Assembly (NCBI GenBank): GCA_024741835.1
Contig: JAENRP010000036.1
Coordinates: 1 to 64,000 of the forward strand
Source of the DNA: Diplocarpon mali
Taxonomy: Eukaryota > Ascomycota > Leotiomycetes > Helotiales > Drepanopezizaceae
Reading direction: 5' to 3'
Length of the DNA: 64,000 nucleotides
The notes beneath the pieces were generated by a model. The model searched no databases. It had not been told where the DNA came from and saw only the letters and a program-made list of their open reading frames with translations. Below, piece after piece: positions 1 to 64,000 of the stretch (the stretch's first letter is position 1; each line of letters starts with the position of its first letter). The position numbers were made by a program, and so were the translations under genes.

Positions 1-111
1 CCTAACCCTAACCCTAACCCTAACCCTAACCCTAACCCTAACCCTAACCCTAACCCTAACCCTAACCCTAACCCTAACCCTAACCCTAACCCTAACCCTA
101 ACCCTAACCCT
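1..111. repeat. Telomeric repeat array (CCCTAA)n
   Basis: About 18 perfect tandem copies of CCCTAA, the C-rich strand of the TTAGGG telomere repeat, run from the first base to about position 111 with no degenerate copies. This orientation is expected at the left end of a chromosome, so everything downstream is subtelomeric. The switch to unique sequence is abrupt, with no visible subtelomeric satellite. Confidence 0.97.
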
Positions 112-784
112 GGATTTATCTGGGAAATTCTAGCTCACCTACTTGTTCTATATCATCTTTTACTGCTGAAGAGTGATTTTCAACGATTTTCTGAACAGCC
201 CACAAGTGGGACCGCCCACCCAGAATTAATGGTAGAGAAGCTAGAGCCAGAGCAAGTTAAAGTGGGATAAATCAGGGTAAAGGTATCTAATTTCGTAAAC
301 CGTTGAGCAAACCTCCACTCCCCCCATTACTTCCGAAACGCTATTGTAAATAGACATGAACCCTATCGCCCCTGCGATCGTGGATAACGCTGTTTCATAG
401 TCAATTTCAGTAACGTCCTGCCAGGCTGCCAGCAGCTGCTGCGCCGCCAAGAGACATTACAAAAGAAGTCACTTAATCCAGCTAAAAGTTATGGCTTATC
501 TCTCTCTCGGCATATACATACTCCCTTGGCAGAAGCAAAACTCATAGTGGAATACATAGTTTATATTTGGCTATCAATTTCTTCTCTTCTTCATCGTGTT
601 GTCCATATGCTCTTCATTGTGGCATCTATCCATGTTATAGGTATTTGCTGTTTTCTTCCCTTCCTTTATATACCTTCCTTGTATTGTCTCTATGTATACA
701 AATATGAAAAATCATTGCGCAGACGCTGTCCCCGCATACACATCTACATAAGCAGGATGTATCCGCCACTTACACCCGAACCCA
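112..784. other. Telomere-adjacent non-coding stretch
   Basis: No gene can be supported between the telomere repeat and the 3' end of the channel gene. A 69-codon minus-strand open frame at 241-450 has a protein-like composition but begins at a TTG; its first in-frame ATG lies near the middle, so it is at best an exon fragment. The region 480-780 is AT-rich and probably 3' flank of the channel gene. Confidence 0.5.
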
Positions 785-3700
785 TCAAAACCTCACCCGT
801 TCCCACTCCCTCAAACACCAGGCCTCTACCTCCCCCTCCAGCTCAACCCTTACCCGGCCTGTATCATCAATCCACGCCTCTTTGTCTGTAATCTCCGCTA
901 CTTTCCCCGTGTGCACAACCTCCTGCGCGCTGACCCCCAGCCCGTCCCTGGGGATCCAGAGTCGCGGGCTCCTCTCCCGCATACTCGGCGGGCTGTACGC
1001 ATCCCGCAGCACGCTCTCCGAGTACCCTACCGCGGCGTCCCGCACCGTGGCCGGAATGCCATCACGCAGGATGTGGTAGTCGGCGAAGATCTCCGGGTGC
1101 AGGAACTTCAGCACGAAGTTGGGGTTGCGGATGTTTACGTCGGGAGTGATCCAGGAGCTCCAGAAATCGAGCCGAGTGATAAGCGCGGGGAGGCCGGTGC
1201 GGCTGATCTTTTGGGCGATGAGGGAGGAGATCGTGGTCGTCGTCAAGTTGATCAGGCGATCTGTGCCTTCGGGTCCAAACCCCCGCGCGCCCTGGACCCC
1301 GTGTGACGGACCAGAGGGCTCCGTGGCTGATGGATCAAAGTCGGAGTCATAGCCCGTGGTATTCTCCTCGAGCTGCGCCTCCGAGCCATGGTCGAGATTC
1401 GCAGCCATCCAGCCGCTCAGGCCCGCCTTTCTCAGCTCCTCCTCAACCGCGAGGGTTCGTGGCAGGTTGAATAGAAGGGGGGAGAGAGCATCGTTGAGCG
1501 AGACGTGGATGAGGCTGGTGAAGATGACGAGGCCGAAGGTTATAACCAGAGGCCCGAAGGCTTTGTTGAGCGCGAGGAGGCCGACGAGGCAGAGTTCAGC
1601 GAGGTAGACGCCCGTGAGTGTTTGTTTGAGAGCGCGCGGATAGAAGATGCCACGCGAGTCCTGGGTCGAGCCGTAGATATACAGGAGGTTATATCGGTAG
1701 GTTACGTAGACAAGACCTAGGCCGATGGCGGCAACGCCCAGGACGATGGGTGCGATGAGGGAGTAGGTGATTGCTTGTGTTGTTAGCGAGGTGTATTTTG
1801 TTCGGAAGAGCGAGGCCATACCAATGACGCCCATGTTGGTGAAGACGGGAAAGACAGAGCCCCAGTGGATGGTCCGGAGGCGGTGATAGCGACGTGCGAT
1901 CATCCTCGGGTTCCCGCCCGAGTAGCGCATCAGTTGATGTCGTATAATACCGCCTTGATGAAGAACTCAGAGTCAGTATTTCTTTTCGAGAGATTTTTTT
2001 GGGCGCCTGGGTTAAAGCAAGAGGTGAGAAGGACGCCTGGGAAAGGATAAATATTTCTTGAAGAGAAGGAATGTCTGGAGCCTTCCGAGCGTAGGCTGTA
2101 AGGGGGGATAGCAGCTCGCAGAACACTTACCCAGGTGGACGATTCTAGATGCGCTCATGGCAAGGCCCTGCAGGATAAAATAGGAGATGTAGAAGTTAGA
2201 GGCCTTGGGAAGGTTTGCAGAAAGCAGTGTGGGTGTGGACATGGGATCTTTTATTATGCCTGTAATGGCCGTGGAGGCTGTCGAGACGAGGGTAGTGACC
2301 AGAAAAACTTGAATCACTTGGAAAAAGAAATAGGAGTTTTGGACGAAGAGCTCAATGCGAGAGAATGTTGCGATGCCGGCTTGTCGTGCACAAGCTGTGA
2401 GGTGTTAGCTAAACCAGGTGTGAACAAAAGACCTTACCCCTCATCACCACCGGCACCATCGACATCAGCATAGAGAGAGCAACAGCCGGTAACAGCCCAC
2501 TGACCAGACCCAGGATAACAGAAGGAAGGTTATTGATGAAGCTCAAAAAAGTCAGCTTCTCGGTGAGAAAGCTGATCTGGGCTATCAAAGCCACCGCGGC
2601 TGATGGCAATGCCCAAAAGATGACCATGGCAACCACAAAGCCCTGGACTAGGAACCGGCGGGCGATCTTCTCCCACCAGCGGAAGTATATCGAATCCCAG
2701 ACGATCTCATGCGGACTGATGCCTACAATCTCGGCTTGCATATGGTTCGCGCGGTGATGGGTGAGGGTCTGGTAGGCGATTTGAGCTTCGGCTTGGGAAT
2801 GAAACTCGATGAAGGCTGCTGGCAGAGGCCTGGATTTCCCCTTCCTATAGTCGCGGCGTAATTTGTTGATCTGGGTAGTGAGCTTCTTCATCCGCGTCCG
2901 CGTCCACTTGATAGTGTCGACTCTCCGGCCATAGTTGGCTATGGGACGGTGGTATGGTCGCTCGCTGGCCGGGATCCATTGAGCTGCAATTGAGCCATTG
3001 ATGTCTGGCGGCGGACCGCTGTAGGCAAGGCTGCGTGCTGCTAACGTGACGTCGCTGCTGGCCAGTATAGGGCTGATCATATCGGTGGTGGCCGATCCTG
3101 GACTACTGGTGGTGTGGCGGGCACGTGATCCTATATTACTTGCAATAAAGATCTGCATTTCTTTGGGATTGTGATCTGTACCGCTGAACACATCTGAGTT
3201 CCTGGGCGGTGTAAGATTGCTGAAGTCATCACTGGCACGTGATGCCGAATAACTCGTGGCCGTTGCATAGACCTCTTTACCGACATCCTGATGTGTACCG
3301 TGGGATACAACCCACCCCTTGGGCGAAGCAGTGATCGGCTTACACTCGATCTCTGGATTCCTTTCCTGAGCCGACTTTCGGCACGCGAGAGTGGCGTCTC
3401 GGATCAGCTTAATCTCTGCTCTCTCCAAACGGTTCGCTGTCAGATTGCGCTCCCTCACCAACTCATCCAGCTCGTCCGTGTCTCGCGGAATCCACACATG
3501 CCTCACCGCGTCCCCGAAGATGCGGCGCAATTTCTTCTCGTCTAGGAACGGCGCCGGGACGCATGTAAACATCACGGTGCGGGAGGAAAGGCGGTCTGCG
3601 TAATGGGGCGAGAGCAGATATGCCTGTCGGATGTTGATGAAGTACACACTTTCGCGGGCGACAATGTAGAGAATGAAGCCTAGGTAGAAGGACGTTCATC

Positions 3701-4657
3701 AGCGCGGTACTGTTTCGTTACATGCGGCAATCCCAATCCGCCTACCAAAATACGCCCACGCCAGAAAGGCATGCGCCCACATCCAGCTTGGATGCGTCAG
3801 ATTCCCAAATGTCAACGCATCCAGCTCCTTCGTGCCGCCACCGCCGCATAGATGAATGGGGAATAGGACTGGCCACGTGAGACACGCGCCGACGACGCAC
3901 ACCACTAGCAGCACGCGGATATATCGCAGGAAGAGATAGCCGTCGAGGGAAGCGTGGTTCAGGATCTCGACGTCGGGTGTTTTCCAGAACGGTACGATCC
4001 AATTGACCCAGCCCGTTGGCAGGGGCTTCGAGCGTTCACTGCATCGAATCGTATCAGCTTGGTGCTGTGATTCGGGTTGTATCATAGTATCGTAGCGGCA
4101 TGTCACGATACAAGCAGGGTCTGCGATATAGGATTCAACAAAAGGCGGGTAGATGATAACGTAGCGCAGGATAAAAGATGGTATATAACAATAAAATGCA
4201 AGGCAGTTTGAAAAAACACAGCGCAGGATAGTATGATGTGAAGAAACAACGCAGGATATTTTATATAACGACCCAATGCAGAATATAATGTATATAGAAC
4301 AAGACTCACTGCGGCGCCAGGCTGCTCAGAAACGTCCGGGGGTAATACACTCTGGGGCAAAAGCGCCTGCCTACGATAAACAGCGCCAGACACACGACCG
4401 CATACAACACGATGGGCACCAGCGTCGCGAAGAAGGTCGCCAACGAGGCCGAATTAGTGCCCTTGGTGATGGTCTTCACGCTCGTCGCGTTGGCGCCGTC
4501 GCGCGCACTGCCAACCCGCGGATCATCCTGTCCCCCTTCGTCAGCACCGTGCTGGGAGTGGGAGACCGAACATTCAGAGGTGCCGCCGAACTGCCACTGC
4601 ACTCACCAGCCTGGGGAGGAGTTGCGCCACCAGGCCCGCCAGCGCGGCGTCCGTCAT
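785..4657 (-). CDS. CSC1/OSCA-family (DUF221, RSN1_7TM) ion channel, six exons
   Basis: Likely a calcium-permeable, osmolality- or stretch-gated cation channel of the CSC1/OSCA (TMEM63) family in the plasma or an internal membrane. Proposed exons on the minus strand: 4657-4607, 4551-4310, 4038-3746, 3679-2438, 2394-2131, 1953-785; all phases match and the sum gives 1086 aa. Exon 2 holds the late-exocytosis TM segment (LATFFATLVPIVLYAVVCLA, about aa 52-74). Exons 3-4 hold the next TM pair and the long cytosolic loop with the family motif FIEFHSQAEAQIAY. Exons 4-6 hold the seven-TM channel core, with VQNSYFFFQVIQVFLVTTL and LPKASNFYISYFILQGL typical of the family. The C-terminal extension contains FLHPEIFADY. 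The protein is somewhat longer than the usual 800-1000 aa because of a Ser/Thr-rich insertion in the loop. The intron 1954-2130 and the short first exon are the least certain parts. The gene reads toward the telomere. Confidence 0.88.
4039..4309 (-). repeat. Intron 2 of the channel gene with reiterated GCAGGATA motif
   Basis: This 271-bp intron is the longest in the gene and is AT-rich. The motif CGCAGGATA (or close variants) recurs at about 4164, 4222 and 4251, with a looser copy near 4277, separated by TATATAA-rich spacers. It looks like a degenerate short-period repeat. No function is evident. Confidence 0.4.
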
Positions 4658-4727
4658 TGCGCTGCCAGGACCGGTGGGCGTGAGGGTATAAGCGGGAGTG
4701 GGAATCTCGACATCAACCGCATGGTGA

Positions 4728-4800
4728 TGATGGAAGTGGAGGTGTGAGGTGGAAGTGGAGGTGTGAGGGGGAAGTGGAGTCGGAGAGGGAGATGGTAGAC
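4728..4800. repeat. Imperfect purine tandem repeat upstream of the channel gene
   Basis: The 19-base unit TGGAAGTGGAGGTGTGAGG occurs nearly perfectly twice and then decays into a third GGAAGTGGAGTCGG copy and a GGAGA-rich tail. On the minus strand it is a CT/CA-rich tract just 5' of the proposed start of the channel gene, where pyrimidine-rich promoter tracts are common in filamentous fungi. Confidence 0.6.
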
Positions 4801-6581
4801 ATGGAGATGGAGAAAATAAAAGAATGGGGCACTTCATGACTCAGCATTCGCGCATGTTGAACCTTTGGCTCGCCGGCGCTGGCCAAGCCTCGGGTTCGGA
4901 CGCTGCAGGACTGGGACTCAGGGTTACGCGGACGCTGCTGAATGGTGCCTTTAGGTTGGTGGTTGGCCATGGCAGCGAAAGAAAGTCTCGTCTAGATACT
5001 GAGAAGAGTAGCTAGGCATTATACGCAAGGATAAGGGATCGAGACTGGCTGTTCGAAGCATTGGCTAGGAGTGAAGATGTAATTCAAATGTGGTACGGGC
5101 TTGGTCTTTGCATCGAGTCGAATGCTTCATCGTGGCATGGGGGTCTGTGCAGTGGACAATTGAAGTGGAAATTGCACAGATTTCGAGCCCGACAGATCAC
5201 AGATCTGCTACTCTGGCATAGCTCTTCTCACAATGGACCCGCCGATAGGATTGATACTCCAAAATCACGCGACATTACTTTACTCACTCCCTCTACCCTA
5301 CCCTTGTCCACACATCAAGCATAGTCAACAAACGCTATGCGACATATAACAAGAGGAGCGAAATCCTGAAACAACTCACCAGCGCTTCCTGTCTTCTGCT
5401 AGGCTCTAGCCAAACTTCGCTACTGACCTGCATGTAATCAGATAACTCAGCGTACCTCTCACTCGACAATGTTCAATAACAGCCGCTCTCTTGATCCGAA
5501 CCCGCAAGATTAATTGTACGAGAAAATGAATATCGAATTCCAAGGCTTCTCAATTCCAGTACTGAAGCCGTTGCGATTGTATTTCCGTGTCGTACTTAAG
5601 CTAATCTCTTTCGCGTCGATTGTTGCTCTGATAGAAGGCCATATTTTAAGCGAGCAAGGGTTGTTTACCTGCTCTATACCTTGCTTGTGTCTACTATAAG
5701 ATTGAGAAATGATATGCTTATCTACACTTAGCAAATCAAAATAAGGTTAGCAAGATCTGAGAGTAAAGTTTGTGCAGAGATAATGACCAGATGCTATGCT
5801 AGCTGACTGCAATAATTGTGATTATACTCTGTATTCATTAGTCTCTTCTAATCAACTTCATAAGTAGCGGAGATATATGCTACGAGGAGTCTTTAAGAGG
5901 AAATTGCAATTTTATATAAGAGTCCTTTAATTGATATCCGCCTTCTACCCTGCGCTAATCTTGCGATCTTATTTTGTTAATTAGCCTCTATTCAGTCTCA
6001 TAGCATTAAAAACCGCCACTTATCCCTATTTATTCCAGTAGACGCCTCGCCTAGTTTAGCTAGCAAGTAGTCGCGGTGTAACATTCGCATCCGCCTCTAC
6101 ATAGAGCCTTCCACTTCATTTGCCAGTAAACACGCGTTTATTCAGCTATCAAATATCTGCCCCTAACACAGAGAAGTGTCACCCCACCTATTATCCGGTG
6201 GTCTGATAGATCCGGCTAGACCCGCTGCCCCACGATAAAGACCCACCTCCACTCCGACCCCTTTAAACTTTCCCTTCGCTTCCATCATCACATCAAAGTC
6301 GAGCTCCCGTGCACGTGACTTCATTAAGGTTACTTTACTGTTTCTTTATCCAAAACTACTCTTCAGCCTTGCGAACGCGGCTGGGACTCGAGAGGCTGCG
6401 CGGTTCGGTTCTAATGACAAAGGACTCGAGTCGCGGGTAGGAGGTCAGCGTGAGTGGGGGGGGGAAACAACCCTACACGGAACAAACCAAGCGACATCTG
6501 TCTGGCCACGCAGATACTTCATCCCTCGCCGATCAGGTTCTTCAAGACCCCGTCCGTCGGCATCATACGCCGACTAACACC
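4801..6581. other. Intergenic stretch, partly AT-rich
   Basis: No coding region can be supported. 4800-5400 has mixed composition and may be the 5' flank of the channel gene. 5400-6200 is AT-rich with many TA steps and short frames only. 6200-6580 becomes pyrimidine- and GC-rich and is probably the promoter and 5' leader of the small gene at 6582. Confidence 0.6.
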
Positions 6582-6938
6582 ATGTTCTTCAAATCCCTCC
6601 GCAGGCGCTCCAAGTCCTCCTCCAAGAGCACCACCACCACGACCATCCAACCCTCCAGCATGGACATGACCCGCATAACCTCGCTCGCCTCCTCAGCCCC
6701 CTACCCGGCAGACCTCGCCGTGCCCGCGCCGCCCATCACGACCCTCAGCACTGTGGGCGAGCTGGGCGACCAGGGCACGAATGGCGAGCGGGTGCCGGAC
6801 GAGGGCGACTGGTCGAGGGACTACGAGGAATTTCTGGAGAAGGCAAGGCGTGAGGAGGAGAGGAGTGAGATGGCCAAGGTGAAGATCGTGAGAAAGGCTA
6901 GGGAAACGAATATGAGTCCCTGGGGAAGGGAGATGTGA
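6582..6938 (+). CDS. Small orphan protein with FFKS N-terminus, 118 aa
   Basis: Function not recognised. The ATG at 6582 (context CACCATG) was chosen over an in-frame start at 6450 because the upstream part looks like untranslated leader and MFFKSLRRRSKS is a typical basic start for small fungal orphans. The protein has a basic Ser/Lys/Thr-rich N-terminus (aa 1-25), a low-complexity middle, and a charged, probably helical C-terminus around DWSRDYEEFLEKARREEER. No signal peptide or membrane segment is seen. It resembles in plan the gene at 35423 (basic FFKS start, charged helical tail), so the two may be distant paralogues. It stands alone between two gene-poor stretches. Confidence 0.6.
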   Translation: MFFKSLRRRSKSSSKSTTTTTIQPSSMDMTRITSLASSAPYPADLAVPAPPITTLSTVGELGDQGTNGERVPDEGDWSRDYEEFLEKARREEERSEMAKVKIVRKARETNMSPWGREM

Positions 6939-9489
6939 GGGGGTGGGTTGGCAATAGGTGAGAAATATACGTATGCGAGCGAGTATTCACTCGGACATCT
7001 CCTAATTTCTGGGCTGTGGATGCAGGGATCGCTTGAGAAAGCCATCGACATAGGTAGAGCCACTGGAGTTCACCAGAGACAGGTGACATGCCCTATGTAA
7101 CGGCCAATTTGCACGAATTGTTCTTAGCTGGGAAAAGCATAACTGCACATCCCTGATATAGGAGCGTTTTTCTTAAACTGGAAACTGGAAGTCTTGATTA
7201 TGATAATGAAACCAATGACCAATTTTATAATAGCGATTTTTTTTAACAGCAACCACTGGACCAGAAATGCGCTTCATATGTGGCTGTGGGAAATGTCACA
7301 GAGTATTCTTTACCAATTACTGGGTTTCTCCTTTGGCTTGCGGGTTTGCACTGAACACATGAAGGTTTTAAGTACTTGTCATCTAACTTGGGATATAGAA
7401 TATAACATCTCTAAACAATTGGCTTATCAAAGTTAGTAAACAGTAGGTTATAATGCTGATTCTTGGGTAACGATACGATTTATAAGATTAAATTCAAGTC
7501 CACTATTACGTTTTATTCAATGCTGGTAATAATTTATTTCCAAGTGGATAGTATCAGATTATGAAGCCATAATTCAACGGAGTTCTGTACCAGGCATCAA
7601 GTTTAATAGCAGAGAAGCTGAAAGTATGTTATCACGAGATAGAAATCCTGATTGGAAGTTGAAGGATCCAACTGTACGAAGTGATAAACAAATTAACCTT
7701 AAAGCTCTAGTGTAAAAATGGATAGAGGCGTCCCCTACCCTACACGCATGTTTTTACATGCAACAACTAAAAGAAAGCTGCAAGTAACCAGAGAGTGGCT
7801 GCAAAGTGATTCAAAGTATCTGTAAGAGGACATATGTGGATACAAATCAGCATGTAATCTGCATGTAATCCGCTCTAATTCTTGAATTTCTGAAATTAAA
7901 ATCGTGCCTTGATTATGTAATATACAAGTCATGGCACATATTTAATTATCTTCATCCTTTGATTTGTTGCGCCCTTTGGGTTGATCCTTCCTCTGACTTA
8001 TTCCAGGTGAGTTTGTTAATTTGATACTTTAAATTACTGCCTTAAATGGACAGCTCCCTTGCTATAATACTTCTTTTGATGCAAAGCTTTCCTCAATTTT
8101 ACAATTTAAAGGGAAAATACGCCGGATTTAGTCGATGAGAGGTATGGGTATCAAAAATAGTAATTAGATGCAGTTTCTGAGCTAATAGAAGTAGGCAGAT
8201 TAGAAAGATATATAATCGTAGAATCAATTGACCTAAGGCTCAAACTTGTACCTACTCATATATTGAATAGCTGTAACCATATGAAAAATGATTCAGTAGG
8301 AGAAGATGATGACTTGATAAAAAGTTCTTTTCAGTACATTTACAGATACTTTGCAGTCATCAACTATAAGAACAACTCTGCAGGGATTGATAATAATCCG
8401 GTGAGGGATGATCTCTCCAAGTATCATAAATCAAGCAACGGACTTCTATAAGACAAACACAACAGATAGACGCCAAGAGGCTCTGGAACCTGCGCTTTGA
8501 TTTTCGTGCGAGGTTATCCAGAGACTTCTTGAGGTCCCGAGGGAAATGCCTCGCTTCGTTATCTGAGTGCCGCCAGCCGAGCTCGATGTCATAATAATTT
8601 ACTCCCAAAGGCTGGATCGGAAATAAGAGTAGCTCCGTAGAGGTACGGCGGTGGGAGAAAAATCATCCCAGAAACGAGCTGGACAGGGCAGTATATCTAA
8701 ATGCTCGGGCGTTGTTTGCCGCGAAACCCGACTTGAGGGTGAGAACACCTGCGTGTAGTTATAAGCTTCGCCGGGCGATACCTGGAAATGAGAGGCTTGG
8801 TAGGTGAAGTGTGGAAGGTGTAGGAATAGAGTGAATATCAGTCACGTGGAGTGTCACATGCAGAGCCTTAGCATAGGCAGCATTCCTCTTAGATTTCTCT
8901 CCCTCCTCTTAGAATAATCATCAACAATCAGTACAAAAACAACAGAACCGATTCCCCTTTCCTCTTCGTGTGCACACCTTGTGAATCCAACAGAAGGATA
9001 CGCGAATATTAGGTGAGGGATTAGGTGCTCAGAGTGAGCTCGGTTACCCGGCGATGTAGTTCATATATTAAATAGAACTACGTATAGACTGATTCTAGCG
9101 TGAATGGATTGTTTGACTTACGAAAAGCCCTTGAGACACGTGCAAACTACATAAAAATATTATCTGGACGCGGTCTCACGCTGAGTTTGAATTGAAAATT
9201 TGATTCAACAACAATAAACATAATAATAATCTATGCTTAAATAATAGATTTCATATTTACTATAAATTTCTTAGCCATAGTGTACGGTAAATCAGAGTAG
9301 CATCCCACGATCGGGCAAAGATGAAAAAACTTTTGAAACCCAAATGCTCAAAGCCGAATAGCTAGAAAACTGCCTGATGCGTGATCTACATCGTTTGAAA
9401 ATAGGAGCTATATTTCAACTCTTGATAGCGTATTCAATGTAAGATTCACGGCGACGACGACTCAATACCTGTACGCGGTATCTCTTACA
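6939..9489. other. AT-rich gene-poor stretch
   Basis: Only short frames without recognisable similarity occur. The sequence is AT- and TA-rich, consistent with old repeat-induced point mutation. Part of it, about 8810-9000, resembles 41500-41690 and is listed separately. The 82-codon minus-strand frame at 8360-8608 has no convincing start context or family resemblance and is not called. Confidence 0.6.
8810..9000. repeat. Diverged duplicate of the 41500-41690 segment
   Basis: The order of short blocks is shared with 41500-41690: GAGTGAAT, then CACGTG, a GGCATAGGC-like block (here AGCATAGGC), a TC-rich run, AGAATCATC/AATAATCATC followed by AACAA, an ACCTTGTGAATCCAACAGA block here against TCTTATGAAACCAACAGA there. 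Identity is moderate by eye. The partner lies just beyond the 3' end of the secreted-protein gene at 41901, so this may be the remnant of a duplication. Confidence 0.45.
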
Positions 9490-10010
9490 AACCTATAGAC
9501 TCTTTAAGAGTCTGCAGAGCCGAGATTAAGTCCTTTCGAGGATGCAATAATCAGACTTTGAGTCGAATTAAACCGGCACTTCTCGAAAGCTTCGAAGCGA
9601 ATTTTTTTTGATACTTTCTCTTTTATAGATACCCTCTATTTTCAATCTCTAATTGCGTTCTCTTTAATTATTTAAACATATACCTAGTAGTAAAGGAAAG
9701 GCGTCATAAAGGATATAGAGGGGAAAAAAGCAGGTTATAGTATTAAAAGAGAAGAAGGAAGAGGAGGAAGAAAAGGAACTATTTTAATAATTTTATACAA
9801 AGTCGATGAAAAGGGCTATAATCGAGAGCCGCCGCCGACTAATAAGACGCTTTATATAATCAAGTAAATAGCCGCTATCGGCGTAAAGGGCTTGTCTTAG
9901 AGTAGAGAACCTAAGGCGACTCTATTTATCAAGGTACCCTCCGAGAATATACTTGCCTAAGACTTAGAGGGAGCAACATTCGACTAAGGCATAAGTTAGA
10001 CTCTTTCCTA
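9490..10010. repeat. Diverged dispersed repeat, copy A (RIP-like)
   Basis: Shares collinear blocks with copy B at about 33380-33830: AGTCTGCAGAGCCGAGAT (B has one difference), a purine-rich segment, then AAATAGCCGC...AAGGGCTTGTCTTAGA...CTAAGGCGACTCTA. It also shares GCAGGTTATAGTAT with copy C at 22112. TA-rich, no open frame. It is probably an old transposon fragment mutated by repeat-induced point mutation; the element class cannot be told. Confidence 0.55.
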
Positions 10011-12124
10011 AGAAAATCAAGAACCTTGGGAATAATAGCGTAAATGGTGAGGATATAAGGAGTTTCTAGGCTAATTGCTCCTTCTATTAAAATCCGACTA
10101 AAGCGTTTTTCGCGTGTACTGTATAGTCTGGAACCAATTTAGCATACTAAGAGGAAAAAAAAACCACTATGGGAGTATGAGTTTTCAACTACCTAAGTTA
10201 CATCCGGATACACTGCCAGTACCGAGCAGGTTCCTAACTTAGGCTCTTGAGCTTCGTACAAAGTATATCAGATTACCCTGCCCGCTGCTACCCGCGTGAT
10301 CCGGATAACCCCCCCCCCCCGCGGCCATCCTGGCGCGAAAGGACAACTCGTGTCTAAGCCACTGCCGCGCTTACTGTATACACCCGCCAACCTCCCAGAG
10401 CCGAACGAGCATCCCACGTAGTCCCGAGGAACGTATACGTTGGGACTTTGAAAACTTAAATCTGATGCGGAATATCACCCTAGGTGAGCAGCGTAGCAGC
10501 GACGGAATGACGCCCCGCCAGTGTTCAGCCTGCACGACTGACTTGCTCACCGCTCTTGCGGTCGCGGTTCTTGCGAGGGGCGCGGGTGATGACGAGCAAA
10601 GGTGGGCGGGTACGGTGATCGGGCGCGGCACGATCCTTGTGGTTGTGTGTTGCGAAGGAGTGGGGCTTTAAGGGAGGGGGAAAGGTGGGGGGGAGGCGGG
10701 GGAGAGGTTCGAATTTCAAGTCGAAGCTCCATTACGGGTGCCCAACTGTTAGAGAACATCGCAGACATGGTTACTGTACGTACACATACACATGCATATA
10801 CACATACGCAATCAGTTAAGACACGACATATGCGACATCGAATTGGCCGCAGCGACGAATCGAAGGCGGCTTGAATCGTGGAATGAATCACCACATCTTT
10901 CCCCTCACCCGTATTGCTTATAGAATCGTGCGAACTAGTAGTGTAAACAACGCAGTAAACAAACGCGTCGGCCAAGCTCGGCTAAGGTGAGGTGGAGAGG
11001 CATGATGACTAAGACGTGACTCTGCACCCCTGCTAGCTCCCCGGCATAACCAGAGCGATATACTTCACTCGTAGTCCCGACTCTACTCGGTACTTCGCGT
11101 GTCGCATACAACCCCGGGACCTTGAACTTATGAAGCTCTTCTCCCTCTCGCCTGGGCGGGTTTCCTGTTCTGCTGGCGGATCCCGCTCCAGCCACGCGCT
11201 CGCCCATCCCCGCCGCACTCTATTGATATTGAGCCCGAGTCCCGAAGTCCAAATCCCCATGCGACGGCGTCTCGACGTCGCGACGATCCTTTCGGCTAAC
11301 GCAATCTCCGCGCTGTGACTGGCTCGAGCTACCCCTGAGACCCTTCCCGCCCCCCTTTTCCCAGCCTCATCATGCAAATCGTCTTGTTTACTTCACACAT
11401 GCGATGGCGCTAATAGACGCCCGGACTATCAGGAGACGCCATGAGTGCAGATGTACTGTGTGCTGGTGGACAACAGTCCGCGGATGCACGGCAGATGGGC
11501 CCGCTAGACGCAGGACTCGCTCTGGTCTCAAGCGTTTTGGCTCCCTCTTCTGCTTCTTCTTTCACCTCCTCTTCCTCGACAGATACTGCCGCCCTCTCTC
11601 CCTGTCACCCACTCCCTTTGACGGTCTCATGCGAAAGTGAAGTACGTGCAAGTGTCGTTTGGCCCAGCGCCTCTGTAACATCCACCTGGTGAAGCAGACG
11701 AGTCGACGTCAAGAGACCGCCGCTGAAACGGGGTAGAAAAGCATCGCAAACTGGACAGATCGCGCAGATCGACGTGCTCGTATCAGTACGGCAGGCTCAG
11801 TACACAGTCGAATTCCCCGCCCTCGTTGCTCACCCTCCCCCACTTCGGCCACGGCCCTGAAAGACTCCTCTCGCCTCGCCAGACATAGAGTATCGCGAAT
11901 CCCATCTTCCAGGGAGGCCCCGACTGCGGATCCATATCGCTTGGCTACCCTGCCCCCCGCGTGCATCGCTTCCTGTCTCATCTTGACGTTCGCATCCTCT
12001 CTCCTGTCTACTCTCCTTGCTGGAGGTCCTAGGGAGAAGAAGATGGAGGCGTTACCCTGATCTCCGGTCTCTGTTCAGGTCGAAGCCGTGCCTTGCCTCC
12101 TTGGTTGGAGTCACTCGTACCACC
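10011..12124. other. Intergenic stretch with promoter-like pyrimidine tracts
   Basis: A run of eleven or twelve C lies at about 10310-10321, a likely trouble spot for sequencing. From 10400 the composition rises to that of genic DNA, but the frames on both strands overlap each other with no family resemblance. 11540-11620 and 11990-12030 are CT-rich, as expected for the promoter and leader of the gene at 12125. Confidence 0.55.
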
Positions 12125-15100
12125 ATGGGCAACGATCAATCCGTGCCAGCCTCGCGGCGGGCCCAGAACAAGCTCTCCAAACCCAAGACGAACAACAATT
12201 CCGGCGCGAATCTACTGTACTCCAAACCTGCACATGATTCCCACCGCGAATTGCGAGTTGTCAACGGTGAGCCGGTGGAGAGCAGCTACAGCCTGCTGCC
12301 TCAACCTCCCTCCTTCTTAGAGGATGTCCAGCCTGCAGCAGAGGTCGAGCCAACGAGACTGGAGAGACAGAAGAGGCGGATGAGCCTGTTCAGGTCGAAG
12401 AGTGTCCAGCCCGAGAGCAAGAAATACACAGTCGGATCCGAGTTCGAGAGAGCGGTTGAGCTGCCAGCTGAACCGTCGAGATGGTCGAGGGTCATGCCCA
12501 GGACGCGAGGGAATTCCGTGGTATTCGAGCCTGCGCATCAAACCCTTGGATCTTCGGTGGAACTGTAAGCGCATGTTCTCGTGTCTTGATTTACCGGAAC
12601 GTGTGACTAACAAAGCCAGGAGACCCTCCTGCGGGCCGACCCATTCTCGCCTGTCTCTCATGGCCCAGATGCCTCCCCCCGCTCCCGCGCAAGCCGAATT
12701 CATCTCTCGATACGAGCAGGAGGAAACCAGGCCGTCGCTGGCCCGGACGCACTCGGAAACGCAGCTGTATGTGCCTATCCGGAGGAGGTCACTGCTGCAA
12801 CACGGCGTGGCGACGAGGGCAGGTGCTTTGGAAGAATCCAAATATCCACCTCCCCCGCGAGCGAGGGATGAAGAGGAGTCCCCAAATCACCAGAACCCCC
12901 CTCCCGCTACCACGACTCTGGCTCCGTCCGCGACCCTGGCGGTACTGCAGCGGCCTCGAGATCTCTCGCCCAGCCCGCGGGTGGAAACGCCCAACGAACT
13001 GGACTACGGACATATCGGGGCTTTCAAGCTCGGGACGCTGCGGATCATGAACGGCGCGGCGAGTCCGTCACCGAGCCAAGAGCCGCCGCGCCGAGCGGCG
13101 ACGATGGGATATGAGGACCATTATTTCGGGGCGGGGGGGAGGTCGGATGTGGAGTGGCGCAGTGGACTCTGCCCCCGAAGCAACTCGATCTCCCTCTCGG
13201 CCGAGAGCAGGCCAACTTCGTGGAATGCACGAGCCGAGTCACCTCTCCGGCAGGATGCCGCTGCCGCCGCTCTGGGTGGACATCGACCCCAGACTCTCAC
13301 CAGGGCGCCAGCTCGCTCTGAGCTCCAGTGCGAACTCGAGTCGCCTCCCCCGCCCCCGGCCAAGCTCGCCTTTCCTGCTCTGACGATTGACATCCCGGAT
13401 CCTGAGCTGTCGACGCTCGCGTTGTTCGACTTCACCACCGAGGAGACGCGGGCCCGAAGCACCAAGCCACCGCCGACGTCCCTCGACCTGGCGGCCGAGT
13501 ACCGGAGAGATCTCGATCTCGCGCGGAGCCCCTTTTCGTTTGACGAGTCGCCGTTGGCCTCCCCCCGGCTGCCGGTGCTGAGCAAGAGCAAGCACATGGC
13601 GGCGGAAGACGAGCTGTTTGACGAAGCCGAGCCCCAGACGCCGCTGACCAGCGCCAGGCCGACCCGATCCTTCGACTCGGGTTATGGGAGCTCGTCGTTG
13701 ACCAAGACGGTTCCAGGGCCGAGGGAGGCTCCGGTGAAGTCGCTGGCCAAGGCCGACAGTGGCTACAGCTCCAACGTGTCGGTGCGCTCGTTCAAGCGAG
13801 ACCCGGCGGCCCGAGAGCCGCCGCCCACGCCGCCGAAAGATACCTTCCGGGAGCGGCACCGAGGCCGGGCCGCGTCGACCGTCGACCCGGGAACTTCCCG
13901 TGCGGCGCCGAGAGGGTATCCGGACTCGGCTGGGCCTGCCGCCACGTGCTCTGCCCACTCGGCCCGCAACTACTCTGTCCCGTCGCCCGAGTCTGGCCCG
14001 AACTTGAGGCTCCGCGTCCGGAAATCCCTCCCGGCTTTACCCGTCGAAGCCAAGCTGGAGTCTTGCACGCCCCGACATCTTGCGAGAGTCACGTGGATAT
14101 CAGATTCGGCACCGCAGAAACCCAATCTGACGAGTCTCCCATCTCCGCTGGCCTCCCATCCCGTCGTACTCGTGCAATCCCAGATCCAATCTCCAGTCTC
14201 GAGGAAATTCGAATCCCAATGTCAATTCACATGTCCAGCCCAACCTCCACCCAAACCTCGATCCAAATCTCGACCCCAATCCCAAGACCAGGGAAAGAGC
14301 CCCCTTTCGCCTCAAATCACGCGCAAAGAGAGCTCATCCGCCTCGGTGCTCGCCCCCTCGTGTCGCCGGACTGCCATCAACACCAATGCCTCGAAAGAAG
14401 CCCCCCGCAGGCCTGAACAGCGCGTGGAAACATCCCCCGTTGCCCACACCCCCAGCACCGATGCTGGACGGCTGGGCTTGCGACACAGCTGCAGCAAGGA
14501 GACGCTGGGTACCATCTTCTCCGTCGGGAGCCTGGAGGTGCGTGACGAGTTGAGCTACGCGCGGTTGCAGAGACCGTTGCCTCCCATTCCGCAAGAGGCG
14601 ATACACGAACTCCCAGCGACGACGCCGCTTCACGAGCTGCCTGCTCTGCCAATTCACCGCTACTCTGCTTCTAGGTCGGCCGAGAAGCAGCTGCGTGAGC
14701 GGCCTGCGTCGCCGATTTACAGCTATACGGCTCCATGGGCGGATGTCAACAGACGCAACAGTTTACAAGCACAAGCACCCCTCAACCTCGCAAGATACGA
14801 ACCGCCGTCGAGACAGAGCAACGAATCTTTCAACTCTGCAGCAGTGCAAGCCCAGCCGGAGTTGGAGAGGCAGAGGGCTTCGTTCTCCAGCACCTGCCAC
14901 TCCCCTGGCAAGGAAATGTACACCGCTGCTCGCTCTACCCCAGCACGACACGGGGAGCCCAAGATGCCAGACACCTACGAGTCAATTGCCAATGGAAATC
15001 CATACAGAGACCAACAAAGGGAGCCAGAGGTACGGATCGAGCGGCCCCGCGAGAGAATACGCTCCTACCCACCTCAAGCTCATGCAAGGTTCAGCATGGG

Positions 15101-15689
15101 TGCGACAAGTCCTCGATCAGACCCAGCAGCGTTGCCCTTCCGTCGAGACAGCGACCAGTATGTATCTGATGATGAGCAGCAGCGTCTCTCCGCGCTTCCC
15201 TCGCCATTGAAGCAGAAAAACCTTCCACCGCCAGTCAGCATGACCACTCAGCGGACAGATGTATGGCCAACCGCTGGCCTCGCCTCGTCGGCACAAGGCG
15301 TAGTACGATCGGACCAGCAGCAAGCTGCAAACTATCAACCCGGACGTCGCCAGTCCGCCGGTGAGGCACTCCAGGTGCACGGCAGGAAAACCATAGAAAC
15401 GCGGCGGTCATCGAAGCCGGAGCTTCGCTGCCGCGGCAGCGTGGACGCGCACTTTTACGGGCAAGCTGCCGAAGCGATGGGCACGAGCCATAGGAATTTC
15501 GAGGCCGGCCAGGGAAGAAGCGGCCAGGCGTGGAATGTCGGGGTTGGATATGAGGAACATGCAATCGGTGCGCTGCCTACCTGGGTCGACGCGACGATTC
15601 GAAGTCCCACTTTCTATCAACACCAGCAGCATCGCCCAACGCAGGGATACAACCACAATTTCGGCTCTTCCGCGCGCTCGTATAATTAG
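12125..15689 (+). CDS. Large disordered protein with N-myristoylation signal, 1169 aa, two exons
   Basis: Function unknown. It resembles a group of conserved filamentous-fungal proteins that start MGN-x-x-S and are otherwise disordered. Start 12125 is in an ideal context (CACCATGGG). Exons 12125-12564 and 12620-15689; the 55-bp intron has donor GTAAGC, branch GACTAAC and acceptor CCAG, and phase 2 is kept. MGNDQS fits the N-myristoyltransferase consensus (Gly2, Ser6), suggesting membrane attachment. The rest is rich in Ser, Pro and Arg with many short Arg-x-x-Ser/Thr sites, proline runs (about aa 325) and repeated phrases such as DSGYGSSS and DSGYSSN near aa 500-530. No globular domain, coiled coil or TM segment is evident. 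The end has a Gln/His/Tyr-rich segment. It may be a phosphorylated membrane-tethered scaffold; that is inference. Confidence 0.8.
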
Positions 15690-17858
15690 AATATCGAAAA
15701 AATCTTAGTCCGATTTCCAATGACGTTTATCCCGACGACGAGCTGCCTGCAAATCCCTTGGAGACAGAACATCGTCGGCAGATTTGCTCGTACGGGATCG
15801 CTTCTCCGGCGATTTAAACCGCAGGCCCGACGCGGCTAATGGCCTGAGCAGTAGCTCGGGACGAGCAATACAGGAATTTGACGGTAGGGGGGCGGGAGAC
15901 TGGGCTGACTAGGAGGCCATGAGAGGGTGGACGGGAGATTCAAGCGATGTGTCTGTTATCATACAGCTGGTCCGCTATGGGTTAGGAAGAGTGCCAAGGG
16001 ATAAGGAATCTGAGAGCGGGATGTTTGGTGAGTGCTTAGTGCAGAGGGGTTTGTGGGTAGGCCGAATTGGAATGGAACAACAGAACAGGGCGAATCGGAT
16101 CGGAAACACCTGATCCCTTGAATAAGGAGGAGGAATGAGGATACTATGGACATTTATACCCGGCTTTGACACTGTATTTCGCACGTTTCTTCATAACAAC
16201 AGAGCGCGGCACACGGTAGCACATCAACCAGCACAGTATATAACAGTAAGCATAGTACATATCATAAGCATAGTACACATCATTAGGCATAGTACATAGT
16301 GTAAATTGGATGTTTGTCCTGTACGACGTGGCTTTGTTGGACAAAAGAGATCTGGAAAGAGATAAAAGGCAAGATAAGGTAACATGATGCAACGCAATGC
16401 AGTAGTTAAGAAGAAAATATAGCAGGGGATGAACCGTAGATACTTTCTATTGTTTATGGTTTAGGAGTTATAATTTGTAAGTTGTCCCCAAATCATCAAC
16501 CAGGAATCATAAGTTACAAATCACCGTTTACCCTTTGCAGCCTGTAATCCATACAAACCATCATGTACCCAAAGACGCGCCGCTTGCTCTCTTCATATTA
16601 CACCTCTCCTTGTCCTTTCCAGTATTTGTTTTAGGTGTAGATCTCAAATGGAATTTCGTCCTGATATGTAGGTTCAATTTTATGATCATCTCCTTTGCGA
16701 TGCAGTGGATTGCTTGGAGAGTATTGCTTGGAAAACAGAAGACGTAGGTTCGCAGGCAGATGTGGATGTGGATATTTGTAGTGGTGTGGGGGGAGGTAAT
16801 AAACGTGATTTACTGTGTTTTGGATATGTGTGGCTTGGTGCTTGGGTTGCACAGAGTCAAGGGAGAGTTGTGATTTGATTGAGTGTTCTTTTAATTGCAG
16901 AGAACAAAACCAGATAGGGTAAACTAAGATGTAACAAGATTAGTTGTGGCCATGGGAAATGGACTCACATTGAGATTCAAGATTTATTTGTCTTTAAATA
17001 TGCTAACAATTGCTTTCTAGTTAGAAGGCGCTCGGAGTGGGTGGGTAAATTGTAAGGAAATCATTTTAGAAAAAAAAGGTCGAGGTTCCTCTACATTCTC
17101 AGTTCCCAGTACATTACCCCGATAATCCACACAAGCCGTTGATGTTGACATCCCAACCGGTTGAAAATGGGAGCGAAGCGGTCGGAAGAACTAAGGCCCG
17201 CGGGCTCGGGACAGATGAAGCGGAGAGGGGCAAGCGAATTTTAACCGCTTGGAGGCAAAACATCCTGTTATCGCAACACCACGACACGACGCGGCAGCGT
17301 ATCGACTCCATGCCCGCGCTGGACGGCACTCTCGCAGGCGGCGGATCGCCCCCAATCTGATGCGGCGGGATTGTGAGCGGCAATAAGCATTGGCAGATAC
17401 GCCTGCTGGAGGGAAAAGCCCGCGCAAGAGTCGCAACCACATGTTTACAACCCGACCCCACGTTTGGCTACCACCAGCTACCAGACTGCATCGTAGCTTT
17501 GCTGCGGTGGCTCCCGCAGACTCGACGCCCGATGCAGCAATGCAGTCCCTGGATCGATGCGACTCGAGGGGTTGCCTTGCTGGAGAGAGGCAATACTCAG
17601 TAGCTGGGCTTGGAGGCGGAGGGCAAGTATAAAGCGACGAGGCAGCCGAGGGGGAAAAGATTTCCAGCATATTTCTGCGGAGCCGAGTCACCTATCTACA
17701 TTGGTGTGTATCCCACTTCTTCCAGGTACAGAGGTACGTATATGTATCTGCCCGGATCTGCCATTTCACGCCAGGTCCGTCTGCGACTCCCATCCCCGCC
17801 AACCTCGATTACACGTCTTCTCTCCACCAGCAAGAAAAGCATTCCGGCATCAGCTAAC
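15690..17858. other. Intergenic stretch, AT-rich in the middle
   Basis: No gene can be supported. 15690-16120 is probably 3' flank of the preceding gene. 16150-17100 is AT-rich and contains a short tandem repeat at about 16243-16300. 17100-17858 returns to genic composition and likely holds promoter and leader of the cupin gene; overlapping frames on both strands there have no family resemblance. Confidence 0.55.
16243..16300. repeat. Three-copy tandem repeat, unit about 18 bp
   Basis: The unit AAGCATAGTACATATCAT occurs three times with small changes (AAGCATAGTACACATCAT, TAGGCATAGTACATAGTG). It lies in AT-rich intergenic DNA and no function is evident. Confidence 0.7.
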
Positions 17859-18421
17859 ATGGGCTCTCTCCTTAGCAAGAAGCCCTCCGCGCGCTCCAGT
17901 CCCGAGGCCAAGATGTCGGCCTTTACGCACTACGCCGCAGCCCAGACGACGTTCCAGCCCCCGCTCATCGCCAACGAAAACGCCTTCCTGGGTGACCTCG
18001 CGGTGTCTACGGACGCGGCGGCGCCCCTCTCGGCGGGCTTCTACCGCCTGGAGAAGGGCACGCCGCTCGTGTACGAGTACACGTACCATGAGATGAAGAT
18101 CATTGTCGACGGCGAGTTTGACATCAGCGATGAGACGGGGCAGAAGGTGCATGCTGTGAAGGGGGACGTCTTTTACTGTGAGTGGAGACTCCGGTTGTGG
18201 TTGTTTTCGGGTGGGTGGCAGGTAGATGAGATAATAGTGGGGGACGGGAGGATAGGAGGACAGGAGCTGATAAAGACAGTCCCCAAGGGAAGCAAGATCA
18301 CGTTCACGACCGAGACGTTTGGGCTGGGATTCTTCGTTGGGCAGAGAAAGGTTCGTTCCCGGTCTGTGTCCCGGTACGTCTCGTCATCATACTAATTTTT
18401 CTCCAGGAGGGAGCTGCGTAG
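17859..18421 (+). CDS. EutQ-like cupin protein, 134 aa, three exons
   Basis: A single-domain cupin of the fungal family annotated as ethanolamine-utilisation EutQ-like; the cellular role in fungi is not established. Exons 17859-18177, 18280-18350 and 18407-18421 give an intact frame (donors GTGAGT and GTTCGT; second intron has ACTAAT and CTCCAG). Recognisable family segments are FLGDLAVSTDAAAPLSAGFY, RLEKGTPLVYEYTYHEMKII and DGEFDISDETGQKVHAVKGD, followed across the intron by FPKGSKITF and GLGFFVGQRK, i.e. the two halves of a cupin barrel. The usual start would be MSAFTHY at 17913; here an in-frame upstream ATG adds 18 residues beginning MGSLLSKK, which resembles an N-myristoylation signal. 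Which ATG is used is undecided. The last exon codes only four residues and the stop. Confidence 0.85.
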
Positions 18422-19188
18422 GCATTGATAGCTGGCGTTTGATAGGAAAACAAGAGCACAAGGTAACTAACGTAATGAAGAAATGGCCTGTTGACTTGAC
18501 ACATGGACGCTTCCCTCTATGATATGGATACACTGGTGACGTTGATGTCTTGCCGACCTTTCTCAATCCCAGCATGGCACTTCCTCTCCAGCCGGTTGTG
18601 CTGGTGGGATCTCCCATCAGGAACGCCAGGATACTCTACATTGTCTATCTACCGTCAAAAGTTTACGTTCAGGTGTGCTTGGAGCCGTCAGTCCTGCCGT
18701 CAGGAATGTATACCAAGACAAGAAAATAGCAGGGCGATGGTTGGCATTCATGGGCTATGGCTACACCCACCTATGAGCAATCAACGTCATATTAATCGGA
18801 ACTGGATCATGCCCTGCTCCATTGACTGCGAGATGCAAGTATATTTGGCTATGTCTAACACATGGAAAAAGGCAGGCAGTTATCTTGTGGGATTAGCGGG
18901 CGAAAACATGGCCAGATGTCAGGCAAGGTACGGAGGATAAGCAGGTGAATAATATTAATGTTTACCAAGGAGAGGTCAAGCTATATGTATATTTATTTGT
19001 TTATGTAGATGTACACATAACCAACGTATGTACATGAATATATCGCGCTATATAGCACAACCATGTACGTAACCTTGGTCACTCGTCTCACCCACCACAT
19101 CCCCGCCCCGACATCGGCCTAGCACTACCTCTCTGCTTTAATCCTCGGGATACTTACCTGCCCGACTACCAAAAAGACAATAAACCCC
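18422..19188. other. Intergenic stretch between cupin gene and tRNA
   Basis: A 145-codon plus-strand frame at 18503-18940 starts at an ATG but has no recognisable family, is rich in Cys/Trp/Met, and is not called a gene. The rest is AT-rich with TATA/TGTA runs near 18980-19070. Confidence 0.5.
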
Positions 19189-19195
19189 AAAAAAA
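19189..19195 (-). terminator. Pol III T7 terminator of tRNA-Tyr
   Basis: Seven T on the minus strand, 13 nt after the discriminator base. This is the normal RNA polymerase III stop signal and argues that the transcription unit is, or recently was, functional. Confidence 0.8.
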
Positions 19196-19208
19196 TGTGT
19201 GCCGCTTG

Positions 19209-19354
19209 TCCCTCAGGCGCGAGTCGAACCTATGATGGCTATCAGTATTTGTCTGAGAGAGAATTTAGCTGATCATGGTGAGACGTACGCGCGACATTCG
19301 GATTATCTACAACAGTTACAGTCCGACGCCATAAACCAACTAGACGACCGAGGG
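19209..19354 (-). tRNA. tRNA-Tyr (anticodon GTA) with an anticodon-loop intron and an extra 59-nt insertion in the T arm
   Basis: Read 5' to 3' on the minus strand from 19354: acceptor CCCTCGG (19354-19348) pairs with CTGAGGG (19216-19210), discriminator A at 19209. The D arm has A14, G15, G18G19 and A21. The anticodon stem TCGGA/TCCGA encloses CTGTAA, with GTA at 19319-19317, then a 12-nt canonical intron (19315-19304) after position 37. The variable loop is ATGTC (C48 pairs with G15). The T stem GCGCG/CGCGC with loop TTCGACT is perfect only if 19288-19230 is removed; that insert begins GTACGT and ends ATAG. A T7 Pol III terminator follows at 19195-19189. No CCA is encoded, as normal for eukaryotes. 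Functional gene with an extra intron, or an interrupted pseudogene: undecided. Confidence 0.85.
19230..19288 (-). other. mRNA-type (GT-AG) intron-like insert in the tRNA-Tyr T arm
   Basis: 59 nt with 5' end GTACGT, a CTRAY-type branch candidate TACTGAT about 12 nt before the 3' end, and 3' end CATCATAG. Both length and donor match protein-gene introns in this window (GTACGT donors also at 28746 on the plus strand and 38244 on the minus strand). The insertion point is after the fourth base of the 5' T-stem strand (position 52/53, one-base ambiguity). Confidence 0.6.
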
Positions 19355-19887
19355 TGCTTGCGATTGATGTGATTGGACGATATTTTTTGTCTTCATATCA
19401 CCATAATTTTAGGTGTTCCGTATAGAACATTTGTCCGTGAACAGGAAGAGTTTGGAGAAACGCAGTCTATCGTTGCCAGGTTAGATGGAGACAGCGTGTA
19501 TATCTGGAGAGTGTCTCCTGCAAGATATGGATCATATTGGTTCCAGATGGCGAAGATGTGGATGGGCTTTCAATCGCCCCTCATTTTCTTGTCCTCCTAC
19601 TCCGCTGCACCTTCTGCTCCGCCGAATCTTCCTCTCGCTGCTCTTTTCCACATCTTCATCTTACATTCGCTGCTCATTCAAATCCCACTCGCCGCCCTGG
19701 TTACGAATTGAATCGAATCTTGTTCTCTGCCAAAGCTCCTCCAAAGCACTCCGAGCCTCGGTTTCCGCCTTCACCTTCACGTGACAAACGAACACTTCGT
19801 ATGCCAACATCTACAGCTCGACAACCTCGTCCCCATTCATCACTACACCTCGCTATGACACTCAAACTCGCACCAATCGCTCCCACG

Positions 19888-20844
19888 ATGGCCTCGTCGC
19901 AACCTCTCCTGTCCTTCCACCTCTTCCCTCGCCTCCCAACCGAGCTCCAGCTCAAGATCTGGCGTCTCGCCGCCAACGCCTGCCCGCGGCCCCTGGACCT
20001 CTGGAACGATTGGGAGAAACGCAACAGAGACAACATCATCTACTACATCCAGTACTACACCACCGAGCTCGCCGCGAAGTCGCCCCCGCCCCGTGCGGCT
20101 CTGTCCTCGACGTGTCGGCTGGCGCGCGAGGTGGTGCACTCGGCATACGCGCACGAGTTTACCAGCGAGATGAAGATCTCGAACGACTTCACCGCGACGA
20201 TGCCCGCGACGATGTACATCAACTTCGACATCGACACGGTCGTCCCGCGGGGCCACTGGAACATCGTCAGTTTCAGCGACTTCGTCACGCGCGTGCAGGG
20301 CCGGCTGAAGAGCGTGGCGATGGACGTGCACGGCAGTTTCTGGAGGGAGAATGTCAAGGACTACGTCAAGGCGCGCTCCTGGGTGTTCAACGGCGTGAGG
20401 GAGGTTCTGCTCTACGTCGGCACGGGCGAGCTGACGATGAAGGGGGGCGAGTATCTCGAGAGGTTCCGGAAGAAGGAGACGGGGAGGAGGGACCTGAGCT
20501 TTGTTGAGCTTGCGGAGGGGCCGAAGGCTAAGGGATCCGACGCTGCTGCTGCTGTGGCGGATGCTCAGAGTCTTGCGGTGGCTCTGGCTGAGACCGAGGC
20601 CGAACGTGCTGAGCGGCTGGCTGTACAGGCTGTCGAGGAGGTAAGGGATCTTATCAACAAGTTTTTTGATATGATCGATGGGTCGAGTGGCGCGGAGGAG
20701 CCCTGGCCGTGGCCCGCCCGGAGTCGATACTTCTCGGAGATGGAGCCCACGCCGCGGCAGAGCTTCATTCGGCCAACGATCCGGCTGGTGACGATGGTTC
20801 TCAGCACACCTACAGCTCTCGAGGCAACAGTCACGGGATCTTGA
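19888..20844 (+). CDS. 2EXR-domain protein, about 318 aa
   Basis: Member of the large fungal 2EXR family, recognised by the N-terminal signature FHLFPRLPTELQLKIWRLAA at aa 9-28, followed by a segment with RAALSSTCRLAREVV and the region AMDVHGSFWRENVKDYVKAR. The molecular function of the family is not established; the N-terminus resembles an F-box-like helix. Start 19888 (ACGATGG, strong context) puts the motif close to the N-terminus; an in-frame ATG at 19855 would add 11 residues, and the frame stays open to 19537. Aa 210-260 is Ala/Glu-rich and probably helical (AAAAVADAQSLAVALAETEA). No intron is needed. It is the next gene after the tRNA, divergent from it. Confidence 0.82.
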   Translation: MASSQPLLSFHLFPRLPTELQLKIWRLAANACPRPLDLWNDWEKRNRDNIIYYIQYYTTELAAKSPPPRAALSSTCRLAREVVHSAYAHEFTSEMKISNDFTATMPATMYINFDIDTVVPRGHWNIVSFSDFVTRVQGRLKSVAMDVHGSFWRENVKDYVKARSWVFNGVREVLLYVGTGELTMKGGEYLERFRKKETGRRDLSFVELAEGPKAKGSDAAAAVADAQSLAVALAETEAERAERLAVQAVEEVRDLINKFFDMIDGSSGAEEPWPWPARSRYFSEMEPTPRQSFIRPTIRLVTMVLSTPTALEATVTGS

Positions 20845-23800
20845 AAACATTTCTTATCCTTGCATCGATATCGGACTGGTTTTCATTTGGGTGGCGAGTG
20901 ACTGCAGCGTTGCATGATATGCGTCGAGGTTAGAGGAGGCATGCTTAGTGATCTTGTACTTAGTTGTATCAGGAGCTGGGGTCGGTTCTTTGCGTTTTTC
21001 GCTCTGCAACCAGTTATCATTGAACTTGGCGGCTTGTATATATGCAACCACTGATTGCACTCGGAGAATTTTATTTCTCCGGTATTTGGTATTCGGGTCT
21101 TGCAGCTATCCAAAATACGGGGGCTCTTATACAGACTACAAGTAATGACTATAAATTACTGCAGAACATTGCAAAGTGGCTGCACGTGACTATTGAATGC
21201 CTGCAAATCAGGTTGTTGTCTTTCGACTTTTGGTTTCCCGAAAATGATCTTGGAATGAGTTGAGTTTGAGTAATGATTGGGATGTTATACTTTTACTTTT
21301 ATCTGTCTATTGCTTAATTCTTACGACTTGGTACTTCTTCCGACGTTGCCTTGCCTCTGATCTGATACTTCCTTCCACTCTACACGTCCATCGATTTGAT
21401 ACTTCTTCCAACTTAATACTCTTACATAATAAGACCCGCTTCGTATCTGACGCTTCCTTATATTTAATATTTCTACCGACTAAGACCCATCTTGGGTCTG
21501 ATCCCTCCTTGATTCTAACACCTAAAGTAGGAAACGGGATGTATCTAGCAGGTTAGGAAAGGTTAGATGGAGATTAATGGGGGTAAGCCGTTGGATACAA
21601 GTTATCAGCCCGGTTGAATGTTGAAAATGCCAAAAAAGTGGAAAAGCAGAAAATGTAAGTCTAGACCTAACTTCCTGGAGAAAGTTTGCAGTTGCCAAAA
21701 AGGGAAAATTCTTTACATTTCGTAATGTGCTTTTAGTGGGCGAAAAGTTCTCGGATCGTAAGGAACTTATATGTAAAACCTGTTGGTGATTCTATGGTTA
21801 GTTTCTAGTCAGAGTCTAGTGTTTGACTGTAACATCTACGCCCCCCTCCCCTTCCCTGGCAGACGAGGACTCAACACCTATACGTGAACCTGCACCTCTT
21901 CAAAGAGTATGTAGAGCTGAGATGAAGTCACTTTGATGTCGAAACCTTATTCCTAGGCGTTCTAAAGCGGATATAAGCACTCTTAACTACTTCAAAAATC
22001 TTTCTGCCCCTTGCTAAACGCCCATATATTTTGTCCTCCACCTACGTGGTATAGGGTTACCTATGGTGTATAGTTATAATTAAAGGTGTAACTTGATAAT
22101 AAAAAAGAGGAGAAAAGTAGGTTATAGTATGTAGAAAAGTAAAGGAAATGAATATATTATGAACCTAATATAAATTAGCAAGAAGAGTTAGAGTTAGATA
22201 ACTATCAATAATACCAAGAAGTTACTTGATAAGCAATGGAAAAGTAGTTTTGCTTATATAAGGCGTTCGAAGCCTAGCATAAGAGAGTTATGTTAGACCT
22301 TGGTCGATTCCTTAGCTTTACTATTGTTCTATGGCACTCCCTTAAAAGTCAAGTCTGAGCATAAGACTAGAACTTCTTTTTTCTAAACAAGGTGTAAAAG
22401 AAGACTATTATCTTAGCAATAAGGCAAAGACTAAGGACTAAATGGTAAATCGCTAAGAGTTTTCCATACTAGTTTCTCCTTGTATATACAGATAGCGCTA
22501 CTTGCTTATACAGTATAGTTTCTAAACAATAAAGCATATTAGAAGGGGAAATAAATTACCCCCTCTTCCACAGCTGCCGCGGTACCACCGCTGGCCAGTT
22601 CATGAGAAACGGGACAAATGATGAAGAGCTGGATGAGGACCGTAGCTCTCTCTCATTCCCTGCCTCATATAGAGCTTGTTTGATTTGTAATTTGACAACG
22701 CTGATTCTAGAAGACAGAGAGGGGTGAGAGGGAAAACAGCTGTTTTGGCGCGAAGAGCTGGGATATTAGTTCCTGTTGTGAAGCGAGAAGCCTGAGGCTC
22801 TAAGGACCTACTTATGTAAGCAGTCTCTGAAGTGGCCATGGAGCAACCCTAATTAAGGAGCTCAGATACATAGTTATATTCGAATTCACAAGCTCCTGCT
22901 CACCAGTTGGAGAAAACCCTAATTGACAGCTCGACAGTTCCCTAATACCCGATTCGAGGATACCTAGTTAAATCATGCGAAAGTACTCGATTGTCAAAGG
23001 GCTACCACGCTTGCGTAGCTCATCCGAAAAATATATAGTACACGCCGTTTCGAGTTGGAGCTTGTTCTACGTGTGAATAATACACGGTTATATTTACTAA
23101 TTTTAGCAAGTCCGCCTTGTATCTATCACTTCTTAGTAAAGATAACGTAGCCTACGAGGATGATGTCTTTAATGATGGTTATGGAACAATACTCATATGA
23201 GTTGTATAAACTAGTTATAGTGGTAGTGAAATTTTAGTTCTTAGTGGAAGATTATCTTTCCTACCAGATCATTTTCTTGTAATTTTGAGAGCTGTGTAGC
23301 TTCTCCTGTAGCCTAGGAAAGAGACAAATTAGAAACGTTGATAGTTTGGAAACGATCAACAAAGACTATAGCAGAGTTTATGAGGCAACTAATCAAGTTA
23401 AAGATAATTTTTGTATAGCTTTGAGTACAACCCAAGTTGGACATCATTCCAAATCTTATTGTTGACATCTCTCAAGGCTTCTCTCTCGAGTAGTAGCGTT
23501 ATGCGGATTAAGGCAGGGTGGCTGATCTCTTCCCATTATCCTCTAATTCCTCTGATATAAATAAAGCTTTCCTAACTTTGCAGTCCTCGATTTAGAAATT
23601 AGGGACCTTTGAATGTCTTCCTATGGCGTGAACCCTAAGTCGATCTGTGATAACGTGTTAAGGGCTTGAATGGCATCCCAAAGTTGATTTGAAGATGGTC
23701 CTGTGATTCTATAAGGGTTGGTGTCTGCAGTTTGAAAGAACAAATTTTAAAGGAGATTCAAGACTGAGTTGTCCAGTTCATGAATATACTGGTCTGAATA

Positions 23801-24408
23801 TGAAAGCTGGTTCTTTAGACCAGCTATCTTTATTTTAAAATGTACCTATCTAATGAGCCTGCAAAGAACGAAGTGAATCAGTTTGAGGGATTAGCTTACA
23901 CGGTTAGAAAGTAGGAACTTCGATGTTCAGATATACAAAGTGTAGTTTATGTCTCTCATGTGGTTTATACAGCACTTCAAGTATCTTTCCATTGATTGAA
24001 AGCTCTGAATACTCGCACACATCAGCCTAAAAGCGGGGATTTTCCCATCCAGATGGCTCTGAAGAACTACTGCATGTTGAGTACACATTATGAAATGGGT
24101 CTGTGAAGCAGGTCACTGGTAGCCACCGGATATTACATTCAACTTCGCTGTGATCTTTGACGAAGAAGACCCAGTTTCTTTTATGGTAAAATACACTCAT
24201 CCTGCACTATGAATCCAAGCAGGTTTTTCCACAGGCATGTTGTATCATTCAGCGGACAAAGGGCTCAAAACTCTAAATTAGAGTTTACACTCAGCATCTG
24301 AAATTAGAATGATCTCCAGCAGGTTCCTCTTATTTATCTCGCTCCCTTCTTTCCCTCCGTTTTCTCAGCACAGCTGAGAACCTCCAAGATGATTTGAGTT
24401 ATGGTCTA
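20845..24408. other. AT-rich desert, first part
   Basis: No gene supported. 21260-21540 holds degenerate direct repeats around GATTTGATACTTCTTCC (for example near 21328, 21393 and 21460). 21900-22330 is copy C of the dispersed repeat. 22560-22860 has slightly higher GC and a 79-codon minus-strand frame (22600-22839) that is not convincing. 22860-24400 has no open frame of note. TA-rich with scattered stops, consistent with old mutated repeats. Confidence 0.6.
21900..22330. repeat. Diverged dispersed repeat, copy C (RIP-like)
   Basis: Shares with copy A (9490-10010) the order GTAGAGCTGAGAT.AAGTC...TTTGATGTCGAA, then a purine block with GTAGGTTATAGTAT (A: GCAGGTTATAGTAT), then a GGCATAAG/AGCATAAG block followed by TTAGAC. 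More diverged than the A/B pair, so assignment is tentative. No coding capacity remains. Confidence 0.4.
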
Positions 24409-24652
24409 TTATGCGCAATGGCAGTCATTGTCGTAGCAGTCGTAGTTAGACTTGCCCAATGTCTCGCACTGTATTAGGGTAACGTTAATTCAAGATGCAC
24501 TGCAGAAAAGAGCGACTACAAATAGGGCTGTAACATACGTGGCCTGGGCAACCGATTGCCATATCGTAGGGGCAGGGTTTAGCTCCTCCAGCAGCGACGG
24601 TCGATGTCATAGCAGCGATGAGGAGGACGATGGAGCTGAATGAAAAGCGCAT
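24409..24652 (-). CDS. Defensin-like (CS-alpha-beta type) secreted peptide, 57 aa, two exons
   Basis: Exon 1 24652-24539, intron 24538-24469 (70 bp, donor GTATGT, acceptor ATACAG), exon 2 24468-24409; phase 0 kept, 58 codons with stop. Residues 1-21 form a clear signal peptide (basic N-end, hydrophobic SIVLLIAAM core, VAA cleavage site). The mature part of about 36 residues has six cysteines at 27, 35, 39, 49, 54 and 56, i.e. C-x7-C-x3-C-x9-C-x4-C-x1-C. The C-x3-C plus C-x-C pairs are the cysteine-stabilised alpha-beta signature seen in fungal defensins such as plectasin. Unlike most defensins the mature peptide is acidic (four Asp and one Glu against two Lys), so the target may differ. A TTATAAAA box lies about 100 bp upstream (near 24754). 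It is alone in an AT-rich desert, a typical place for effector-like genes. Without splicing the frame would run on with different cysteines; the spliced model fits far better. Confidence 0.72.
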
Positions 24653-27600
24653 GTTGATAGATGGTTTAAGTGGACCCGAGTTGAAGTTGAATGTAGGTAG
24701 ATGAGGTTGTTTGGAATGTGACATAGTGTTGGGGCGGATGTTCGGTCAGGTTTTATAAGTATTCCTCGAGAGGCCTTGCGTCCAGGTACTCTGGGAGCTC
24801 TAGAGACACTAAACTTAATACGTGAGCCAAGGACCTTTAATATTCTTTGCTGAATTGAAATAACTGGGCATCGTACGCAGCGGGGGAACGATGCGGATCT
24901 CTGCAGTTCTAGTGATTTGCAGTGATGGTATTGAGTTCACGAGATTAAGAGCTGGTAATATATCTGCGGCAGGAAAGACAAAAATACTAGTCTATTCAGA
25001 CCACTTCTGAAATTTTAAGATGATAGTAAGAGAACTTAAGACAATGCTAAGCCAGGGCTCTGGAAAGGGGTGAGAGCGCAATAGTTTTATCTAAATGAAT
25101 CAGATAGATCTAGGAACACTAATATGTCTCATCAATCGATATTCAGTGGGTCGTTTCCAGCTTTTTCTTTGTTGTAGACCAAACGAGCCCTGTGTATTCT
25201 TCATAATCATATGTGAATCTAACTCTACGAATGTTTCTTGAGCATTAATTCAGAAAGATTGGCCTCTATTCATCTTTGTTAGCCTGTCGTATATTGTTTA
25301 GAACTGGCTTCAGTCCGGTTTTGGCTCAACTTAACGAATATTTCGGGGGCTTTGATCTTTGCAAACTTGATTAAACCTCCCCTTGCATGAACCTTCGTAC
25401 GAGCATTGTTTGACATGCGACCGAGCACAAAGTCAAAAGTGTATCGTCAGAAGCCAAGTTATACACTATCTTGAAATCTGGCCGGCAAGGTTTATAAAGC
25501 GCGTGTAACTCTGAATTGAGTTTTATGCAATACTTGTATTTATTTGGACCGCGACGAAGTACAAAGTGCTCTACCGTAAAGTATAGCTCACCGCCTGGTT
25601 ATGCTTGACATACGAGATGAAAGCTGCAAACTACCATTGTATACTAATACTATTCTTTTCAATCTATGTAAGTCAATAAACCTATACCCATGCCCGATGC
25701 ACGCTTCTCAAGTCACTATCCTCTAGCTAACGCATTCGCAGAACTTGATTCTCCTCAAACTCTCGTGATTGATCTGCTATCTTAGCATTATAAACCTCTT
25801 GAGTATGTTATAGCCTGAATCCTTTTTCGTACACCCTGCTTCTTTCCAAGACAACATAAGTCGAAACCTACTTGCCAACATCTTATAAGCAAGGGAATAC
25901 AGCTTTCTAAAAACGAGAGCGGGAGGGAATTGAGACCTTGAACATTAAGATTATTGACAGGTCTAAAGAGCACCATCATTTTGGTTCGAAAGGATTGGCA
26001 CCTCCTATTCTTGATAATATGGCCTCGGATGCTAGAGTAGTGCCTGTTAAATCTTAACCTTATCTAAACTGTGAAGCAAGACCCTTTGAAATTCGAGGTG
26101 CGAATATTTAAACTTCAATCGTTTCGTGCTACGCGTCCTCTCGTAACCCTTGACACCAAACCAAATACTGTAGACAGTCAAGAGCTGGGTGACCCACTAT
26201 CCGAGCGTTATACTTCATCTCGGAATAAAAAAGTAAGGGTCACACGGCGGCTCCAGCGATCCGCCCGCCCGCACTTAATCCTACTGCTCTTCTCCCTCTC
26301 TCCAGTCTGTAAGATGATGCGCTGTTATGGTGGAGGAGCTTTCAATCGCTTTAGAACATAACTACTGACTACTATATCCAAGTACTGTTTGGATAATCCC
26401 CTGAATCTCAGCGGAATGAGTACTGAGGCTACTGTTACAAGATTTAAATCTTTATTCCCAAGGCAATTTGGGATTCGAGCGACGAACTCGACTCGGATAT
26501 AATGCAGCTACTTCAAATAGCAGGGTGATTAAACTGAGAATTAGTGTTGGCCAGAAACTTCGATATTATTTGTTAGTTAACTAAGTCGAGACAGCTATCT
26601 GGTTCATCTCGATAAAGACGAGTTTCTGATAGAATCTAAATGGCGTAGATTCTGAGTTCTATGGAGCTGCAGGAGTATGTGTACAAGGTACGATTACACA
26701 AGCCAATCCTTGTATATTCTAACAGTTTCAAACAGATCTTGCCTGCAGGTATACTAACTTGCTCTAGTAGGCTGCAGAAATGGCCCTCTAACTCCAGGTT
26801 GTTAAGTGAGTTTATCCAAAGTACCCCCCTTCTTTTTGCAAACAGTATATTCAAAAACCTGCTACTTGAAGACGCGCCACATTAATTCCATGTGTGGAAT
26901 TCAGAAACCTTAGATAGGATTAGAAACCCTTCTGAGGCATGGCCTTTTATTCTAAAAGGGTTTTATATCTATATTGCATGTCTTAATTCTGCTATTTCTC
27001 AAAGTCTGAATCCTTAGATGATTCTTTGAGTATCTAGGATTCATACTCTCTTATGGGTTTCACTTGGTTTCTTGACTCACCAGCTGCAATTAACAAGAAC
27101 CAGGGGATCCACAGACATGTCAGCACTTGCAGCCTGCTGAGAAACGTGTTTCCTGGCATGATGCCTCAAGAGTCGAGAATTGATATTTCTCCTTTTTGCT
27201 AGTCCATAGATACCCGCACGCACTTCAAATTTCTTTCTTTCACGCAGTGCACTTCTAGATTTTTACCAGATCTTTTGAGCCCTACTCTTTTGTGTTGTCA
27301 GCTGTATTGCGATTGATATCTTGAGGGTTAATAATTCCCGTGAGCTCAACCCACCTGAGAATTAGGGTTTTACTACTCTCATATTTAATTAACAACTCCT
27401 ATGTTCCCACGCTTTCCTCCTCTTTGCTTATAGCTTGGCTATCCACAAATGTGTAGCCAGACCCAGAAGCTGAAATTAACAAAGAGCCAAGAAAGAGTAC
27501 TCGAACATCAGTCAAAGGAAGACCGTAGGCACGAGGAAGTATAAGAGAAAACAGCAATGGATAATAGCTAGGGACTGACCAATTAAGAGTAGGGAAATCT

Positions 27601-28266
27601 GTGACCACAACAATCACCCAGAAGCATCAGTACTCAAGTTTGTTCTTTGAGCCATATCGCTTTGCTATTCAATTAAAATCAATCAACCTGCCTTGAATAT
27701 TATCAATCCAAGTTAGGTTTTTATACCTCGATCAGTTTACCTCAGCAAAACCACCCAATGCAAGCGGCGCTTCCCCGCTTATGAGGAGCTCAAGCTCAAG
27801 AAAGTACAAGCGCAACAACAGCACTGCAGCTAGAGCAAAAAAATATTGCGGGAAGAAATCAAATACAACTCAAGCATTGAGGTTTTAGCCGAATGGAATT
27901 AATAATGAAATCCCATATCTATAAATCGTATATAATTCCGCCATCATCTTCATCTTGTCAACAGTCCACTATCAACCTTGCCTCTCATTCATCGAAGAAT
28001 AGACGCGTCTGAGATCGTTTCTGAAACATTGTGTTCACTACTTCGTTTGATGCTCACATGAACCACCACGTTCCATACTTCTTCTCCTACACAAAATGAC
28101 GTCATGATTGAGGACTCGTACTCACTTCAACCCCTCATCTCGAAATCTCTCCAGTAGATCAAACGTCAACTTTCAAACACCAGTAATAGCGACAACGGCA
28201 GCAACGGTAATAGCAACAGTGTCAACAGATCTACAGAGTCAAGGTCGACAAACAGCAACCGTCAAC
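24653..28266. other. AT-rich desert, second part
   Basis: No gene supported. Frames at 25788-25979, 26071-26361, 26636-26885 and 27399-27617 are short and without family resemblance; the last (minus strand) is hydrophobic but has no convincing promoter or continuation. 27950-28266 is CAA/CAG-rich (AACGGCAGCAACGG) and is probably promoter and leader of the gene at 28267. Confidence 0.6.
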
Positions 28267-28890
28267 ATGGCCTCCCGGATCCCGACCTCGACGACGGTTA
28301 GCGAATCCGCCGTCGTCTCCGCCACCTTCTCGCACGTCTGGCACCTCATCAAGCTGGAGAAGTTCGCCGAGTTCTGGGGAAAGCTGGAGAAGAGCGAGAC
28401 GGTCAAGGGCGCATCCCCAGATACCGATGTAGTGAAGTGGACCTTCAAGGATGGCCAGGTCCTGGAGGTCAAGCAGGAGGAGCACTCGGTATGTGTCTGC
28501 TACCCTTCCAAGATTCTTCGATTGTTTTGCGTTGGAGCCAGGACGTGGAGGAGAGGGCGGAGTCCGTTTGCTGATGAGAAAGACCATCGACCACTACATC
28601 ACGTACTCCGTCATCTCGGCCCAGCCCCAGCTCACCTACTCCTCCGTGATGAGCACTATCCGTCTGTACCCCATCACTTCTGGTCACCACGAGGGCCAGA
28701 CCTTCGTTACATGGACTGGGCACTTCAGCTCGGATGCTGATGCCGGTACGTCTCTCTCCCTCTCCTTATCCTGCTGCCAAGTTGCGAAAGTCGTTTGAGG
28801 TTGACAGTCAAAGGCGTCATCGAGGATGCCAAGTTCAAGCGCCGCGAAGCTCTGGCTGATCTCGCCGCTACCGTCAAGAGCGCGAAGTAG
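28267..28890 (+). CDS. SRPBCC (Bet v 1-fold) protein, 153 aa, three exons
   Basis: Member of a fungal family of small SRPBCC/polyketide-cyclase-like ligand-binding proteins; the ligand is unknown. Exons 28267-28488, 28583-28745 and 28814-28890, all phases kept. The protein starts MASRIPTSTTVSESAVVSAT, followed by FSHVWHLIKLEKFAEFW, DTDVVKWTFKDGQVLEVKQE, HYITYSVISAQPQLTYSS and GQTFVTWTGHFSSDADA, i.e. the beta strands and long groove of a helix-grip fold, ending in a helix EDAKFKRREALADLAATV. An alternative acceptor 7 bases earlier at the last intron (after GACAG) would insert two residues in frame. No signal peptide, so cytosolic. It sits alone next to the AT-rich desert. Confidence 0.88.
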
Positions 28891-29758
28891 AGTGGAACGT
28901 GGAAGTCGGAAGACGAGTGGTGAGCGGTCTGTGGAGCGAATTTTATGGGTTACGATGGCTTTACCTCATGGGAACATTCGAATAGGTGATCCTCTCATGT
29001 TCAATCGAGCGCATTCTCCTTGAATCTGCTTTGCAAAGAGCCAGCTCACGTGTACCGTCGTCTTGACTTTAACTCGCACTCCACGCAGCCCCTCAGATCA
29101 TTGCAAAGCTCTCTCAGAAGCAACAATCAAATGGCAAGGTGTTGCTGTGACGATTGACAGTTTAGACTCCTCCATCTCCGAAGAGGCGGGTTTCTTACTA
29201 ACCAGAGAAAAAGGCCCGAGAATACTGACATGGAGCAGGGTCGTCATCTCGGCTTTGGCCCGTAGATCCGCGAGCTTCGAACTACGGGCCCACGATCTGG
29301 TCTCTGTAGCCGCAAATTCGACGCTGCAATCTTCAATTCAGAACAAAATTAGCGAGAACAGGCCAAGAAGAAGTTTATCTGCCAGATTTGGTCCTCCGGA
29401 GAGCTAGGGAGAGGAACGTCAGAGCTCTGGGTCTGGCATTTCCTTGATTTGGTATCTGGGAACCGAGTCTGCCGTGATAGGCTGTCAGGAAGGAGGTGAC
29501 GTACGATGGTGGCTGGGCTCTATATATTACCTCCCTGTTGTATAGATACTATTTTGATTTGATTTATTTCGACAACGGCCTCTGTAGAAGTGACATCTTG
29601 GTCCTGGATTTGAAGTCTACTCAAACAGAGACCGCGTAGCATTTACCCTGAGGAACTCTTGCGAAGAACCGCATCTAGGGAATGCTGAGGCGCCAACAGA
29701 CAAGCCAATCTCTGACCGACCGATTCTCGAACGGCTCAGAGGACCTCTCCACGACAAG
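28891..29758. other. Intergenic stretch 3' of the SRPBCC gene
   Basis: Nothing supported beyond 3' flank. A 114-codon plus-strand frame at 29063-29407 has no recognisable features. Confidence 0.5.
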
Positions 29759-30066
29759 TGTAACGACACAGAACCGCCGAAGTGCGAGATCAAGTATGGT
29801 AGCAAGAAGTGGTGCAAAAGGCGTATTCTATAGGTCTAATACGAAGGAAACGAAGAAGTTAGAAGACCTTCCGTAAGAGGGAGCCCTTCTTCCTTATATA
29901 CATAAGCAGCTAGAAGCTCTTTGCCCGTTCACGTGATATTATGCAAGAATATCCCTTTACACCTTCGGGGTCGATTCGAGGTAACCCTGCCTCGATCGAG
30001 GTTGCGAAACCTTAAAACGCTGTACTCCGAGATAATTGCAAACAACCCTAGGATGCGGTCGTTACA
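29759..30066. mobile_element. Solo LTR, 308 bp
   Basis: The segment begins TGTAACGAC and ends GTCGTTACA, a perfect 9-bp terminal inverted repeat with the TG...CA ends of LTR retrotransposons. It contains a TATA-like CTTATATACATAAG near 29895. The 5 bases before it (ACAAG) and after it (ACAAC) differ by one, compatible with an aged 5-bp target-site duplication. No second LTR or polymerase gene is seen nearby, so it is probably a solo LTR left by recombination. Orientation cannot be decided. Confidence 0.65.
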
Positions 30067-30961
30067 ACAACCTCACGTTCCTGTTCCCAGACTGCCAGCC
30101 CTGGCCTGAGACCCCGGCCGCTTCATGGATTCCCGCTGCGACTCGCTAATCATGCAGATCTCGAGAATATATGAGCGACCGACACCAGGGGGACTATCCC
30201 ATCTTTTCTCCGTGCTCTGCTCTGTGCTGTGATCACTACCCGTGCAGATCGCTGTTTACCTCGCTTAACCCGGCCCGCTCGCTAAGAAGCCGGGGATCAG
30301 GACCGCCGGTTCCAAGGGGAACAAGCCCGGCGATGTCGATATCCAGCGGCTGGGAGGACAGGTCCTCGGATGTGAGGTAGAGGGCGTGGGGGAGAGGCCC
30401 CGCGCAAGCATAGAGCCAGCGAACTGACGATTGGGATCTGAAGAGTGTGGAAAAGGAGCTTCATGTCAAGAATGGATGCGAGCCTGGTAGCAGCGGATGT
30501 GAGAAACCTTGATGGTGTTTAGTCACGACGAGCAGGAAAATCATAGATGTACGTGGGTATATATACACACGTATACATGTGTTGGTAATACAGAACTCAA
30601 GAACAAGACACGCATCCATCACTCTCTCCTCTAGCCATAATCTGCTCGCAACTCTCAGGGGGCTCCCGAGAGGGGAAATAGCCCCGTCAGAGAGAAGCCG
30701 CGAATGCTGAGGCAGCTTTCTCGCCAGGATGACCCGCCAGGAATGCGCGGAACTAGTTGAGGTTGCTGTGTCATCGTGCCTTGAATCTCCGTGCGCTTTT
30801 AAGACTCTCTCACTGCATGGTATAGTCTTTCGGTAGACGGTTTTTCTTCGAGTGCATTTGAATGCGTTTGCTCATGCGCCGTCAAGTGCTGTAATCAACA
30901 TATCAGCAGTGTGAATCTACGGCCCTTGGGGCTTTGTCGGTGACAATTACTAGTTTACCAC

Positions 30962-30994
<33 letters not shown>

Positions 30995-33379
30995 TGTATG
31001 TATGTATACATATATATACACATATACATACACATACATACATACATACACATACATACACATACATACACATACATACACATACATACACATACATACA
31101 CATACATACACATACATACACATACATACACATACATACACATACATACACATGCATACACATACATACATATACATACATATATAAAAATATCACCTTG
31201 GCATTTGAATAAAGCTACACTTCAGGTCCAGACACCGACATGTGCCACGATTTGTCTCGATGCTCGGCATTGACAAGTAAAGGCCCTCTATCCTGTCAAG
31301 CCATAAAGCCATGAAGCCATCCTCTCTCGTCCGCCACCACGTCAACTTCCCGCAACGCCAGCCTCGGCCCCCGCCGGCTCGGCTCTCTGCCAGGAGCTGT
31401 TTTGCCCTCTTGGATCGCCCCGGTGGTGGGATTGGCTGCGCCGCACGACCTACAACCCAGTCTCGCGTTCTCTAGCAAGTCTAGCAGCTCTAGCAACGCC
31501 CCGCGCTCGTCTGCTCGTCGATCCGGAGGAGCTGGACCTCTTGGGGCCTCAAACCCCCCCAATGTCGACCGAGGTCGAGACAGACAGCGGCGGCGGGCGA
31601 GACTGCCGGTGACGTCCGCAGCGCGGCGGCGTTGGTAAAGACAGCCTGCACCTCGGGAGCTAGAGGTCGGCATCGTTCCTCGCTGGGTTGCCATCGAGCA
31701 TCGCAACTGTCGGCTGCGTTGCTATTGTTGTTGTTGACGTCGCAGCCGAGCCAACGAAATCGCGGATCTGGCCGCGGTGTCTGTGACCGATCCAGTGGAG
31801 AGCCATGTCTGGGTCTTTGAAGAGTGGAGGCGAGCCGAAGAGAATGAAGATGCTACAAGAGAGCCGAAGAGTAGAAGACGCAGTTGCGTCGCACCAGGAC
31901 CCAGACCCAGGAGCGTCTCGGATGTAAAAGCGCAGCGGCTCTCTTCTGAGAGGTATAGAAGGGGAACTTGCTTTGCTAGTCATAGCCTGATCCAGAGGGA
32001 GGCTACCTTGTACGTGCGGCTTCTATTAATAACGAATTCTGGACGTATATTTAGCTTTCGTAGTCCGCTGAGCGGTAAAAATTCTTTCCAGATTTTTTCA
32101 TCTCGTTTACGTTAAATACATTGTTGATTCTGATAAGTGTAGAAATCACACCTCTGCTTGTCCCGTAACTTGGTCTGTAAAAATGAAACCCCGCAATCGG
32201 AAATCGAGAAGTCAAGGCTAGAAACAATCAAAAGCAAGCCTGAAGCCTGAAGCCCGAGCCGAAGGGCGCCCTCTCTTGATCTTGGTTCTTGGCTCTCGGG
32301 CTTCAGTCCTCGGGTGTTCCAGCTGGGTTGTTGGAGAGATTGGTGGCGATGTCGCTGTTGGTGTGGGGATCTGTACACGGGGCTTCGTAAGAGATATATG
32401 GATGGATATCGAGGTAGACATAGATGTGAGTGCTAGAGCCAGAGCTGGTGCTTGTGCTCGTGAAGGGGGGGGTAAGGAGAGGTATATTGGGTGTAGGTGG
32501 ATGTAGAGCTTGACGCTGGCTTTACAAAGTGCTTGGGCGATAGTGTGCAAGTACCGTTCGAGGTGGAGACGGTTAGTTTATATAATACGATGCAGAACGA
32601 AGCAGAGAAGACGAGTATGTTAATTGGTGAAGGGTAGAAGAGAATGCGGGCGTTTAGATAAGGAGCGTGGCCTTAACCTATACCTTGATAGTTGAAGAAT
32701 CTACAGAGGTATGTTTTATCCTGGAGGAGGAGCTGGCTACTGGCACGAGCTAGCGATTCACGTGCCATCAAGCGATCTGAAAATCAACAGAGTATAGATC
32801 TATTGAGAAGCCAGAAGTGTAGTCTCGGATGCGAATGAGAAAAAAAGAGCGAGACATTCATGTGAGCTACACAGTGATATGTTCTAGTCTAGGTTCTTGT
32901 ACTTACTGAGTCCCTTTCAAGAGTGAACTAGCTCAACAGGTCTCTCTCGCTTAGCAGTCGTTCACTTAGCAAGTCATTCACTAAGCAAGCATCGAAAAAT
33001 AAATTATTCAAACAATCGGAACTTATAAAGCAGTTCCAAGGTGGATCGCTTAAATCTAATCCAGTTAATATAATCTCAACCCCTACTGTTCCTTACTCTT
33101 GGATCCCCAGGACCCACAACTCTGAAGTTCTAAGAATCCTCTTAATCACATCTTATAAATGTAAAACTCATGAAATTCTATAAAGCTACAGAATGATTTG
33201 TCTTGATTAGAGCTCTTATACGGACAACCTAATATATATGAATACCTCCTGCCAGCTCATTTAGATTATGATCTACGTAATACAGGCTATAGCAAACTCT
33301 GCAGATATGTAGAGCCTATATTGTACAATTAAAATCCCGAGAGACCTGTGCGCAGTGTCTCCTGCGAGCCTGTAGATTC
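30067..33379. other. Long gene-poor stretch with microsatellite
   Basis: No gene can be supported. 30960-31187 is a long microsatellite. 31300-31900 is GC-richer with overlapping frames on both strands, none with a recognisable family. 32220-32560 is a low-complexity purine/pyrimidine stretch. From 32600 the sequence turns AT-rich and leads into dispersed repeat copy B. Several CACGTG/CACGTGA sites occur but are not interpretable alone. Confidence 0.55.
30960..31187. repeat. Long microsatellite: (TGTA)n then (CATACACATA)n
   Basis: About 11 copies of TGTA are followed by a TATATACACATATACA transition and then a nearly perfect array of CATACATACA with CACATA phases to about 31187. Six overlapping Tyr/Val/His/Thr frames on both strands come only from this repeat and are not genes. 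Confidence 0.95.
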
Positions 33380-33830
33380 TCTAGGGTCTTTCTACAGAGT
33401 CTGCGGAGCCGAGATCAACTCCTTTCAATAGCGAAGTATCAGCCCTAAGCTGAACAAGGCCATAACTTCTTAACGCTTAAAATGGAAAACTTCGACTACC
33501 TCTCTCATTATATACCTTCTACGGTCGACCTACACTGATGTCCTTCGGGTCTAAGGAAGAGCTTTAGAATAAGGGGGAATTAGGCAGGCTACGATACAAT
33601 AAATCACAGGAGGAAAAGGATGTACTTCAAAAGCTCTACGCAAGTTAATAAGAGGATGGGTCTATAGCTACCGCTGACTTATAAGATACTTGATAAAATT
33701 GAATAAATAGTCGCCACGACTGAGGGGCTCATCTTAGAACATGGAACCCAAGGCGACTCTACTTATCGAAGCACCTCTTTAAGACCATGTCTAATCAGGA
33801 CCTAAAGAGGCCAGCAACCAAGGGATCAGA
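33380..33830. repeat. Diverged dispersed repeat, copy B (RIP-like)
   Basis: Counterpart of copy A (9490-10010): AGTCTGCGGAGCCGAGAT at 33399, a degenerate middle, then AAATAGTCGCCACGACTGAGG, CATCTTAGAACATGGAACCC and AAGGCGACTCTACTTATCGA in the same order and strand. Differences are mostly C/T and G/A changes, consistent with repeat-induced point mutation. No open frame. Confidence 0.6.
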
Positions 33831-35422
33831 GTTGAACTCTAGACATGTTCTAGATGCATTTTACACGAAGCCAAACACAAAATTCAAGGAGTCTATCCTA
33901 GTCTCTCTCTAGAATCACCCCGAGTCTGGCGTTTCCCGCCTATGCTATGTAGTTTAGACTTCACTCAAAATGTCAAAGGCCAAGCAACCTCAGTCGCAGC
34001 AGGAGTCGCAGTCATACACAGCAGGTCGGATTCTGTCGATTCCCTTGAATCTGAGCCTGGGTCTGGGTCTGGACCTCAACCTCGACTGATCATCAGTCTC
34101 ACTCCCACAGCCACCCCATCTCCCGGCTCCCATCTCCCTCCTCTCTCTTTCATCTTCACTTCCCCGCCCAGCTACGCCCCTGAGAACAATGCCGCTCGGC
34201 ACATACTACACACACATACACATACACCTACCCATACCCACGCCCACGCCCACGCCCACCCCCAGCTCAAGTACAAGTACAACCCTTCCACCGATCCATC
34301 CACCATCCATGCGACCCAGAATCACTTAACCAATACCACGGCTACCACCACTCTCCTCCATCGCATACCAGATCGTTGCGGAGAGACCAGATCAGGGTAT
34401 ATCCAAATCCACCCTGCAAAATCCGCTCGGCACTCCCCCCTTGCATGCTCGCCTGTACAAGATTTGTTCCGCCGGAGAGTCCGACGAGAGCTACTACCTC
34501 TCTTTACCATCGCATACCATAACAAACAAATGGATGCGATTTATGAGGACATCTGAGTCCAACCTCAAGACCCCGCTAAGAACTTGGCCCTCCTGTACTC
34601 CCCAGCGTGGTATTTGTTTCGCCTGCGAGAGACTTCTGCGACTTATCACATGATACATGATAGCATGAATCAATCATGCTATCGATTCCGCATCCAACGC
34701 TAATACAGTACCGTTCGCGATACAACTACCAACATCATGTAAGGTGTGGTCGTCTCGCCGCTTCGCTCCCTCGCCCCTTTTCCTCTCGCATCTGGATTCG
34801 TACCTGCGTTCGCATTCGCATTCGCACGACTACGCATAACACGGCAGAGCACAGCCTAGCACTGCTTGTCACGACACCTCCCCACAGACCATGCGCTGGA
34901 GACGACGTCTTGATAACTGCTATATATCTAATACTTTCGACTACGACCAAGACTACGAAGACCATACCAGTACATCATCCATCCCACGGAAAACACAAGA
35001 GCAGCGCGATCCATTACCTAGCCTCGTTCCGATTGTTTTGCCATCGACCCACTGCAGCAAACGAGACCGCACGCACGGCAACGCCTCACGACCCCACCCT
35101 CCTCCGGCTAGGAAACAAGAGGCAAGGGAGGAGGACGAGAGGGAGAGCACCAAAACACCCGACACCATCGCTTCCCACCACATTTCGTAGCTTTACCCCT
35201 TCTCATCATCTGTCATCGTCACTTCATCTCATCTCATCCCATCGACGAGACCATATCCAATCCAGTCCAGAGGTGGGCCGAGTCGAGTACAGAAGTAGCG
35301 TACAAGACGAGCACGAGCACGCCCAATCGCAGCGTAACAAAGAAGAAAGGCGAAAGAAAGGCGAGAAGAAAGCATCTACATCACCCGAGTAGCGAAAGGA
35401 AAAGAAACATAGCAGAGAGAGG
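33831..35422. other. Intergenic / 5' flank of the FFKS orphan gene
   Basis: Frames at 33942-34556 and 34676-35392 are rich in Ser/Thr/His/Arg and arise from CA- and CAC-rich DNA (for example 34205-34262, CACATA and CGCCCA runs); they lack conserved features and are not called. 34676-35420 is likely a long pyrimidine-rich promoter and leader. Confidence 0.5.
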
Positions 35423-35884
35423 ATGCGCTTCTTCAAGTCCAAGTCGAAACCCAAGAGAGATCCCAGCGGCGCAACATCCACATCCCAGCCAGGAGAAAGC
35501 CACGACCACCGGCCGTTATCCGGCTTCTCCACCCCCTCGGCCCTGGACGGGCGGCCCAAGGAAGCCGGCCGTTCATTGTCCGGCTTCTCCACCATCTCGG
35601 TCCTGAACGAGCGGCCCAAGACAGGAGGCCGTTCGCATCGGATATCATCGTACGAGCTGCTGTTGCAGCAGGAGCTGGAGCGTGTCGAGAGAGAGCGCGT
35701 CGAGAGGGAGGATCGGATTGCGAGGGCGTGGGCGAGGGCGGCAGAGCGGCGGCAGAGCGAGAGGGAGAGGCAGAGGCCTACTGATATAGAATCGTGGAGA
35801 GGCGGATGCGGTGAGCCTTCGCCACTGGGGGCGACGGCCGGGGGGAGGGGGGTGGGGGGTGGATGGGACGCAATGCGTTGGTGA
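35423..35884 (+). CDS. Small orphan protein with FFKS N-terminus and internal duplication, 153 aa (131 aa if spliced)
   Basis: Function not recognised. Start MRFFKSKSKPKRDP at 35423 (GAGGATGCG). Aa 29-70 contain two tandem copies of a ~20-residue unit, PLSGFSTPSALDGRPKEAGR then SLSGFSTISVLNERPKTGGR, also visible as a DNA repeat at about 35511-35636. Aa 78-125 is a charged helix or coiled coil around LLLQQELERVERERVERED. As an unspliced frame it ends at 35884 in a Gly-rich tail. More plausibly there is an intron 35811-35941 (donor GTGAGC, branch GGACTAATGG, acceptor GGGTTAG) giving the end GGCVL with stop at 35949, overlapping the last exon of the opposite gene. It converges on the transcription factor and shares its plan with the gene at 6582. 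Confidence 0.6.
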   Translation: MRFFKSKSKPKRDPSGATSTSQPGESHDHRPLSGFSTPSALDGRPKEAGRSLSGFSTISVLNERPKTGGRSHRISSYELLLQQELERVERERVEREDRIARAWARAAERRQSERERQRPTDIESWRGGCGEPSPLGATAGGRGVGGGWDAMRW

Positions 35885-35910
35885 GGAGAGGAGAGGGGAA
35901 TAGGAGTATC

Positions 35911-38900
35911 TTACCCGAGGAGGACTAATGGTTTGGGTTAGTTTTGTAGGGTGTCGTCGAGGGGGTCGATCAGTGAACAAGAGTGAATGACCTACTCTCC
36001 CATTCCCAGTCCTTCATAACACTCACCCAGTGCATCTTCCCCCGCACGGTGAACTCGCCGTCCATCTCCTCCTCTACAGGCTCGTGCACTCTCTTCCTCT
36101 CCACGGCCGCGGTGGGCGAGAAGGAGCCGCTGAGGCTCCGCGCGCCGCGTTGCCGTTCCCTCGCGCTCGCCGTCCCGAACAGCATGTCGGAGAAGGAGAA
36201 CAAGTCGTCCATGGCCAGCTCCTCCTGGAACTTCCGCTTGCTGCTCTCGGAGTGGACCATCATCGACGAGCCGGGCCGCAGCTTGCGCTTCTCCGCGGCG
36301 TTCTTCGCAGCTTCGGCCGCGTCTCGCCGTGACCAGACCTCCTGCATAACCTCCCAGCAGCGGTCGATATTGCCGATCCACATGCGAGAGGCCATGGACT
36401 GCCACCGGTCCTCGACCCACTGCCGGTCCTCGATTTCGGAAGCCTCGCAGCCGGCTGCGAGCAGAGGGTAGATCTGGACGATGACGAGCCTGGAGCTGAG
36501 GGGGACGGTGGCCAGGTACACGAGGACCTTCTTCGCCAGCTGGGCCGAGGTCCAGGATGGGATCTCGGGCACGGCTTGGTGCAGATAGAGGAGTGTGGCG
36601 TAGCGGTAGGCCTCGGCTGTCTGCAGCGCGTGCTGGATCTCGGACGTCGGGTCTTCGGGCCGCTCGATTGCCAGGAGCGGCGGCGGCGACCATTGCACGA
36701 TGGCCTCCTTCAGCTCCATGGCTTGGCTGATGATGGCGATAGAGTTCGACTGGGCCTTGCGCACCCTCCGGCAGAGATTCGCGACGCGGCCGATCAGTGG
36801 GAAGAGCGCAGAAGCACAGCCCATCAACGGATCGATCTCGTTACTGTTGACGTCGCTGCTGAGAGGCGCCAGCACGCTATCGAAATCGTGGGAGTCGTCC
36901 TCGTCCACCGACGTGAGACGAGCAATGACATCCATGTAGACCCAGGTATTGCACAGGAACCTCAGCCTCGCCAAGTCGTCCCCGGCCAAGCGATGCTTCT
37001 TGTGGGATATCAGGGCCTGGTTGACGAGTATCTTCGCTCCCCGCAGATGCTCGATGCCGGTGGAGATGTGCTGATCCCAGGACTCGGAAAAGGCGAGGGC
37101 CAAGGTCGTCGCCAGGGCGGTGTCGATCCGCATCTTCTCAATCCCCGTGGCCAGAGACCTGATACTGCTCCGCATGTGCTCCATGCCATCCACGCGCAAT
37201 GCGGGCTTCTCTTTAGATGTGTGGAACGCAGTCAGAGATGCAATGGCATGGTACAGCGCCGGGGAGTCTCTCGCCAAGGGCCAGATCAACGTCCTCCACG
37301 GGTTCTCCGTTGGTCCGTCTTTCACGGACAGGATCCCACAAGTCTGCTTGTCGAACCTCAGCATCAGCATCTCCGGGCTGCCAGCCAGGACATCGGGCTG
37401 CCGGTACATCCTGCCGGGAGGCTCGTCTCTCCTCATGGTCGGGGAGGTGGTGGAGGACCGCGAATGTGCCGGGTTCCGTGTGGGCATCCAAATATCCGCA
37501 TCTCTCCTATGCGGCTCTCGTGCAATCTCCTCGACATCATCCTCCAGCGAGTCCATGGCCAGGAAGTTGTCCATCAACGGCGACAGTCCCCTGACCGGTG
37601 CTGCGTCCACGGGCGGCATCGTCACCGTCCCCGACCTAGCATTGAGCTCTGAGCCGGGCTGCAGCAGATCTATCAAGCGCGGAGACTGCCCTGAGAAGCT
37701 CGGTCGGGATGGGTTCGGTGTGTTCGCCGGAGCTGGATCATCGAACAAGCTGCTCAGGCTCCTCGTCACCGAGTCGGCTTCGAAGCGAGGCCGGGGTAGT
37801 TCTCGCATGTACGGAGGTGTGTTCATGTCGAATATTGGGGCGTGATCGAAGTGTAGAGTCGGAGGCTCGAAGGAGGGGGGTGGAGGAGACGGCGCCGCAG
37901 TGTGGAAGAACGAGTCTTGCATCGAGATATCCTCTTGCTCGGCGCCGGGGGTAGAGATCGTGGAGACATCGGAGAGACTTGGAGCTGGCTCTGGGGGTTT
38001 GGTGGGGGCTTTTGAGTCTGCAGGATATTAGCAGTGCCCAGCACGGCCATGGAACAGTGTCTAGCGTGGCATTAGAGGAATGTCTCTAGGAGTCACATAT
38101 CATCCAGAGTGCGATCGAAGAGTATCTGGCATAACAATCAAAGGGGCGTTTCGGATGGCGAGGGAAGAAAAGAGCGTCTGGAGCAGACTCGCAAAGCAAA
38201 AGGGACCCCAGCATAGCAGCAAAAGAACGGTAGCAGAGACGTACTGGGTTTCGGCCGGGGAGGGGCCACTTTACTGCTGAAGGTAGTCTCTTCAAACGGC
38301 CTCCACTTGAAGTCCTTCTTGTACCCCCCGCACGCGACGCTCCGCTTGTGGCACTGCTCGCAGGCCGGTTTGGTCTCGTCGCATTTTAGTCTTTTGGCTT
38401 TGCATGTCATGCAACCTGGAGGTATTAGTTAGCTAGGTTGGAGGTGTACTAACGAGATCCGAGTCCGGAACCGAGTGCCAGAGCCCATCATCGCCAGAAC
38501 GCCAGAACGCCAAACCCACTGGAAATGCGACTTGCGCGAGAGGCGCCCACAGCGACATGGATGCGTGAGTAGGTGCGTGCCAGCCGTTCCCCGGCGGAGA
38601 ATGACGACCGCGCAGTGTTTCCTTCGATTTCGTCGCACAGCCAGCGAGCGTATCAACCTCCCCCTGCCTGCCTCCCAGCGCCGCGCGCCCAGCTCCCACG
38701 CCCGCCACCCAGCCCAGAATAAGCCCCGAGAACACAAAAATGACCTACCATTGCGACTCTTCGACTGCTTCGGCTTCGTCACGCCCGCTTGCTTCCTCGT
38801 GCTCGTGCTCGAGCTCGGCGTGGCCTTGCTGCTGCCCGTACCAATCCTCATCCGCGGACCGATACTCGGCTTGCGCTGCAGAGGGGGCCGCGGCGGCGGG

Positions 38901-38977
38901 GGTGGCGGTTCAGGCGCAGGCTTCAGCACGGGGCTGGCAAGGAAGGCCGTGGGTGAGGGGATGGTGATTGTTTCCAT
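35911..38977 (-). CDS. Zn(II)2Cys6 transcription factor with C-terminal fungal regulatory region, 811 aa, four exons
   Basis: Nuclear DNA-binding regulator of unknown target. Minus-strand exons 38977-38749, 38415-38245, 38017-35996 and 35924-35911; phases agree and give 812 codons including the stop. The N-terminus is Pro/Ser/Lys-rich with a basic segment before the zinc cluster. Cysteines at aa 78, 81, 88, 95, 98 and 105 form C-x2-C-x6-C-x6-C-x2-C-x6-C (GCMTCKAKRLKCDETKPAC), with GGYKKDFKWRPFEE after it. The long exon holds an acidic/Ser-rich linker and a helical fungal-specific regulatory region (PF11951-like): NPWRTLIWPLARDSPALYHA, WDQHISTGIEHLRGAKILV and the end GKMHWVSVMKDWEWE. The last exon codes only ILLG and the stop, restoring the family's usual end; without this splice the frame would end in an atypical tail. 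Start 38977 has a good ACGATGG context; an in-frame ATG at 39046 is possible. Confidence 0.87.
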
Positions 38978-41500
38978 CGTGAGGATGATGGCGAGGGGAT
39001 GGCGAGGGGGTGGGAGGATGGTGGAGAGGTGCGACGAGACATCCACCCTCCACCCGGCACGCGGCTGCTATTCGATAAGAGTGGATTAGCACATGTCCGG
39101 TCGGTAGGTGAGTAAGGGGACGCAGAGCAAGGGGTGAAAACGAGTAGAAGAGGAAGAGAGATATAAAACGATCAAAGGGGAAGAGATCAAAAAGGCGGCA
39201 GAAGACGGTGGAAAATGGTAAAAGAGAAGATGGATCCAAGGGAGAAAGGAGTTGATCCTGATCTGGATCTTCTCAAGGCATGGCGGTACGGCTGTAGTGC
39301 TCTGCTGCTGCATATAGCGGCAGCAGCATGCCATTGCCATGCGGTGGGCCACGTATCTGCTGAGCTGGTGATTGGTCTGGAGTTGGGGACCGCCGGCGTG
39401 AGCGTTTTGGAGTTGTGGGATATTGGAATTATTGTGTGGGGGAGGGGGGCCTGCCCACCGCCTGGTTTCTGCCAGCCGCACTGTTTTTCTATTGTGGCGG
39501 GGCTTTATGTGGCCAAAAGCGAAAGCGGTGAGCCCGGTCTGCCCTGGCCGATAGCGATAGCGATAGCGATAACGATAGCGATCTCCGGGGATTTTCCGGG
39601 CTCTAGCTCTGGGCATTTCTTCGGCCGTTGTTGCTCTACGCATATCAAGCACCTATGGATACTATTGGTACGCAGATTACTCTAGAACTCCTATTCCCCT
39701 TCTTCCTAGGATCATGCTCTGTTAGTATATTATATGAAGTCGGGCGGGTTTTATAAAGGCCTTAGAGGTTTCCTAGCCGAGGGCCTCGGCGAGTATAGCA
39801 ATCATAGGCTTAGAGGAATATAAGAGGGGAGGTAATTCAAAGGTATAGAGGTTTTATATCGGCCTTAAATAAGAGGGCAGACTTTTTCAAATACACATAA
39901 TTTGACTGTCACATTCTACTCCACTACACGTGAAATATCGATACCGGTACGGAACCTACAGATACCTTTCCAATACCACCTCGCACTTCTCAAGTTCTCT
40001 CTGCGCTCTGAATGAATATCAGTCACTGGTCAGTAGATATAATACTTACATCAACATCGCTCTTCATTCGTCTTTCTTTCGCTCTTCTTCCTCCCTCCTC
40101 TCTTCCCCCTCACCCCTCCCTCTGCTGCTACGATACTTAGTACACGTCTGCCAGTCTTCTAATTCGATGTTCGTGCAGATACAGGTGCAAAGTCCCGCTC
40201 GGCGTCGAGATGCTGATCGGAGAAGTCACCGGATCAGTTCATTCGTTTGGATATTCCTCCCGCCCGGTCTGGTCTGCGCCGGACTCGAGCACGGAATCTC
40301 CATGGCGAATCAGGAAATCGGCACGGGCATGGTGGGGTGGTGCGAAAGTGTATCGTGCTTAAGTCTCGTGAAACGCATTTCGAATGCTGCTATGCGGGTA
40401 GCATGCGGTGGAAACAGAGGAGGATCAGGCTCGGTGAGATGTTTTGGTTTCTTCTTTTACATATTCAGACTCTTCGATGGCTACTTACGTGATGTTACCA
40501 CCCTTTGTTACTCTGCTTCGGCTAGCTAGTGTTGCCGAATCCCCTTTTCCAAGCGAGAGCTCATTTTCGTTGTTGACCGCGCGAGTCCGCGTCGGCTTCG
40601 CCCTCGAGTTGAGATCAACACGTCTCGCGCCTCTTCTCTCCCTCGTGCGGGCGAGGACCCAGCCCCGTCAAGACTTATCGTGCGCCGATCGGATGATTAA
40701 GAGGCGACGAACATTTCGACGGGGATACAGACACGTGACCAGAGTGCCCCTGGTTCGGGACTCCCAGCTGCTGTGATTCAACAGGAAGCATAGAGCTCAA
40801 GGCGAGGGTGATGATGAGGGTGCAGGTCTGCCGCCTCTCGGGTCGGTCTCAGCGACAAATGCGCCGCGACGGTGAGCAGGCACCCGCGAACGGCGGGCTC
40901 TGGATTTAGTGGCACCCTGGAGGAGCAATCTACAGCCAGATGAGCTCTCAGAAACAGGCGAGAGGAAGTACCGGAGCTCGTGGTAATCGTTCGCTGGCAA
41001 AGGTCTCGTCATGATTATCCGCACGAGTAGACTGTCCGAACATCTACATGGAATCGAACCATCCCCCCAGTCTTGGGCGGCTTCCAACCTCCCAAGAGGA
41101 TTCGCATCCCGTGCATACCCTAAAGGCCGATAGGTAACAATGTTCCGGGGAGAGGTGGTTGGGTTTTGCAAAAAAATAAAATAAAAAGGAATGTAGAACT
41201 GGAGACTATTTTCTAATAGTTTCAAGTCTTAGCTAGACGAGATTGGTAGTTTGAAGACGGCAGGTTTCGCAGTGGATTTGTAGTTGGGTTTTGCAAGGAA
41301 AAAAGGAATAAAAAGTAATGTAGACCTAGAGACTACTGACTCCTTGGATCAACAGTTCGTCAGCTTCAAAGTCGTTTTGCAAGCGAGCCCCTTTTTCGGC
41401 CCGGCAGGCGAGCGCGTGGGCCCACGAGAGGGTGTCACGACGGGATCCTTTCCCTGCTCCGACCTAGAGGGGAGACTGTAGGAATATAGCGATCGGGGTC
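38978..41500. other. Intergenic stretch between transcription factor and secreted-protein gene
   Basis: 38978-39250 is probably promoter of the transcription factor. 39549-39581 is a short (GATAGC)n microsatellite. 39690-39900 is AT-rich and repeat-like. A 199-codon plus-strand frame at 39930-40529 has odd composition and no recognisable domain. 40060-40130 is a strong pyrimidine tract. 41100-41340 carries the phrase GGTTGGGTTTTGCAA...AAAAGGAATGTAGA twice (near 41157 and 41282), a diverged direct repeat of about 120 bp spacing. No gene supported. Confidence 0.5.
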
Positions 41501-41690
41501 ATATATATGGCATGTGACGAGAGTGAAGGAGGAGAGTGAATCTCAGGGACACGTGACGGCCTTGGCATAGGCTCAAGTACTGATTTCTCTCTCTCTCTCT
41601 CTCTAAGAATCATCTACAACCAAAAACCAGGATACAATCATACCTTTTCACTGCACATCTTATGAAACCAACAGAGACCGCTGGAGAACA
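41500..41690. repeat. Diverged duplicate of the 8810-9000 segment, with (TC)n tract
   Basis: See the partner entry at 8810. Here the TC-rich block has grown to a perfect (TC)n microsatellite at about 41584-41604. The segment lies 200 bp beyond the stop codon of the secreted cysteine-rich gene. Confidence 0.45.
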
Positions 41691-41900
41691 GCATGGCACA
41701 CGAATCACTGCTTCACGTACAACGCGCCAGAATTTACGATGATTTGCCCCGTGGGCTTCGCCCCGACAATTAGATACGATTTCGCCGACATGACAAGTTC
41801 TCTGGAAACCGGAGTCTGACTCGAAGTGCGCCCTTGGACATCGACAAATATCCATGATCCGGTATTCTCGAGAACAGCCTCCTGTTGCCCTTCTCCGACG

Positions 41901-43155
41901 CTACTTCTTGTTGAAGGTGGCCTTGTACTGGTCGAATGTATCGTAGCAGTTGATCTCCTTGAAGATGAATCTCGTGCAGGTCTTCGTATTTGGTATGCCC
42001 CTTCACGAGGTGTTAGTTGGTGATGGCAAACCCCGCCGAGGGCCGACTTACGACCAGATCCCCTTGTCTTCAACTGGGCAAGCAGACCCCAGCCCCTTCT
42101 CGAACCCATCCATGCAGATGCCATACTTCCCGTCAAGGCAGCTCGGCATGCCGCTGAAGGAAGACGCGTGCGCCTTGTTATCAACCACACGCTCGTGGAC
42201 CTGATTCTTCGAGACCCAAGCGTCGCGCCCGTCGGTCCAAGTGTGGTGGCCCCTATTCAGACGGTTAGCCGCTCGTCTCCCAACAGAACTCCGTACACTT
42301 GCATTGTATCCTTCATGGTCCATGGCTCGTGGACCCGAACGGGGCCGCCGGGCTTGCAGTTGAACTCACTACTGCAGATCTTGAAGGGGAGGTCCGCGAA
42401 GTGAGGTTTGCTGTTGTATTGTCCGCCGCCGTCGCGGGAGCGTCCAAGTTGCTTCCCGTCAGGCCAGTAGAGGACGTAACACTTCCCGAACTCGATCCCG
42501 ATGGTCGGGATGCCGTCGGCATCCACCCCGGGGCAAAAGGGCTTGTCCTGGCATTGGGGGCAGAGGGCCGCGCCGGTTCCTGGCGCCGGCAGCTTGGGAC
42601 ATTGACAAGAAGTATGAGGATGCTCTCCTCCGATGGGTTTCTGCGGAGGAGGGTTGACGGGCCTCTCGGGCTCGCGCTTCGGCGGAATGCACTGCGATCC
42701 ATCGAAACTGTATCCGGGGATGCAGCAGCCGCCTGAAGCCCCCCGTCCCGTGGACGAGGGCAGGAAGACGTGGCCCTTGGGGCAGCAGCCCCCAATCCCC
42801 TTGGACTCGTCGTACCACGACTCGACCTCGGCCTCGGGGTCACAGCATCGCGCGCCTCCCTGCGGAAAAAGTCAACACTGCTGGCGTCGGTCGTGAGCGG
42901 TGGCAGCGGAGGACTCACCGAGGCAGCCGGGTCGGGCATCATATTCACGCAGGCCGGCTCCTCCTGCTCTATCTTTCGGAGGCATTTCCAGCATCCGTTC
43001 TCGACCTGCCGAGCTTCAAAGCCAGCGGGGCATTTCCAGGGCTTCGTCTCTCTCTCCATGTTCGCGGGATCACATTTGGGAGCAGATCCTCCTGGGCAGT
43101 GGCTCCCTCGAGCCAGAGTGGCGGCGACCAAGGTCCAGACGGCGAACTTCTTCAT
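41901..43155 (-). CDS. Secreted cysteine-rich protein of unknown function, 366 aa, four exons
   Basis: No known domain recognised. Minus-strand exons 43155-42919, 42859-42297, 42252-42052 and 42000-41901 keep phase throughout (367 codons). Donors are GTGAGT, GTACGG and GTAAGT; the second intron has GCTAACC before its TAG acceptor. The start MKKFAVWTLVAATLARGSHC is a signal peptide, so the product should enter the secretory pathway. The mature protein is rich in Cys, often paired: CC at three places in exon 2 (CCDPEAEV, GGCCPKGH, GGCCIPGY), then CQCPK, CPQCQ and further single Cys; a Pro-rich hinge (PERPVNPPPQK) separates two cysteine clusters. The C-terminal half has GIEFGKCYVLYWPDGKQLG and HHTWTDGRDAWV, suggesting a folded beta-rich module. 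It could be an extracellular adhesin, cell-wall protein or effector; this is not decided by the sequence. Confidence 0.8.
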
Positions 43156-45668
43156 CTCGGCTGCCAGCGGTGGTCAGGGAAAAACAGGTCGTGGATGTAT
43201 GACTTCCAAGGAGGACAAGTAACTGAGATGGACGGGAGATTCAGACGGCCAGGCGACCTGTTTATACTTGTTCGTATTTGCGCTAAGCTGAGATGCGAGA
43301 TCTCCCGGACGGTTGGTTCGGCGAGAGTGCCGCCAGGTGATTCTCAGATAGCCAGAGTATAGCCAGGTATAGCAACGTCGGGTTCTCCGCAATCGCGTCT
43401 GCGTGGGTCGAGGTAAGGGATAGCGAGGATAGAACATGCAGAATTGCATTTGCTTGATTCGGCATGCATCGGCACACGCATACTCTCCAGGCGCGGGGAC
43501 TTGTCCCCGTGGCTGGGTATATTTCAGCTTTTGCGATCGGGGACTGGTAAATATACATCCCGCAGACTCGTTGCAAGAACGACGACAGGGCCGGCGGTGC
43601 AGAGACTTGTTTTACCAGTCTCGCAAGCTTCCAACGCCACACATCAGCCTGGCCGCGAGATGTGCAATCGGAAAACCGTACTCTCCGCGGCTAGATCGAT
43701 GGGTTCCAGAGACCCAGCCCGCAGCCGTTTTCGCCCGCCGAAGAGGTTTCAAAGGGCCGCGAAATGCTGTTGGAACAGTTGCAAGGGCTACTCCGCTCCA
43801 TAGTACCCTGCGACGAATCTGCATTGCAGACGAGCACTTTCGAGTTGGGAACCAAAAATCGGATGCGTTGTGTTTACCGCACAGTTTCGCGAAGAGCGGA
43901 ACTCCCTCGTAATAAGCTGGTTTCGAGCTTTGAGGCGGCTATGGAAGCTGGCGCCTCGGCCTCACGCTGTTTACATTGAAACGCGCCAATCTCACCTGGT
44001 CGAACGAGATCGGTGTTCCGCCGCCCCAGGGCTCGCTCAAGTCATTGCAAATCAGCTTGCGTTTCCCGCTTCAGATTTAGCACTGAAGCTGTGTACCGTC
44101 TGTTCCAAAAGCACGGCGACGAGCCCATCCATCTTGCTTGTGGCCTGGGAAAGTCGCATGGTCCAGCGAGGGCTCCGGATAGGTCTTTGGCTCTGTAGAT
44201 AAGAGCCAACACTCAGGGATCTGGGTTGGGACGCCGGCCAAGCGCGTGCCTCCACAACCATCATGTTCTCGATCCTCTCCCCGCACGTGCGGCGCAGATC
44301 TCGCAGCGAGTTCAAGCAGCCCGCGTCCGGATTGCTTCGAGACGAGATGCGCAATTGTCATCAGCCGCCTCGAGCCAGAGCGAGCAGCAACTTGGTGCAG
44401 CGAGTGTTGACGTCAGTTGCGCTTAGTTGACGGAGTTTCGCCGTCTTCTCATCACCGCGCGGATCACGCCGACGCAGACCGACCCAGCTGGCAATAAGCT
44501 TTGCTAGATAATGCTACTGGATGGAGGGCCGGCAACGCAGATTCAGATTTACATTCTCGCCATCGCGCAGGCTTGCGTGCGTGCATCGCATGGTCGTCAG
44601 CCCAGTCCTGCCACGCTCGTTTGTCTTGCGAGCCTGCGATTCCTGCAGCCATCCCGAGAGACTGTGACCGGCTGAAGAGCCACAACTATCTCCTCTGCAA
44701 TCCATTTGCGCTGATGGCTATTGTCAGCAAAACCAAGCTGTGAAGTTCCATCACGAGAGCTCACCTGCAGCACCGAGTTCCTTGTCAATCCCAACAAGGT
44801 GAAGCCGCTTGCACTCTGGCGGCACCTGACGTAGCAACGAGCCGGAGGGGAGGGGAGGGGAGGGAAACAGAGGGGGGTGAGACGATGATGCGGGTCGCGG
44901 GCGAGGATGCTAGCAGGAGCCAAACGGATGGTCCAGTTGGTATTCAAACAGAGAGTTCACAAGTCACTGTTCTTCGAAATCAATGAAGCGGACAAGTCGT
45001 GCCTCTGAAACTCGTCGCCGCAGATCGCAGCATGCCGGCAGGCAACGCTAGAAGCTCTATGCCCGGTCGGTCGTGTAGATCGTTCACCCCACGAAGCATA
45101 TCCCCAGCTTAGACATTCCCAGCGGAGTCGAGCCCTCCCCCCGAGCAGAGCAAGACAGGTTCTGCTTCGTCGGAGGCCAGAGGAACACCATGCGAGAGCC
45201 ACCTGCACCGTCACGCGCGCGAGAGCCTCACATGGCCACCGCATCGTCAGGTGTCGTGGTGCTGAGGGCAGGGCAGCCTGGGACGTCGGCGCTCTACTCG
45301 CTTCTCGTCGCCGCATCGCTTTCTGTGAAGCGCTGACTCGTTTTATCGAAGAGATCCTCGAGGGCATGAGAGCGACAACGATATATTTGACGTGAGGGAC
45401 GGATGATTTATTATTCAGCGATGGCTGAGCAGCTTCAATAGGTAGAGAGGGCTTTCCTGTGAGGAGCTCCCGACTAGTTCGCTCGGTTCGCTAGACCACG
45501 ATCCGTGATGCATCAACAGACACAGGCATGTTTACCCCTCGCTCGCTTAGCAGGTGATCTCCGCAACTCCTTCGAGCCCGTATTCCGTCTATCGATGCTC
45601 ATCGCGCATCGAAATTGATATAACACTCATGCTCCTATCCCGGGTATCAGTCATGCGTGGAGGTCAGG
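43156..45668. other. Intergenic stretch, no gene supported
   Basis: Frames up to 158 codons on both strands overlap heavily and lack recognisable motifs or a consistent coding strand. GC is close to that of genic DNA, so decayed genes too eroded to recognise are possible. The first 200 bp are the 5' flank of the secreted-protein gene. 44838-44870 has a short GGGGA run. Confidence 0.5.
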
Positions 45669-47310
45669 TCAGTGGGAATCACCAACCCTGAGATCTTGCT
45701 TCGTCTCATCGTACAAAACCTCAACCCGGCTGGTGATTGCTGGGCTGGTGTTCCCCGTCCCCGGCGTCACTGTCGTCCTGTGCTTCCTGTATATAGCCGC
45801 AGTCAACGTAGTCATCTCCGCCATCGCCAGGCTGCACTATTCAGCAGTGTCCCGGGAATTCTCCATGTGCGGGGGAGCTGACTGGATCCCAATACACATC
45901 CTCCCCCCGCTGGAAAACGGCCAGAAGCACTTCTTCATCTGCGCGACGTCCTTTGCCTCCCCAAGCCACCAATACGGATCAAACGCCAGCGGCTTCCTGA
46001 ACACCTCTGGATTTCAATGCAACGTGTAGGGGGATATGCTGACGACTGTCTTCGCCGGAATGCGATACCCGTCGATCGTGCACTCGACCGGCAGGCTCCT
46101 CGGCTCGGACGCAGCAAGCGGCGCGTAGAGCCTCAAAGTCTCCCTGATGACTACGCCGAGAGACGGAAGCTTGTCCGTCGCGGCAGCAGTGGGAACTCCG
46201 CGGGGATCGAGAGCGGACTCGGGCAAGGCCGAGACTTCGGCGCCGAGTCAGTCCTGGAACTGGGAGTTCTCGGGGAGGGAGAGCGCCCAGATCAAAAACA
46301 TCAGGCTATCGCTGGTGGTATCCAGGCCTGCGAGCGAGTGGTCTGCTACTTCAGACGCAATCTCCAGTTCGTTGAGACCATTCTCCTTGACGGAGACGTG
46401 ACTTTGCATCACTCGCGCGGTGATACTCGTACTTCCTAGAGCCCCATGCCCGTCTGCCGATACAGCCGAGTGCTTGTGAAAGGACTGCAGAGCGTGCTTG
46501 CGTATGCCAGTGTAGACAGTGGGTTTCTTCGGCGGTAGCAGAACGAGATATGCGACGACCTTCTCTTGCAGTCCAGTACGAGCCAGCAGCCATTCCCTCT
46601 ACCATGGCGGGTGGACCGCAAAGCAATCCAGTTTCCGCCGCGATGGGTCCAGCACGTCGCTCAGAATTGCCCGGGCCGGGTCTGATCCCGCCATCGACTT
46701 TGTCGCTCCGGTACCAGGTCCATAGAGGAAATGGGTGATGGCCAGGTCCATATAGGAAATGGGTGATGGTATCCAGGGAGTAGTGGTGCAAGGAACTGAA
46801 CGTCTCGCTTGCGGCCTGCGGCTCCCTCTCAAGAAACCGCAAAAACTCCCCTCCTTTCTCTCCAACAGCGGCCGCGGCTGGTTTTTGTATGCTGGTCTTC
46901 GAATACGCGTGATTCAACGGTTTCTTCCTCTCGCCATGCTCCTTCACGCCGGCGAACGTGAACAGCTTCTGCTGTCCATGGCCGTCGAACATGCGGTAGA
47001 AAGACGTGCGTTCGAACCCGCTGCCCGCGCCGTGGATGCTCTTCAGAGCCGTGGGGCTGTTGAGAGATACCTCATTGAGGCCGAGCCGAACGACAGGGCC
47101 ATACTTTTGGTGCAGTTGGTGGATGGTGCAAGTGCGTGCTGCGCGCCAATCATCGGAGGCAAGTCTCCATTTGGTCAGAGAGTATAGCTTCGGTCATGGA
47201 ACACCCTTAGGGATGCGATTCCTCTGGACCAGGCGGATGGAGATTATGAAGGTTGTCAGAATCGCGAGAGTGACGGCTGTGCGCAGAGAGGCAATGGATG
47301 GCGCGTCCAT
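45669..47310 (-). pseudogene. Decayed cytochrome P450 monooxygenase
   Basis: All landmarks of a fungal microsomal P450 can be followed on the minus strand. There is an N-terminal anchor beginning MDAPSIASLRTAV (ATG 47310), then KYGPVVRLGLNEVSL, FYRMFDGHGQQKLFTF and LNHAYSKTSI, the I-helix AGLDTTSD near 46335, the K-helix ETLRLYAP near 46140, the PERF-region remnant and the heme loop FSSGGRMCIG near 45890-45920 with the cysteine ligand intact. It is broken by in-frame stops (about 47194, 46248, 46014 and 45837; several look like Arg CGA to TGA or Gln CAG to TAG changes) and by a tandem duplication at about 46715-46770 that shifts the frame. Length without breaks would be about 540 codons, normal for the family. 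It lies tail-side of the TauD-like pseudogene on the same strand; both may have belonged to one oxidative pathway. Confidence 0.88.
46715..46770. repeat. Tandem duplication (about 28 bp) inside the P450 pseudogene
   Basis: The phrase AGGTCCATA(TA)GAGGAAATGGGTGATGG occurs twice in direct succession with small differences. In translation it repeats the segment around ITHFLYGP and throws the following sequence out of frame. Confidence 0.75.
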
Positions 47311-47599
47311 CGTCAAATCGACACGAGATACAAACCAATCTTGCGAACCCCGTGAGAGCAGAGGGGAGACGTGACTCCTGACACCGCGAATATTCAGAAT
47401 CAACTCTGTGCTTGGCGGATATCAAAACTAGAGTCAACTCGCCAGTTTGCGGATAGCAGTAATTGGGTGTTGCGCCACGCCGTGAGGAGTAAAACTTCCC
47501 CGCGGCGACATTTGCTTGTTGACATGTACCTCGGCTGACCAAACAGACGACTACGTGTTGCCTCTTCGCTTAGATGTTTCCCGTTCCTCATGTTCTCCC

Positions 47600-49127
47600 A
47601 TTGCTACACCAAGCTCGTGCCTTGAAGTGGTTACGTCGCCGGCTTACCAGTACCTCCTCGAATCTTGGGTTCAAGCGGGAATACCTGTTCCTCCTCCGCA
47701 ACACCTTCATCAAGATCATCCCATCTGCCCTGCAAAGCCGATTGCGTCTCTCAGGCTTGTTCCGGGTCTCGCCCAAAGTCGCAACAGATGCCTCCTATAA
47801 GTTCGTCAGCAAGACTCGCTCTCACATACTACCAGCCGGAGAGCACCGACTGCCGCTCCACGGTATCCGTGAAGCCATCCTGGCATGGGGGATCTCAGAT
47901 TGTTGACATACTGGATATCCCCCTCCTTGAAATTAAGTGTCAGGCTTGATTTCAGGCCGAGGAATTGCAGCGGGTCGAGTACCTCTGCTTGCGCTTCTGC
48001 GATGGGCGGGATGCCAGGACTGCGAGAAAGATGAAGAAACGCGGTAAAGCCACGTCGAGCATACTGGATGGTAACTCGTTCTGGTGATGTGAGTGACGCA
48101 GGGCTGTGGAAGAGTAGAGGCTCTCTTGTATATGGTTGATCGGGGTCTCCGAAGCTGATGTGCCGATATCAACATCGCTTAAACCCGAATGAGGTGGAGG
48201 GTCCATCGAAAGTCCAGTCCTCGCTCCAAGCCTTGATGATGTCTGGCCTATTCCTCGCAAGCTCATCATATACCCTCCAGCTGCTCGCCAACTTACTCTC
48301 GCCATCCTTGGCCGCAACACCTAGGCTGAAGAGACTGACGATGTCACCAGCGTCATTTTGGAACACTTTTTTATCGGTCGTGTAAGCTGACGCGCCGAGG
48401 TGACCTGCAGCGGCCGTCTGGCTGAGATCCTTGATATGATTCAACATCGAGGACTGCTTCACGCCGTCAACGACCTTGGAAACTTGACGGCCTCGGATGG
48501 GGCCGATGTAAGAAGATACACCGGCATAGATGGTGGCGTTATCTTCTCTGCTGTACTGGCTTCGTTTCACTCGGAGGATAAAAGATCCTCGCCCAGACCA
48601 GAGCTCTTTGGCATGCTGACGGAGGATCGGTGATAGGGTGGGAAGGGGGAATGTTCGCTGGTTGATAAGCCCAGCTGATTTATTAAGAGCTAAATGTAAT
48701 CCTCAGTCAGTTCATCTGAATACAAGGCACTGTTAGGTTCTGCGATTACATTTGCAACTTCTTAGGGCATCTTCAACTTCCAGCAACTGGCTCTCGTTCA
48801 ATATCAAAGTCCATTGCCTCTCGTCTGTCCATCCTTCCCCTCCCAAACCAGAGGGCCCTGTAGCTGCTCCGGAAAACCTCCCGGTAGACTCAATACGTCT
48901 CCGGATTCGGACTTGAGTTTCTCGCGCCGTAGCTGATGCCTCTGGAAGCCTGGGGGTACGAAATATCTGGTTGCGCCTGGGTTTGGCTCTCGGTAAAAGA
49001 CATTTTGCGTCCGTTGTTCGTCGCAAGAAAAACTTGCGCAGATCAAGTTGACTTTCCAAGCCGACGTCTGAAGTGATATTGAGTACCAATGCCTGGGCAA
49101 CGGATCGCTCATGATGCCCGGTGGCAA
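47600..49127 (-). pseudogene. Decayed TauD/TfdA-type Fe(II)/2-oxoglutarate dioxygenase
   Basis: Pieces in three frames line up in the order expected for the fungal TauD-like dioxygenases. First comes MPPGIMSDPLPRHW... and PEQLQGPLVWEGKD (frame to about 48830), then WTLILNESQLLEVEDALRSC after a one-base shift. After a probable intron follow FPLPTLSPILRQHAKELWSG, then VFQNDAGDIVSLFSLGVAAK and RPDIIKAWSEDWTFDG to about 48190. Another shift precedes ERVTIQYARRGFTAF and LNFKEGDIQYVNNL near 47920, and single-base losses then break the HARDGFTD and RHLLRLW segments. Multiple frameshifts make it a pseudogene. The family hydroxylates small acids and secondary metabolites; the substrate here is unknown. 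Same strand as, and upstream of, the P450 pseudogene. Confidence 0.85.
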
Positions 49128-50298
49128 TGGAAATGCGTGGTGGTCTACCCCGCTACGAGCGTCACGTGCGCAAGTTGCCTCTCATCACTTGAAGATCACG
49201 ACATCCTCGAGCCCTGATAAAGCTCCGCCGGTCGATTCGAATATATTTCATACCACCAAGTCCTGCATCTTTGCTGCAACAGGGCCGCAAAAGATGTTTA
49301 TCCCATGGTATTGAGCTTTTAGTGAGGAACCGAGAGTAACTATCTCGACGAGACTGCATGTTTCCAAAAGTTAGTAAACGATTCACCCGCACTCAAATTC
49401 TAGGCATTCATAGGATTCAGCTCTTCATCTATACACTCACATATTCTAGGTATTCATAGAGCCCAGAGCCGAAACAGCCCATCCACGTTCTCTCTCGGCC
49501 CTCGACCCGTCCAATACCAAAACACGTACAAGAGCATCAGGAAAAACCCAAGGTACATCCGAGAAAGAAGAACTGGTCCAGGGACCTTCTGACATTAATC
49601 AAGCGCGACGTATTCGCAAATCTTCGGCTTCGGGCTACCAGTCTGGGGTCAAATACCCGCCTAGTTAGCAACGAAGAGGGCCAAGATAATCCCCGACAGG
49701 ACATCGCCAGCTTCGCCAGCTTTACTTCCAGCTGGCTCCGGACAACCTCCTCTTCGTGGCTTGTGCATAGCCCGAGAATTTCGTTCAGGACCTAATCCTC
49801 TGATCATCCGTTAGATCAGTGCAGCTTGACACGGTATTGCAAAAGAAAATTCACAAATGCCTACTTGGCAAGCGGTTCATAGGATCATTTCGTATGAATG
49901 GTCTGCAGACGAAGTAGTCTCGCCATGATCTAGCTGCGAGTATACTAGCCACAGAATAAGTTTCTGCCAGCGCCCACGGCCCGTGGCATACGGCCGAATA
50001 CATCGAAGCCCTCACGGGAAACACCAGAGCACGACGGTGAAAAGATAGAGCCGCATGATTTACATACGACTGATCTGATATGTCTTTCAAAGACAAGGTC
50101 GATGGTTTTCGTATCAGTCTGTAAAATAGCTCTGCGCAGCCTGCGGAGTATATTCCAAAAGCTCACCTAGTTCCTCAGAGCAGTTCCGTCCAAGAAGAGT
50201 CCGAGATTTCACAACACTGTCAAGCAAGCGGGTATAAATTTCTCCCGTCCTCTTCTCCCCCTTTCCTTCCTGCTCTCCTCCTCTTCTCTCCCAACAAC
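49128..50298. other. Intergenic stretch between pseudogene and NmrA-like gene
   Basis: No gene supported. Minus-strand frames at 49851-50096 and 49945-50166 have protein-like composition but no family resemblance; they may be remains of another decayed gene. Confidence 0.45.
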
Positions 50299-51078
50299 TC
50301 AAGCATTCGATACCAGCGGACAAGTACCAATCCACACTCCTTCCTCCATCTCGCCCAGCACCCACCTCACCAAGCGTGCCCGTTCCAGGCTCAGCCCATC
50401 GCGCCCCTTCGCATCGCCGACGTAGCAGGCATTGACGTCTCCTTCCCCGGTCCCCAGCTCCGTACCGCTCAACAGCGGCACCCGGAAGACGGTCCATCGC
50501 ACGCTCTCCTCCAACGCCACGGTTGCCTCCGCGATCCTGCGGATCTCGTCGTAGGAATCGCCGCCGAAAACGCGAATGTAGAGGTTGATAGCCGCCCACC
50601 ATTTGAGCGAGCGGGTATCTTCGGGCGCGGAGTAGGAGGGGGTGCTGAGGGTGAGGATGCGCGTGTAGGATTGCTGGAGGAGGAGGGGGTAGAGAACTTG
50701 GAGGGCTTTTGTTATTGGCTGTAGTACCATGGCTACAACATCAGCAGAGTCTCCCAGGCAGCCTCATGAGGGCGGGAACAGGAGAGAGGTAGATTGAGGG
50801 CTGCTGACCGTTCCCTTCTTCTCGCCCAACGTGGGCCCCGCGAACGAAACGAACACCGTCGCTCCACAGGCGGCAGCCTTCTGCAGACCCTCTCCATCTT
50901 CGAAGGTGCCCTGGATGACTCGCAGCTTGGTGTGCGAGGAGATGTCCGATGGTATCTTGGAGGGCGTGCGCACGTAGAGGGTCAACGTGTGCCCTGCGTC
51001 CAGCGCGGCGCGTGTAAACAGCGTGCCGCAGATGCCTGTGCCGCCCAGCAGAAGAATGTGGTGGGTTGGCGGTGGCAT
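50299..51078 (-). CDS. NmrA-like NAD(P)-binding (Rossmann) protein, 229 aa, two exons
   Basis: Atypical short-chain dehydrogenase/NmrA-type protein, an NAD(P)H-dependent reductase or redox sensor; substrate unknown. Exons 51078-50809 and 50718-50299 (phase 0, donor GTCAGC, acceptor CTACAG). Start MPPPTHH at 51078 is chosen because the dinucleotide-binding strand follows at once: HILLLGGTGICGTLFTRAAL with the GGTGxxG motif (aa 8-26). An in-frame start at 51165 would add 29 residues. Further family segments are LRVIQGTFEDGEGLQKAA, ATVFVSFAGPTLGEKKGT, YTRILTLSTPSYSAPEDT and VRWTVFRVPLL. It appears intact, unlike its two oxidative neighbours. It is divergent from the PQ-loop gene, with about 400 bp of shared upstream DNA. 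Confidence 0.85.
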
Positions 51079-51483
51079 GGTAGCTGCGAAGCTGAAATCC
51101 GGCCTGTTTCCGAGGATGTTCGTCCAGGTCGCCGAGGAGGGCGCAAGGGATTTGCCATATAACAACTTCGATTCACGATGCCGTCATCATCTGAACAATT
51201 CTTTGGCGGCTTAACGCGCTTATCGGCTGCCAGGATAAGCGCGTGGCTGTATGGTACAGGACGGTCCACCAATTCCCCTATCTCGCTTATCTCCCCTCCG
51301 ACCACTCACAGTCATTCCGGACCCCGGCATGACATAAGCACCCAAATCTGTGCATGCGACCAAAATCCATTTATCGTATATCGGCCATATAAAGGGACGC
51401 TCGTGCCGCGGCCGCCTGCACATCTTTCTCCTCGTACATAGGAACGCGAACTTCAGAGGATATACTCCCCCGGCTGCTACACC

Positions 51484-52749
51484 ATGTCGGCCCCGTGGTT
51501 CCTGGCCCTGGGTGCACAGAGCGTATCGGAGAAGCTGCCGTTGCAGGAAGCCTTATCAGGGGTGTTTGGGAGCGTGAGTCTGGCGACTTGGATCTTTTTG
51601 CTGGTGAGTCGGGGTGCTTGTTTACCTTCTCTCGCTTCTCCCCCGGACTTCGACGGGCGAGGATATACGGTCGGTGTTTGGCTGGTTACCAGGTGCTGAC
51701 GGCATAGCAGCTCCCGCAGCTGTACTTGAACTACAAGACTGGCAGCGCGGACGGGATCTCGATGGGCTTTCTCACGGTGTGGTTGATTGGGGATATCACG
51801 AATCTCGCCGGTACGCTTTGTTGATTCTGGACATGAAGAAGTTCACGTCGAGGTACCAATGGATCGCTGATCTGGCCGTCGTCGCGCTTCTCATGTCCAC
51901 GTTCCCTCCTCGGAATGATCACGTGCTCACCTTCACAGGTGCGCTCTGGGCAGGCCTCGTTCCAACCGTCATCGCGCTGGCCATCTACTTCTGCTTCGCC
52001 GATGTGGTGCTTATCATGCAATGTCTCTACTACAACCACGTCAACTCGACCTCCGCCGCCCCCCTCCTCGCCGCGGCCACCAGTGACACTGAACACGAGA
52101 ACGAGAATGAAAACAGACCACTCCTCGCCCGCCGCCGCAGCACCGACACCATTGGGCTCCCTGGGTCGCAGCGCCGTCGCTCTTCTGCCTTGTCTCCTGG
52201 CCGGAATTCCCTGAGCAAGATCCTGGAAGAGGAGGATGATGCGGGGATGCAGGCGTGGCTGAAGAATAGTCTGAGCATCGTTGGGGTCGTGATCGCCGGC
52301 ACCGCTGGCTGGGCTGTCGCGTGGCAGAGTGGTGTTTGGCAGCCCACGCCGGCGCTGGGGGATGTGACGGGGCCGGAGAGCACAGCGCTGGGGGCCAAGA
52401 TCTTGGGGTATACGAGTGCGGTTTGCTATCTGGGGTTTGTGTTTTCCTCCCCCCCCCGCCTCTCGCTTCGCATCGTGTGCTGATCGGGCACAGCGCACGC
52501 ATTCCCCAGATCCTCAAGAACTACCGCGAGAAATCCTGCGAAGGCCTGGCCCTGCTCTTCTTCCTGCTCTCACTGATGGGCAATCTCACCTATGGCATCA
52601 GCATCCTGGCCCACTCCTTGGAAAGGGAGTATGTCTGGACCAACCTGCCGTGGCTCATTGGCTCTCTGGGCACCATGGCCGAAGACGCCATCATTTTTGT
52701 GCAGTTCAGGATGTACCGGCCAAAGGCTGGGGGAGAGGCTGTTGAATGA
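51484..52749 (+). CDS. PQ-loop vacuolar cationic amino-acid transporter (Ypq/Rtc2/LAAT-1 type), 323 aa, four exons
   Basis: Seven-TM PQ-loop protein, by family probably exporting lysine/arginine or histidine across the vacuolar membrane. Exons 51484-51603, 51711-51810, 51939-52434 and 52494-52749; phases keep and total 324 codons. PQ-loop 1 is LPQLYLNYKTGSADGIS at the start of exon 2 and PQ-loop 2 is RIPQILKNYREKSCEGLA at the start of exon 4, each followed by a hydrophobic pair (MGFLTVWLIGDITNLAG; LLFFLLSLMGNLTYGIS). Between them lies a cytosolic Glu/Asn/Ser-rich loop (aa 117-190) with RPLLARRRS, as in the yeast proteins. The intron before exon 4 contains a run of about ten C near 52450. A normal full-length member. 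Confidence 0.92.
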
Positions 52750-52966
52750 GGCATCTATAATAGAGGGGAGGGCATGAGACGGAGGCTAGAGTTTAGACCA
52801 CGGCGGGGGGCATATATCTTTCATGTCGGAGCTGGGGAGGTGCATTTGCGTCTATTGTGGCTACTGCTAATTACGCCTTGAAGTTCTGGCCTCGTTTCCC
52901 TCGTCGTGTCTCAACCTCGCGAATGCTCTCCTTCAGTCCACCCCGCCCCTTTTCCGTCGTGCCCTC
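52750..52966. other. Short intergenic 3' flank
   Basis: Three-prime flank shared by the convergent PQ-loop and secreted-protein genes; nothing else seen. Confidence 0.5.
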
Positions 52967-53510
52967 TCACTTCCGCTCTCTGCACGCCCTCCTCTCTGCC
53001 CGAGTGCCCTCTCTACACGTCTGACCTCTTCGGACATGCCCAGTGTCCGTATCAACCACCATCTGCGGGGTCGACGGCGCCCTTCGAATCGTGAGGCCCA
53101 GGACGCTGCGTATGTTCTCCTCCGCGTCTGCCCACAAGTTGTCGATCTCTCGCGAGACCGCGTCCCATCTTCCTTGCGCGGTCTCCTCCCGGTCGGCCCC
53201 CTCCCAACAGTGCCTCCCAATCCTCGTCTCCGTCTGAAGGCTCCGACGCCTCCCCGTCATGATCTCGCCCGTGGTGTTCGAGTCCAGCGGACACCAACCC
53301 GCCATCCCGCTTCGCCGCCGCGGTGCTGTTCGCGGCCAGGCCGGCCTCGATCTCGGCCAGCGCCTCGAAGTGCGCGTCGACTCTCGACACGGGCTCCGTG
53401 CCCGCGACGCTCGACTCGGGCGCCATCCCCTGCGTCTGCGCCCGGGGCGTCGGGCTCGCGAGCGCGAGGGCGAGGAGAGCGGCGGCTGCTGCGAGGCTCT
53501 GGATGCGCAT
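52967..53510 (-). CDS. Putative secreted acidic protein with an apparent one-base frameshift, about 180 aa
   Basis: Starts MRIQSLAAAAALLALALASP (ATG at 53510), a strong signal peptide followed by TPRAQTQ. The first frame continues through VDAHFEALAEIEAGLAANST and an acidic stretch SEPSDGDEDWEALLGG, then turns into Gly/Arg-rich low-quality sequence. At a run of five C on the plus strand (53197-53201) a one-base change of frame leads directly into ADREETAQGRWDAVSREIDN and LWADAEENIRSVLGLTIRRA, which look like real protein and end at 52967. I therefore read it as one gene with either a sequencing error or a true frameshift in the homopolymer. No domain recognised. If unshifted, the product would end at 53052 (152 aa). 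Confidence 0.55.
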
Positions 53511-56127
53511 CTTGGGTGCTGCGTACCTGAGCGGTGGGAAGCAGGAAGAGAATGGAATCGTGAAGGAGGGAGGACGGAGGAGGGAGGAGGGAGATGGAGA
53601 GCCATGGGCTACTATAAGCTGGTCTAGTGTGACGCTGTTCCCCTACCCAACAAAACACAAGATATGTCCACCTAGACGGCCGCTATCGAGCGGGATATGA
53701 CGCCTCGGTGCGGCGGACAAGTAAGCCGTTGGCAGCAGGGCTGCCAATACCAACGACACCCAACTACATTGACCGCCGGCAGGGCATGAGTAATAGATCA
53801 TCTTTTGGCGCATACGACGGACTGCCAATATCTGCTCGCAGTCGGAGCGCAGCGACTAGGTGGGTTCGGCTGTGACGCCTACTGGGTGACGTGCCAGGCC
53901 AGATGAGATGGGCAGAAGCGGACACCTCGTGAGGCCACGACGGGGCGCGAGTTATCGGCGAGGCAAACACGGAGGAATCTCCAGTCGCCCACTTGGCTGG
54001 AATAGAGAACATTGTCGGCATACGAGTCATGTGATCAACGGTCATATGATCATGCGCATGACAAGTGAGGCTTGGCAAATACTGTATTTACTCCACGCTC
54101 TTGAGGAATAGTTCCGACAGCAAGCTTTTACCCACCAATATAATCCAACGTATTCGAGAAGCTACACCTGTGCACACAATCACCTAATGTGATACCAACA
54201 GTGGAGATGAGCAGGGACTCTGTGGTCCTTCAGATGCGTGTCGCGGGCGAGAGCTACATACTGAAAGTCGTGGGTCTGAACGGTATCTCTGTTGGGCTGA
54301 ACGAAGTGCTGATCACGTGATTGAATAGCACTTGTCTCAAGTCGGCTGTGCAGCGATACAGGCCGGCGAATGCTCTCCAGACCCATTTCCGGATGGATGC
54401 TTCGAGCGCGAGATGGCGGCTTACGCGCAAATCGAGGCCTTTCCCAGCACCGGGAGAGGATCCCCACGATGCCACGGCTTCATGGGGTTGGCCGACCTAA
54501 CCCTAACCATCCAATGGATGCGCGATCCGCGCTGGCATAGATGCAGTCAACAAAAATATGCCTTGGAGCCGAGCAGGAAAGTCATCGCAATGATCTCGTG
54601 CAACACAAGATGAGACGATCTCGCTTCGGCTCGGGGAGAGACTGGCTGGTGTTTACTCGCCACCTCCTCCGCCACCCCTTTCCGCCGAATTGCCAGCGAA
54701 GCGAGCGGGTGAGAAACAAGGAAAAGGGGCAAGCGCAGCGTCACCACGTGCAACGGAGCACGCAGTCACACCGCAGACTAGGTCAGAGAAGAAGAAGAGA
54801 AGTTATCCCGCGAATGGCAAATGATGAAGATCTGCCTGTCCGTGAGACCGTGAAGCCTCAGCCCTCGCGCGGAAAGCCAGCGTGGAACTCCTGGAGGTAC
54901 AACTGACTCTCCCTGCCTCTGCCTGCTGCCGACGCGACTTTGGTCCTTGCGTCGGTGTTCAGTCCCACGCATCACATCACTGGAAGACTGTCTCCATATA
55001 TAGGTGTGTATTCATATATCCCTTCTCTCCTCTCCCTTCCTCCCTCACACACACACTCCCCCTCTCCCCCTCTCCCTCTCCAATTTTCTGTAGACCTAGA
55101 AGGATATCTCCCCTTCTCCCGAGTAATCTACTGAATCGGGAGAGGCTCTAACCGCAAGCGGTCATACTCGGTCTCTCCTCTCCGAACCCCGGTCACGTTT
55201 ACCCCTAATCACGTTGACCTCCCGTCACGTTTCCCCCCATCACGTTTTCCCCTCCAATCACGTTTTAGTGTCTCATTTCGTCCGATCCTGCCCACACACG
55301 GAACCAATCCCGGGCCGCCCCCCCCTCACAACACGCCAAACCAAATTATCGACAGGGGCGGCGTAAATTTTCGAGGGATCCGGACAACTGGATGGATGAG
55401 CGAGGTGGCACTTCACTTGCATATTTTACTCTTCCTTGCGGCGTCTCGACAACACCACAACCAGACACCGCCAACATCGACGGCGACGGCGACGGCGACT
55501 GCGTTTGTAACTACAAGCGCAGCATCAGCACCTAAACTTGATGCCGTGCATGTCTCTGCTGCCGTGCTACTGTCCAACCCGAACTGTCGATCTACGACGA
55601 TTCTGCTGCGCAATGCCGCTGTCACTCCTTTAATCGATCCTGATACACTGTACGACTAATTTGCACGCCCACGCGTTTGCCCATCTCGCCCTCCGCAACA
55701 CCACACGGATACAGTGAGGAAGGCAAACGGCTACAGAAAAGAGCAGCAGGGACGAACAGAAGGCCATCGAACGGCCAGCATCTAGAGACTCAGTGGTAGA
55801 CGACAGCTTTCGTCTGCGCTGGTCTCGGCGTGGTGAGTGCGAGCCCCAGACCCTGGAGTGTATTGTGGCATTGGGAGCTTGGTGCAGGTTGGTGCAGAGC
55901 ACGGGAATTGGCATCATGCGGCAAATGAACCATCGCCGGGGATGGGATCTCGGCGGGAATGAGGACAGCAGAAGACGCCGTTGCAATATGCTGCTAGTCT
56001 GTGCTCCTGAGATCTTTCTCGAGAGCCGCGAACTCGGGCCTGTCTCGTCTGCTGCGGATTAGTTCAATGCACCCGCCGGGGAGAGAAGCACACAGCTGGC
56101 AGAGGAGCGAGAGGAGATATAGGGAAG
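53511..56127. other. Intergenic stretch upstream of the giant gene
   Basis: No gene supported. 53640-54900 has overlapping short frames. A chance two-copy telomere-like CCTAACCCTAACC lies at 54496-54508. 55020-55090 is a strong CT/CA pyrimidine tract. 55193-55264 carries five regularly spaced TCACGTT motifs. An 87-codon plus-strand frame at 55396-55659 starts with a hydrophobic stretch (LHILLFLAA) but is Ala/Thr-rich and not convincing. Confidence 0.5.
55193..55264. promoter_or_regulatory. Array of five TCACGTT motifs, about 16-bp spacing
   Basis: TCACGTT starts at 55193, 55209, 55225, 55240 and 55258, all in the same direction, separated by C-rich spacers (TTACCCCTAA, GACCTCCCG, TCCCCCCA). 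It lies about 0.9 kb upstream of the gene at 56128. It could be a cluster of binding sites for a bZIP/bHLH-type factor (CACGT core) or simply a degenerate minisatellite. Confidence 0.5.
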
Positions 56128-59100
56128 ATGAGAGCTGACGGGCTCCCTCTAGTAGATATCCAAACAATTTCTTCACTCCGATCGTCGCCTCCTCCTGCCG
56201 CATCGGCAGAGGACGGATACGCCCCAGAGCAGGAACAGGAACAGGGACAGGACCGAGGGCCCGCACGTGGACAAGAAGAGGAAGAAGAAGAAGAGGGGAA
56301 AGAAGAGGGAGAAGAAGATCGAGAGCAAGAAGAGCGCGACCAGGTGCGGGAGAAAGAGCACGAGCTAGACCCCCCTCGCTCGCCAGCATTCTCGACCTCC
56401 TCCACCGCCGACAACGACTCCTCTCCCATCCTCCCTCCCCTCCCAGCACCCACGCTCCGCGGACGCAACTTCGGAGACCATCAGCATCGCACGCCCTCGG
56501 GGTCCCCCAGCGCCAGCAGCAGTCACCCAGGCAGCTCGCACTACTACACTGCCAGCTGGGGCTCTCCCTATCAGCAGCCTGCCGCGGCATCCCGCCGCAC
56601 ACGCTCCCACGGCCATAGCTACTCGCTCAGCAGCGAGACTTCGGAAGACTCGCCCATCCGCCATCTTGAGTTCCACACGCCGTTCCTGCGCCCGGCGCCG
56701 ACTTTCTCGCGTCTGCACACGGATCCCGAGTTCGTGTCCCACGACGGACTCATCAGCGCGGCCGTGCTCGCAAATCGAGCCCGCAGACCCGCGACAGGAC
56801 TAACGGAGGACTGGATACGGCAGCATACGGGGGGGCAGTCGGCCGAACGCAACAACTGGCTCAGTGACACGGGAGACAGCGAGCGGTCTTCTGTCAGTGG
56901 TGGATCAGAGGCCCGAGATTGGCTCGGTGGCGAAAGTGACCCCAGGACGCCGACGCTGAGGTCCTTCTCGGGGAGCAGGGAAGCGCCGAGACGCCCCAGG
57001 CACAGGAGGCAGTTGACCACGGACACGCTGACTCAGGAGGGCTTCGCGGAGGACTTTCTCGATCACGCCATACCAACGATGTCGCTCACAAATGAGCAGG
57101 AGGTTGGGGCGCAGATGCAGATGAGTCGCCCCTCCCCTGAGGAGGAGATTCCACCTCCCCCGCCTCCAAAGGATGGGCGAGCTGCAGTCTTGCCGGCGCA
57201 GAGCTTGACGCCAGCGCCGGGGCCGCCGAGATTGAAGAAGAAGGTGCCGTGGAAGGGCAAGAATATCATGGTGCTTTTGCCGTGGGACGATGAAAGAGGG
57301 CAGAAGGGACAGGCGCCTACGCCGTTGACCGAGGAGGATATGGCTGCCATGCTTAAGGAATGGGAGCAGCTCGGGTATGATACCACCGGCTTCAATCTTG
57401 GTCCAGAGCCTGAGGACCGCGACGAGGGGAGTCGGGGACAGAGTCGCAGCCCTTGGCCTCTGGTCCAAGATGTGGCGAATGAGAGGGCGCAGAGAAGTTA
57501 CAGGGTTAGCATCCCTGATCGGAGAGGTGAGTCTTTTCCCAATTGTATGTGGACTCTGCCGCTCCAGCTCTTCTGGAACTGCTTGCGTCTGTCGACAGCA
57601 GATGTCTCCCTTTTGCGGTGTTCTTCGACCGACACGTCTGTTTGCCACGCGTCATATCTGCGCCCGCGATCTATCATATACTAATAGAGCTCGCCAATCT
57701 AGAATGGGACGCCTACGTCCAAGACTTGCAAGAAGCAAAACTGCAAGCTTTACTCGGCGCACTCGGCGATGTCCCTCCCGCCATCTCCCCCGCCGTCTCG
57801 AACCTGAACAGCCGGAGAACGTCAATGCAGTACCCGGCCCTCCCCTTCTCACCACCCATCCCAACATCCTCCGCTGCAAGCAGCCACCTCACGCACCAGC
57901 AGAACACATTCTCGCCCCTGCTGGTCCCCGGAGCCGGGATTTCTACCAGCCAGAGCTCCAATCCCGGTTCCGTGGCCTCCCCGGCTTCGATGCACGCCCG
58001 TATCGGGTCTGTCGCGTCTCCAGGCCCGATGCACATGCCGGGCAAGTACAGCCGCAATCAGTCCATCTCCTTCGGGAGCGAGCATCCGTTTGGCTCCCCT
58101 TTCCAGTACCCTCAGCAGAACTCGCCGGGCGTCTGGAGCCCGCAGCAGATGTTATATCAACAGAGCGTTGCGAGAGCCGGGTCGCCGTCGCTGCAGAACC
58201 TGAACGCCGCGGCCTCGCCTGCGTCGTCGTTCTCCCAGGATGGATACTTTGCGCAGGGCGGCGATGTGTTATCACAGATGCAGCAGCGGCAACAGTTATT
58301 GCAGACGCAGCTTGCGCATCAGCAGCAATTGCAGCTGCAGGGTGGAGCGAGAGCGTCCCCGCGCTTGCAAGAAGTCAAAGAGGCCGAAGAGGAAGAGGTG
58401 GAGTCCAAGAGCCCGTCCAAGACGCCCGAAGCGAGATTGAGGAACAATCCTAATGATCTGCAAAAAGAGATAGATGATGCAGAGTACCATCTCGAAGAGC
58501 AGATGCAGCGAGAGCTCGAGCATGCCGATTACAGTCCGCATTCTGAAAAGAGCGAGGATAGGTTCCCGCAGGAGCCCGTGGCAGCTCACACACGGAATAT
58601 CTCGTCGATGGGACTCGCTGCGTCGAGGTTCGCGAACGAGGATTCGGATGGCCCAGTGTTGCATCATCCCCAGCCGCATAGTAGGGGCCATTCGCTGTCC
58701 CAGAGACCGTTCCAGGATGATGAGGAGGGTGTGCTGGCCTCACGGACACTTCTCAGCAAACCTGATCTCTCTGATATCGAGACGAACCCAAGCAACCTGG
58801 GGACACCCGTCCAGAGCAATGAGCCCTCGGGTAGTGGGAACGATTCGATGTCGAACGCCAGTAACCACTGGCTGGATTCCGACGCAGCAGAGACCAGCAC
58901 AGTGCCAAAAAGTGGCCGTGTTTCGAGAGCTTCCACGTCAGGTCTCAATGTCGCAGCAAAAGAGTTCATATTCGACCCCACGATCTCCTTCAAGCCCGGC
59001 CAATCGTCCTTCGGCAACAGCTTCCAGTCCTCCATCAACGCGTTCCCGTCTTTCCAGCCATCCGTCTCGGCTACCTCCAGCCAGTTCAGTCATCAGCGCA

Positions 59101-62100
59101 TCGCAAGCTCGAAGAGCAATATCAATGTTGCGGCGCCTGCGTTCATGCCGGGACACAAAGATTTCAATTTCTCAAGTTCCGGGCCGGCCTTTAGGCCTGA
59201 TGCGCCGGCTTTTACACCGTTCAATTCAACGCTTTCTGATTCCGTTGGCTCTGGGACTGAAGCCAGTCGACCGTCTATCTTTGGCAATATTGATCTTGGT
59301 GCTCTTGGAATTTCCAAACCCGCAAAGAAGAATAAGGCCATCCCGATCGTGAGGCCCGATAGTGGTCACAAGCCTGTTGTCAATGAGGATGTGGAAGATA
59401 AAGATGGCAGGATTACTCAGGGCGAAGGAAGGTTCAAGAGAGCGAGGGGTGGCAAAGACGACGGTGATTCTGTGCCTCTATTCGCTGCGCCGACTATGCC
59501 ACTCGGTGAAACCTCGAGAGAACAATCGCCGCCCAAGGGAACTTCGGGAATTCCTACCGCGCTGGCTGATAAAGAGAACTCCGCCCCGGAGGAACTAGAA
59601 GAAGGCGAGATCGTTGAAGATGCTTCGTCAAAACCGGGCAAAGACTGGACGCAGTGGGAATTTCACCAGCAGAAGCAGGCTGAGGATTTCAATGCTGCAA
59701 GACAGTTCACCTCGCAACCCTTTGGATCAGAAGTTCCTGCCTACGCTAGTTTTGTACCATCTGAAGACGGAGCTACCAAGGAGCCGCAGAAGATGGAGGG
59801 GCACACGAAGAATACTTCCTCGCTGTCTGCAAAAGCCAAACCATTCGATTTCAGACCTGGGGCGTTCGACTTTACCTTTGGCCAACCGGGCCCCCCGCCC
59901 GTCTCCAAGCCTTTGCCCATGTCTTTCGGGACTGGGCTGTTGGCTTCGAAATACGCGAGGAGTCCTACGCCGCCTCCAAGACAACCTACGCCGGCGGCTC
60001 AGTCCCCAGGAACGAAGTTGCAACCCCACGAGCGTGCACAGTTCCAAGACACAATTCCACAGGCCGAGAGTTTCACGCCTCAACCCGTCATTCAGGAGTC
60101 AGGAGAGTCTTTCCAGGGACAGACATTGGAAGATATCGACGAAATCATGCGTCTGATGAACCAAGCCGAGTCGGCACCTGTCGTCTACCAACCCAGCCCC
60201 CAGCGCCACATCAATATGCCGGACCCCGATAACTCGTCACCTGTTAGACTCCTACCAAATAACGGCATGCCCACTGATGCTCCTAGTCCCAGTCCCCGCC
60301 GTTTCAAGGCTCTGCCAGGAGAGTCGAAGATTTTCTCGCGTGTGCATGAAGATCCGTTTGTGGCGGAGGATTCCCCTCGTCATCAAGTGAATAATGAAAT
60401 TCTGGACAGCGTGCCGCCGAGCGAGTGGGACGATGTGCTTAGCGAGACGGAAGAGGCCAAATTGCACCCCAGGGCGAAGTTCTTCGATAACCACGTCAAT
60501 GATCTCGTGGGCGGGCTGCTATCCCAGCGCATAGAACCGCTAGAGCGGACATTGGAAAATATCCAGATGTCGCTTGATATGATGACTGCGAAGGGCCATA
60601 GCATGAGGGAGCGACGCAGTTTCTCTGGTGCGTTGAGCGATGCTGATGATGAGGATGAGGACAATCCGCGACGGTCGATGAGTCCGCGCCGGGACAAGAG
60701 GTTGGACAAGATCAAGGCTATTGTCATTGAAGCCATCGCCTCCCAGGGTTCGAGACCGGCGACTGCCAATACCAGTGTAGCCCCCGATACGAGTCATGTG
60801 TTGAAAGCACTCGAGGAGATGAAAGAGCAGTTTGGCGGCTCCATGCGTCTCGACCTCCGGGGTGAGGATATCCGCAACATCATCGAAGAAGCCGTTCAGA
60901 AGCGCCTACCTGCTTCCCCCAAACGTCTCGACGAAGAGGCTGCTGCTAGAGAAGTGTCATACAAAGCGAAGATCGCCGAGCTGGAAGAGCGGCTCCTCCG
61001 CGCCGACAGCGACACGTCGAAACGCTCTGCTGATCTAGAAGAGAAGTTGCTCCGCGCTGATATGCGCACCGAGGAAGAGACTAAAACCCGTCGCGCCGCT
61101 GAAGACCGGCTGGCTGAGGTGCAACGTTTGCTGCGTATCTCATCTGAAGAGGAGACCAGGCTGCGGGAAGCCATCGATGAGCGTGAGCTAACAACCCGAG
61201 GCATTATCGACGCTGCTGACGCCAAGGCACGTGGAGCGGAAGAGCAACGCGCCCAGGCCAACATGAGGATCGCGTTACTGGAAGCTGCGCAGACCAGCAG
61301 CCAGAAGGACCACACGGAGCTTCAATTTCGCCTCAGTTCTTCTGAAGCGGAGTTGAGGGATGCGAGGAAAGAGATCCAGCGCTGGCAACTGGATGCCGAG
61401 CGTGCCCTGGACGCGGCGAAACGCCACAGCGAGGACGCCGAGGTGGCCAACGAGACGAACGCCGGGCTACAGCGGACCGTGAACGCGCTGCAGGCCCAGA
61501 TGGAGGAAAGTATCCGTGTCCGCGAGGTGATGAGAGGGAGATTAACCGAGGCGCAGGCTGACATGGCGTCCGCCGCCCGATCCATCGCCTCTGACCTCGC
61601 CGTCACTGCTAAAAAGGAAGCTGAGCTCGTGGCCCGTCAGGAAGTCCTCGATGCGAAATTGCAAGCTGAAGCGAGGACCCGCGAGCGCCTGGAGCTGGAG
61701 ATCGAACGTCTGGAACAGGGAGAGAGGGACGGCCTAAGGGCTGTCAGTGAGTTGCGGAAGGTGAATGCGGAACTCGAGGAGGTGAAGGCGGAGAATGATC
61801 GGCTGGAGCGAGAGAGCGGGCGCTTCAAGCGCGAGTTTGAAGAGGCTCGGGAGTCGGGACTGAGCGAGGTGCAGAGGACGAGGCATTATATGCAGCTGGA
61901 GATCGACACGGCGAATAACCAGGTCAATGTGGTGCGAGAGGCGCTCGAACATAATATCCTGCAGTTGAAATCCGAGATGGACCAGATCAAACTCGACTCT
62001 GACACCGCGCACACCAAATCGGAGATGCTGCTCGAGGAAGCCGAGAACTCGAAGCAATCCGCGCTGAAAGAATTGCAAGCCAAGTTTGCGGACCGGGAAG

Positions 62101-63479
62101 AGGATCTGCTGACCAGACATGAACGCGCACTGGGAAACAAGGAAGAGGACGCGCAGAGAAATGAGCAGCATCTTCTTGAGCGACTCAGTTTGAGCTCCGC
62201 CAAGACGGAGCATTTGCAGGATCGCGTGGCGCATTTGGAAGAGAAGCTTGAGATTTCGAATAGAGCGGCGGCGGCGGCTGTAAGCGCCGCAAAGACGGCG
62301 AGGTCGGCGTCGTCGTCCTCACCCCCATTCGCTCAGGGCAACCCCCCTGCGCCGGGTGGTGCGGGAGCGGTGAAGACGGGCCTGGAGCTGCCGGAGAAGA
62401 TCTCTCCGCAGGCGCTGAGGGAGAGCATCATGGTGTTGCAGGAACAACTACAGGCTCGCGAGTCAACGATTGAGTCTCTCTCATCACAACTTGAGACCGT
62501 CGACGTGGAGGCGCCGTCCAAGATCCAGAAACGCGACGATGAAATCTCTTGGTTGCGGGAATTACTGGCAGTCCGCAAGTCTGATCTGCAGGATATCGTT
62601 GCAGCCCTTGAGACGGAGAGATACGATCCGGACCGCGTGCGCGACGCTGCGATCCGGCTGAGAGCGAATCTGCAGATGGAAGAGCAGGAGCGCGAGAGGA
62701 AGGAGAACGGCAGTGGCGCCGGCACCGTGGTAGATAACCTGGCGAGGCTGAGGGGTGTTGCTATCGCCTCTCCCCGGGTTGCGCAGGCCGTCGGCCCCCT
62801 AGCTGCAGCGTGGGGGAATTGGCGCAAGGGCCGAGCTGTTGATGTCACCGGAGGGTCTGGATCCTCGACGACGAGCCGGGCGAACTCCCCGGCGAGACAG
62901 AACTTGTTAGGGGGACTCTTGACGACGCCTGCAAATCCTGCTCCAGCGCCGACCCGGGGTGAAGGGGCGGGAGGGAGACAGCCAACGGCGTTTGAGAGTA
63001 CAGGGCAGCGCTTCACGGGCGCGCAACTTGCGAATCGGCCGCGCAATCTCTCTGCGAACCGCACTCCCAACAACAGCAGCCCCCTGGTGGCCCGCAACCC
63101 GAATCTCGGCCAGGAGCAGAGCAGCGTCCGAGGCAACACGACGACGAGCTCTACGACACGCGGCCTGAGGGCCGGAAGCGGGAACCGGAAGCGAGGCACT
63201 TTTGGAGGTGGACTTTTGGGCGGCCAGGATCTTGCAGTTGTGGCGGGTGCTGCGTTCGGCTCGACCGCTGGGTTTGCCAGAGATGCTGGAGGGAGCGAGA
63301 GAGGGGGCATGACCCCGCCGCCTATGATGCGCCAGAGCAGTTACGACGCGGATGCCCGCGGGCTTGGGGAGGATGGCGAGTTTAGCGATGCGGGGTTCTA
63401 CGACGACGAGAGTTTTGGCGGGGAGGAGGCTGAGGGATTTGGGGGAGTTGTTGATATTGAGGCGGGGCTGGATGGGTGA
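56128..63479 (+). CDS. Giant disordered and coiled-coil protein, 2391 aa, two exons
   Basis: Conserved-looking filamentous-fungal protein; function not recognised. Exons 56128-57526 and 57703-63479; the 176-bp intron has donor GTGAGT, branch TACTAATAG and acceptor TCTAG, and phase 1 is kept. Aa 35-85 is Glu/Gln-rich with a Glu run. Aa 90-360 is disordered and Ser-rich. Aa 368-425 is a compact motif KKKVPWKGKNIMVLLPWDDE followed by PLTEEDMAAMLKEWEQLGYD, probably the conserved functional core. Aa 475-1450 is disordered, Ser/Pro/Gln-rich, with repeated phrases such as KEFIFDPTISFKPGQ and KPFDFRPGAFDFTFGQPG. Aa about 1490-2110 is a long heptad-rich coiled coil (EEKLLRADMRTEEETKTRRA, LELEIERLEQGERDGL). 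The tail is Ser/Gly/Thr-rich and ends in an acidic segment. The plan suggests a scaffold or tether at the cytoskeleton, septum or nuclear envelope; this is inference from architecture only. Confidence 0.85.
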
Positions 63480-63932
63480 GGGGCATGGCGACTCATTTCT
63501 TTTGTTCTCAAGAGGCGGTTAGGTCGAGGGGTGGGAAGTGGAGAGAGGAGAGAAGTGAAAGGAGGGGTGGGGGGACAGGTTTTTTATACCCCCAACACAA
63601 CATACCGAGGTACTGCTCACACCACACACGGCCTACACGATCGCCAGAGAAGCACGGCGAAGGGGTGATGATTGGGAGGACGGTAGGAGAGCCAGATTGA
63701 TCAGCCAGACAGAGCAGAGAAATTACAGCGCGAGAATCGCGCTGGTGCACGGCGGACATGGAGGCGAAGGCAAAAATGGAAGCGATACCCCGTCTGTTAT
63801 CTGAGACCTTGTTTTTTTTGTATATCTGCCGTTGTTTGGTTTGCGCTGGTATGCGGACATATGTTGATGGATCCTAGTTTGTGATGGGGGCTCTTGTGGA
63901 TAGATCTTGAGAGGTATTTAATACTTGCCGTT
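63480..63932. other. 3' flank of the giant gene
   Basis: No coding signal. Purine-rich just after the stop, then ordinary intergenic sequence up to the gap. Confidence 0.5.
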
Positions 63933-64000
63933 NNNNNNNNNNNNNNNNNNNNNNNNNNNNNNNNNNNNNNNNNNNNNNNNNNNNNNNNNNNNNNNNNNNN
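63933..64000. other. Assembly gap (N run)
   Basis: All bases are N to the end of the window, so the continuation of the chromosome is unknown here. Confidence 0.99.

What the first reader, a model, noticed from the sequence alone, without database searches (positions are those of the whole stretch)
19209..19354. tRNA-Tyr gene carrying an mRNA-type (GT-AG) intron-like insert in the T arm
Seen: a complete tRNA-Tyr(GTA) with the usual 12-nt anticodon intron, intact conserved bases and a T7 Pol III terminator, interrupted at position 52/53 by exactly 59 nt that begin GTACGT, contain TACTGAT 12 nt before the end, and end CATCATAG. Removing them restores a perfect 5-bp T stem and TTCGACT loop. Known: nuclear tRNA introns normally sit only after position 37 and are cut by the tRNA endonuclease; mRNA-type introns have been described in U6 snRNA genes of some fungi, so a Pol III transcript can carry one. 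Inference: this is a spliceosomal-type intron in a tRNA gene, which would be very unusual. Alternatives are insertional inactivation or endonuclease cleavage at a bulge-helix-bulge.
Basis: partly seen in the sequence, partly recalled or inferred. Interest (0 to 1): 0.88.

Follow-up and report, generated by a model that had tools for sequence, protein, structure and literature searches.

The report
mRNA-type introns inside fungal tRNA genes
In the apple-blotch fungus, many tRNA genes, including each tyrosine tRNA gene found, are interrupted by short introns of the kind normally cut out of messenger RNAs, so making these basic translation molecules appears to need the mRNA-splicing machine as well as the usual tRNA-splicing enzyme.

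Summary
In detail: a minus-strand tRNA-Tyr(GTA) at 19354-19209 has a 12-nt anticodon intron plus a 59-nt GT-AG insert in the T stem (19288-19230). It is not alone. The genome is Diplocarpon mali/coronariae (Helotiales). All three tRNA-Tyr genes found have an insert at this site; no insert-free copy was found. At least 21 D. mali tRNA genes carry an off-site GT-AG insert, at 11 different positions, including both His, both elongator-Met and all four Gly-GCC genes found. A second, probably helotialean fungus, in contigs mis-binned in a bacterial MAG, has three more, one at the same Tyr site. All 24 inserts look spliceosomal: GT...AG, mostly GTAAGT-like starts, a branch motif 9-14 nt from the end, 48-92 nt long. 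Removing them gives the right tRNA by ARAGORN in 23 of 24. In 16 of 24, uninterrupted relatives set the boundary, GT-AG each time. Gly-GCC and His copies are identical in mature sequence while their introns have diverged. The same genome's one strong U6 hit has a similar intron. Best reading: spliceosomal introns in functional tRNA genes, removed besides the endonuclease-type intron. No RNA evidence was available. I found no published report.

The parts
19209..19354 (-). tRNA-Tyr(GTA) gene, 146 bp, read from 19354 to 19209
   Evidence: ARAGORN calls tRNA-Tyr(gta) only after the T-arm insert is removed; Rfam tRNA 24.1 bits unspliced
19316..19354 (-). 5' exon: acceptor 5' strand, D arm, anticodon GTA up to position 37
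   Evidence: mature exons 74/74 identical to the tRNA-Tyr of the second fungus
19304..19315 (-). 12-nt canonical intron at 37/38, presumably removed by the tRNA splicing endonuclease (boundary may slip by one base)
   Evidence: ARAGORN lists a 12-nt intron; not GT-AG
19289..19303 (-). middle exon: position 38, anticodon 3' stem, variable loop, first 4 bases of T stem (ends GCGC)
19230..19288 (-). 59-nt mRNA-type (GT-AG) intron between positions 52 and 53
   Evidence: GTACGT...TACTGAT...CATCATAG
19241..19247 (-). branch-site-like TACTGAT; putative branch A at 19242, 12 nt before the intron end
19209..19229 (-). 3' exon: last base of the T-stem 5' strand, T loop TTCGACT, T-stem 3' strand, acceptor 3' strand, discriminator A. 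The B box abuts the intron
19189..19195 (-). T7 run, Pol III terminator-like, 13 nt downstream of the gene

Best explanation
The insert is a U2-type spliceosomal intron inside a functional nuclear tRNA-Tyr gene. The likely course: the gene is transcribed, most likely by RNA polymerase III, since a T-run terminator follows. The spliceosome recognises GTACGT, the branch site TACTGAT and CATAG, and removes the 59 nt, which lets the T arm form. Separately, the tRNA endonuclease (Sen complex) removes the 12-nt anticodon intron and ligase joins the halves. The gene is one of at least 21 tRNA genes in Diplocarpon mali with off-site GT-AG introns. In this census each gene found for Tyr, His and elongator Met has one, so the fungus should depend on spliceosomal processing for these tRNAs. 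Shown: sequence anatomy, boundaries, restored cloverleaves, conservation, no insert-free copies in the census. Inferred: transcription by Pol III, excision, and the spliceosome as the agent.
For: (1) 24 of 24 off-site introns (21 D. mali, 3 second fungus) are GT...AG; G5 in 23, T6 in 21, exact GTAAGT in 12; median 51 nt, range 48-92. (2) CTRAY with the branch A near the end in 21 of 24, against 4.8 +/- 1.9 in 1000 interior shuffles (maximum 14); these 21 lie 9-14 nt from the end; the other 3 have CTCAC, TTGAC or TTAAC. (3) In 16 of 24 genes, uninterrupted relatives set the boundary with no splice-site rule; in 16 of 16 exactly one of the 1-6 equally good splits is GT...AG. (4) ARAGORN gives the right isotype and anticodon over the gene in 23 of 24 after removal, and 8 of 24 calls before, 3 of them wrong isotypes and the rest with wrong ends or intron. 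(5) No spliced-form Tyr T arm at up to 3 mismatches; the three perfect Tyr D-arm matches are the interrupted genes. (6) The four Gly-GCC genes are 69/69 identical in mature parts while their introns are 55-59% alike, unrelated introns 55%. (7) Tyr of a second fungus: 74/74 identical mature exons, intron at the same site. (8) The one U6 hit over cut-off holds an insert GTGAGT...GCTAATGATATCCAG. (9) Control: 1 of 63 anticodon introns listed by ARAGORN is GT...AG, 10 of 63 hold YTNAY 7-16 nt from the end, median 19 nt. (10) A T4-or-longer run starts within 25 nt downstream in 21 of 24, against 9% of random points in the fetched flanks.
Against: No RNA evidence. 13 of 24 introns lie in the A-box range (positions 8-19) and one splits the B box, so Pol III transcription from normal intragenic promoters is unexplained there. 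tRNA-Tyr C52 has A53 opposite C61 after GT-AG excision and ARAGORN still rejects it; that copy may be decayed or cut one base away. The census is incomplete, and a few odd loci (L061, L114, L125, L126, L131) were left unresolved, so off-site inserts without GT-AG could have been passed over. The boundary test starts from gene 5' ends that I assigned, for Ser-GCT with GT-AG in mind, and some references are isoacceptors with modest match (24/34 for Leu-TAG, 24/30 for Ser-GCT). With a one-base slip three of 24 genes could form the 4-bp BHB helix. The mRNA intron consensus was sampled from four junctions in two window genes, one doubtful.
Confidence: 0.92

Rival explanations
1. The inserts are non-canonical tRNA introns removed by the tRNA splicing endonuclease at bulge-helix-bulge structures, as in Crenarchaeota, nucleomorphs and Cyanidioschyzon.
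For: Such introns exist at scattered positions in archaea and some algae (PMC4090602, section 5 read). Ala C75 shows 4/4 pairs in the place of the central BHB helix, and the two His genes do if the boundary slips by one base.
Against: 1 of 24 has the 4-bp central helix at the annotated site, 3 of 24 with a slip of one. The shared features are instead a 5' splice site, branch site and AG, which the endonuclease is not known to read. The anticodon introns of the same loci lack them (1 of 63 GT...AG).
Confidence: 0.04
2. Insertional inactivation: the interrupted genes are pseudogenes and other copies make the tRNAs.
For: Some isotypes do have insert-free copies (Ala L028/L029, Glu-TTC L026, Gly-TCC L109, Leu-CAG L027). 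PMC4090602 says eukaryotic D- and T-arm insertions are usually taken to mark pseudogenes.
Against: No insert-free Tyr, His, elongator Met or Gly-GCC gene was found. Gly-GCC and His copies are identical in mature parts, and one Tyr is identical between fungi, while introns diverged. Tyr C55 shows paired changes in the anticodon stem. ARAGORN accepts 23 of 24 spliced products.
Confidence: 0.02
3. Assembly or sequencing artefact.
For: The assembly is in 676 contigs.
Against: 21 loci at 11 positions all have splice-site grammar, and a separate assembly of another fungus shares the Tyr site.
Confidence: 0.005
4. The introns are spliceosomal, but the interrupted tRNA genes, or at least those with split A or B boxes, are transcribed by RNA polymerase II, with RNase P and tRNase Z freeing the tRNA after splicing. 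(A rival on the transcription step only.)
For: The A-box score drops in the unspliced gene in 12 of the 13 A-box-range cases and the B box is split in Met C27; spliceosome recruitment is normally tied to Pol II.
Against: T4-or-longer runs start within 25 nt downstream in 21 of 24, against 9% at random; the B-box pattern is intact in 22 of 24; S. pombe U6 shows that a Pol III transcript can be spliced (PMC8917221, passages read).
Confidence: 0.15

Closest known systems
mRNA-type introns in U6 snRNA genes (fission yeast and some other fungi)
   Same: Short GT-AG intron with branch site in a Pol III gene, removed by the spliceosome (PMC8917221, passages read, citing Tani and Ohshima 1989 and 1991, which I did not read). 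D. mali U6 itself appears to have one.
   Different: U6 is part of the spliceosome and a single gene; here it is at least 21 tRNA genes of many isotypes, most with a second, endonuclease-type intron in the same precursor.
Canonical nuclear tRNA introns (Sen endonuclease)
   Same: Intron in a nuclear tRNA gene; most of the 24 genes also carry one at 37/38.
   Different: Position off 37/38, GT-AG with branch site, 48-92 nt against a median of 19 nt.
Non-canonical (BHB) tRNA introns of archaea, nucleomorphs and Cyanidioschyzon
   Same: Introns at scattered tRNA positions including D and T arms, several per gene (PMC4090602).
   Different: No 4-bp BHB helix at the annotated site in 23 of 24; spliceosomal signals instead; host is a filamentous fungus.
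Spliceosomal introns in nuclear rRNA genes of lichen and other ascomycete fungi (recalled, no call)
   Same: Spliceosomal-type introns in a non-coding gene not transcribed by Pol II.
   Different: tRNA, probably Pol III; precise excision needed for a roughly 75-nt folded RNA.
Introner elements (recalled, no call)
   Same: Many short introns gained in one lineage.
   Different: No similarity among introns of different tRNAs; only Tyr introns match each other.

Membership tests
U2-type spliceosomal intron | GT at the 5' end and AG at the 3' end at the exact excision boundary | tested here: met
   24 of 24; boundary set by relatives in 16 of 24, GT-AG in all 16
U2-type spliceosomal intron | Extended 5' splice site like GTRNGT | tested here: met
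   GTNNGT in 20 of 24, GTRNGT in 17, GTAAGT in 12; this gene GTACGT
U2-type spliceosomal intron | Branch site (CTRAY or YTNAY) shortly before the 3' end | tested here: met
   CTRAY 21 of 24 against 4.8 expected by shuffling; YTNAY 7-16 nt from the end in 24 of 24
U2-type spliceosomal intron | Removal by the spliceosome through a lariat | not testable with these tools
   No RNA data
Canonical nuclear tRNA intron | Located at 37/38 | tested here: not met
   Insert at 52/53; D. mali genes show 11 positions in all, none 37/38
Non-canonical BHB tRNA intron | 4-bp central helix between two 3-nt bulges at the splice sites | tested here: not met
   This gene 2 of 4 pairs (3 with a slip); 1 of 24 genes has 4 of 4 at the annotated site, 3 with a slip
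mRNA-type intron in a Pol III gene (U6 kind) | Pol III terminator and internal promoter elements around the intron | tested here: inconclusive
   T4-or-longer run within 25 nt in 21 of 24 (9% at random); B-box pattern in 22 of 24; A-box range split in 13 of 24
Group I or II self-splicing intron | Catalytic RNA core (hundreds of nt) | tested here: not met
   Length 48-92 nt; no Rfam match at gathering score in the window
Introner element | Near-identical copies at many sites | tested here: not met
   BLAST among the 24 introns (E up to 0.01) lists only Tyr-Tyr matches
Functional tRNA gene | Cloverleaf and identity after excision | tested here: met
   This gene and 22 others of 24 by ARAGORN; Tyr C52 fails

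The most novel reading that the evidence does not exclude
In a lineage of filamentous fungi the spliceosome has become an obligatory tRNA-maturation machine. Decoding of Tyr, His and elongator Met codons depends on it, many pre-tRNAs need two unrelated splicing systems, and tRNA genes have gained introns repeatedly, even inside the A and B boxes of their own promoters, so transcription of these genes must tolerate a split promoter or use another one.
Probability: 0.8. Interest if true: 0.95.

Novelty: new variant of a known kind. Interest (0 to 1): 0.92.

Why it matters
Nuclear tRNA introns are described as endonuclease substrates at 37/38. The tRNAscan-SE 2.0 paper says eukaryotic tRNA genes are limited to one intron (passages read), and a review treats D- and T-arm insertions as mostly pseudogene marks. 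If these introns are spliced: tRNA supply is tied to spliceosome activity; tRNA finders miss or mislabel such genes (ARAGORN missed 16 of 24 outright and gave 3 a wrong isotype); the spliceosome can act on very small, probably uncapped Pol III transcripts, with as little as 4 nt of mature tRNA before the intron (plus any leader); and there is a natural set of intron gains with uninterrupted relatives in the same genome. It also makes testable how a gene with a split A or B box is transcribed.

Tried and rejected
BHB excision: checked geometrically; 1 of 24 at the annotated site, 3 of 24 with a one-base slip. Pseudogene reading: rejected from conservation and the lack of insert-free copies. Introner-like copies: no similarity except among Tyr introns. 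Self-splicing introns: too short. An A box rebuilt by the intron: the best score in the unspliced gene is below the spliced A box in 12 of 13 A-box-range cases (the scoring register is off by one for the two Met genes and for one of 27 training genes). Exact Tyr D-arm pattern in viral contigs: no match. The family search RF00005 alone is a poor census: 63 of 2443 candidates scored. T-arm patterns gave 83, 64, 83 and 52 rows, many of them chance: the reversed-pattern controls gave 62, 54, 98 and 100. I kept rows whose three stem positions pair; a recount found 81 such rows (35, 11, 11, 24), two of which I had overlooked, then read and found not tRNA-like. In G001 I fetched 6 of the 23 T-arm rows and 9 of the 33 tRNA matches. 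Literature: ten answered searches listed no report of spliceosomal introns in tRNA genes; the library holds only open-licence PMC papers and no preprints. Loci left out of the 24: L061 (Lys-CTT-like, no 5' exon found), L131 (degenerate, Ala-like), L125 (Ile with a long insert at or near the canonical site), L126 and L114 (not resolved).

Full report
WHAT IS THERE. The gene lies on the minus strand, 19354 to 19209. It reads as a tRNA-Tyr(GTA): acceptor CCCTCGG/CTGAGGG, D arm, anticodon GTA, a 12-nt insert after position 37, a variable loop, the first four bases of the T stem (GCGC), then 59 nt GTACGT...TACTGATAGCCATCATAG, then G TTCGACT CGCGC and the acceptor end. A run of seven T follows 13 nt downstream. 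ARAGORN and Rfam at its cut-off do not see it; with the 59 nt removed ARAGORN calls tRNA-Tyr(gta) with a 12-nt intron.

WHERE IT COMES FROM. The window lies in contig C36 (229,488 bp) of a 49.4-Mb, 676-contig genome. A window channel protein is recorded from Diplocarpon mali on a contig of exactly that length, and a long window reading frame is 100% identical to a Diplocarpon coronariae protein over the 701 residues searched. NCBI places D. coronariae in Helotiales, Drepanopezizaceae; that it causes apple blotch is recalled.

THE tRNA-Tyr GENES FOUND ARE ALL INTERRUPTED. A DNA search found two relatives, and a D-arm pattern found three perfect matches, the same three genes; its four other rows, with three mismatches, look unlike tRNA by eye. 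The three have a GT...AG insert at 52/53 of 59, 65 and 80 nt. The spliced form of the T arm plus acceptor end occurs nowhere at up to 3 mismatches. Tyr C52 has A53, which would not pair with C61 after GT-AG excision, and ARAGORN rejects it even when spliced; it may be decaying. A scan of prokaryote genome contigs with the Tyr D-arm pattern gave one match, in a record labelled Deltaproteobacteria MAG CPC1. That contig is fungal: an amidase on it is 72% identical to named Rutstroemia and Diplocarpon rosae proteins, with no close named match, so I take it as a probably helotialean fungus of another genus. Its tRNA-Tyr is identical to the D. mali C36 gene in all 74 mature positions and has a 92-nt insert at the same site beginning GTAAGT. 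So the T-arm intron is shared by two fungi, or was gained twice at one site.

MANY OTHER tRNA GENES ARE INTERRUPTED ELSEWHERE. The Rfam tRNA search (49 matches, 45 over cut-off; 63 of 2443 candidates scored) and four T-arm patterns (83, 64, 83 and 52 rows) led to further tRNA loci. Of the pattern rows, 81 pair at three stem positions; all 81 were read, and a good part of them are chance. Off-site GT-AG inserts were read in: Gly-GCC four times (13/14 three times, 8/9 once), Gly-CCC (9/10), Gly-TCC (12/13), Glu-TTC (12/13), Ala-AGC (15/16), Lys-TTT (8/9), Ser-TGA (9/10), Ser-GCT (5/6), Leu-CAG and Leu-TAG (20/20a), Leu-TAA (48/49), His-GTG twice (12/13), elongator Met twice (46/47 and 55/56; a 30-base 5' pattern at up to 3 mismatches gave exactly these two rows), and Tyr three times: 21 genes at 11 positions. 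In the second fungus: Tyr (52/53), Gln-CTG (4/5) and Glu-CTC (16/17), three genes, among about nine loci there that I took for fungal tRNA genes by eye. These are lower bounds: T stems with two or more A-T pairs or G-U pairs, and T-loop introns, escape the patterns. By my own rough tally I read about 75 tRNA loci in D. mali. The copies found are all interrupted for Tyr (3), His (2), elongator Met (2) and Gly-GCC (4). Tyr, His and elongator Met normally have one anticodon each (established knowledge), so no other tRNA could stand in. Insert-free copies do exist for Ala, Glu-TTC, Gly-TCC and Leu-CAG.

THE BOUNDARIES ARE GT-AG WITHOUT ASSUMING IT. For 16 of the 24 genes an uninterrupted stretch exists in a relative: a paralog, an isoacceptor, the other fungus, or a sister copy interrupted elsewhere. 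I searched all splits for the best match to that relative with no splice-site rule. In 16 of 16, exactly one of the one to six equally good splits was GT...AG, the one I had assigned. Examples: Ala C75 matches Ala L028 and L029 at 36/36; Glu-TTC C64 matches L026 at 36/36; each elongator-Met gene is the empty site of the other. Limits: the gene 5' ends were assigned by me beforehand, for Ser-GCT with GT-AG in mind, and some references match modestly (24/34 for Leu-TAG, 24/30 for Ser-GCT). The remaining 8 (Tyr four times, His twice, Gly-CCC, Leu-TAA) rest on the cloverleaf. ARAGORN gives the right isotype in 23 of 24 after removal; before removal it reports 8 of 24, 3 with a wrong isotype and 5 with the right isotype but wrong ends or a misplaced long intron.

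SPLICE SIGNALS. In 24 of 24 the ends are GT and AG; position 5 is G in 23 and position 6 is T in 21; 12 begin GTAAGT; lengths 48-92, median 51. A CTRAY motif with the branch A 6-30 nt from the end is present in 21 of 24 (observed range 9-14 nt), against 4.8 +/- 1.9 in 1000 interior dinucleotide shuffles, maximum 14; the other three have CTCAC, TTGAC and TTAAC. Of 63 anticodon introns listed by ARAGORN from both fungi (at least one listed twice, boundaries as ARAGORN sets them), one is GT...AG, 10 hold YTNAY in that place, and the median length is 19 nt. Four mRNA intron junctions from two window genes begin GTGAGT or GTAAGT and one has TACTAAT; the sample is small, 55-271 nt long, and the 271-nt model is doubtful.

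FUNCTION OF THE INTERRUPTED GENES. The four Gly-GCC genes are 69/69 identical in mature sequence, while their introns are 55-59% alike, the level of unrelated introns (55%, sd 5%, 181 pairs); the two His genes are 71/71 alike with introns 57% alike. The three D. mali Tyr genes differ at 3 to 7 of 74 mature positions; C55 differs from C36 by changes on both sides of the anticodon stem that keep the pairs. Disabled genes would not be expected to show this pattern. T4-or-longer runs start within 25 nt downstream in 21 of 24 (Ala C75 at 53; the two His loci were fetched with only about 30 nt downstream), against 9% of random points in the fetched flanks.

A PRECEDENT IN THE SAME GENOME. The one U6 hit over cut-off (5 matches; 47 of 3126 candidates scored) carries an insert that I place as AGCATGGC|GTGAGT...GCTAATGATATCCAG|CCCTGC, 51 nt; Rfam's alignment sets the insert in the same region with slightly different ends. 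In S. [quoted passage not shown] So this fungus very likely already splices one Pol III transcript with its spliceosome.

ALTERNATIVES. A bulge-helix-bulge central helix is present at the annotated site in 1 of 24, and in 3 of 24 with a one-base slip. Insertional inactivation is opposed by conservation and missing intact copies. Assembly error is opposed by 21 loci and a second species. Self-splicing introns are too long to fit.

WHAT IS NOT EXPLAINED. 13 of 24 introns lie within the A-box range (positions 8-19), and in 12 of those 13 the best A-box-like score in the unspliced gene is below that of the spliced one; Met C27 has its B box split and Tyr C52 has a B-box mismatch. How such genes are transcribed is open: a tolerant TFIIIC, upstream elements, or Pol II for some. 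The Tyr introns also share a block near the 3' end, 30 nt identical between D. mali C55 and the second fungus, predicted to fold as a hairpin with the branch-site CTAA in its loop; its role is unknown.

LITERATURE. A review (PMC4090602; passages and section 5 read) names, in that section, nucleomorphs and a red alga for non-canonical eukaryotic tRNA introns, holds no word beginning spliceosom in its main text, and says D- and T-arm insertions are supposed to be pseudogene marks. The tRNAscan-SE 2.0 paper (PMC8450103, passages read) treats non-canonical introns as archaeal and says eukaryotic tRNA genes are limited to one intron. Ten answered searches of open PMC papers listed no report of spliceosomal introns in tRNA genes. 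Subscription journals and preprints were not searched.

VERDICT. The finding is real and larger than first described: mRNA-type introns in many tRNA genes of a helotialean fungus, very probably functional. The machine is known and a Pol III precedent is known (U6), so I class it as a new variant of a known kind, with very high interest.

Noticed in passing
L149:1501-1653 (G000:C67:136807-136959, +): The one U6 snRNA hit over Rfam's cut-off in this genome has a 51-nt mRNA-type insert, GTGAGT...GCTAATGATATCCAG, in the conserved core.
   Followed up: partly
3' part of the tRNA-Tyr introns (L002, L003, L132; weaker in window 19230-19260): A 30-nt block is identical between the Tyr introns of D. 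mali C55 and the second fungus, and is predicted to fold into a hairpin with the branch-site CTAA in the loop.
   Followed up: partly
13 of the 24 interrupted tRNA genes, and L142: Introns lie in the A-box range (13 genes) or split the B box (Met C27), so the intragenic Pol III promoter is itself interrupted.
   Followed up: partly
L028, L029, L059, L131, just after tRNA-Ala: Each tRNA-Ala(AGC)-like gene is followed about 10-20 nt downstream by a second T-arm-like stem-loop around TCGGTTCNATTCCGA or a variant.
   Followed up: no
L132:5943-6608 (-): ORF with repeated RLGIGGTSTFxPIRHNKR units, like a fungal mating-pheromone precursor (resemblance recalled), close to the tRNA-Tyr gene.
   Followed up: no
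L132 and G001 (NYXK01 MAG): A genome labelled Deltaproteobacteria in the prokaryote collection holds fungal contigs with fungal tRNA genes.
   Followed up: partly
L114 (G000:C130:4332-4572): An isolated 3' half of a tRNA-Arg(ACG)-like gene in A+T-rich sequence.
   Followed up: no
L061 (G000:C13:15695-16083, -): A Lys(CTT)-like tRNA body whose 5' acceptor strand was not found upstream; possibly another interrupted gene or a pseudogene.
   Followed up: partly
G000 anticodon introns: Many tRNA genes seen here carry a canonical anticodon intron, including isotypes such as Gly, Ala, Glu and Asp; others (Ile-AAT, initiator Met, Ser-AGA) do not.
   Followed up: no
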